A stretch of DNA of 44,522 nucleotides from Thermodesulfovibrio sp. (GTDB taxonomy: Bacteria > Nitrospirota > Thermodesulfovibrionia > Thermodesulfovibrionales > Thermodesulfovibrionaceae): contig JANXBR010000003.1 in assembly GCA_025060625.1 (NCBI GenBank), positions 1 to 44,522 of the forward strand. The letters are read 5' to 3'. The notes below the pieces were generated by a model. It searched no databases, had not been told where the DNA came from, and saw nothing but the letters and a program-made list of their open reading frames with translations. Positions 1-44,522 of the stretch are shown piece after piece (position 1 is the first letter of the stretch; the number at the start of each line of letters is the position of its first letter). The position numbers and the translations under genes were made by a program.

Positions 1-278
1 GGGATAGCATCATAGCACATAATCTCAATAGCATCTTGATCTCCAAGAAAGTCACTTCCCTTTACAGTGTCATAGGTATGCCACTCTGGATTGTCCTCTT
101 CTTCATTGCCAAGAGCAGCACCAATACCTCCCTGTGCAGCTGTAGAGTGAGAACGTGTTGGATAAAGCTTACTTAATACAGCAACGCTTCCATGGGAAAT
201 ACACTCAATGGCAGCACGCAATCCTGCAAGCCCAGAACCAATAATAACTGTGTCAAAATAATGTTTGTTTATCTCCAT
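1..278 (-). CDS. Succinate dehydrogenase/fumarate reductase flavoprotein subunit, N-terminal part (runs off window)
   Basis: Reverse translation [58 protein letters not shown]...: FAD-binding GxGxxG and the HSTAAQGG flavinylation motif. Confidence 0.93.
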
Positions 279-353
279 CACACTCTCCTTATTTGCAAAA
301 ATTATTTTATTTTGTATAATTTATAGCACAATGTCAAGCATGGGAGGACAAAA

Positions 354-1760
354 ATGGGATATGTACCAAGTCCAAGTTATAGTATAACATTACGATTAGA
401 GATTGAAAACCGAATAGGAATGTTTGCAAAGATAGCTTCAGCTATCAGTAGTGCAGGAGGAGATCTCGGTTCAATAGATATTATAAAGGTAGAGAAGAAA
501 AGAGTTATAAGGGATATAACAGTAAATGCCCGCGATGAAGAACATGAAAAGAAGATTATTAAGGCTTTAAAGCATGTAGAAGGTGTTAAGATCTTGAGGG
601 TTATGGATAGAACCTTTTTAGTTCATGAGGGAGGAAAAATAGGAATACACAATAAGGTAGAAGTAAAGGACAGAGAAGACCTCTCAAGAGTTTATACTCC
701 AGGCGTGGCAAGAGTATGTCTTGATATAAATAAAAATCCTAATCATGTATATAGATACACCATAAAGGGAAACACAGTAGCAGTAATAACAGATGGAACA
801 GCAGTTTTGGGTCTTGGCAATATAGGTCCAGATGCAGCAATGCCAGTTATGGAAGGAAAATGTATGTTGTTTAAAGAATTTGGTGGAGTTGATGCTTTCC
901 CGATTCCAATAAAGACTACTGATGTAGATGAGCTTGTAAGCATAATTAAGAAAATATCCACTCCCTTTGGAGGAATTAATCTTGAAGACATTGCTGCACC
1001 AAGATGTTTTGAGATAGAAAGAAGACTTCGCGAAGAACTTGATATTCCAGTAATTCACGATGATCAGCATGGAACAGCTATAGTTGTACTTGCTGCATTG
1101 ATAAATGTGGGAAGAATATTGAAAAGAGATATAAGAGAATTTAAGGTTGTTATTTCAGGTGCTGGTGCAGCTGGAACAGCTACAGCATATATGTTACTTG
1201 ATTATGGAATAAAGGATATTATTGTATGTGATAAAACAGGTATTCTATATGAAGGGAGAATTGAAGATATTAACTATCAATATAAAAAGGAACTCGCTCT
1301 GAGGACAAATCCACGAAAAATTAAGGGCAGCCTTACCGATGCCCTTGAAGGTGCTGATGTATTCATAGGTCTTTCAGCACCGAATATCTTAAAACCAGAG
1401 GATATTGAAAAAATGGCAAAAGACAGAGTAGTCTTTGCGCTTGCCAATCCTGATCCTGAAATTGCACCTGAACTTGCTATGCCTATTGTAAGAATTATGG
1501 CAACAGGTAGGTCTGATTATCCAAACCAGATAAACAATGTTCTCGCCTTTCCCGGATTATTTAAGGGATTACTTGAAGTTCGCGCAAAAGGTGTTGATAA
1601 GGAAATATTTTTTTCTGCTGCCAATGCCATTGCATATACGATTAGAGAGGAAGAATTGAACGAGGATTATATTATTCCAAGTATATTTAACAAGAAGGTT
1701 GCTCAAGCAGTATCTAATGCAGTTGCTGAAAAGGCTAAAAAACTAAAATTAGCAAGATGA
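354..1760 (+). CDS. NAD(P)-dependent malic enzyme with N-terminal ACT domain
   Basis: ITLRLEIENRIGMFAKIASAISSAGGDLGSIDI (ACT) followed by YTPGVARVC, FGGINLEDIAAPRCFEIE, VIHDDQHGTAIV, GAGAAGTATA malic enzyme motifs; RBS gggagg. Confidence 0.93.
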   Translation: MGYVPSPSYSITLRLEIENRIGMFAKIASAISSAGGDLGSIDIIKVEKKRVIRDITVNARDEEHEKKIIKALKHVEGVKILRVMDRTFLVHEGGKIGIHNKVEVKDREDLSRVYTPGVARVCLDINKNPNHVYRYTIKGNTVAVITDGTAVLGLGNIGPDAAMPVMEGKCMLFKEFGGVDAFPIPIKTTDVDELVSIIKKISTPFGGINLEDIAAPRCFEIERRLREELDIPVIHDDQHGTAIVVLAALINVGRILKRDIREFKVVISGAGAAGTATAYMLLDYGIKDIIVCDKTGILYEGRIEDINYQYKKELALRTNPRKIKGSLTDALEGADVFIGLSAPNILKPEDIEKMAKDRVVFALANPDPEIAPELAMPIVRIMATGRSDYPNQINNVLAFPGLFKGLLEVRAKGVDKEIFFSAANAIAYTIREEELNEDYIIPSIFNKKVAQAVSNAVAEKAKKLKLAR

Positions 1761-1831
1761 ACTATCATGGTATTGACTTTTTTTTACTTTTTTAATATTA
1801 TCATTAAAATCCTAAATAAGGAGGGGGTAAA

Positions 1832-2842
1832 ATGAAAAGAAATGCTTTAATTCTACTGACTTCATTTCTTTGTATCACCTTGATCCTCTGTTTTACAGTA
1901 ACCTCAGAGGCATCAAAGAAGTTCTATGTTAAGTGGGGTGCTACTTCTGTTCGTTCTGGACTTTATGCAAACACTGTTGCAATGGCAAAGGTAGTAAACA
2001 AAGCCTATCCAGGTGAAATTGAAGTCACTGTTGTTGAAACTGGTGGATTCCTTGAAAATCTCTCAAGACTTCAGAGAAAGGCAATACACATGGGACCTGC
2101 TGACGCAGCAGCTGGCTATGCCAACTATATGGGAATAATTGATTATCAAGGTAAAGCCAATCCAAACTTAAGAACTCTCTGGGGTGGATATATTACTCCA
2201 ATACACATTGTGGTCACTGAAAAAAGTGGTATTAAAGAGGTAAAACAGCTTTCAGGTGTTGATTTTGCTATGAATCCAGGAACAACATCTGGTAGAGTTA
2301 TTGAACTGTTTTTCAAAGCTTTAAACATAACTCCTAACTACAAAATGATGGGAATTGGAGCAAGTGTTGATGCAATGAAGTCTGGTGTTGTAAAAGGTTG
2401 GTATAAAGCGGGATATAAAGATTCAGCCATACTTGACCTTGAAGCAAACATGGACATAAGAATACTGCCTGTGTCAAAGCAACTTGTTGACCAATTTAAT
2501 AAAGTTTATCCAGGCCAAGGACTAATGATGGATATTCCCGCAGGTCTTTTTAAGAGTGTCAAAACTGCTCAGCCAAGTTTAGCTTATGTAGTAACAGATT
2601 TTGTTGACAAGGATGTTCCCGAAGATGTTGTATTTAAGATTGTAAAGGCAGTATATGAAAACAGAAAGGAGATTGTAGGTGCCCTTGCAACTCTTAAAGA
2701 AGGAAACTTTGAAGACATGTTTGGCATGGCTGTAAAGTATATAAATGTTCCTCTCCATCCAGGTGCAGTTAAATTCTATAGAGATGTGCTCAAGTTGAAA
2801 GTTCCTGACAAACTTATTCCTCCAGAGATGAAGAAAAAATAG
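1832..2842 (+). CDS. TAXI-family TRAP transporter solute-binding protein
   Basis: Signal peptide; YVKWGATSVRSGLYANTVAMAKVVNK; followed by TRAP permease; RBS aaggaggggg. Confidence 0.88.
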   Translation: MKRNALILLTSFLCITLILCFTVTSEASKKFYVKWGATSVRSGLYANTVAMAKVVNKAYPGEIEVTVVETGGFLENLSRLQRKAIHMGPADAAAGYANYMGIIDYQGKANPNLRTLWGGYITPIHIVVTEKSGIKEVKQLSGVDFAMNPGTTSGRVIELFFKALNITPNYKMMGIGASVDAMKSGVVKGWYKAGYKDSAILDLEANMDIRILPVSKQLVDQFNKVYPGQGLMMDIPAGLFKSVKTAQPSLAYVVTDFVDKDVPEDVVFKIVKAVYENRKEIVGALATLKEGNFEDMFGMAVKYINVPLHPGAVKFYRDVLKLKVPDKLIPPEMKKK

Positions 2843-2854
2843 GGAGGTTTTAAA

Positions 2855-3223
2855 ATGAAGACAATAACAAAGATAGCTGTATCAACTCTTTTAGTCATTG
2901 TCTTTCCTGTTTTTTTATTTGCGCAACCGCAAGTTACAATTACACCACCTAAGGGTGAACCTGCAGCGGTAATAAGTATTGACGGCAAAGGTTTTAAACC
3001 AGATGAAGAGATTGACATTATAATTACTCTTGATGAAGGAGAAAAGGTAGGGCTTGGTACAGAAAAAGTAGATGTGATTAAGGCAGATGCTAATGGAGTA
3101 TTTTCAGTAAAATCTGGAATACCTATTAATGCAAAGCCCGGAAAGCATAAAATTGAGATTATTGGAAATAAAGGAAGTATTATAGAGACTTTTGTAGAAG
3201 TAACACCAAAGGAAAAGAAATAA
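2855..3223 (+). CDS. Small exported Ig/IPT-like beta-sandwich protein, function unknown
   Basis: Signal peptide plus VTITPPKGEPAAVISIDGKGFKPDEEIDI...; between TRAP SBP and permease genes with short gaps. Confidence 0.6.
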   Translation: MKTITKIAVSTLLVIVFPVFLFAQPQVTITPPKGEPAAVISIDGKGFKPDEEIDIIITLDEGEKVGLGTEKVDVIKADANGVFSVKSGIPINAKPGKHKIEIIGNKGSIIETFVEVTPKEKK

Positions 3224-3248
3224 AACTTAAGGAGGAAAGGGTTAAAAG

Positions 3249-5213
3249 GTGCGTGAACTTAAGGGTTTCTGGAAGCTAATACTAAATTTACTTGTTGGAG
3301 CATGGGGAGTTTTCATTCTTTATACAGCTTTACTTGCCGCTCTGCATCCTCTTTTGCAGGGCGGTATATCTCTTTCCATAGGGCTTGCTATAGTATTTTT
3401 AGTTTATCCCTTCTCAAAAAGAATGCTAAAGTGGAATATCCCAAAGGTGTTTCAAATTCTTCTAACAGGAACTAAAAATGCACCTTCTTTGGTTGACATC
3501 ATATTTATTGTTCTTAGTCTTATACCTTGCATCTATATAATGCTTCACTGGGAGGAAGTGGTAAGAAATCCTGGTGTTTTTGAGAGCTATCATCTTACTC
3601 TTGCTGTTTTGCTGATTATAGCACTTCTTGAGGGAACAAGAAGGGCATTGGGATTAACAGTTCCTATACTTGTCTTATTTTTTATTGTCTACACAGTGGC
3701 AGGTCCTCATATACCAGGCAGATTTGGACATCCTGGATTCAACTTTATAGATATCCTTTATCAGTTGTATTTGATGACAGAGGGAATTTGGGGACTTCTT
3801 ACTGATATGGCAAGTAGAATAATAGCTCCTTTTATAATTTTTGGCCCCATCCTATTTGCTACTGGTGTTGGTTCAACTGTTATGGAACTTTCCACCTATT
3901 TTGGTGGTAAGATTAGAGGTGGACCTGGACATGTAGCAGTAATATCAAGCTCTCTCTTTGGAATGCTTAGTGGCTCATCTGTAGCAAATGCAGCAACCAC
4001 TGGTTCTTTTACAATTCCTCTAATGAAAAAATTTGGCTTTTCCCGTGCCTTTGCATCAGCGGTTGAGGCAGCAGCATCCTCTGGTGGACAGATAATGCCT
4101 CCTATTATGGGTGCAGGATGCTTCATAATGGCAGAGTTTCTAAATATTCCCTATGCCAGCATAATGATAGCTGGATTAATTCCAGCTTTGATCTATTTTG
4201 CAGGTATTGCAGCAGGTGTATGGATTGAAGCTGGTAGAACAGGTATGGGTAAACTTCCTAAGGATCTAATGCCAGAGTTGAAAAGCATTCTAAGACCCAG
4301 TAGAATTTTAAACTTTGTTCTTCCAATAGGTACTCTTGGTGTTTTACTTTTCATGTTTTTCCCTGCCCAAATATGCGCAGCATGGGCAATAGTTGTATCA
4401 GTAATTTACTTTACATTTTTTGGAGGACCTCTTCAGGGAAAGGAAATTTTAAAAAGGATAAAGTCCATATGGGGAGGACTTTTTGAGGGAGTTGTAAAAG
4501 CTTTGGCATGGCTAATGATAATGATGGCATGTGTTCAGATTGCTGTAAGCTTGATATCTTTAACAGGTTTTGGAGTAAAAGTTTCAGAGGTAATAATTGA
4601 AATATCTGGATATAATGTTTATCTTGCTCTTATAGCAACAATGCTTACTGCAATAATTCTTGGAATGGGAATGACAACAACTGCTGCCTATGTTATAGCT
4701 GCTGCTGTTTTGGTTCCTGCACTTCAACAGATGGGAGTAAATCCTCTTGCTGCACATTTATTTATTTTTTATTTTGCCATTAAGTCTGGTTTAACTCCAC
4801 CTGTATGTATAACGGTCTTTACAACAACTGCAATTGCTGGAGGTAGTTGGTTAAGAGCTGCTTGGTATTCTATGAAGTTAGGAATTGGTGGATACATAAT
4901 GCCATTCTTCTTCATATTTGTTCCAGCCTATTTAATGAAAGGTTCTCCATGGGAAATATTATTTATATTTATCGGTGCCTTTGTTGCCATGTTTGCCATT
5001 GAAGCGGGTGTCTTAGGTTACTGGAAAAAGCCTTCTACTCCACTTGAAAGAGCCCTTTACATATCTGGCGGATTAATAATGATGGCACCTGGATATTGGA
5101 CATTTGTAGGATTAGCACTCTTTTTAATTGGACTTTTGCTTGAAAAATTTGATGTACAGATACCTATAATAGCAAAAAGACCTGAACAGATTATTAGAAA
5201 ACAGAAGGATTAA
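3249..5213 (+). CDS. TRAP transporter fused permease (DctQM-like, 4TM/12TM)
   Basis: 654 aa, highly hydrophobic; FGMLSGSSVANAATTGSFTIPLMKKFGFSRAFASAVEAAASSGGQIMPPIMGAG is typical of fused TRAP permeases. Confidence 0.93.
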   Translation: MRELKGFWKLILNLLVGAWGVFILYTALLAALHPLLQGGISLSIGLAIVFLVYPFSKRMLKWNIPKVFQILLTGTKNAPSLVDIIFIVLSLIPCIYIMLHWEEVVRNPGVFESYHLTLAVLLIIALLEGTRRALGLTVPILVLFFIVYTVAGPHIPGRFGHPGFNFIDILYQLYLMTEGIWGLLTDMASRIIAPFIIFGPILFATGVGSTVMELSTYFGGKIRGGPGHVAVISSSLFGMLSGSSVANAATTGSFTIPLMKKFGFSRAFASAVEAAASSGGQIMPPIMGAGCFIMAEFLNIPYASIMIAGLIPALIYFAGIAAGVWIEAGRTGMGKLPKDLMPELKSILRPSRILNFVLPIGTLGVLLFMFFPAQICAAWAIVVSVIYFTFFGGPLQGKEILKRIKSIWGGLFEGVVKALAWLMIMMACVQIAVSLISLTGFGVKVSEVIIEISGYNVYLALIATMLTAIILGMGMTTTAAYVIAAAVLVPALQQMGVNPLAAHLFIFYFAIKSGLTPPVCITVFTTTAIAGGSWLRAAWYSMKLGIGGYIMPFFFIFVPAYLMKGSPWEILFIFIGAFVAMFAIEAGVLGYWKKPSTPLERALYISGGLIMMAPGYWTFVGLALFLIGLLLEKFDVQIPIIAKRPEQIIRKQKD

Positions 5214-5219
5214 TTATAA

Positions 5220-5244
5220 GCCTCAGGCAATCCCTGAGGCTTTT
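5220..5244 (+). terminator. Rho-independent terminator after the TRAP operon (possibly bidirectional)
   Basis: GCCTCAGG-CAATC-CCTGAGGC perfect 8-bp stem followed by TTTT; overlaps the 3' end of the convergent gene. Confidence 0.88.
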
Positions 5245-5825
5245 AATTTTAATATCTCTTCAAAGCCAATCCAGTGATGACCTTCTATCAGAAAAGTTTT
5301 AGCAAAGGGATAGCATTTTTTTAGTTCTTCCAATGCCTTTATCGGGAGGATTTTATCATATAATCCTTGAAGAAGAATAAGATTTTTTGTTTCCGAGTGT
5401 AAATCTGAAACTTCAGAGGAAAGGAGAAACTCAAGTCCATGAATCAGTTTTTTATAGTCAATTCTTTCAACAATTAAAGGATTACAACCAGCATTAATTA
5501 AAAACTCCTTTATAACTTTTTCAGGCTCTGTTTTCATTTTCTCTATCATTATCCTAATAATTCTTGGGCTTACATAGTGAGTGAATCTTATAAATCCTGC
5601 AATAACAATCAATTCTTTAAATCTCTGAGAAAAAAAGGATAGATTTTTTAAAATAATATGTCCTCCTGTGGACCAGCCTATTACAGTATTACCTGATTTA
5701 TTCTCTAAAAAATTCAATATTTCTATCTCATTTAACTCAATAAAAGGAGTTATAAAATACCAATCCTTTGGAATATCTCCTAAGGCTTCTTTAAAACCTG
5801 CCCATCCAGATATGAAAAGATTCAC
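5223..5825 (-). CDS. Alpha/beta hydrolase (BioH-like fold)
   Basis: Nucleophile elbow GWSTGGH, C-terminal D..., GHHWIGF histidine; overlaps the adjacent USP gene. Confidence 0.7.
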   Translation of the reverse strand: MNLFISGWAGFKEALGDIPKDWYFITPFIELNEIEILNFLENKSGNTVIGWSTGGHIILKNLSFFSQRFKELIVIAGFIRFTHYVSPRIIRIMIEKMKTEPEKVIKEFLINAGCNPLIVERIDYKKLIHGLEFLLSSEVSDLHSETKNLILLQGLYDKILPIKALEELKKCYPFAKTFLIEGHHWIGFEEILKLKASGIA

Positions 5826-6760
5826 TACTGATTAATTATAGCTACAGTTTGATCAAAACAGTTATTCAAAACTGTTGAGCTTACCCCGCCTAAAACCATA
5901 TCCTTTATTGCAGATCGTCCCTTACGTCCCATTACTATAAGGTCATAGCTACCTTCTTTAATTACTTTAATGATTTCATCCTTAGGAAAGCCAATGATGC
6001 TTTTAGTAACAATTAATTCTGGAGAGACTCCTTCATTGATAAATTTCCTTTTAGATTCACTGAGAATCTCCTCTGCTTCTATCTCTGGATCAATTCCCTG
6101 TCTGACTCTTTCAAGATAGAATGATACATTTATTATTCTTAAAATATCAATTCTTTTAATATTCTTAACTACTTTGGTGAGAGATACGACATGTTCAACA
6201 GCCTTCTTAGAATACTCAGAACCATCAACAGGAATGAGTATATTACCTATAGGGTTTTCTTCTGAAATTTTTTGTCCAATTATATATATATTTTGATTTA
6301 AAAGTCCGTATAGTATCTTTTCAGAGACACTACCAAGAATGATTTTTTTGAATTTAGACATTACCCTTCGGGCAAGCATTACTGTTTTAATATCTTGGTT
6401 TGTTGAAATTTCAATTATTTTATTGCCAGGGTCTCCTATCTCAACTTGTTTTTTTATGCTTCCTAAGAAACCTATACTTTTAATATGTCTTTCATAGTCA
6501 TCTAAAAATGGCATGATATTTTCTTTAATGTATTCTTCTATGATTTTCTCAGCAAAAATTTTATCCTGAATCATTACCAATCTAAAGTCCACATTCTTAA
6601 TCTTTTCACTTATAGATTCAAGGGGAACTACATTAAGAAGTGTAAGTTCTATGTTTTTGTCTTCAAAAAAAATTAATAGAGAGCTTAAAAATTTAATTGC
6701 CTTTTTTGAGTTTTCGCTTTTGTCAACAGGAAGTAATATCCTACTAAAAGGATTTTCCAT
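5825..6760 (-). CDS. Tandem universal stress protein (two UspA domains)
   Basis: RILLPVDKSENSKKAIKFLSSL and NILIPVDGSEYSKKAVEHV; GRKGRSAIKDMVLGGVSSTVLNN. Confidence 0.9.
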   Translation of the reverse strand: MENPFSRILLPVDKSENSKKAIKFLSSLLIFFEDKNIELTLLNVVPLESISEKIKNVDFRLVMIQDKIFAEKIIEEYIKENIMPFLDDYERHIKSIGFLGSIKKQVEIGDPGNKIIEISTNQDIKTVMLARRVMSKFKKIILGSVSEKILYGLLNQNIYIIGQKISEENPIGNILIPVDGSEYSKKAVEHVVSLTKVVKNIKRIDILRIINVSFYLERVRQGIDPEIEAEEILSESKRKFINEGVSPELIVTKSIIGFPKDEIIKVIKEGSYDLIVMGRKGRSAIKDMVLGGVSSTVLNNCFDQTVAIINQ

Positions 6761-6764
6761 AACC

Positions 6765-7448
6765 CTACCTCAAATCTATTTTTTTATTATCCTTAACTAC
6801 AAATGAAGCCATCGGTAAAATGTAATTTTTATCTAAATAATGTACCTGTATACCTGAAACTAATGCATATACGATTTTATCAGATTTCACTAAATTCTCC
6901 ATAGTCCTTTCAATTTCATTACAACTCACATGAAGAGCTATTTTAGTTAGTTCCATGAGGTCTGGAGTTCTATTAGATATTTCTTTTCTAAGCTTTTGTT
7001 TGATAAAGATTAATTCTGGATTTTCTTCTTTTTCTCTTTTATCAAAGTTTAGTATTTCATTTAGAAACAAAATAAGAGCTCCGCAGGCAGTTGATTTTTC
7101 TATACCTTTTCTTTTACAAATTCCTATACTGCCTTTTTCATCTAAACCTATATGAGTAAACACATAAAAAACAACTCTCTTTTCTTCCCCATCAGGAGCA
7201 TGACTGATAAAGACTTTTGCACCTATTTCTCCAGATGAATAAATACCAGCAAAGCTTGAAAAATTAAAGAAGTCTCCCCAAAGATTTTTTATCTTTAATA
7301 AAACGCTTTGGCATATTTCATCCCTACAGAGACATACCCCTGCAATTGTATTGTTATGTTCAAATCCGTATTTTTTTAATTTTTCTGCGGAAAGATTTAT
7401 AAAATCTTCCTCTTCAAGATATTTATCAAAAAACTTATCCATAAACAT
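6765..7448 (-). CDS. LCIB-family (limiting-CO2-inducible B-like) beta-type carbonic anhydrase candidate
   Basis: GVCLCRDEICQ...WGDFFNFSSFAGIYSSGEIGAKVFISHAPDGEEKRVVFYVFTHIGLDEKGSIGICKRKGIEKSTACGAL resembles the LCIB/C core; putative Zn ligands C41, H99, C122 and D43 (numbering from the listed Met). Confidence 0.78.
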   Translation of the reverse strand: MFMDKFFDKYLEEEDFINLSAEKLKKYGFEHNNTIAGVCLCRDEICQSVLLKIKNLWGDFFNFSSFAGIYSSGEIGAKVFISHAPDGEEKRVVFYVFTHIGLDEKGSIGICKRKGIEKSTACGALILFLNEILNFDKREKEENPELIFIKQKLRKEISNRTPDLMELTKIALHVSCNEIERTMENLVKSDKIVYALVSGIQVHYLDKNYILPMASFVVKDNKKIDLR

Positions 7449-7482
7449 AGTCAGGTTATTATATCATAAAATTTTATTTTTT

Positions 7483-9285
7483 CTACATGTAATCTTTTGC
7501 ATAATAAATTATCAAATAAAGAAATAGGAAAAATATTGACCATAAAACAAGTGCACCAATAGGCATAGGCATTAGGGAGTCTCCTGGATAGATTGCTTTT
7601 TCTGCTTTGAGTCGCGCTTTTATTCTTGATCTTTTTTCAGGAATTGAGAATATAAGAAGAATAGAATCTCTGATAATTTTAATTGCTAAAACAGGGTTTT
7701 TTGTTAACCAATCTAAAAAATTTGGTATTTTATAGAAAAATATTTTGTTTATCTTTTGCATAATTGCTGAACCAGGTTTGTTTATAAACCAAATGAAAAT
7801 TTGCGCTCCTTTTCTATAAAACCAGTCTAAATCAAGATTGGTAGCTCGCATTTCTGCAGGGAAAATGCCTGATTTCATAAGAAATATATAGGCAAGTGCT
7901 CCAAATAGCAGTAATTGAGTGGTTGTTACAACATGGGAAGCAGTATAAGGTTCGAAATTAACTGGATATGGCAATAAGCTATAGAGAGAACTTGGCATAA
8001 CTCCTATAAAGACGCATAGAAATGCTGTCAATCCCATGGCAAGAAGCATATGAGGAGGAGACTCTTTTGTTCTTATTCCCGAGTCATGAGCAAAGAAAGC
8101 ATAGTAGGGAACTTTGATTCCTGCGTGCTCAAGCACACCAACAGAGGCAAAGGTAAGCATAAACCAGATTGGTATTAATCCTCCTATTGCAGAAGCTTCA
8201 ACCACCATGGATTTACTTATAAATCCGCTAAATAATGGAAAAGCAGAGATTGACGCAGCACCTATGATGCAAAATAGAGCTGTTATAGGCATGCTTTTAT
8301 AAAGTCCTCCCAAGTCAGTGCATTTAATTTTACCTGTTCTATAAATTACTGCTCCCATTGACATTACAAGTAAAGCTTTATAGAGAATATGACAAAAAAC
8401 ATGTGAAAATGTTCCGTTAAGGGAAAGTTGAGTGCCAATACCTATCCCTGTAACCATATATCCAAGCTGATTTATGAGGCTATAAGAAAGGACTTTTCTT
8501 AGGTCATTTTCAATAACGGCAAAAAATATGGGGAATACCGTCATGGTAGCACCAATCCATATGAGAAGTTCTGTCCCTGGAAAACCTCTTGCAAGAACAT
8601 ATACAGCTGTCTTGGTAGTGAAAGTCCACATAAAAACTCCACCTGTAGGGGTTGTTTTTGGATAGGCATCAGGTAGCCAAGCATGTAGCCCCGGAAAAGC
8701 ACAGTTTAGTCCAAACCCTATGAATATTAACCAAGAACTTAATCCCTTAAGTCCAATATAGCCAAAGCTTAGAGAGCCTGTTTCATAGTAATGCATTACA
8801 ACTCCCGCTAAAAGACACATACCTCCAAATATGTGAACTAATAGATATCTTAACCCTGCACCGTAAGATTCCTTTGTCTTTGATGCCCATATGAGATAAA
8901 AAGCGCTAAATGCCATTGTTTCCCAAAATATAAAAAGAGTAAACAAATCACCTGCAAAAACTACTCCTAAAGCTGCACCTGCATATAAAAGAGCAGCTAT
9001 GTGTTGAGCAGTTTCTTTCACATGAAGTGAGTACAGTAGTGCAATAAAAGTGATTATGTGATATATATATCCAAAGAGTATGCTAATTTTATCAACCTTA
9101 ACAAGAATAAGTTCATACTCTAAAAATTTGAAACTCCAGTGAATACCCTCGGAAATATTTATGAAATTAGTAAAACCTAAAACTGGCAAAAGCAATAGAT
9201 AAACGCTTTTAAATTTACCTCTTAAAAGAGGAAGAAGTAGTGCTCCAATTATAAATACAAATGCAGGAGGTACTGCATTAATCAT
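7483..9285 (-). CDS. NuoL/MrpA-like proton-translocating antiporter subunit
   Basis: 600 aa; proton_antipo_M motifs: HAWLPDAYPKTTPTGGVFMWTFTTKTAVYVL, LSYSLINQLGYMVTGIG. Confidence 0.88.
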   Translation of the reverse strand: MINAVPPAFVFIIGALLLPLLRGKFKSVYLLLLPVLGFTNFINISEGIHWSFKFLEYELILVKVDKISILFGYIYHIITFIALLYSLHVKETAQHIAALLYAGAALGVVFAGDLFTLFIFWETMAFSAFYLIWASKTKESYGAGLRYLLVHIFGGMCLLAGVVMHYYETGSLSFGYIGLKGLSSWLIFIGFGLNCAFPGLHAWLPDAYPKTTPTGGVFMWTFTTKTAVYVLARGFPGTELLIWIGATMTVFPIFFAVIENDLRKVLSYSLINQLGYMVTGIGIGTQLSLNGTFSHVFCHILYKALLVMSMGAVIYRTGKIKCTDLGGLYKSMPITALFCIIGAASISAFPLFSGFISKSMVVEASAIGGLIPIWFMLTFASVGVLEHAGIKVPYYAFFAHDSGIRTKESPPHMLLAMGLTAFLCVFIGVMPSSLYSLLPYPVNFEPYTASHVVTTTQLLLFGALAYIFLMKSGIFPAEMRATNLDLDWFYRKGAQIFIWFINKPGSAIMQKINKIFFYKIPNFLDWLTKNPVLAIKIIRDSILLIFSIPEKRSRIKARLKAEKAIYPGDSLMPMPIGALVLWSIFFLFLYLIIYYAKDYM

Positions 9286-9523
9286 TGTAGTAATCCTCCT
9301 TTCGTTTAACTATCGGTCTTAAGATATGTTTTGCAATAATTATGAGAAATACAAAGGCAACAAAACCAAAAACCGCATAGAAAAAGGGATAATTCTCCCA
9401 GGGGAAATAGGTGTGTTTATGGATAAACAACTCGGCAATGAGAAAAATTATTACGAGTATGTAAAAGACGGTGAAAAATTTTCTTACATTTTTGGGATTA
9501 TCAAACCAATATTTTTTACTCAT
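9278..9523 (-). CDS. Small membrane protein of antiporter operon
   Basis: MSKKYWFDNPKNVRKFFTVFYILVIIFLIAELFIHKHTYFPWENYPFFYAVFGFVAFVFLIIIAKHIL; start moved from the ORF-track Met (9550) to the Met preceded by AGGAGATCAAGAT. Confidence 0.75.
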   Translation of the reverse strand: MSKKYWFDNPKNVRKFFTVFYILVIIFLIAELFIHKHTYFPWENYPFFYAVFGFVAFVFLIIIAKHILRPIVKRKEDYYND

Positions 9524-9534
9524 ATCTTGATCTC

Positions 9535-9666
9535 CTAAAGGGTCTTCCAAAGAATATAGGCTAAGTATAAGGAAAAAACACTAAAAAATATATAAAACAG
9601 TTTTCTATAAGCAGAGACTGCTTTATTGGTTAATCCCCCAGTTTCTTCGTAAACTTTCTTTGCCAT
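9535..9666 (-). CDS. 43-aa single-TM small protein of antiporter operon
   Basis: MAKKVYEETGGLTNKAVSAYRKLFYIFFSVFSLYLAYILWKTL; RBS GGAGG just upstream; fills the gap between two operon genes; absent from the ORF track. Confidence 0.65.
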   Translation of the reverse strand: MAKKVYEETGGLTNKAVSAYRKLFYIFFSVFSLYLAYILWKTL

Positions 9667-9672
9667 TTTTCA

Positions 9673-11172
9673 TTAACCTCCCATAATATTTGCTAAGATA
9701 ACTCTTATTATCTCAAGAAAGAAGGAAGGGTATAAGAATATTAGCACTGTTAAAATGGCAGTAATTAAAGGAGGAATTACAACAAACATTGGTGCTTCAT
9801 GTATTCCTCCGCCACTGTATTCTTTAAAATTATCATCATATTTTGGTTTTTTCATAAAGGCTGCATAAACTATTGGCATGAAGTAACAGGCATTTAGTAT
9901 TGTACTTAAGGTTAAGATGACAAGAACAAAAAGTTGATTTGCCTCAAGAGCTCCAAGGCTAAGATACCATTTGCTAATAACTCCAGCAAAAGGTGGAATT
10001 CCTATCATTGATAATGCACCTATTGTAAAAGATGCCATAGTTAAGGGCATCTTTTTTCCTATCCCGTCAAGTTCGCTGATTTTTGTTTTACGGGTTGCCA
10101 CATATATAGCTCCAGCAGTAAAAAAAAGTGTAATTTTTCCAAAGGCGTGAGCTCCTATATGAATTATACTTCCTTTGATACCAGAGGGAGTAAGAAGAGC
10201 TGCGCCAAGAACAATATAGGAAAGCTGACTGACAGTTGAGTAAGCAAGTCTGAGCTTTAAGTTGTCCTGTCTCAAAGCTATTACTGATGCTGCTATTATA
10301 GTGAAAGATGCAATTACTGTAAGGACTGTTCCAAGATCAAGACTTTTAAGAAGGTCTATGCCAAATATATAGAATACAACTCTGAGGATCATGAATACTC
10401 CAGTTTTTACAACAGCTACTGCATGAAGAAGTGCACTTACAGGTGTAGGCGCAACCATTGCAGCAGGAAGCCAGCTATGTAGTGGCATTATGGCTGCTTT
10501 AGTAATTCCTGCAATATAAAGAAGAAAAGTAATTGTTACTAAGAAAGGAGCAGCATTTTTATTTAAAACTCCATCAGGAGAAAAATTCAGATTTCCGGAA
10601 ATATTATAAGTTATAACAATTGCTGTCAGCTGAAAAGCTATTGAAGTACCGAGTAGATAGGTTAAATACTTTCTTGCCCCCTTCTTTGCTTCTTCAGTTT
10701 CTTTATGTGCAACGAGAGGGAAAGTAGAGACTGTAATTATCTCATAAAAAAGAAATGCAGTAAACATATTGGCTGAAAAAGCCACCCCCATTGTTGCTGA
10801 AAGAGCTATAGCAAAATAGGCAAAGTAACGAGTTTGTGCATGCTCATTAAGTCCCCGCATATATCCGATAGAATAAAAAGATGTGATAATCCAAAGAAAA
10901 GAGGCTGTAACTCCAAAAAATATACCCAATGCATCTACTTTAAATTGAAGGATTAGTTCAGGAGTTATATTAAGTAAAGTGAATTCAATTACTTTACCAT
11001 TTAGAATATCTGGTAACATTGAGGCAACTATTCCGAATTTAGTCACTGCGGCAAGAATAGTCCATGTCTCCCTCAAATTTCTTGCTTTCTCACCCGTGAT
11101 TGCTATTAGAAATGCTGCTATTAAAGATATTATTATTGCTAATAGGGGTTTTGATGAAATTATGGTTTCCAT
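9673..11172 (-). CDS. MrpD/NuoM-like antiporter subunit
   Basis: KAAIMPLHSWLPAAMVAPTPVSALLHAVAVVKTGVF; LRLAYSTVSQLSYIVLGAA. Confidence 0.9.
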   Translation of the reverse strand: METIISSKPLLAIIISLIAAFLIAITGEKARNLRETWTILAAVTKFGIVASMLPDILNGKVIEFTLLNITPELILQFKVDALGIFFGVTASFLWIITSFYSIGYMRGLNEHAQTRYFAYFAIALSATMGVAFSANMFTAFLFYEIITVSTFPLVAHKETEEAKKGARKYLTYLLGTSIAFQLTAIVITYNISGNLNFSPDGVLNKNAAPFLVTITFLLYIAGITKAAIMPLHSWLPAAMVAPTPVSALLHAVAVVKTGVFMILRVVFYIFGIDLLKSLDLGTVLTVIASFTIIAASVIALRQDNLKLRLAYSTVSQLSYIVLGAALLTPSGIKGSIIHIGAHAFGKITLFFTAGAIYVATRKTKISELDGIGKKMPLTMASFTIGALSMIGIPPFAGVISKWYLSLGALEANQLFVLVILTLSTILNACYFMPIVYAAFMKKPKYDDNFKEYSGGGIHEAPMFVVIPPLITAILTVLIFLYPSFFLEIIRVILANIMGG

Positions 11173-11175
11173 AGT

Positions 11176-12657
11176 TTAAAACCCTGCCGGTACCGTAAAT
11201 TTAATGACAGAAGAGATAATTTCTCCACTGTAAAAACCAATTATTAAAATTGCTAAAGCTGTTATGATTATGGGAATCATCATACTTAAAGGCAATTCTC
11301 TAAAGGTATACTGCGGTATAACTTCTTTTTTAGTAAAATAAATTTTTTCAAAGATTCTGAAAAATATAAGTGCATTAACTAAACTACTAAAAACTACCGT
11401 GGCTGCAGAGATCAAATATTTTGCTTCAATAGCGCCTAAGATTAAATACCATTTACTAAAAAATCCTGCGGTAGGAGGAATTCCAATCATAGACAGAGCA
11501 GCTATTGTGAAGGCAGCCATAGTAATTGGCATATTTTTATTTAATCCAGTGAAATCTTCAAGATTCCTTGAACCAACCCTATAAAAAATTCCTCCTGCTA
11601 TCATAAAAAGACAAGCGATCATTACAGCGTCATTGAGTATATGTAAAACTGCACCTATGAATCCCTCTTTATTACCCAGACTTACACCAAGTACCATATA
11701 TCCTATTTCCGCAATCAATACGTAAGAAAGCGTTCTTTTGAAATCTCTTTGACCAATAGCAATTATACTTCCAAAAAATATAGCTATTGTTGACCACCAA
11801 ATAAGCATATTAGAAAGAGGTGTTATCTCTGTTAAAAATCTGGGCTCAAAAAGTGTGAAGGATATCCTAATTAAAACATATATGCCAACCTTAGTTACAG
11901 TTGCAGAGGCAAAGGCACTAACAGCAGAGGGTGCAAAGGTATACGAGTCTGGTAGCCATCTATGTAATGGAAAAAGAGCAATTTTTATTGCAATACCTAC
12001 CACAAAGAATGCTAAAGCAGTAAGGGTTACCTTGGACTCATAAAGAGATGGCAAAAGACGGGTCAGATCACTAATGTTGAGTGAACCTGTAATTATATAA
12101 ATATAGCCTACTCCTAATAAATAGAAACAAGCTCCTATTGTGCCCATGATTATATAATTAAAACTTGCAAGTACAGAGCGTTTCTCACCAATTGCTATTA
12201 GAGCATATGCCGAAAGAGAGGCTATTTCAAGGAATACATAAAGATTAAAAATATCCCCAGTAATTGTTATTCCAAGTAACCCTGTTGTAAGAAGTAGATA
12301 GGTGGAATAGAAATAGGGTAATTTTGCCTTTGCAATCTCTTTTTTTATACTATCCTTAGAATATATGGCTATAATAAAACTGATTGAAGAGACAATGACA
12401 ATCAAATAGGCATTTAAATGGTCTACCACATACTCAATTCCCCATGGAGGCATCCAGCCGCCAAGTTTATATCTTAATGTTCCAAAGCTAATAACTGTGG
12501 ATAAGATATCAATTGAGAGAATAACACAGATACCTAAAACAAGTAAAAAGAAGGGATAACAGAGTGTCCTTTTTAGGAAAATTAAAAATATATTAATAAA
12601 TGAAGCAACTAAAGGAATAACAACAATTAGAATTGAGGCGTGCTCTGTAAGATTCAT
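11176..12657 (-). CDS. MrpD/MnhD-like antiporter subunit
   Basis: KIALFPLHRWLPDSYTFAPSAVSAFASATVTKVGIYVLIR; TLSYVLIAEIGYMVLG. Confidence 0.9.
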   Translation of the reverse strand: MNLTEHASILIVVIPLVASFINIFLIFLKRTLCYPFFLLVLGICVILSIDILSTVISFGTLRYKLGGWMPPWGIEYVVDHLNAYLIVIVSSISFIIAIYSKDSIKKEIAKAKLPYFYSTYLLLTTGLLGITITGDIFNLYVFLEIASLSAYALIAIGEKRSVLASFNYIIMGTIGACFYLLGVGYIYIITGSLNISDLTRLLPSLYESKVTLTALAFFVVGIAIKIALFPLHRWLPDSYTFAPSAVSAFASATVTKVGIYVLIRISFTLFEPRFLTEITPLSNMLIWWSTIAIFFGSIIAIGQRDFKRTLSYVLIAEIGYMVLGVSLGNKEGFIGAVLHILNDAVMIACLFMIAGGIFYRVGSRNLEDFTGLNKNMPITMAAFTIAALSMIGIPPTAGFFSKWYLILGAIEAKYLISAATVVFSSLVNALIFFRIFEKIYFTKKEVIPQYTFRELPLSMMIPIIITALAILIIGFYSGEIISSVIKFTVPAGF

Positions 12658-13028
12658 TTTTTCTTTTTCAATATCTCTATTATTTCATCCTCATCAAGGG
12701 TTTTATATTGTTTATACAGCATCATAATAATAGCAAGGGCAACACCGAATGTACTTACCATTACCACTATAGCAGTAAGCATTAAAACATGAGGTAGAGG
12801 ATTAATGTATTGTGCTGGGTTTATGACTTCTTGAGATTTAACTAAAATCGGTATTGTAGCATCCTTTTTATAGGCTGTTGATATGAAAAATAGTATTATT
12901 GCAGTCTGAAAAATATTCATTCCTACGATTTTTTTTACGAGATTTTTTTTCGCTATCATGGCATAAAAGCCTATCATCATAAGAGATATGTAAATCCAGT
13001 AATTATATTTACCAATAACTGTCTCCAT
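12654..13028 (-). CDS. MrpC/MnhC (NuoK-like) subunit
   Basis: NPLPHVLMLTAIVVMVSTFGVALAI; order in cluster. Confidence 0.92.
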   Translation of the reverse strand: METVIGKYNYWIYISLMMIGFYAMIAKKNLVKKIVGMNIFQTAIILFFISTAYKKDATIPILVKSQEVINPAQYINPLPHVLMLTAIVVMVSTFGVALAIIMMLYKQYKTLDEDEIIEILKKKK

Positions 13029-13490
13029 TTAGACTTCACCTTTTTCGTGTTTACCAAAGGTTATAAGATTAAGGAATATAGATACCATGACAGCCATAAC
13101 AGTAATCCCAACACCAATCTCTATAATGAGAGTGCCGAGAGCACGAACTCTTGCAATATCAATAGGAATTAATTTTTGAAAGGCAGAATAATTCAGGTAT
13201 TCTTTTCCTAAGAATATACACAAAAGTCCTACTAATGCATAGATAAAAACACCAAGAGCTATTAGTATGACATTTTTATTTTCTGAAAATCTTCTTTTTA
13301 TCCAGTTTATGTCATAGGCAATCAACATCAGTATGAATGATGCTCCTAAAATGCATCCTCCTTGAAAACCTCCTCCAGGGCTATAATGTCCATGAGCTAT
13401 GACATAAAAGGCAAAAAGTTGAATGAGAGGAATCATAATTCTGCAAACCGTTTGTATTATCAGGTCATTATAAAGTCTTATCATCTTCAA
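13029..13490 (-). CDS. MrpB/MnhB subunit
   Basis: HGHYSPGGGFQGGCILGASFIL. Confidence 0.93.
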   Translation of the reverse strand: MKMIRLYNDLIIQTVCRIMIPLIQLFAFYVIAHGHYSPGGGFQGGCILGASFILMLIAYDINWIKRRFSENKNVILIALGVFIYALVGLLCIFLGKEYLNYSAFQKLIPIDIARVRALGTLIIEIGVGITVMAVMVSIFLNLITFGKHEKGEV

Positions 13491-13752
13491 TTCTCCTTAA
13501 TAATAAAATACATACAACTGCAGCGGTAAATATAACAGTTGTCTCTCCTAAGGTATCGTATCCTCTGTAGTCTGCGAGAACTGAAGTAACCGCATTTGGA
13601 GTAGCAGTTTCTTCAATTGTTTTTTCAATATAACGTGGTGATACATGCAGACTTGCTGGAGAGTTAGGATCCCCCCAGTCTGGCATATCAAGGGTGCTGT
13701 AGATGAGTGCAGCACCTGTCATTATAACTATTATTAGAGCAAAGAGTTTCAA
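13468..13752 (-). CDS. MbhE-like subunit (split MrpA C-terminal region)
   Basis: DWGDPNSPASLHVSPRYIEKTIEETATPNAVTSVLADYRGYDTLGETTVIFTAAV. Confidence 0.88.
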   Translation of the reverse strand: MKLFALIIVIMTGAALIYSTLDMPDWGDPNSPASLHVSPRYIEKTIEETATPNAVTSVLADYRGYDTLGETTVIFTAAVVCILLLRRIEDDKTL

Positions 13753-13994
13753 TCTTTTGTCCTTCTTGTTGTTTGATAAATTGCACCTATGAAAAAGGCA
13801 GTGCTGATTCCAGCGCCTACAGCAGCTTCAGTAAAAGCCACATCAACTGCCCCCATTTCTGCCCATAAAATGCACATAAGAAAGCTATATGCACCTAACA
13901 GTATGGCAGAACTGAGTAAATCTTTTACATGTATTGCAGCTAAAGCACATATTAATAAAATGGTTAATATCAATATCTCCATAATCCATATCAT
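13749..13994 (-). CDS. MbhD-like DUF4040 subunit
   Basis: SSAILLGAYSFLMCILWAEMGAVDVAFTEAAVGAGISTAFFIGAI. Confidence 0.9.
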   Translation of the reverse strand: MIWIMEILILTILLICALAAIHVKDLLSSAILLGAYSFLMCILWAEMGAVDVAFTEAAVGAGISTAFFIGAIYQTTRRTKD

Positions 13995-14338
13995 TTTTTA
14001 AAAACCTCCTTTTTTAAGGGAATAACTCCGCTATCCAATCCTGCCTTTGTCAGGGCATGAGTTGCTGTAGGATTGGCAAGAAAAATAAAGAATATAATGA
14101 AAAATATCTTTATGGATACAAGTATTGTGCTTAAGGAAAAATCCTCTTTAAGTATATAGATTACAATTCCAAAGAGAATTAATACGGCACCAAGGGTATC
14201 TCCTTTTCCAGTTGCTTGAAGTTTACAATAGAAATCAGGGAATCTTAAAAGTCCAATTGTTGCTGTAAAGAAAAAGAACAAGCCTATAGCTACGATTATA
14301 ATTACAATGATATTTATGATAAAGTCAAAATCTATCAT
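13991..14338 (-). CDS. MrpG/MnhG subunit
   Basis: ATIGLLRFPDFYCKLQATGKGDTLGAVLILFG; NPTATHALTKA. Confidence 0.93.
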   Translation of the reverse strand: MIDFDFIINIIVIIIVAIGLFFFFTATIGLLRFPDFYCKLQATGKGDTLGAVLILFGIVIYILKEDFSLSTILVSIKIFFIIFFIFLANPTATHALTKAGLDSGVIPLKKEVFKK

Positions 14339-14646
14339 TTGCCTGCCTCCCTATCCTTTAAAAATTTAGTTCCAGGTGTTATACTTTTTCTGATTCTAAA
14401 AAACTTAGAGGCTGCAAGGGTGGCTATGAAATTAAGCAGAGCATAGGCAAGAGAAATATCAACAAACATATCTATCCTTTTGTAATAAATTCCCAACAGT
14501 ACAAGAATTAATGTGGTTTTAGTGCCAATAACTCCTACTGCTGCAATTCTATCCATTATTGTTGGACTAAAGACCGCACGATAAAGACATAAAATAACCA
14601 TTATTCCAAGAATTATTATTGTTAATACAAAGAAGTTTTCCATCAA
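14335..14646 (-). CDS. MrpF/MnhF subunit
   Basis: LYRAVFSPTIMDRIAAVGVIGTKTTLILVLLG; DISLAYALLNFIATLAASKF. Confidence 0.92.
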   Translation of the reverse strand: MMENFFVLTIIILGIMVILCLYRAVFSPTIMDRIAAVGVIGTKTTLILVLLGIYYKRIDMFVDISLAYALLNFIATLAASKFFRIRKSITPGTKFLKDREAGK

Positions 14647-15137
14647 TTTTTTATTGTTTCACCAAATATATAGGCAACTCTTTTTTCCATTTCTCCAGTC
14701 AGCAGATCCTCAGCAACTTTGCGACTAATGCAATGTACCACAAAAACATTATCCTTAGTAATATCCATAGTAATTGTTCCAGGTGTAAGAATTATTGAGT
14801 TTGCAAATACAACCTTTGATATATCTTTTTTAAGTTTAGCTTTGTATTCAAGCACAAAGGGTTCTATTGGCATTTTAGGATGTAGTACTAAGTAAGCAAC
14901 ATGAATATTTGCAAGAATTATTTGATAAATTAGCCAAGGGATATATTTTATAAATCTTATACCATAAACAATGTGAGATTTGGTAATTTTTTCTTCATTA
15001 AACATCAAATCTCCAGAGACTAATGTAATTATTAGACAAGATATTATTCCAAGAGTTAGATGAAAAATATCAAACATTCCAGAGAAAATACACCATAGCC
15101 CAAAAAGAATTAAGAAAGTAACTACTTTTCTGTTCAT
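14643..15137 (-). CDS. MrpE/MnhE subunit
   Basis: ANIHVAYLVLHPKMPIEPFVLEYKAKLKKDISKVVFANSIILTPGTITMDI. Confidence 0.93.
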   Translation of the reverse strand: MNRKVVTFLILFGLWCIFSGMFDIFHLTLGIISCLIITLVSGDLMFNEEKITKSHIVYGIRFIKYIPWLIYQIILANIHVAYLVLHPKMPIEPFVLEYKAKLKKDISKVVFANSIILTPGTITMDITKDNVFVVHCISRKVAEDLLTGEMEKRVAYIFGETIKN

Positions 15138-15197
15138 GCCATATATTACCTCAGATAGGGAGCATAATATATTTCCTAATTCAAGTTTATTGTTTTT

Positions 15198-15713
15198 TTA
15201 TTTTTTTATAATTTCATCTGAAATTATATCAAATATCTCATTCATTCTTACTACTCCCACCAGTTTTTTCTTATCCTCAATAACAGGTATTACAGGCAAA
15301 TCAAAATGGATCATTAAATAAGCAGCCTTTTTAATTGGATCTAAAGGATCAACAAAATGTTTTGCAGGATTCATTATTTCACTTACAGGTTTCTGGGCAA
15401 GATTTTTTGATTCATCGCCAAATACTTTTTCCCAATCAACTTCTATTTTATCTTCAGGGTTAACTTTTAAATTTGTTGATGAATAGTTGTGAGAAGATGA
15501 AACTCCCTTTAAAACCTCCCTTGGTGTTACTGTTCCGAGAAGATTATACTTCTCATCAAATACAAGCACTACAAGAGGATAGGTGTTTTTCGGAGTTTGA
15601 AAAAAAGAGGCTTTCATTACTTTAATCACTTGTTCAATGCTAAACCAGTATGGAATGTGAGGATATTCAAATAACTCTAACATTATATCCTTTACAATTT
15701 TTCCCTCTTCCAT
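15198..15713 (-). CDS. CBS-domain-pair protein, likely first gene of the antiporter operon
   Basis: ITPREVLKG-type element (LGTVTPREVLKG), VSEIMNPAKHFVDPLDPIKKAAYLMIHFDLPVIPVIEDKKKLVGVV. Confidence 0.82.
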   Translation of the reverse strand: MEEGKIVKDIMLELFEYPHIPYWFSIEQVIKVMKASFFQTPKNTYPLVVLVFDEKYNLLGTVTPREVLKGVSSSHNYSSTNLKVNPEDKIEVDWEKVFGDESKNLAQKPVSEIMNPAKHFVDPLDPIKKAAYLMIHFDLPVIPVIEDKKKLVGVVRMNEIFDIISDEIIKK

Positions 15714-15861
15714 CCTCCACCTCCAGAGATTTATAGAATCTTATTAATTGCAAAATTTTTAAATATAAAATTTTAACAGTTATTTTAATAAATAGCTAAA
15801 TTTTTTATACTATAACATTTTTCAGGAAAAATTTGAGAGGATTCTTGATTTTTAATTTTTT

Positions 15862-16599
15862 TTAAGTTCTTCTCTGAAAAGATATAAATAAACTATCTGT
15901 GTCACCTTTTATATAAAATTTATTGAGAAGCAAAATTGTATCACCTGAAAAAATTTTTTGAGTCAACAAAATAACAGGTTCTTTTTCAGGTAAACTGAAG
16001 TTTAAAGCCAATTCTCTGGTCAATGGATTTAATTCCAAGTGAGCATCTATTTGAGTTATTTTTATACCACATTTCTTTTCTAAGATCTCAGTAATAGATT
16101 TAACCTCCAAATTTTCTTCAAGTAATTGGGGGCATACAGCAAATGGAATATAAGATTCTTGTATTATGGAGAGATTGTTTTCAATATACCAAAAGATTTT
16201 TGTATATATAATATGCTTATTTTCTGCAATTTTGAGTTCGTCACTTAGATTATCAATAGGCATTATTACTGTTTTTGTTACTATTTTTTTCTTATATTTT
16301 GTTTCATCCTTAACCCATAATGTTTTAAAAAAAGTACATAATATTATTCCATCTTCTACATAGTCCTTCTTTACAAAGGTACCTTTACCTTGCTGCCTTA
16401 TGAGATAGCCCTGCCTTACAAGTTCAAGTACAGCGTTTCTAACAGTAGCTCTGCTAACTTTAAACATATCACAAAGCTGTTCCTCGGTAGGAATCTGAGT
16501 ACCTACCTTCCATTCATGAGACTCAATTTTTTTCTTTAAAATTTCATATAATTGAATGTATAATTTTTCGTGTTCTTCTCTGTTAATTAACTCAACCAT
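15862..16599 (-). CDS. GntR-family transcriptional regulator with UTRA effector domain
   Basis: EWKVGTQIPTEEQLCDMFKVSRATVRNAVLELVRQGYLIRQQGKGTFV; C-terminal UTRA-like region. Confidence 0.92.
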   Translation of the reverse strand: MVELINREEHEKLYIQLYEILKKKIESHEWKVGTQIPTEEQLCDMFKVSRATVRNAVLELVRQGYLIRQQGKGTFVKKDYVEDGIILCTFFKTLWVKDETKYKKKIVTKTVIMPIDNLSDELKIAENKHIIYTKIFWYIENNLSIIQESYIPFAVCPQLLEENLEVKSITEILEKKCGIKITQIDAHLELNPLTRELALNFSLPEKEPVILLTQKIFSGDTILLLNKFYIKGDTDSLFISFQRRT

Positions 16600-16629
16600 T
16601 TGCCTTTCTTTTACATGATTTTATAACAT

Positions 16630-16646
16630 TATGATAATATATCATA
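16630..16646. promoter_or_regulatory. Candidate operator of the GntR regulator
   Basis: Perfect inverted repeat TATGATA-ATA-TATCATA, 31 bp upstream of the GntR start codon. Confidence 0.45.
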
Positions 16647-16981
16647 CATATATTGTCAATAATTCACTTGCATAGGTAGTGGAAAATTTTTTATGTGTAA
16701 AATTGAAATAATATCTCCAATTTCTTAAATAAGAAAGACATGTAAAAATTTTTATCATAAGCAAAGAGCATATAAAAGCATTTAAAGTGATATATCATTC
16801 AGACCAAAAATGAAGAAGAACACCTATTCGCAAATTTACGCGGAAGTTTTTACATTACCACCATTTTTGAGATGTGTATATAATTATCAATTTGTGTATA
16901 ATTAAACATATTTCTTATGCTGTTTGGCATAAACAAAATTTTTTAGTATTAAGTATAAACTGGAGTTTTAGATTGTTGAAA

Positions 16982-19900
16982 ATGAAAATATTAGAGAAGT
17001 ATTTAGATGAGATTTTCAAAATATATGAGCGAGGGGATTCAACAGAAGAGAGTTTCTACTCAACTCTTAAGGACTTAATCTCTAAATGGGCAAAATCTAA
17101 AAAATACGAAAACATAGAAATTACTATACTTCCCAAAAAAACTGAGGCTGGAAATCCTGATTTTAGAGTATGGGACGGTGCTCTTCATATTGTTGGCTAT
17201 ATTGAGGCAAAAGCACCTACAGTGGAAAACTTAGACCAGATAGTGACAACTGAGCAGATTAAAAGATATCTAAGCATATTTCCAAATCTAATACTTACTA
17301 ATTTTTTTGAATTCCGTCTTTACAGAGGAGGCTCTCTAATTGACAGAGTTCAGATAGGAAGACCTTTCCTGATACATAAGCTTAAAACAGTTCCACCACC
17401 TGAAAAACAAAAGGAGTTTTTTGAGCTCCTTGAAAAGTTTTTCTCCTTTTCATTTCCTGCAATAACTGAATCTAAAACTCTTGCAAGGGAACTTGCAAAG
17501 AGAACCCGATTTTTAAGAGACATCCTCTTAGAGGAGCTTAAGGACAGAGGAAATAAAGAACTCATTGGTTTCTATGAAGCCTTTAAAGAGTATCTCATAA
17601 GAGGACTTACATTAAAAGAATTTGCAGACCTTTACTCACAAACAATCACATACGGGCTTTTTGCAGCAAGGGTTCGCAGTGAAAATGGCTTTAGCCGTAA
17701 GCTTGCCTTCTACAGTATCCCCCATACAATAGGAATCTTGCGTGATATTTTCAAGTTTATCTCCCTTGGAGATATTCCAAAACAGATGGAATGGATAGTT
17801 GATGATATATCAGAGGTTTTAGCATCTACTGATGTAAAAAGGATACTTCATCAGTATTTCCATGAAGGAAAAGGTTCTGACCCAGTGATTCATTTCTATG
17901 AGACCTTTCTTGCTGAATATGACCCTGAAGAAAGAGAAAAAAGAGGAGTTTACTACACACCCGAGCCAGTTGTCTCTTACATAGTCCGTTCAATTAATTG
18001 GATTATTAAAAATCACTTTGGCAAACCCGATGGACTTGCAGACCACTCTGTAACAGTGCTTGACCCAGCAGCTGGTACACTAACATTTCTTGCAGAGGCA
18101 GCCCTTTTATCTATCAATGAGTTTATATCAAAATATGGAACAGGAGGTAAAGAAGACTTTATAAGAGAGCATATACTTAAAAACTTCTATGCCTTTGAAC
18201 TAATGATGGCACCCTATGCTGTTGGTCATCTTAAGATGTCTTTTCTTCTTGAAGAGATGGGATACAAAATGAAGGAAGATGAAAGATTTAAGTTTTACCT
18301 TACAAACACCCTTGATATGGAGGAACTTCCAGAGACAAAGCTTCCTGGTATGAGTTCTCTTTCAGAAGAATCCCATCTTGCAGCAGAGATAAAAAGAAAG
18401 ACACCAATTCTCGTGATACTGGGTAATCCACCCTACTCAGTAAGTTCTGCTAATAAGTCAGATTTTATAGAAAAAGAGATGGAACTATACAAAGAGGATG
18501 TTCGCAGTGAAAGAAATATTCAACCCCTTTCCGATGACTACATAAAATTCATTCGCTTTGCTCACTGGAAAATACAAAAGGAAGGAAAGGGTATTATTGG
18601 GATGATTACAAACAACTCTTATATTTCGGGTTTAATTCACCGAGGTATGAGAAAGAAGCTTATTGAGAGTTTTGATGAAATCTATATACTCAACCTTCAT
18701 GGAAACAGTCGCATAGGAGAGAAATCTCCTGATGGTTCAAAGGATGAGAATGTTTTTGACATACAGCAAGGTGTGGCTATCTCCATATTTGTAAAGAAAG
18801 AGAAAGTCAGAAAAGAGTGTAAGGTCTTTTATGCTGATCTATTTGGTCTAAGAGCAGACAAATATGAATATCTCAAAAATCATGATATTGCTACTACTGC
18901 ATGGAAGAACTTAAATCCGGTTGAACCCTACTTTTTCTTAATTCATAAAGATTTTTCAATGCAGAACCTTTATGAGAAATTCTTACCTGTCACAGAGATT
19001 TTTCAATTTTACTCAAGTGGTGTCAAAACTCATCGTGACCACTTTGTTGTTGGGTTTAGAAGAGAGGAAGTTATAAATAGACTCAGAATATTTGCAGGTG
19101 ATTTGCCTGATGAGATTGTAAAGGATACATTGAAATTGAAAGATACACGAGATTGGAATTTCAAAAAGGCAAGGGAGGAAATTAAAAAGTTAGATTGGAA
19201 AGATTACATCAGACAATACTCTTATCGTGCTTTTGATAACAGGTATATATGTTATCTCCCAATACTGATTGATAGAGGATGTGATAGATGGGATTTGATG
19301 AAGAACTTTTTTGAAAAAAATATCGGATTGACAACTACAAGAAAAACACCAGAAAATTTTGGTCTGCTGGCATTTGTTTGTAATAGTGTTGGTGATATAC
19401 ATTTAATCGGAGACCAAAATTATTTTTTCCCTCTAAATCTTTATCAAAATCAATATGAAAACAAAAAATTATTCAATGAAAATCCTACATATGAAAAAAC
19501 TCCCAACATCAAAATTGAAATCTTCTCATCTCTTGCTGAGTTCTACAAAGTTGAACCTACTGCTGAGTCAATCTTTTTCTACATCTATGCAGTGCTTTAC
19601 TCAAATATATATCGCACAAAGTATGCAGAGTTTTTAAGAATTGATTTCCCAAGAATTCCATTCACCAAAGACTATGAATTATTCAGAAAAATGGCAGAGC
19701 TTGGACAGAGGCTTGTAAATCTTCATCTTCTGGAGTCTCCAGAGCTTGACCCACCAGTAGCCAAGTTTCAGGGTGAAGGTGAAAACAAAGTAGAAAAGAT
19801 TAAATACGAAGACTGCAAAGTCTTTATAAACAAAACACAGTATTTTGAAGGTGTAAAGCCTCAGGTCTGGCAGTATCAGATTGGAGGCTATCAAGTATGT

Positions 19901-20059
19901 GATAAATGGCTAAAGGACAGAAAAAACCGCATCCTAAGCCTTGATGATATAAAACACTACTGTAAAGTTGCCACAGCCATTGACAAGACTATTCAGATGC
20001 AAAGCTTAATTGATAAAACATATTCTGAGTTAGAGAGAGAACTCATTAAATTTTTATAG
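16982..20059 (+). CDS. Type IIG/ISP-like restriction enzyme with fused N6-adenine methyltransferase
   Basis: PD-(D/E)xK-like NPDFRVWDGALHIVGYIEAK; motif I LDPAAGTLTFLAEA; motif IV NPPYS; C-terminal specificity-like region. Start moved to the internal Met (MKILEKYLDEIFKIY); upstream ORF extension looks non-coding. Confidence 0.88.
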   Translation: MKILEKYLDEIFKIYERGDSTEESFYSTLKDLISKWAKSKKYENIEITILPKKTEAGNPDFRVWDGALHIVGYIEAKAPTVENLDQIVTTEQIKRYLSIFPNLILTNFFEFRLYRGGSLIDRVQIGRPFLIHKLKTVPPPEKQKEFFELLEKFFSFSFPAITESKTLARELAKRTRFLRDILLEELKDRGNKELIGFYEAFKEYLIRGLTLKEFADLYSQTITYGLFAARVRSENGFSRKLAFYSIPHTIGILRDIFKFISLGDIPKQMEWIVDDISEVLASTDVKRILHQYFHEGKGSDPVIHFYETFLAEYDPEEREKRGVYYTPEPVVSYIVRSINWIIKNHFGKPDGLADHSVTVLDPAAGTLTFLAEAALLSINEFISKYGTGGKEDFIREHILKNFYAFELMMAPYAVGHLKMSFLLEEMGYKMKEDERFKFYLTNTLDMEELPETKLPGMSSLSEESHLAAEIKRKTPILVILGNPPYSVSSANKSDFIEKEMELYKEDVRSERNIQPLSDDYIKFIRFAHWKIQKEGKGIIGMITNNSYISGLIHRGMRKKLIESFDEIYILNLHGNSRIGEKSPDGSKDENVFDIQQGVAISIFVKKEKVRKECKVFYADLFGLRADKYEYLKNHDIATTAWKNLNPVEPYFFLIHKDFSMQNLYEKFLPVTEIFQFYSSGVKTHRDHFVVGFRREEVINRLRIFAGDLPDEIVKDTLKLKDTRDWNFKKAREEIKKLDWKDYIRQYSYRAFDNRYICYLPILIDRGCDRWDLMKNFFEKNIGLTTTRKTPENFGLLAFVCNSVGDIHLIGDQNYFFPLNLYQNQYENKKLFNENPTYEKTPNIKIEIFSSLAEFYKVEPTAESIFFYIYAVLYSNIYRTKYAEFLRIDFPRIPFTKDYELFRKMAELGQRLVNLHLLESPELDPPVAKFQGEGENKVEKIKYEDCKVFINKTQYFEGVKPQVWQYQIGGYQVCDKWLKDRKNRILSLDDIKHYCKVATAIDKTIQMQSLIDKTYSELERELIKFL

Positions 20060-20217
20060 ATTTTGATCATAATTCAAATCTAAATTTTGACCAAAAAGCA
20101 TAAATCTCCATGTCACATTAAGTAAAAATAGAAGTGCATAAAAAATCAATTTTTTCGGACCCTAAATTAATTATGCAAGAATAGCCAGATGGAAACTTTT
20201 TTAACTAAATATAAACT

Positions 20218-21219
20218 TTAGGATTCATACAATTTCAGGTATAAATTAAATTTATCATTGTCTATTAACTCTTTGGCGGAGTTGTAGAGTTTTTCAGCTT
20301 GATCAATTATTCCAAAGGATTCAAAGGTTTTCGCAAAATCAATATATATCCTTGCCCTTTCTTCTATGTTTTCTATTTTTCTGGCACATCTGAGATATCT
20401 CTGAAGCCACTTTATACCAATATCTCTTAGACCACATTTATACATAAATTCTCCAATTAAAATTAAATGGACAAATCTGAAATATACACCTTCAATGGAT
20501 TTTGTCTCTTTTTCGGCTTCTTTGAAGATTTTTATTGAATTTTCTTTAAGTCCAGCAAGATTTAGGCTAAAGGCTACACTTGCAAGACTTCTCACTCTAT
20601 CATAAGCATACTCACATTTCTTTGCCTCTGTGTGGGCTAAATTAAAAAGTCTCATACCTTCTCTTTCAAATCCAGCTAAATAATAAAGCATTGCAACAGG
20701 TGAAATAAATCTTGATTTGCTATATGGGTCAGACTTTGTATTGGCTAAATATTTAAGTTTTCTTAATATGAACTCATCATATATAGAAAGTCTAATCATA
20801 GCTTTTGCAATCATCCTCAAACAATAAAGGTCCCAGTAAACTGAATAGTGAGTTCCCATTACTAACTTTACAGCTTTAAGCCAGTATCTTTTTACCTTAA
20901 CCTCTGCATTTAACAAGGCATTTACAAGTTCTCCAAGGCTTTTCATACGTTCATCGTCATCTTCTATCCTATTAATCACATTAAACGCAATATCCCATTT
21001 TTCATTCTCTATTAATATACTCAAAATATCCTTAAAAGCCTTTATTTTAATAGACTCTGAAGTTATCCTTCCTGATGATTCTAATGAGGCTTTATATAGA
21101 GCTTTTTTAGCAAAAATTTTTGATAGATTTAGAAAAGCCCTGTCTTTATTATATGAATTAATAAAGACTCTCTTTTCTAATCTCTCAATTATACTCTTCC
21201 AATCAGTTTTCATCTTCAT
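20218..21219 (-). CDS. Alpha-helical (TPR-like) repeat protein of unknown function
   Basis: Repeating helical pairs with A..F/L..G spacing (AHTEAKKCEYAYDRVRSLASVAFSLNLAGLKENSIKIFKEAEKETKSI); likely start MKMKTDWKS. Confidence 0.6.
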   Translation of the reverse strand: MKMKTDWKSIIERLEKRVFINSYNKDRAFLNLSKIFAKKALYKASLESSGRITSESIKIKAFKDILSILIENEKWDIAFNVINRIEDDDERMKSLGELVNALLNAEVKVKRYWLKAVKLVMGTHYSVYWDLYCLRMIAKAMIRLSIYDEFILRKLKYLANTKSDPYSKSRFISPVAMLYYLAGFEREGMRLFNLAHTEAKKCEYAYDRVRSLASVAFSLNLAGLKENSIKIFKEAEKETKSIEGVYFRFVHLILIGEFMYKCGLRDIGIKWLQRYLRCARKIENIEERARIYIDFAKTFESFGIIDQAEKLYNSAKELIDNDKFNLYLKLYES

Positions 21220-21226
21220 TGAAAAT

Positions 21227-21445
21227 TTAAGGAAATCGTAGTGAAAAATGCAAAAAGACAGAAGTTGAATAGCCAAAGACTATCAATGAAAAGATATTCT
21301 CAAAAATGTTTCCCAAACCTTTAATAACCAAATCAAGAATATATATTACAATACATGCAAAAGCGAACAATAATAAAATACCACAAAAAAAGTAAAAAAG
21401 ACATATTGAAAATTTGAAGGCAAAGCAGATAAAAAATGAAGGCAT
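21227..21445 (-). CDS. Small membrane protein, unknown
   Basis: 72 aa, hydrophobic, tightly packed between two same-strand ORFs. Confidence 0.4.
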   Translation of the reverse strand: MPSFFICFAFKFSICLFYFFCGILLLFAFACIVIYILDLVIKGLGNIFENIFSLIVFGYSTSVFLHFSLRFP

Positions 21446-21447
21446 TG

Positions 21448-21666
21448 CTAATCCTTTCTTTTGAATCTCTTCCTTACCTCAGATAAGGTATCAATTACAA
21501 ATCCAATAACCATTACAACTACAAGAGCAATAATCAAGTATGAAATAAAAATTCCCAATTTTTCATTTAGTTGATATAATAAAGCTCCAAACATTACCCC
21601 TATAAAAACAAAAACCATGAGTCCCGTTCCAAATCTGTTTATTCTCACAAAAAACCACCAAAACAT
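21448..21666 (-). CDS. Small membrane protein, unknown
   Basis: 72 aa with two TM segments and basic tail EVRKRFKRKD. Confidence 0.45.
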   Translation of the reverse strand: MFWWFFVRINRFGTGLMVFVFIGVMFGALLYQLNEKLGIFISYLIIALVVVMVIGFVIDTLSEVRKRFKRKD

Positions 21667-21873
21667 CTTTGATAGTATATCAAAAAACTTATTTAAATAA
21701 CATATTCTTCCTATGGAATAAAATTTAGATTGGTTCAGGTTTTATTTTGTTGAGTATGCTTTATTTTATGTTCTTCATTCTGATATGAGCTTATTTTAAA
21801 ATATATGCGAATTTATTAGGGAAAGATTAATAAAAAAGTTCTGCTAAATTTGCTTGGATTTTTTATGGGCTAA

Positions 21874-22232
21874 ATGATTGAAGCCTTAGTTATTCAGCTT
21901 GGAACAAAAATTTAAGTGGATTTCAAACCAAGTTTATCAAAGCCTTTTTAGTCTCTGTTTTAGGTTACATAGTTTCATTTATTGCAGGTTTTATACTTGG
22001 AGTATTCTTTGCGAAAATGGGATATGGACTTAGTATAGGGAGTCTTACAATTTTTCTGCTTGTTGGTTTAATTTCTCAGGCATTGGTCATTAGAGTAATA
22101 GTAAAGCCTCCTCAGGGTGGTTCACTTAGTTTTTTAAGAGCAGTTAGCATAAGTGGATTTCAAACTCTTGCTGGCTTGATATTTATGTTTTTACTCGGTT
22201 TTATCTTGAATATACTTAATATAAAAGCATAG
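21874..22232 (+). pseudogene. Frameshifted small membrane protein
   Basis: MIEALVIQLGTK stops at TAA (21913-21915); the -1 frame continues ...LSGFQTKFIKAFLVSVLGYIVSFIAGFILGVFFAKMGYGLSIGSLTIFLLVG... into the 22017 ORF; break at an A5 run (21906-21910). Confidence 0.5.
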
Positions 22233-22285
22233 TTTCCTCGGACTGCTTATTAGCTTTGTTATTCTAAAATAGATTATACTATTTT

Positions 22286-23488
22286 GTGATGTTTCCCCAG
22301 AATGAATATGAGATATTAAAAATAATCGGCAGAAAATTCAATCTTTTTGAAGAGGACCTCCAGCTTTATCCCTTAGATGAAAAAATTAGAGACTCTAAGT
22401 TTTTAGTGCTTGGTGGTGCTGGAAGTATTGGAAGTGCTGTGGTCAAAGAAATTTTCAAGAGGAATCCACAAGTTCTCCATGTAGTTGACCTTTCAGAAAA
22501 TAATCTTGCCGAGCTTGTAAGGGACATTAGAAGTAGTCTTGGATATATTGAGGGAGATTTCAAAACCTTTGCAATAGACATAGGAACAGACATATATGAT
22601 AAGTTTTTTAATGACTCTGTTATTTATGACTATATTCTGAACTTTTCAGCTCTAAAACATGTAAGGAGTGAGAAAGATCCTTACACGCTTATGAGAATGA
22701 TTGAGGTAAACATTCTAAATACAATAAAAACCTTAGAACAATCAATAAAAAAAGGTGTAAAAAAATACTTTTGTGTTTCAACCGATAAAGCTACAAATCC
22801 AGTAAATATGATGGGTGCATCCAAGAGAATCATGGAGTTATTTTTAGTAGATTACTCAAATAAAATTGATATTTCAACAGCAAGATTCGCCAATGTGGCT
22901 TTCAGTGACGGAAGTCTTCTTCATAGCTTTATTATGAGAATTCAAAAACTCCAGCCTATTGTGATTCCCAAAAATGTAAAGAGATATTTTATTACACAGA
23001 GAGAATCAGCCATACTCTGTCTTTTAAGTTGCCTTTATGGAAACAATCTTGAGATATTCTTTCCTAAACTTAACTCAGAGCAACATATGAAAGATTTCTG
23101 GGAAATTGCTAAAAATCTACTGAACTATCTTGGCTATGAACCATATTTAACTGAAAAAGAGCAGGAAGCAAGAAACCTGTCAACAACTTTACCTAAGGAG
23201 GGCAGATGGGCATGCTATCTGTCTGATACAGACACTACTGGTGAGAAAGAGTACGAGGAATTTTATAGTGATACTGATCAAATAGACTGGAACAGGTTCA
23301 AAGACATTGGAGTCATAAAGATGAAACTCAATTTTAGAAGAGAAAAATTAACACACTTTGTCTCAGAGATTAAGAGAATGAGAGAGAAAGGAAGCTGGAA
23401 CAAAGCCAACCTCATTGCATTATTCATAGAGATTTTACCTGAGTTCAGGCATTTAGAAAGGCAGAAGTATCTTGATGAAAAGATGTGA
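22286..23488 (+). CDS. Nucleotide-sugar 4,6-dehydratase (CapD/polysaccharide-biosynthesis SDR type), first step of nonulosonate pathway
   Basis: FLVLGGAGSIGSAVVKEIF, FSALKHVRSEKDPYTLMRMIEVN, VSTDKATNPVNMMGASKRIMEL. Confidence 0.85.
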   Translation: MMFPQNEYEILKIIGRKFNLFEEDLQLYPLDEKIRDSKFLVLGGAGSIGSAVVKEIFKRNPQVLHVVDLSENNLAELVRDIRSSLGYIEGDFKTFAIDIGTDIYDKFFNDSVIYDYILNFSALKHVRSEKDPYTLMRMIEVNILNTIKTLEQSIKKGVKKYFCVSTDKATNPVNMMGASKRIMELFLVDYSNKIDISTARFANVAFSDGSLLHSFIMRIQKLQPIVIPKNVKRYFITQRESAILCLLSCLYGNNLEIFFPKLNSEQHMKDFWEIAKNLLNYLGYEPYLTEKEQEARNLSTTLPKEGRWACYLSDTDTTGEKEYEEFYSDTDQIDWNRFKDIGVIKMKLNFRREKLTHFVSEIKRMREKGSWNKANLIALFIEILPEFRHLERQKYLDEKM

Positions 23489-24642
23489 TGAAAAAATTTG
23501 AAAAAATATTAAACTTTATCAAGAACATTTACGGAAAACAAAAAATAGGACTCCATGAACCTGTTTTTTTGGGAAAGGAAAAGGAATATCTGATAGAATG
23601 TTTAAAATCAACAAAAGTATCCTATATTGGAGAATATGTTACTGAATTTGAGAAAAAAATCAGTGAATATACTGCAAGCAGCTATGCCATAGCAGTAGTA
23701 AATGCCACATCAGGTCTTCATATAGCCTTAAAAGTGGCTGGTGTAAATATTGATCATGAAGTAATAACCCAACCTCTTACTTTTGTTGCCACTGCAAATG
23801 CAATATCTTACTGTGGAGCTCATCCTGTTTTTATTGATGTAGATAGGGATACTCTTGGAATGAGTCCTGAAAGCCTAAGTAACTTTTTAAAGAAATTTGC
23901 TACTTTAAAGAATGGAAAACTCGTTAATAAAAAAACTAAAAGGAGGCTTTCAGCTGTTGTTCCTGTTCATGTATTCGGTCATCCCTGTAGAATAGATGAA
24001 ATTGTAAGTATAGCCAATGAGTATGGTCTTTTAGTCATTGAAGATGCCGCTGAAGCTTTGGGTAGTTTTTACAAGGGAAGGCACTGTGGAACCTTTGGTA
24101 AAATGGCAGTAATTAGTTTTAATGGCAATAAAATAATAACCACTGGTGGAGGGGGGATAATTTTAACCAATGACAAGATATTAGCTGATAAAATAAAACA
24201 TCTTACGACAACTGCGAAAGTACCACACCCATGGGAGTATTATCATGATGAAATTGGCTTTAACTACAGAATGCCCAATATTAACTCTGCACTTGGTTTA
24301 GCTCAGATGGAATATTTTGATAAGATACTAAATGATAAAAGAGAACTTGCCAGTATCTATGAAAAATTTTTTAATGAGATTCAAATTCCCTTCATAAAAG
24401 AACCCCAAAATTCAAGATCAAACTACTGGCTAAATGGAATATTAATGAAAAACAGCAAAGAGAGAGACATTCTACTGGCATATTTAAATAATGAGGGAGT
24501 TAATGCAAGGGCAGCATGGAGACTACTTTTTAGGCTAAAAATGTATGAAAAATCTTTTTATACCTCCTGTGAGAATGCAGAGTGGCTTGCCGATAGAATT
24601 GTAAATATACCAAGTAGTTGCAGGTTAAATAAATTAACATGA
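23485..24642 (+). CDS. legC: PLP-dependent sugar aminotransferase (DegT/DnrJ/EryC1; LegC-like)
   Basis: EPVFLGKEKEYLIECLKSTKVSYIGEYVTEFEKK; VIEDAAEALGSFYKGRHCGTFG; SFNGNKIITTGGGG. Confidence 0.87.
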   Translation: MMKKFEKILNFIKNIYGKQKIGLHEPVFLGKEKEYLIECLKSTKVSYIGEYVTEFEKKISEYTASSYAIAVVNATSGLHIALKVAGVNIDHEVITQPLTFVATANAISYCGAHPVFIDVDRDTLGMSPESLSNFLKKFATLKNGKLVNKKTKRRLSAVVPVHVFGHPCRIDEIVSIANEYGLLVIEDAAEALGSFYKGRHCGTFGKMAVISFNGNKIITTGGGGIILTNDKILADKIKHLTTTAKVPHPWEYYHDEIGFNYRMPNINSALGLAQMEYFDKILNDKRELASIYEKFFNEIQIPFIKEPQNSRSNYWLNGILMKNSKERDILLAYLNNEGVNARAAWRLLFRLKMYEKSFYTSCENAEWLADRIVNIPSSCRLNKLT

Positions 24643-25214
24643 AAGAAAAAATAATATTAATTGGTGGTGGGGGGCATTGCAGATCAGTAATTGATGTGAT
24701 AGAATGTGAGGGAAGATTTGAGATTTACGGAATTGTAGATGTAAAGGATAAGATAGGCAAGAAAATATTTGAATATGAAATTATAGGAAGCGATGAAGAC
24801 CTTTATATGCTTTTCAATAAGGTAAAAAATGCCTTAATTACCGTTGGTCATATATATGACAACTCAAGGAGAGTAGAACTTTTTAAACTATGTGAAGAAA
24901 TTGGCTTCATAATGCCAAATGTGATTTCTCCCTTTGCCTATGTATCAAAATATGCAAGCTTAGGTAAAGGCAATGTTATCATGCATTATGCTGTGGTCAA
25001 TGCAGGAGCTAAAATAGGAAACAACTGCATTATAAATACAAGAGCATTAATAGAGCATGATGTAGTTGTTGAAGACCACTGCCACATAAGTACAGGAGCT
25101 ATTGTAAATGGTGGAACTGTTGTGAGGGAAAACACATTTCTTGGCAGTAACTCTGTTTCTAAGGAGTATACTGAAGTGAGTGGATTTATCAAAGCTGGGA
25201 GTATTGTTAAATAG
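24639..25214 (+). CDS. Acyltransferase, left-handed beta-helix (NeuD/LegH/PglD-like)
   Basis: IILIGGGGHCRSVIDVIE; hexapeptide repeats; in-operon overlap. Confidence 0.88.
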   Translation: MKEKIILIGGGGHCRSVIDVIECEGRFEIYGIVDVKDKIGKKIFEYEIIGSDEDLYMLFNKVKNALITVGHIYDNSRRVELFKLCEEIGFIMPNVISPFAYVSKYASLGKGNVIMHYAVVNAGAKIGNNCIINTRALIEHDVVVEDHCHISTGAIVNGGTVVRENTFLGSNSVSKEYTEVSGFIKAGSIVK

Positions 25215-25223
25215 GGAAAAGAG

Positions 25224-26237
25224 ATGGAGACATCAAATAGAGTTTTTATAATTGCTGAAGCTGGAGTTAATCATAATGGAAGCATAGAAAATGCTAAAAA
25301 ACTCGTTGATATTGCAGTCGAGGCTGGAGCTGACGCAGTTAAATTTCAGACCTATAAGGCTAAAAATCTTGTAACTCATGATGCTGATTTGACTGAATAC
25401 CAGAGAAAAAATTTAGGCATAAAAAAGTCTCAATATGATATGTTAAGGGAGCTTGAGCTTTCATATAAAGATTTTGAAAAACTCAAGCTTTATTGCGATA
25501 AACTCAAAATCATTTTCATGTCCACTCCCTTTGACATAGAAAGTGCAAGATTTTTAAGAGATTTAGGAATGGACATTTTTAAAATTGCATCAGGAGAAAT
25601 AACCAACTATCCATTGTTAAGAGAGGTGGGAGGTTATGGAAAGAATGTAATTCTCTCATCTGGAATGTCCGATCTTGGAGAGATTGAAGATGCCCTGGAT
25701 TTACTCATTGAGTTTGGAACAAAAAGAGATAAAATTACTGTTTTACATTGTCTTTCTCAGTATCCAGCTCCATATAATGAGGTAAATCTCCTTGCGATGC
25801 AAACAATTAAAGAGGCATTCAAAATAAGGGTAGGTTATTCAGACCACACACCCGGTATAGAAATTGCAATTGCAGCAACTGCAATGGGAGCTAAAGTGAT
25901 AGAGAAACACTTTACCGTTGACAGAAATCTACCAGGTCCTGACCACAAAGCAAGTCTTGAACCAGATGAACTAAGGAAAATGATTGAGGCTATAAGAAAT
26001 GTTGAAATGGCAATGGGAGATGGAATTAAAAGAATAGCCAAATCAGAAATAAAAAATATCACCTTAGTAAGAAAAAGCATTGTTGCTAAAAAAAATATAA
26101 AAAAGGGCGATATTCTTAATGAAGAAAACATTACAACTAAAAGACCAGCAATGGGAATTAATCCAATGAGATGGAATGAGGTCATAGGAAAAGTAGCAAA
26201 GAGAGATTTTAAGGAAGGTGAATTAATTGAACTATAA
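25224..26237 (+). CDS. legI: Nonulosonate (legionaminate) synthase, NeuB family
   Basis: FIIAEAGVNHNGSIENAKKLVDIAVEAGADAVKFQTYKA; C-terminal SAF domain. Confidence 0.93.
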   Translation: METSNRVFIIAEAGVNHNGSIENAKKLVDIAVEAGADAVKFQTYKAKNLVTHDADLTEYQRKNLGIKKSQYDMLRELELSYKDFEKLKLYCDKLKIIFMSTPFDIESARFLRDLGMDIFKIASGEITNYPLLREVGGYGKNVILSSGMSDLGEIEDALDLLIEFGTKRDKITVLHCLSQYPAPYNEVNLLAMQTIKEAFKIRVGYSDHTPGIEIAIAATAMGAKVIEKHFTVDRNLPGPDHKASLEPDELRKMIEAIRNVEMAMGDGIKRIAKSEIKNITLVRKSIVAKKNIKKGDILNEENITTKRPAMGINPMRWNEVIGKVAKRDFKEGELIEL

Positions 26238-26255
26238 ATTAAAAAAATTCAACCC

Positions 26256-27386
26256 ATGAGAGGGAAGAAAAAAATATGTGTATTTACTGGTTCAAGAGCT
26301 GAGTATGGCTTACTAAAACCTCTTTTGGAGGATATAAAAAAAGAACCTCTTTTTGATCTTCAAATATTAGTATCTGGAATGCATCTTTCCCATGAATTTG
26401 GACTCACATACAGAGAAATTGAAAATGACGGATTTGTGATAAATGAAAAGGTTGAGATGCTTATCTGTTCAGACTCTCCAGTGGGAATGGCAAAATCCAT
26501 AGGAATTGGAATAGTTGGATATACCGATGCTTTACAGAGACTTAAACCAGACTTAGCTATAGTACTTGGAGACCGTTATGAAGCCTTAGCCTTTGCATTA
26601 ACTTCCTATACAATGGGAATAAAGTTGGCTCATCTTTATGGGGGAGAAACCACCTTGGGAAGCTTAGATGATGGATTTAGAAATGCCATAACTATGCTTT
26701 CATCCATTCATTTCACCTCAACGGAAAAATACAGAGAAAACTTAGTAAAAAAAGGCATCTCAAAAGATAGGGTATTTACAGTTGGTGCCTTAGGTATTGA
26801 CAACATCATGAGAATGAAACTTCTTAGTAAAAATGAGCTTGAAAAAGAGCTTGGTGTCAACTTTATGAAGAAAAATCTTCTAATAACCTTTCATCCTGAG
26901 ACAAAGGAACATGGGAAAAATGGGAGATACTTGAATGAACTTCTTAAAAGCTTGGATGAACTGGATGATACTTTATTAATTTTTACAAAGTCCAATTCTG
27001 ATGCTGAAGGAAGACTCATAAATACCATAATAGAAGAATATGTCAGAAAAAATAAAAACAAAGCAGTAGTATTTTCCAACTTGGGACAGAAAAAATATCT
27101 ATCTATAATAAAACTTGTTGATGCCGTCGTAGGAAATTCATCAAGTGGAATAATAGAGGCTCCTTCATTGAAGACTCCTACAATAAACATAGGTGATAGA
27201 CAGAAGGGAAGAATAAAAGCAAGGTCAGTAATTGATTGTCCTGCCAAATATGAGGAGATAAAGAAGGCATTAAATTTGCTATATGATAAAAACTTTAGAG
27301 AGTCCATAAAGAGAATAAAAAATCCCTATGGAGACGGAAATGCTTCAAAGAGGATTTTGGATATATTAAAGAAAATTAAATGGTGA
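26256..27386 (+). CDS. legG: Hydrolyzing UDP-sugar 2-epimerase (NeuC/LegG-like)
   Basis: KKICVFTGSRAEYGLLKPLL; LAIVLGDRYEALAFA; GNSSSGIIEAPSLKTPTINIGDRQKGR. Confidence 0.93.
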   Translation: MRGKKKICVFTGSRAEYGLLKPLLEDIKKEPLFDLQILVSGMHLSHEFGLTYREIENDGFVINEKVEMLICSDSPVGMAKSIGIGIVGYTDALQRLKPDLAIVLGDRYEALAFALTSYTMGIKLAHLYGGETTLGSLDDGFRNAITMLSSIHFTSTEKYRENLVKKGISKDRVFTVGALGIDNIMRMKLLSKNELEKELGVNFMKKNLLITFHPETKEHGKNGRYLNELLKSLDELDDTLLIFTKSNSDAEGRLINTIIEEYVRKNKNKAVVFSNLGQKKYLSIIKLVDAVVGNSSSGIIEAPSLKTPTINIGDRQKGRIKARSVIDCPAKYEEIKKALNLLYDKNFRESIKRIKNPYGDGNASKRILDILKKIKW

Positions 27387-27389
27387 GTT

Positions 27390-28472
27390 ATGTCACTAAA
27401 GAAGGACTTTGAAAAGTTTACCGTAGATTTGAATGAAGAACTTATAACAGTCCTTAAAAAACTTAATGAAACAGGGAAAAAAGTTCTTTTTGTATCAGAA
27501 AATGGAAAACTAATTGGTACAATTACTGACGGAGACATAAGAAGGTATATGCTTAAAATTGGAAAAATTGAGGGATTCGTTAGAGATTTTTATAATCCCG
27601 ATCCTGTCACTATAAACTACAGGGATATTAACAAAATTGACATAAGAAAAATCTTCAATGATGCCAAAGTAGAAATAATACCAGTAATAAATGGTAATAG
27701 AATAATAAAGGGATATCTTGAATGGTCTGATTTTGTCTCTGATAAAGATTTTGAAATTGTAGAAAAAATTGAATTTGATATTCCAGTTATTATCATGGCA
27801 GGCGGAAAAGGAACAAGACTAAAACCTTTCACTGATGTTCTTCCCAAACCCCTTATTCCTCTTGGAGATAAAACAGCAATGGAAAAAATCATTGAAAATT
27901 TTAAGAAGTTTGGTCTAAAAAATTTTTATACCATTGTTAATTTTAAAGGCAACATAATAGAGGCATATTTTAATACAATAAAAAAGGATTATAGTTTAAA
28001 ATTTATATGGGAGGAGGAGTTTTTAGGAACTGTTGGCGGACTGAAACTAATTGAGAAAATTATTCCCGATCAAGACTTCTTTGTTTCAAACTGCGATATC
28101 ATAGTTAAAGCTAATTTAAAAGAAATACTGGACTTTCATCTAAATAACAAATCAATTTTTACATCTATAACCTCTATTCATCATCATAAAATACCCTATG
28201 GAGTTGTTGAGATAAACCGTGGTGGAACTATTGAAAAAATAGTAGAAAAACCTGAATTTGTATTTCAAATAAACACAGGAGTCTATCTTCTAAATAGAAG
28301 GGCTTTAAAATATATTCCAGAAGGTCAATATTTTGACATGCCACAGCTCATAGAAAAATTGATTCAAAATCATGAAAAGGTATATGCCTATCCTGTAAAG
28401 GAAAGCGATTACATTGACATAGGGCAGTGGTCTGAATATAAAAAAGTGTTAGATTTTCTACATAAACTCTGA
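27390..28472 (+). CDS. ptmE: Nucleotidyltransferase with N-terminal CBS pair (PtmE-like sugar-1-P guanylyltransferase)
   Basis: CBS region GKLIGTITDGDIRRYML; IIMAGGKGTRLKPFTDVLPKPLIPLGDKT. Confidence 0.87.
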   Translation: MSLKKDFEKFTVDLNEELITVLKKLNETGKKVLFVSENGKLIGTITDGDIRRYMLKIGKIEGFVRDFYNPDPVTINYRDINKIDIRKIFNDAKVEIIPVINGNRIIKGYLEWSDFVSDKDFEIVEKIEFDIPVIIMAGGKGTRLKPFTDVLPKPLIPLGDKTAMEKIIENFKKFGLKNFYTIVNFKGNIIEAYFNTIKKDYSLKFIWEEEFLGTVGGLKLIEKIIPDQDFFVSNCDIIVKANLKEILDFHLNNKSIFTSITSIHHHKIPYGVVEINRGGTIEKIVEKPEFVFQINTGVYLLNRRALKYIPEGQYFDMPQLIEKLIQNHEKVYAYPVKESDYIDIGQWSEYKKVLDFLHKL

Positions 28473-28479
28473 AGTACCA

Positions 28480-29388
28480 ATGAAAAAACTAAGAGTTTTA
28501 ATTGTTGGTTATGGCTCAATTGGTAAAAGACACAGAGAGGTACTGTCAAGATTTAATGAAGTATCGGAAATACACTTAGTTACAAGTCAAAACTTAGTAG
28601 ATACAATAACTTATAAAAACATAGAATCAGTCCCTTTAAATGACTATGATTATATAATCATTGCATCGGAGACAGCTAAACATTTTGAGCAGTTATCTTT
28701 TTTGATAAGAAAGGTGGATAAAAAATTAATCCTATGTGAAAAACCCTTATTCCATGAATACATAGAGTTTTATCCTGATAAAAACTCAGTTTTCGTTGGT
28801 TATGTTCTTAGATATCACCCAGTAATTAAGAGGATTAGAGAAATTCTCTCTGAAACTTCGGTTCTGGCAGTATCTGTTTACTGTGGTTCTTATCTACCTG
28901 AGTGGAGACCTGACCGAGACTACAGACAAACATACAGTGCTAAAAAATCAATGGGTGGTGGTGTTGTTTTAGATTTAAGTCATGAAATTGACTATATTCA
29001 ATTTTTATTTGGAAAAATATCAGAAATTAAATCTTATTCAGCTAAGATTTCAGACCTTGATATTGACTCTGAGGACTACTCATCAACAATAGGAAAAACA
29101 GAAAAAGGAGTATATTTTTCAATGACCTTAGACTACATAAGTAAAATCCCAATTAGAAAAATAATTGTCCACACAAACTCAGAAACCTTTATAGGAGACC
29201 TTTTTGAGAACTATCTCCTTTACAAAAAAACTAATGGTCTTCTGGTTAAAGAGTCCTTTGAAGGATTAACAAGAAACTATGTTTATGAACAGATGCACAG
29301 GGATATTCTCAATGAAAGACTGTTTTGCTGTAACTACTTAGAAGCCTTAGATGTATTAAGGATAGTAGATAAAATTAAAGGAGTTTAA
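28480..29388 (+). CDS. ptmF: Gfo/Idh/MocA-family oxidoreductase (PtmF-like)
   Basis: LRVLIVGYGSIGKRHREVL; LILCEKPLF; position between PtmE-like and CMP-transferase genes. Confidence 0.82.
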   Translation: MKKLRVLIVGYGSIGKRHREVLSRFNEVSEIHLVTSQNLVDTITYKNIESVPLNDYDYIIIASETAKHFEQLSFLIRKVDKKLILCEKPLFHEYIEFYPDKNSVFVGYVLRYHPVIKRIREILSETSVLAVSVYCGSYLPEWRPDRDYRQTYSAKKSMGGGVVLDLSHEIDYIQFLFGKISEIKSYSAKISDLDIDSEDYSSTIGKTEKGVYFSMTLDYISKIPIRKIIVHTNSETFIGDLFENYLLYKKTNGLLVKESFEGLTRNYVYEQMHRDILNERLFCCNYLEALDVLRIVDKIKGV

Positions 29389-30096
29389 ATGAATACCCTA
29401 TGTACAATTTGTGCAAGAGGTGGAAGCAAGGGAGTTCCTAATAAAAACATTAAAAATCTACTTGGAAAACCTTTAATTCTATGGACTATTGAACAGGCAA
29501 AGGCTTCGGCAGTGTTTGATAAGATAGTGGTAAGTTCAGATTCAGATCAAATCTTAAAAATTGCTGAAGAAAATGGAATAGAGGTTTTTTTCAAAAGAGC
29601 ATCTGAACTTGCCACAGATGAATCAGGAAAGATTGAAGTTATAAGAGATGCTTTAATAAGAAGTGAGAATTATTATAAAAGAAAATTTGAATACATAGTT
29701 GACCTTGATGTTACCTCACCAATGAGGAATATAGAGGACATAAAAAAAGCCTTTCAACTCTTTATTGAAAATGATTATGATAATCTCCTAAGTGTAGTTC
29801 CTGCAAGAAAAAATCCCTATTTTAACATGATTGAAATAAATAGGGATGGAAGAATATCTATCTGCAAAAAAATTGACAAAAAAATACTCAGAAGGCAGGA
29901 TGCACCTATGGTCTATGAAATGAACGCCTCCATATACATATGGAAAAGGCAGACTCTTTTAAAGGAAGACTCAATTATACTTCCAAATACTGGTATATAT
30001 GTTATGGCACAGGAGAGTTCCTTTGACATAGATACTGAGTTAGATTTTGACATTGTAGAATTTTTAATGAGGAGAAAATTCTATGATAAAAGATAA
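29389..30096 (+). CDS. ptmB: CMP-nonulosonate cytidylyltransferase (LegF/PtmB/NeuA-like)
   Basis: TICARGGSKGVPNKNIKNLLGKPLILWTIEQAK; YIVDLDVTSPMR. Confidence 0.92.
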   Translation: MNTLCTICARGGSKGVPNKNIKNLLGKPLILWTIEQAKASAVFDKIVVSSDSDQILKIAEENGIEVFFKRASELATDESGKIEVIRDALIRSENYYKRKFEYIVDLDVTSPMRNIEDIKKAFQLFIENDYDNLLSVVPARKNPYFNMIEINRDGRISICKKIDKKILRRQDAPMVYEMNASIYIWKRQTLLKEDSIILPNTGIYVMAQESSFDIDTELDFDIVEFLMRRKFYDKR

Positions 30097-30853
30097 AGTG
30101 ATAGTAGTTGCAGGAGGTGCAGGTCTTTTAGGAAGTGAGTTTGTTCATGCAATTTTGGAAAATGAAGGAATAGCTATTATTGCAGATAAAGATGAGTTAA
30201 GAGGTTTAACTCTTAAGGAAAGGCTACTAAAAAAATATGAAAGCAATAGATTAGATTTTTTTAAGACAGACATATGTTCAAATTCCAATATAGTTCAACT
30301 TATAGATTTTTTGACACAAAAATATGGAAAGATTGATGCTCTTGTAAACAGTGCCTATCCAAGAAATAAGAACTATGGAAGAAAATTTTTAGAAGTTGAG
30401 TATGAGGACTTCTGTGAAAATGTAAACTTACATCTTGGAGGATGTTTTCTCCTCTGTCAGAGCTTTATAAAATACTTTCTAAAGCAGGGTTATGGAAACA
30501 TAATAAATATTGCCTCTGTTTATGGAGTAGTCTCTCCAAGATTTGAAATGTATGAAGGCACGAACATGACCATGCCTGTTGAGTATGCTGTAATTAAGGC
30601 AGGAATAATACATCTTACAAGATATATGGCAAAATACTTAAAGGGAAAAAATATAAGGGTAAACTGCATAAGTCCTGGAGGCATATTTGATAAACAGCCA
30701 GAACCCTTTTTAATTAAATATAGGTCTTATTGTTTGAACAAAGGTATGCTTGACAGAAAGGACATTAATGGAACTCTTTTATTTTTACTATCTGATATGA
30801 GTAGTTACATAAATGGGCAAAATATTATAGTTGATGATGGTTTTACAATTTAA
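30083..30853 (+). CDS. ptmA: Short-chain dehydrogenase (PtmA-like)
   Basis: VIVVAGGAGLLGSEFVHAI; IINIASVYGVVSPRFEMYEG; YAVIKAG. Confidence 0.85.
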   Translation: MIKDKVIVVAGGAGLLGSEFVHAILENEGIAIIADKDELRGLTLKERLLKKYESNRLDFFKTDICSNSNIVQLIDFLTQKYGKIDALVNSAYPRNKNYGRKFLEVEYEDFCENVNLHLGGCFLLCQSFIKYFLKQGYGNIINIASVYGVVSPRFEMYEGTNMTMPVEYAVIKAGIIHLTRYMAKYLKGKNIRVNCISPGGIFDKQPEPFLIKYRSYCLNKGMLDRKDINGTLLFLLSDMSSYINGQNIIVDDGFTI

Positions 30854-30887
30854 AAAAACTCCATAAAATATCTGGAGGTAAACTTAT

Positions 30888-32036
30888 ATGGGCAAAAAAA
30901 TATTCTGGTGTAAGAACTGTTTAAATATGTCAACAAGGCCAAGAATTAGCTTTGATGAAAGAGGCTTTTGTAATGCCTGTCAGTGGGCAGAGGAAAAAAA
31001 GAGAATGGATTGGTCAGTCAGACAAAAGGAGCTTGAAACTTTACTTAACAAATATAGAGGATACAATAAAGCCTTTGACTGCATAGTTCCTGTAAGCGGA
31101 GGAAAGGATGGCTCCTATATTTCCTATCAACTTAAACATAAATATGGCATGAATCCTCTAACAGTTACAGTGAGACCTCCCTTAGAGCTTGAGATAGGTC
31201 AGAAAAATCTCCTTAATTTCATAAACTCAGGCTACCAGCATATACACATCACACCAGAGCCAGAGGTAATGAGAGAACTCAACAAATATGGTTTTATTGA
31301 GAAGGGTTTTCCCTACTATGGCTGGCTGATTGCAATACTTACTGCTGTAATAAGGGTTGCTCTTAACTTTAATATACCCTTGATTTTTTATGCTGAAGAC
31401 GGTGAAGTTGAGTATGGAGGCTCTACAGAGACTAAAAATATCAGTTTGTTTACAATAGAATACATAAAAAGAGTTTATCTTGAAGGAGGATACAAACAGG
31501 CAATAGATGCAATGATGGAAAGGTTTGATTATGGAAGGCTCTATTTCTGGCTCTTTCCAGATGATCAAGAAATTAAGGAAAAGGAGCTATATCTTACCCA
31601 TTGGTCCTATTTTGAAAACTGGGATCCCTATAGAAATTACCTTGTTGCGAAAAAATATTGCGGACTAATTGAACAAGAAGAGACTAACATTGGAACTTTC
31701 ACCAACTTTGCTCAAAATGATCAGGCATTTTATGCTCTCCATACCTATCTTATGTATCTCAAATTTGGTTTTGGAAGAGCTACTCAGGATGCAGGAATTG
31801 AGATACGTAGAGGTGCAATGACTCGTGAACAGGCAATAAATCTTGTAAAACTCTATGACAATCAATATCCTGAACCATTTATTGATCTTTATTTAGACTA
31901 CTACAAAATGACAAAGGAAGAATTTGATGCAGTATTGGATAAATGGGCAAATAAAGACCTTTTTGAAAAAATAGATGGAAGATGGCAACCAAAATTTGAA
32001 GTGGGGGTAGACTTTGAAATCAATAGTGATAGTTAA
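30888..32036 (+). CDS. N-acetyl sugar amidotransferase (PseA/WbpG-like)
   Basis: KNCLNMSTRPRISFDERGFCNACQWAEEK; IVPVSGGKDGSYISYQLKHKYGMNPLTVTV. Confidence 0.93.
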   Translation: MGKKIFWCKNCLNMSTRPRISFDERGFCNACQWAEEKKRMDWSVRQKELETLLNKYRGYNKAFDCIVPVSGGKDGSYISYQLKHKYGMNPLTVTVRPPLELEIGQKNLLNFINSGYQHIHITPEPEVMRELNKYGFIEKGFPYYGWLIAILTAVIRVALNFNIPLIFYAEDGEVEYGGSTETKNISLFTIEYIKRVYLEGGYKQAIDAMMERFDYGRLYFWLFPDDQEIKEKELYLTHWSYFENWDPYRNYLVAKKYCGLIEQEETNIGTFTNFAQNDQAFYALHTYLMYLKFGFGRATQDAGIEIRRGAMTREQAINLVKLYDNQYPEPFIDLYLDYYKMTKEEFDAVLDKWANKDLFEKIDGRWQPKFEVGVDFEINSDS

Positions 32037-32640
32037 CTACGGAATGGGTAACATATATTCACTCTCTTCAGCAATCAGATTTCTTGGATACGAACCCATC
32101 TTATCCTCAGAAGAAAGAGATATATTAGAGGCTGACTATCTATTTTTACCAGGAGTTGGTTCATTTTACAATGCAATGAAAAAAATTGTCAGTATTGGTT
32201 TAGACCAGATTTTAAAAATTGCAGTTTATGATAAAAAAATACCTCTTTTAGGAATCTGTCTTGGAATGCAACTCTTAGCCCAGAGAGGAACCGAAGATGG
32301 AGAATCAGAGGGACTCGGTTTTATAGAAGGCTCAGTGGAGAGATTTCAGCAAATAGATAAAAAGATTAAGATACCTCATATAGGTTTCTCTCCCACAACA
32401 ATAACAAAGGACGATAAAATTTTTGAAGGCATTGATAAAAAAGCTGACTTCTACTACAATCATAGTTATAGAGTTATATGTCCAGAGGAATATGTTATTG
32501 CTACTGCAATAAATGGTGAACCCTTTGTTGCTGCTATAAAAAAAGATAATGTTTACGGAACCCAATTTCATCCAGAACTAAGTCAGTCAAATGGATTAAG
32601 GCTTATAAAGAACTTTTTAAAACTAAAAGATGCCGTATAA
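32014..32640 (+). CDS. HisH-like glutamine amidotransferase dedicated to sugar amidination
   Basis: IVIVNYGMGNIYSLSSAI; PLLGICLGMQLLAQRGTEDG; downstream of and overlapping the PseA-like gene. Confidence 0.92.
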   Translation: MKSIVIVNYGMGNIYSLSSAIRFLGYEPILSSEERDILEADYLFLPGVGSFYNAMKKIVSIGLDQILKIAVYDKKIPLLGICLGMQLLAQRGTEDGESEGLGFIEGSVERFQQIDKKIKIPHIGFSPTTITKDDKIFEGIDKKADFYYNHSYRVICPEEYVIATAINGEPFVAAIKKDNVYGTQFHPELSQSNGLRLIKNFLKLKDAV

Positions 32641-33442
32641 AAGACTAATTTTCATACTTTTACATGATTCTGGAAAATTTGTCCTAAGCAGGAATTTTAG
32701 ACTGCAAAGGGTGGGTGATCTAAACTGGCTCATCAAGAACTATAACTTCAGCACCATCTCCTACTCTATTGATGAGTTAATTGTCTTAGATGTGACAAGA
32801 CAAAATAGATCAATTCAATCATTTTCAAATATTCTAAAGGCTGTAATAGACAATGTTTTTGTTCCAGTATGTGCTGGTGGAGGCATTGAGAGTATTGACG
32901 ATGCCCGAGTTCTTCTAAATTCAGGAGCCGATAAAATAGTGGTCAATTCTTTGCTTTATACAGACGATAAAAAAATTATGGAGTTATCAAAAAACTTTGG
33001 AAGACAGTGCATTGTAGCATCAATTGACTTTAAATTGAATGACAATGGAGTTTACGAAGTTTTCTATAAAAATGGACAGTTATCAGCAGGTATAAGTCTA
33101 TCTGAAGCTATTAAAAAAGCTATTAATTCAGGTGCTGGAGAGATATTAATTAACTCAATGGACAGAGATGGAACAGGCTATGGATATGCCCTTGAAGTGC
33201 TTGATGGTATTGATTTTGAAATGGAGGTGCCTCTAATTATCTCAGGTGGTGCTGGAAAGGCAGAGCATCTAATTGAGGGATTGAAAAATGAAATGATAGA
33301 TGCTGTTGCCACAGCGAATTTATTAAACTTTATCGGAAATGGTTTACCACTGGCAAGAAAAAAAATTATTGAAAGTGGTGTAGAACTTGCCCATTGGAAT
33401 AGTGACGAGTTTGAAAAATTAAAACAATTAAGAGAAAAATAG
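32630..33442 (+). CDS. HisF-like cyclase paralogue dedicated to sugar amidination
   Basis: VPVCAGGGIESIDDARVLLNSGADKIVVNS; LINSMDRDGTGYGYALEVL. Confidence 0.92.
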   Translation: MPYKRLIFILLHDSGKFVLSRNFRLQRVGDLNWLIKNYNFSTISYSIDELIVLDVTRQNRSIQSFSNILKAVIDNVFVPVCAGGGIESIDDARVLLNSGADKIVVNSLLYTDDKKIMELSKNFGRQCIVASIDFKLNDNGVYEVFYKNGQLSAGISLSEAIKKAINSGAGEILINSMDRDGTGYGYALEVLDGIDFEMEVPLIISGGAGKAEHLIEGLKNEMIDAVATANLLNFIGNGLPLARKKIIESGVELAHWNSDEFEKLKQLREK

Positions 33443-34311
33443 TGGAGGAATTTATGATACCTATCTATGAAATGAAAACGATTCACATTGAGGTTACCAA
33501 TGCTTGTAATCTTAGATGTGCAAACTGCACAAGATTTGTCGGTCATCATGTAAAGCCCTTTTTTATGGATCTTGATACTGTGAGAAAGGGAATAGAGTCT
33601 CTTGAAGGATACAAATATGGTATAGGACTTATGGGTGGTGAACCCACTCTTCATCCTCAATTTGAGGAGATATGTAAAATTTTTCAGGAAATGATTCCTG
33701 ATAAGTCAAAAAGACAGTTTTGGACAAATGGTTATGGATGGAAAAAATATGAAAAAATTATTCTTGAAACTTTTGAACCAAAAAACATAGTCTATAATGA
33801 CCACAGTAATCCCGCAGTTGGATGGCATCAGCCCCTTCTTATTGCAGCTAAGGATGTCATAGATGATGAAGAACTAATGTGGGAGTTAATTGATGATTGT
33901 TGGATTCAGAGAAGATGGTCAGCCTCAATAACACCAAAGGGAGCTTTCTTTTGTGAGGTAGCGGCTGCACAGGATATACTCTTTAATGGTCCTGGAGGCT
34001 ATCCAGTAGAGAAGGGTTGGTGGAGAAAAACACCAGTTGAGTTCAGAGATCAAGTTGAGAGATACTGTCCAAACTGTTCTGCTGCTATACCTCTTCCAAG
34101 AGAGAGTTCTCATGTTGATTATGATACCGTATCAAAAACTATTGCAGAAAAACTTGAGAAAGTTGGTTCTCCAAAGATACTTAAAAATAAAGTAAGAATA
34201 TTTGATAGAAAACTTACCCGTGAAGAAATAGAAAAATACAAAGAAAACTGGACACCTTGGAGTCATAGACCTTTTAAACAGTATACACCAGATTTGATTG
34301 AGTATTGTTAG
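33442..34311 (+). CDS. Radical SAM protein with C-terminal cysteine cluster, unknown role
   Basis: TNACNLRCANC (CxxxCxxC); LMGGEPTLHP; C-terminal FFCE and YCPNC cysteines. Confidence 0.9.
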   Translation: MEEFMIPIYEMKTIHIEVTNACNLRCANCTRFVGHHVKPFFMDLDTVRKGIESLEGYKYGIGLMGGEPTLHPQFEEICKIFQEMIPDKSKRQFWTNGYGWKKYEKIILETFEPKNIVYNDHSNPAVGWHQPLLIAAKDVIDDEELMWELIDDCWIQRRWSASITPKGAFFCEVAAAQDILFNGPGGYPVEKGWWRKTPVEFRDQVERYCPNCSAAIPLPRESSHVDYDTVSKTIAEKLEKVGSPKILKNKVRIFDRKLTREEIEKYKENWTPWSHRPFKQYTPDLIEYC

Positions 34312-34324
34312 GAGGAAAACAAGA

Positions 34325-35173
34325 ATGGATAACAAAGCAAGAGAGAGAACTTTACAGGATAAGATAATAAGCACGCTCAATTCTATTAGATATGCATTAA
34401 CCGAGCCCATAATTTTAAGAATAATGAGAATTCTCCATGAAAAAGACTACAAAGACAAAAATGAAAACCCCCTTATCTCAGTTTATACTCCTACCTATAA
34501 CAGGGCTCAACTGCTAATTGAAAGAGCTGTAAATTCTGTATTGAATCAGACATACAAAAACTTTGAATATATAATTGTTGGAGACTGTTGTACTGATAAC
34601 ACTGAAGAACTGATATCAAAGATAAAAGACCCAAGAATAAGATTTTACAATCTGCCAAAAAGGGGATATCGTTATCCACCTACTGTGGAAAATCACTGGT
34701 TTGCAGGTCCTGTTGTTCCTGCAAATTTTGCACTAAAAATGGTAAGAGGAAAGTGGATAGCAAGAATTGACGATGATGATATCTGGACTTCTGATCATCT
34801 TGAGGTATTACTTAAATTTGCCCAAGAGGGAAACTATGAGTTTGTCTCAAGTTCATATATTGCAGTAAGGCATGGAAAGGAGATTCTTGTTGATGTTAAA
34901 GACCAGCATCCAAGAATCGGTGGAACACAGACATGGCTTTATAGGTCCTATCTGAAATTTATGAAATATAACATCCACTGCTGGAGAAAGAAATGGAATA
35001 GAGTAAATGATACAGACCTTCAAGACAGATTTTATAAAGCTGGAGTAAGAATAGGATTTTTAGAAAAGGTCACATGCTATGTCATACCAAGACCCGGAGA
35101 GGAAACCATTGGCCTTGAGGCATACAGACTGACTGCTCAAGAAAAGTTGAAACATTTTTCCTTTAACAGCTAA
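34325..35173 (+). CDS. Glycosyltransferase family 2
   Basis: [55 protein letters not shown]; start moved to the Met with RBS aggagg. Confidence 0.92.
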
Positions 35174-36117
35174 TCTCTGCAAATTCCTAAAATACCCTTG
35201 AAATATTCAATAGTTTTGAGTAAACCTTCTTGTATCCCTATCTTTGGTTGCCATCCTAAAACATTTTTTGCCAGAGTTATATCAGGTTTTCTCTGTTGAG
35301 GATCATCCTCTGGTAAGGGCTTGAAGACTATCTTTGATTTTGACTTAGTAAGCCTGATTACAATCTCGGCAAGCTCAAGTATAGATGTTTCCTGTGGATT
35401 TCCAAGATTAACAGGACCTGTAAAATCATCAGCACTGTTCATAAGCTTTATAAGCCCTTCTACCATATCATCTATGTAGCAAAAACTTCTTGTCTGGGAA
35501 CCATCACCATAAACAGTTATATCCTCTCCTTTTAGGGCTTGAATAATGAAATTACTTACCACTCTTCCGTCATTGGGATGCATTCTGGGTCCATAGGTAT
35601 TAAAGATTCTTGCCACTTTTATCTTTAACTTGTGCTGTCTGTGATAGGCAAAAAAGAGTGTCTCAGCACATCTTTTTCCTTCATCATAACAGGCTCTTGG
35701 ACCGATAGGATTTACATTGCCCCAGTAAGACTCTGGCTGTGGATGAACCTTTGGGTCACCGTAAACCTCTGAGGTTGATGCCTGCAAAATCTTTATTTTT
35801 AATCTTTTTGCAAGCCCGAGCATGTTAATTGAACCATGAACAGAGGTCTTAACTGTCTGGACAGGATCAAATTGATAGTGCACAGGTGATGCAGGGCAGG
35901 CAAGATTATATATCTCATCTACTTCTACATAAAGGGGAAAGGTAATGTCATGTCTTAAAACCTCAAAATAGGGATTTTTAAGTAAATGCAAAATATTTCT
36001 TTTTGTTCCCGTATAGAAGTTATCAACGCAAATTACCTCATTACCCTCATTGAGAAGTCTCTCACAAAGATGTGAACCTATAAAACCTCCTCCACCTGTT
36101 ACAAGAATTCTTCTCAT
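35170..36117 (-). CDS. UDP-glucuronate decarboxylase (UXS)-like SDR epimerase/dehydratase
   Basis: [64 protein letters not shown]; start set at MRRILV with RBS ggagg. Confidence 0.88.
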
Positions 36118-36137
36118 TTTTTCCTCCCCTTTAAATT

Positions 36138-37355
36138 TCAACTTTTTCTCAAAAAGAGTTCTCTTCTGAAAAGATAAAAATAAAATATCAGAAAGGGCAG
36201 GTTTATTGCAAAAATATATCTTAGATAGTTGTCAACTGTTTCAAATTTAAAAATTAAAAAGCCTAAGTAGAAACAAATTGCATGGATATAAATAAATAGA
36301 ATTCCTTTTTCTAAGGCTATCGCTACATTGATAAATACTATTGATAATACAAGTGGTAAAAGGGCAAAAAGATATGTAGAAAGATACATGTAAGCACTTT
36401 TAAATCTTTCTCCAAAAATTAAAACTATAAAATTTTCACCTATCAGTTGCATGGTTATCTGCATCACAAACTCTATAAATATGGCTATGATAAAGAGTTG
36501 AAACACATGTTTTTTGAATAAAAAACTTCCCTTTGTCTCAACAAACTTTGGGAAAAATACATCCAAGAGAGCAATAACAGACCAGAGAAGAAATTTTCCC
36601 ACTGTCAAGACAGAGGCAACTATTCCAGCAGTATTTTGCTCAAAAATTCTTCTTATAAATATATCATCGGCATATATAAAAAATCCCATTGGTGATGCAT
36701 AAAGAGCAACTCTAATTATTTTGCTTATATCAAGTTTGGCTCTTTTAAAATGAAATCCTCCATTTCTTATCAAAAGAAAAATCAGGACAAAAATAATTCC
36801 CATTAGATAGGAAAAAAGTGCACCTTCTACTCTAAAGCCAAATTGTAATAAAAGATAAGCAAAAATTACTCTTATTGTTATTTCAGCACCATTGCATAGG
36901 GCAAAAACTCCAAATTTGTCTGTTGCTTGAAGAAAACTTTTTTCCACAACCAGCACAAACAAGACCAACCATGAAAGAGATACTATATGGAAGTAATAAC
37001 TCTCCTTGACATTAAGAAAATCTCTAATTATCTCTGCCATTGAAAATCCAAGCAAAGCAAAAAGGACTCCTGCAAGAAGTCCAACTAATCTCAATGACTG
37101 TAGAAACTCATATCGCCTGCTAAAATTCTCTATTATGTTTTTTATTGATACAGTAATTAATAAAGATGTGAGATAACCAACAACAAACATAAAAGAATAG
37201 ACAACTGTAAATTCACCATAACCCTCAGGACCTAATTTTTTAGCAATAATGGAGTGAAAGAGATAGACAAAAAAATTAAGATAAATGAAAGCCGAAAATA
37301 CATAGGTTGCACTTCTCAATAGACCCATAATGGTAAGTTTACATCTTTTTATCAA
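36138..37355 (-). CDS. Wzx-like oligosaccharide flippase (MOP superfamily)
   Basis: Multi-[38 protein letters not shown] typical N-terminus. Confidence 0.82.
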
Positions 37356-37388
37356 ATAATGTTAAATTGAATTATGTTAAAATAGTTT

Positions 37389-39353
37389 ATGCATGCCGAT
37401 GTAAGAAAAATAATACGGACTCTTGAAGAAAGAAAAAATAGAAATGTTAACTACTTAAAAAAACATGCCCCCCAGCTTCTTGAACTCCTAAAAAAACCCT
37501 CAAAACTTGAAAATACAGGAATTTACATAGACCCAAAAACAGGAGAGATAGACCTTCAGGTTGAAGGAAAAAGAGTTTATGGCGGAGATCCTCAAAAAAT
37601 ATCCATAAAATATATAGAAGATTTTGAAAAAAAAGGATTTAAATTTTATATAAAACCAGACACAGGAACTCAATTTAAAGATACAATGATGGATATGAGA
37701 CACTGGTATGAGTATATTTTGATGGCAAAGGAGGAACCAAGGGTAGAATTTGTTAAAAAACCAATTCAGAAAGGTGATAGATTTGGGACTTTTCTCTGTC
37801 TTGGAATAGGTCTTGGTTATCATCTGATAGAGATTTCAGCCAGATATGACATAAAGCAACTAATAGTTGTTGAAAGAGATCCCGAAATTTTTAAGGCATC
37901 ACTCTTTACAATAGATTGGCAATTTCTGGAAAAATATATGAAAGAAAACAGAACTTTTAATGTTTTCATAAAAGAAGACCCCCAAGAGGCGGCTAAAGAG
38001 GTTGCTCTTTACTGTCAGTTTGTCCTTAATCCACCCTTAAGCTTTGAGATGCCTCTTTTTTACTATTTTGAAGACACTTACTATGAAGAATTCTTTAAAG
38101 AATTTAATAGAAGATTTAGTCAAATTTTTTCAGGATGGGGCTTTTTTCAAGATGAATACTGGTCTGTGGAGCATACTTTGGAGAACATTAAAAAAGAGAT
38201 TCCTCTTTTTTATGGAAAAACCAAAGTTACAGAAGATTCGGTAGCCTTTATAGTAGGTGCAGGTCCTTCTCTTGATGAATCATTGGACTTCATTGCAGAA
38301 AATAGAGAGAAGGCTGTGGTTTTCTCATGTGGAAGCAGTCTTTCTTCCTTACATAAATTTGGAATTAAACCAGATTTTCACATAGATATAGAAAGAACCG
38401 TAGTTACCTATGATGCATTAATATGGATTAATGACCCTGAATATGTAAGAAGCATACCAGTAATTTTTAACAATCCCATGTATCCAGCGGTATCAACACT
38501 CTTTGATGAAAATTATATGTATCTTAAGGAAAATGATGCAGGATGCCTTTTTTTCAAACCTCACATACCAAGACTAATATTTTCAAATCCTACTGTTGTA
38601 AATGGCGGGCTTTCATTCGCAATAAATGCAGGATTTAAGAACATTTATCTTTTTGGCACAGACATGGGTTACAAAGACCCAAAGAGACATCATGCTACTC
38701 ATAATATAGCCCTTGATGAAAATACCTACTTTTATGCCGAAGACCTGGGTAAAGATATAGAGGTGGAGGGAAATTTTGGTGATAAAGTATATACTAATTT
38801 CATTCTAAACTGGGCAAGAATATGGATTGAAGACATGCTTAAGATAGTAAGAGATGTCCGTGTTTTTAACACATCAAAGGGAGCAAAAATCATGGGAACA
38901 ATACCAACAAAAAAGGACGAGATAAGATTGAAAGAATTTAATAAAGAAAGAGAAATAAAGTTAATCAAAGATAGTTTCAGCAAAGAATACTTAGATGAAA
39001 GGGACTATGTTTTAAATAGACTTACACAACTTGAAAGAGAGACTATAAATTATAAAAAGTATTGTCTTTCCCAGCTAAACTCAAACATTAAAAATACAAG
39101 CCAGCTTATGGATGCTTTACATAATATTTTTGTGTGGATTTATTTAAATAAAATTAATAATGGCATGCTTAACATCTTAGTGAGAGGTGGATTTCTTCAC
39201 TATGAGCATCTCGCCCTTTTTATCTGCTATCAAAAGGAAATAAGAGGTATAAACTTCATTAGTGAGACTGTAGATGCTATAAAAAGATATATTGAAGAGT
39301 CAACTTCCATGCTCTTTGAATGCATTGAAAAATATAAGAAAATAATACACTAA
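37389..39353 (+). CDS. maf: Motility accessory factor (Maf, DUF115/MAF_flag10) flagellin glycosyltransferase
   Basis: AFIVGAGPSLDESLDFIAENREKAVVFSCGSSLSSLHKFGIKPDFHIDIER; directly upstream of flagellin. Confidence 0.92.
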   Translation: MHADVRKIIRTLEERKNRNVNYLKKHAPQLLELLKKPSKLENTGIYIDPKTGEIDLQVEGKRVYGGDPQKISIKYIEDFEKKGFKFYIKPDTGTQFKDTMMDMRHWYEYILMAKEEPRVEFVKKPIQKGDRFGTFLCLGIGLGYHLIEISARYDIKQLIVVERDPEIFKASLFTIDWQFLEKYMKENRTFNVFIKEDPQEAAKEVALYCQFVLNPPLSFEMPLFYYFEDTYYEEFFKEFNRRFSQIFSGWGFFQDEYWSVEHTLENIKKEIPLFYGKTKVTEDSVAFIVGAGPSLDESLDFIAENREKAVVFSCGSSLSSLHKFGIKPDFHIDIERTVVTYDALIWINDPEYVRSIPVIFNNPMYPAVSTLFDENYMYLKENDAGCLFFKPHIPRLIFSNPTVVNGGLSFAINAGFKNIYLFGTDMGYKDPKRHHATHNIALDENTYFYAEDLGKDIEVEGNFGDKVYTNFILNWARIWIEDMLKIVRDVRVFNTSKGAKIMGTIPTKKDEIRLKEFNKEREIKLIKDSFSKEYLDERDYVLNRLTQLERETINYKKYCLSQLNSNIKNTSQLMDALHNIFVWIYLNKINNGMLNILVRGGFLHYEHLALFICYQKEIRGINFISETVDAIKRYIEESTSMLFECIEKYKKIIH

Positions 39354-39377
39354 ACTTTTGAAAAACCTATCCGATTA
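39351..39377 (+). promoter_or_regulatory. Sigma-28 (FliA)-type promoter of flagellin gene
   Basis: TAAACTTT-N11-TCCGATTA versus TAAAGTTT-N11-GCCGATAA; begins in the maf stop codon. Confidence 0.75.
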
Positions 39378-39392
39378 ATATAATTAAGACAG

Positions 39393-39486
39393 CTGGATGG
39401 AAAGGAGGTGAAGAGATAAAATTCATCCAGAACTGTCTGGATGCAGGAGGCATCCTAAACAAAAAAAACATGGAGGTTAAACCATG
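39393..39486 (+). promoter_or_regulatory. Structured flagellin 5' UTR with alternative hairpins and repeated GGA motifs (candidate CsrA-type translational control)
   Basis: CTGGATG/CATCCAG, CATCCAGA/TCTGGATG (mutually exclusive), GGATGC-AGGAG-GCATCC, CATGG/CCATG over the start codon; six GGA triplets. Confidence 0.6.
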
Positions 39487-41076
39487 GCATTAAGAATTAA
39501 CTTTAATGCAGAATCAACAGTAACACACACAGCCCTTCTAAGAAACGAAAGGGCAATGAACAAATCCCTTTTAAGGATCTCAACAGGTCAGAGAATTCTC
39601 TCTGCAGCTGATGATGCAGCAGGTCTTTTTATTTCTGACCAGCTTAGCGTTGTCGCAGCAGCTCTTGAACAAGGTAATCGTAACATTCAGACTGGAATAA
39701 GTGCATTACAGATTGCAGAGACAAATGTTGGACAGATTTTTGAGAAACTACAGACAATCTATACAAAGGCACAGTCTGCAGCCAATGATATTAATGACCC
39801 TAATGCTCGTTCAGCAATTCAAAGAGACATTCAAAACATAATTGATGCCATACAAAAGCTTGGAACTGACACTGAATATAATGGAATTAAACTTCTTGAC
39901 GGAACCTTCTCTGATAAAGTAATTCACTATGGTGCAAGAGCAGAACAGACAATTACAGTTGGAATTGAATCAGTTAAGGCAAATGACCTTGGTGCCAATA
40001 TGGTAATTGGTGGAGGTCCCCTTTCCTATGCTGTTGCAGCAAGTGCTGTAGCAGGCTCCTCAGTAAACAATGGATATACAGCCACTACAGGTGCGGTTGT
40101 AACTGGAACAGCTTGGAGATATGATACAGGAGACCAAGCTACTGTAGCAGGTATAAATGTAGGAGGTCAATTAGTCTTTGCTGTTGATGCAAAAGCTATT
40201 GCCAATGGCATAAACAGTTCAACAACCTTACAAAACTTGGGTATTACAGCAAGAGCTACCAACTCAAGCACTGCAACTGCTGAATGGACAGATATACAGA
40301 CATCAACGGGTCAGTCTGTAACAATAAAATTCTTTGTAGGTTCAGATAGTACAGCTGACATTACCGTTACAGTAGGTGAAAATAGTGTTCTTACTCTTAC
40401 AGATCTTGTAACCAAAATTAATACACAGGCATCTGCCAATAATAAAAACATTACCGCAAAAATTGAAAGCGGAAAACTTGTTCTTGTAACAGAAGGTGAA
40501 ACAATAGGATTAGAAGTTTCAGTATCAGCTGCTGCAAGCTATGGAACTGTAACCGTAAACATGGCACAGTTTATGGGTTTATCAGCTGCTACAGTAAATG
40601 TTTTAGCAAATGCTGGCACCGCTGGAGCCTCTGCTACAGGCTCAGCAATTCGTGTTGGTAAACTTGTGATAATGGGCGTTGATGACTTTACATATAACTT
40701 TACAGGTATTTCTACTGCTTCCGAGGGCTTAGGTGTCGCTCCTACTGGAGGTTCTACTTTCAAGAACCTTTACTCCATTGATGTTACAAACAATCCAAAT
40801 GCAGAACTTGCCCTTGATATAGTCAAAACAGCACTGCAAAAGACTGATAAAATTCGTACTCAGATTGGTTCTGTAATCAACAATTTACAGGCTATATGGG
40901 ATGGACAGAAAGCATCATATGACAACACAAAGGAGGCTGAAAACATAATCCGTAACACAGACTTTGCAGCTGAGATGAGTAACTTTGTAACAATGCAGAT
41001 AAGAATGCAGTCTGGTGTGGCTATGCTTGCTCAAGCAAATGCTCTGCCTCAGCTTGTGCTACAACTACTTCGTTAA
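39484..41076 (+). CDS. fliC: Flagellin
   Basis: RNERAMNKSLLRISTGQRILSAADDAAGLFISDQL; C-terminal AEMSNFVTMQIRMQSGVAMLAQANALPQLVLQLLR; variable S/T/A-rich centre. Confidence 0.96.
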   Translation: MALRINFNAESTVTHTALLRNERAMNKSLLRISTGQRILSAADDAAGLFISDQLSVVAAALEQGNRNIQTGISALQIAETNVGQIFEKLQTIYTKAQSAANDINDPNARSAIQRDIQNIIDAIQKLGTDTEYNGIKLLDGTFSDKVIHYGARAEQTITVGIESVKANDLGANMVIGGGPLSYAVAASAVAGSSVNNGYTATTGAVVTGTAWRYDTGDQATVAGINVGGQLVFAVDAKAIANGINSSTTLQNLGITARATNSSTATAEWTDIQTSTGQSVTIKFFVGSDSTADITVTVGENSVLTLTDLVTKINTQASANNKNITAKIESGKLVLVTEGETIGLEVSVSAAASYGTVTVNMAQFMGLSAATVNVLANAGTAGASATGSAIRVGKLVIMGVDDFTYNFTGISTASEGLGVAPTGGSTFKNLYSIDVTNNPNAELALDIVKTALQKTDKIRTQIGSVINNLQAIWDGQKASYDNTKEAENIIRNTDFAAEMSNFVTMQIRMQSGVAMLAQANALPQLVLQLLR

Positions 41077-41081
41077 AAATA

Positions 41082-41112
41082 GGGGAGGGCAACTCCCTCC
41101 CCAAGTTTTTTT
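41082..41112 (+). terminator. Rho-independent terminator after flagellin
   Basis: GGGGAGGG-CAACT-CCCTCCCC followed by T7. Confidence 0.92.
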
Positions 41113-41125
41113 AGGGGAGTAAAAG

Positions 41126-41518
41126 ATGAGGCTGGATGGAATAGAAAAAGAAATAATAATAATCAATCCTTTTAGACAAATAGAGGTAGATGCTATATAT
41201 AATAAATCTCTGCAGAATAACGATTTAGATAGTTTGAATAATCAAAAAAGTTTGATACAAAAAAATTCAAATAATTTTCAAAAAACAGCAATTTCACAGG
41301 AAGAGCTTAATAGATTAATGGATGAGATAAGACATAAATTCAGCATGCTTGAAAAATATCTTAGAATTGATATAGATAGGGAACTTAAAATGACCATATC
41401 AAAAATAATTGATATGAGAACAGAAGAGGTAATCAGACAGATACCACCAGATTGGCTTATAGAAATTTTAAAGAGAATGGAGGAACTTAAGGGTGTTTTT
41501 TATAATCAGGAGGTTTAA
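41126..41518 (+). CDS. flaG: FlaG-family protein
   Basis: LEKYLRIDIDRELKMTISKIIDMRTEEVIRQIPPDWLIEIL; between flagellin and fliD. Confidence 0.78.
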   Translation: MRLDGIEKEIIIINPFRQIEVDAIYNKSLQNNDLDSLNNQKSLIQKNSNNFQKTAISQEELNRLMDEIRHKFSMLEKYLRIDIDRELKMTISKIIDMRTEEVIRQIPPDWLIEILKRMEELKGVFYNQEV

Positions 41519-41520
41519 AA

Positions 41521-42837
41521 ATGGCTGACCTTTACATATCAGGCTTAACAGGCTCATTTGATACAGAAGGAATGGTAAACAAGCTACTTCAGATTAAACA
41601 AAAACCTCTATCACAGCTTGCTCAGAAAAGAGCTCTGGTTCAAGGTAAGGTTTCAAGTTTAAATAATCTTTATGGAGCATTAAGTGGAATGCAAAACTTT
41701 TTCAACAATCTTGATATAAATAGTCTTGTATCCTCAAAAAAAGCCAACTCTTCAAACTCAAATGTTTTGACCGCTACTGCAACAAAGGATGCACCAAATA
41801 TTACCATGAGTATAACTGTAAACAGAGTTGCCCAGACTGAAATAAGAGCAAGTAATCAGGGATTTTCTTCCCTTAATGATACATTTTCCTCTTCAGGAAC
41901 AATGATCCTTAAATATTGGACAGACAGTTCAAATTCTCAAAGTTTTAATATAAATTACTCTGCAGGACAGACTCTTCAGGATTTAGTTAACAGCATAAAC
42001 TCTGCCCAGAAATATGTAAAAGCCTCAGTTTATTATACAGGCACAGACTATAGATTGCTTCTTTCAGAGACCGATGCATCAAACTCTACCTTTGAGTCAA
42101 CTTCTTCAAACTCTGCTATAGAAGTTGAAAATTTGCCCTCTCAACTTGGAAGCCTTGAAACCATTCAGAATGCACAAAATGCCTCAATTAAAATTGGAAA
42201 TTCAACAACTCCTGTAACCTCACCATCAAATACTTTTAATAATCTTCTTAATGGATTGGAAGTAAATGTAAAAGAGACAGGTTCAGCTACTATTACAATA
42301 ACACAGGATTTTTCAAAAATTGATAGTTCCTTTAATAGTTTTGTTACATCTTATAACTCCTTAGTCTCTTTAATTAATCAGATGACTTCAAAAGGTGCCC
42401 AGTTTCAAGGTGACAGCACAATAGTAACAATAAAAACAGGCATGATAAGAATGATTAATCCTATGATCAATGCTGGTTTGATTGAATACTCAGATAAAGA
42501 TGGAACAATAACAATTAATAATCAAGTTCTAAATAACCTTAAAAATTCTAATCCTGAAAAATTGACTGATATTCTCTCAAACTTAAAAAACAACTTTTCC
42601 GCTCAGCTTACAGCATGGACAGGTGCAATAAATACATACAGAAACATTGGTGAAGGACAGATTACAAATATTAACCGAAAGATTTCAGAACTTCAGAGTT
42701 CTCTTGTAAAATATGAAGAAAGACTTCGCAAAGAGTATTCCCAGCTTGAGGCATTTATAAATAAAACAAATCAAATTAGTTCAAGAATTCAAGATTTTAT
42801 GACATCATTATCTGAAATGACGAAAGGAGGCAAATAA
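41521..42837 (+). CDS. fliD: Flagellar filament cap protein FliD
   Basis: ISGLTGSFDTEGMVNKLLQIKQKPLSQLAQKRALVQGKVSSLNNLYGALSGM; C-terminal SRIQDFMTSLSEMTKGGK. Confidence 0.95.
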   Translation: MADLYISGLTGSFDTEGMVNKLLQIKQKPLSQLAQKRALVQGKVSSLNNLYGALSGMQNFFNNLDINSLVSSKKANSSNSNVLTATATKDAPNITMSITVNRVAQTEIRASNQGFSSLNDTFSSSGTMILKYWTDSSNSQSFNINYSAGQTLQDLVNSINSAQKYVKASVYYTGTDYRLLLSETDASNSTFESTSSNSAIEVENLPSQLGSLETIQNAQNASIKIGNSTTPVTSPSNTFNNLLNGLEVNVKETGSATITITQDFSKIDSSFNSFVTSYNSLVSLINQMTSKGAQFQGDSTIVTIKTGMIRMINPMINAGLIEYSDKDGTITINNQVLNNLKNSNPEKLTDILSNLKNNFSAQLTAWTGAINTYRNIGEGQITNINRKISELQSSLVKYEERLRKEYSQLEAFINKTNQISSRIQDFMTSLSEMTKGGK

Positions 42838-42838
42838 G

Positions 42839-43264
42839 ATGACCTATGTAAACTCCTATCTACAAAGTAAAGTAATGGGAGCAGACTCATTAGAGCTTAT
42901 CATTATGCTTTATGACAAGGCAATAGTTTCACTTGAAATTGCAAAGGATTGCATAATTAAGGATATAAATGATCCTGATATGGTAAAAAAGAAAGCAATA
43001 GAGCTTGGAAGAGCAACGGATATACTTTATTATCTCAATGACATTCTTGATAGACAGAGAGGTGGCGAAATAGCCGAAAAACTAAGTGTAATTTACTCAA
43101 TTTTAATAAGTGACCTTGTAAGGGCAAATTTATTCAATGACATAGAGTCAATCTCAAAGTGTATTGAAATATTAAATAACATAAAATCAGCATGGGAAGA
43201 CATAAAAAGACAGACAAAGGAAAACCAGAATGAACCCAAAAGAGCCTTTGCAGGAGCAGTCTAA
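42839..43264 (+). CDS. fliS: Flagellar export chaperone FliS
   Basis: SYLQSKVMGADSLELIIMLYDKAIVSLEIAKDCI. Confidence 0.92.
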   Translation: MTYVNSYLQSKVMGADSLELIIMLYDKAIVSLEIAKDCIIKDINDPDMVKKKAIELGRATDILYYLNDILDRQRGGEIAEKLSVIYSILISDLVRANLFNDIESISKCIEILNNIKSAWEDIKRQTKENQNEPKRAFAGAV

Positions 43265-43496
43265 GATAAGAACTCTTCTAATAAGGGCAGAACTTGCTCT
43301 AAAAGAAGATCGTTTTGATGAGGCTTTAGCAGTTTTATCTGGAATAAATATAGAGGAGATGGCAACTCTTCAATTTGATGAACTTCAAGCCATAGGAGCT
43401 CTTCTTAATTATTTGAGAGACCTTGCTGAGGAAAAGAAAAATAGTATTGTAGAAAAGCTCCAGATAGTCCAAATTAGTAAAAACTATCTTGGATAA
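43230..43496 (+). CDS. Small helical protein in the FliT position
   Basis: 88 aa; 35-nt overlap with fliS; helical RTLLIRAELALKEDRFDEALAVLSGI. Confidence 0.6.
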   Translation: MNPKEPLQEQSKIRTLLIRAELALKEDRFDEALAVLSGINIEEMATLQFDELQAIGALLNYLRDLAEEKKNSIVEKLQIVQISKNYLG

Positions 43497-43510
43497 AGTT
43501 TTAAAAAATT

Positions 43511-43702
43511 TTATGCCCTATCACAGGACCTTCTTGAAATAAGTTCCCATGTCTCATCATCGATCTCATTTAGATACTCAGAAACTTTGAATTCTGCTCC
43601 GCACTCACTACAGCAGAGCACAACTCTTCTTCAGTAGAAAAAGATTATAACTATGCTCTTACAATATTTACACTTTATATTTTTTAAAACTCTTTTTCTC
43701 AT
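43511..43702 (-). CDS. Candidate selenoprotein: 63-aa dual-CxxC zinc-ribbon-like protein with in-frame UGA (Sec) at codon 24
   Basis: MRKRVLKNIKCKYCKSIVIIFFY-U-RRVVLCCSECGAEFKVSEYLNEIDDETWELISRRSCDRA*; UGA at 43631-43633; absent from the ORF track. Confidence 0.68.
43595..43620 (-). promoter_or_regulatory. Candidate bacterial SECIS hairpin
   Basis: mRNA-sense UGCUCUGC-UGUAGUGAGU-GCGGAGCA: 8-bp stem with one G-U pair, 10-nt loop starting 18 nt after the UGA, G at loop position 2. Confidence 0.6.
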
Positions 43703-43859
43703 AACTTTAAATTATAGCAGAAGAAAATTAATTTTTTCACTAACTAATTCGCCCCTCTGAATCGGCAAAATCTATCAAGTTTTAAATTATTTATCGGAAA
43801 AAACAATTTTACATATTGGAAATATTTAAGTAAAATATTTAAAATTTCTGGAGGATTTT

Positions 43860-44522
43860 ATGGAGAGTTTTAAAAACTTTTTTGGCACACGGCAGGGAAT
43901 TATCATTGCTGGCTTAGTTATTGGTGTTATTGCTCCTTTACTTCAAAGTCTTGGTAATCCAGGCAATATGGGTATATGTGTTGCATGTATGCAAAGAGAT
44001 ATTGCTGGTGCCTTAGGACTTCATAGAGCTTCACTTGTGCAGTATATGAGACCTGAAATAATTGGATTGGTAATTGGAGCCTTTCTTTCTGCGTTAATAT
44101 TTAAAGAATATAGACCCCGTGGAGGCTCTGCTCCATTTATAAGATTTATCTTAGGTGTTTTTGCGATGATAGGTGCATTGGTATTCTTAGGCTGTCCATG
44201 GAGAACTATTCTTAGGCTTGCAGGAGGAGATGGAAATGCACTTTTTGGTTTGCTTGGACTTGTCTTTGGTATATGGGTTGGAACGAGATTTTTAAAGGCT
44301 GGTTACTCTCTTGGAAGAACTCAACCAGCTCCATCAAAGGCAGCAGGTCTTGCATTTCCTCTTTTGATGTTTGGATTTCTTATTCTTCTTCTCATTGATC
44401 CTCAGCCAGAAGGAGAAAGTAGAGGAATGTTACTTTTTTACAGTTTAAAAGGTCCGGGTTCTCAGCATGCACCTTTAATTGTTTCACTTGCTGCTGGATT
44501 ATTAATAGGTGTTCTTGCTCAG
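43860..44522 (+). CDS. yedE: YedE-family selenium-metabolism-associated membrane transporter (YeeE/YedE), partial at window end
   Basis: MESFKNFFGTRQGIIIAGLVIGVIAPLLQSLGNPGNMGICVACMQRDIAGALGLHRASLVQYMRPEIIGLVIGAFLSALIFKEY...; FLGCPWRTILRLAGGDGNALFGLLGL; RBS ggagg. Confidence 0.85.
   Translation, partial: MESFKNFFGTRQGIIIAGLVIGVIAPLLQSLGNPGNMGICVACMQRDIAGALGLHRASLVQYMRPEIIGLVIGAFLSALIFKEYRPRGGSAPFIRFILGVFAMIGALVFLGCPWRTILRLAGGDGNALFGLLGLVFGIWVGTRFLKAGYSLGRTQPAPSKAAGLAFPLLMFGFLILLLIDPQPEGESRGMLLFYSLKGPGSQHAPLIVSLAAGLLIGVLAQ

Follow-up and report, generated by a model that had tools for sequence, protein, structure and literature searches.

The question raised by this locus is whether, and through which factor, the structured leader of a flagellin mRNA controls translation of the gene behind it. 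The window, that is the whole 44,522-nt stretch of Thermodesulfovibrio sp. DNA that was analysed, holds a flagellin gene encoding 530 aa at 39484-41076 (Pfam Flagellin_N 2e-36, Flagellin_C 5e-17), followed by flaG (41126-41518), fliD (41521-42837) and fliS (42839-43264), likewise assigned with Pfam; these genes, the promoter and every leader element described below lie on the + strand. Among named relatives, Thermodesulfovibrio and other Nitrospirota MAGs are nearest. A sigma-28 promoter is predicted from TAAACTTT (39351-39358) and CCGATTAA (39371-39378), its position placing the expected start of the mRNA near 39385, and the same TAAA...CCGATA pattern recurs 5' of all flagellin genes of the genus and of most of those in the order. 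A Maf-type glycosyltransferase gene (37389-39353) lies 5' of the flagellin gene and reaches as far as the promoter's -35 box, its stop codon overlapping the TAAA at 39351; sugar-synthesis genes are found farther 5', and together this region is probably a flagellin glycosylation locus. On comparative evidence, we put at roughly 0.88 the probability that the leader belongs to the hag/flaA type of flagellin mRNA leaders, which CsrA represses.

The leader (39386-39483) folds at -32.8 kcal/mol, compared with -17.8 kcal/mol for its dinucleotide shuffles (z -4.9; 0/200 shuffles as good), and its minimum free energy (MFE) structure holds three hairpins together. H1 (39387-39438) consists of 15 bp formed by 39387-39401 with 39422-39438, with an outer stem AGACAG/CTGTCT and an inner stem CTGGATGGA/TTCATCCAG. 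Directly abutting it is H2 (39439-39455), GGATGC-AGGAG-GCATCC, a 6-bp hairpin with GGA in its loop that is the predicted anchor site for CsrA. The third, H3 (39469-39486), CATGG-AGGTTAAA-CCATG, has 5 bp and includes the start codon. In the model the stems survive at 60-65 C, with H3 the least stable. The initial annotation had located H2, H3, six GGA triplets in the leader and three segments with pairing potential (segment 1, CTGGATG, 39393-39399; segment 2, CATCCAGA, 39424-39431; segment 3, TCTGGATG, 39436-39443), and all of these are where it put them.

Conservation of the fold was assessed on an alignment of 14 distinct leaders from the genus. Across H1, H2 and H3, 92.9% of the cells are paired, and sliding the partner columns by 1-3 positions lowers the pairing from 93% to 31-39%. 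Two-sided changes affect 7 pairs and 13 cells, as against 2.2 and 2.7 in shuffles, with 0/500 shuffles as high. These compensatory changes fall on 4 pairs of the H1 inner stem, the outer stem varying mostly by G-U, and on 3/6 pairs of H2, which is 100% paired in the 14 leaders. Variants of the H2 stem include GCACAC/GTGTGC and GGACGC/GCGTCC around a loop that is constantly AGGAG, and once AGGAA. A search with the leader model R1 matched genus genomes at E values of 1e-22 to 1e-30; elsewhere in the phylum the matches were weak and mostly covered the SD plus ATG only (at groEL-like and other genes), the exceptions being the flagellin leaders L076, L079 and L082. No Rfam family scored above its gathering score for the leader, and matches below it were at chance level. 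The stem enclosing the loop of H1 reaches a combined p of about 2e-14 in the genus; beyond the genus its conservation is no more than suggestive (combined p 0.06, with 2/19 leaders individually significant). In one leader, L101, the putative H1 stem arms (AGGTCC/GGACCT) are separated by about 80 nt that contain a long imperfect palindrome, as if the H1 loop tolerated insertions.

The hairpins had been described as mutually exclusive, and a structural switch or attenuator would follow if segment 2 alternated between segment 1 and segment 3, the latter pairing excluding H2. Segments 2 and 3 do form a perfect 8-bp match in this one sequence. Possible on paper, this helix is nonetheless absent from the MFE structure, in which H1 and H2 coexist, and over the 14 leaders it pairs 68.2% of cells, compared with 67.8% in shuffles, one of its positions being kept in only 4/14. 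Since H1 and H2 covary while the alternative helix does no better than shuffled columns, the two are coexisting hairpins rather than alternatives; the idea of a switch fails on the lack of conservation of the segment 2-segment 3 helix, and we regard it as highly improbable.

The start-codon hairpin fared differently, as H3 is placed as the initial annotation claimed and is present in the MFE structure but is not kept in 2/14 leaders (L007 and L008), and no two-sided changes were found in it. H3 is therefore not essential; it is probably incidental, or helpful in some species only. An RNA thermometer, in which heat would open H3 and expose the start codon, could draw on the modelled probability of H3, which is 1.0 at 37 C and has fallen to 0.53 at 70 C, yet the breakage in L007 and L008 and the absence of compensatory changes leave this reading with almost no credence.

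What sets these leaders apart is the combination of the GGA-loop hairpin with a particular SD. The hairpin occurs in 14/14 genus leaders (0.20 expected) and in 19/20 leaders of an order-wide set (0.92 expected), and lies about 35-75 nt 5' of the start codon in most of the order flagellin leaders sampled. It was found in 0/30 leaders of a comparison group made up of 30 phylogenetically separate flagellin loci (Aquificota, Thermodesulfobacteriota and others) and in 0/75 other GGAGG-type gene starts from two genomes. The flagellins of the comparison group are 39-77% identical over the matched stretch, and their leaders are short. The SD, within ACATGGAGGT (39468-39477), overlaps a CANGGA CsrA motif and is the predicted second CsrA site. 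In its form CANGGAGG it is the true SD of all 34 architecture-bearing leaders (14/14 in the genus and 20/20 in the order set), compared with 0/30 in the comparison group and 3/75 background SDs from the two genomes. The order set includes L079 and L082, which belong to another order of the phylum, and leaves out, after inspection, four leaders of family f6 (L112, L112b, L113 and L114), the count for CANGGAGG becoming 34/38 if these are included. The four f6 leaders have neither a GC-stemmed GGA hairpin nor the GGAGG SD motif, and no clear sigma-28 box; that their genomes nonetheless carry fliW weighs against the CsrA reading. In the f6 genomes G092, G106 and G180 (L112, L113 and L114) there are multiple flagellin genes together with two fliW copies, and further flagellin copies of G106 (L076) do have a GGA hairpin. 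Taken across leaders, the comparison demonstrates at the level of predicted structure that H1 and H2 stand side by side, with GGA in the H2 loop and CANGGA fused to the SD. In the present leader the H2-loop GGA (39446-39448) and the SD GGA (39472-39474) are 26 nt apart, start to start, which lies within the range of 10-63 nt, best above 18, that PMC7652899 gives for bridging by a CsrA dimer. Hexaloops of the type CANGGANG are a high-affinity CsrA target (PMC4894983).

The factors needed for such control are encoded in the genome. Both csrA and fliW were found above the curated Pfam cut-offs, side by side and away from the flagellin locus, with csrA preceding fliW and the pair placed behind a flagellin-like ORF that appears to be of FlgL type. 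The CsrA protein matches solved structures of CsrA, among them that of the CsrA chain in 5dmb, an entry that also holds FliW, and the FliW protein matches solved FliW structures. In the initial annotation, a genome lacking csrA and stems lacking covariation in relatives had been named as the outcomes that would speak against CsrA-type control; neither occurred, as csrA and fliW are present as neighbours and H1 and H2 covary in the 14 leaders. The association also holds beyond this genome. Both genes are present in 7/8 leader-bearing genomes searched, with a partial MAG of 0.9 Mb as the exception, and neither was found in any of the 26 searched genomes of the comparison group (those of all loci other than L017, L033, L036 and L037). 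Within the order, fliW is present in 47/101 genomes, a count confined to the order and so without the genomes of L079 and L082. The adjacent csrA and fliW, the covarying GGA-loop hairpin and the co-occurrence of the leader signature with these genes strongly support control of the CsrA/FliW type.

The history of the flagellin gene itself bears on this association. A tree built on the first 140 residues groups the flagellins of the genus with those of Aquificota and Thermodesulfobacteriota and separates them from the other flagellins of their order by a very long branch (support 100/100). The flagellin encoded at 39484-41076 is thus much closer to the flagellins of these phyla than to those of its own order, suggesting gene transfer, although its leader is of the order's type. 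An Aquificota-type coding sequence behind an order-type leader indicates that the leader follows the regulator and not the gene: on this sequence comparison its occurrence tracks csrA/fliW, not the kinship of the flagellin gene.

Among the closest known systems is flaA of Campylobacter jejuni (PMC4894983), which shares with the present locus a sigma-28 flagellin mRNA, the antagonist gene fliW in the genome, an upstream stem-loop with GGA in its loop, another motif, ANGGA, covering the ribosome site and a structure kept by compensatory changes; its site spacing of 21 nt is also similar. The flaA leader is 45 nt long with two stem-loops; the leader described here, in contrast, is about 98 nt long and has an additional 5' hairpin, H1, with a start-less extended SD. 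That of flaA is, moreover, a known CsrA leader, whereas CsrA binding is here predicted by sequence comparison. Bacillus subtilis hag (reviewed in PMC7652899) likewise has a pair of sites, about 24-26 nt from each other, of which one lies over the SD (BS1 A51-A55 and BS2 C75-G82, as quoted in PMC8523840), and the FliW partner-switching genes are again present. The passages cited mention no 5' start-less SD hairpin for hag, and we count the order of the genes, csrA 5' of fliW and after the FlgL-like gene, as a further difference from hag as described there. No paper on CsrA or on a flagellin leader in Thermodesulfovibrio was found in the literature, subscription papers being largely out of reach, and the searchable literature yielded no description of the three-part architecture.

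The part of the leader without a counterpart in these descriptions is the H1 loop. Mostly within it lies GAAAGGAGGTGAA (39400-39412), a start-less element resembling an extended SD, the first two bases of which can pair at the end of the H1 stem; its GAAAGGAGGTGA is complementary to 16S, resembling the complement of the 16S tail. The core GGAGGTG is present in this upstream position in all 14 leaders of the genus, where 0.12 would be expected, and in 16/20 of the order set, where 0.27 would be, the latter count including the flagellins L079 and L082 of another order. No ATG, GTG or TTG was found 8-18 nt 3' of the element in the 14 genus leaders, and few in the order. The 5'-proximal position of this SD-like sequence is derived solely from the predicted promoter.

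Three functions may be weighed for this element. It could be the SD of a short upstream ORF through the translation of which flagellin is controlled. L079 and L082 would fit, with a GTG 16-17 nt 3' of the element and a similar start TNMGKDAQY, but the lack of start codons in the 14 genus leaders and their scarcity in the order make this very improbable in general, and in the genus we rejected it. The possible leader ORF of L079 and L082 (GTG, then TNMGKDAQY) lies shortly 5' of the flagellin start and 3' of a AAAGGAGGTGA element, and both leaders also have a GGGC-AAGGAT-GCCC hairpin. Alternatively, the element could be a third CsrA site, serving cooperative binding or titration of CsrA rather than ribosomes. 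It presents AAGGA in a loop, and the flaA leader of C. jejuni titrates CsrA (PMC4894983). On the other hand, the CANGGA form that is always present at the true SD is never found in the element in the genus and occurs in only 2 order sequences, and the conserved span, GGAGGTG(A), exceeds what CsrA needs; we consider a third CsrA site unlikely, though a serious competitor. As the relatives without csrA, moreover, have an SD that it matches (AAAGGAGGTG), the element looks, by its sequence, to be of ribosome type rather than CsrA type. We tentatively favour a standby or mRNA-protecting site that would park a 30S subunit near the 5' end of the mRNA, a function to which we give slightly less than even odds.

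A protecting site of this kind is known from cry3A of Bacillus thuringiensis, the STAB-SD of which is a 5' SD-like sequence that binds 30S and blocks RNase J1 but directs no translation (PMC4113751). The resemblance lies in an SD-like sequence near the 5' end, far 5' of the real SD, which is without a start codon here and directs no translation in cry3A; the difference is that the present element sits in the loop of a covarying hairpin of a flagellin leader, in a genus in which RNase J was not found by its C-terminal domain. Could the whole leader then be only an mRNA stabiliser, a 5'-terminal stem with a 30S-binding start-less SD and without CsrA control? H1 does start beside the predicted 5' end of the mRNA, no start codon belongs to GAAAGGAGGTGA, which is similar to the complement of the 16S tail, and RNase E/G is present in 16/16 genus genomes. 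Such a stabiliser, however, leaves unexplained why the leader has a GGA-loop hairpin and the CANGGAGG SD and why both are associated with csrA/fliW, and the nuclease of the known STAB-SD mechanism was not found: RNase_J_C, the C-terminal domain by which RNase J was sought, was absent from the 16 genus genomes and detected in 7 control genomes. We consider a stabiliser alone very unlikely, and a STAB-SD based on RNase J was rejected on that domain search. If the H1-loop element does protect the mRNA, it probably acts against a nuclease other than RNase J; RNase Y was detected in 13/16 genus genomes.

Returning to repression by CsrA, we propose that a CsrA dimer would anchor on the H2 loop (GGA 39446-39448) and bridge to the SD site (GGA 39472-39474), blocking entry of the 30S subunit. 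Export of flagellin would free FliW, which would bind CsrA and lift the repression, so that flagellin would be made, the shut-off lasting until the flagellum is ready. The GAAAGGAGGTGAA element in the H1 loop may meanwhile load and park a 30S subunit near the 5' end of the mRNA, either as a standby that speeds initiation once CsrA leaves or as a guard against 5'-end-dependent decay during repression. The block of initiation by CsrA is well supported by comparison; the parking of 30S by the H1 element we offer as a hypothesis. The more general proposal, that a three-element leader is found across the Thermodesulfovibrionales in which a start-less site in a 5' hairpin pre-loads 30S beside a CsrA-locked SD, and that in the genus it stands before a coding sequence of another flagellin lineage, is to our mind rather doubtful. 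If it were true, the pre-loaded 30S would keep the mRNA protected and poised, and release by FliW would give an immediate burst of flagellin.

The CsrA-FliW-flagellin circuit is known; the third, 5' element is one for which the searchable literature yielded no description. Through covariation and matched controls, control of flagellin by CsrA and FliW is extended to a phylum for which we found no leader study. Related flagellins with and without csrA/fliW, together with distant flagellins bearing the same leader, provide an evolutionary test of the mechanism, and with the conserved start-less SD beside a CsrA-type SD, ribosome standby or the protection of a repressed mRNA can be put directly to the test.
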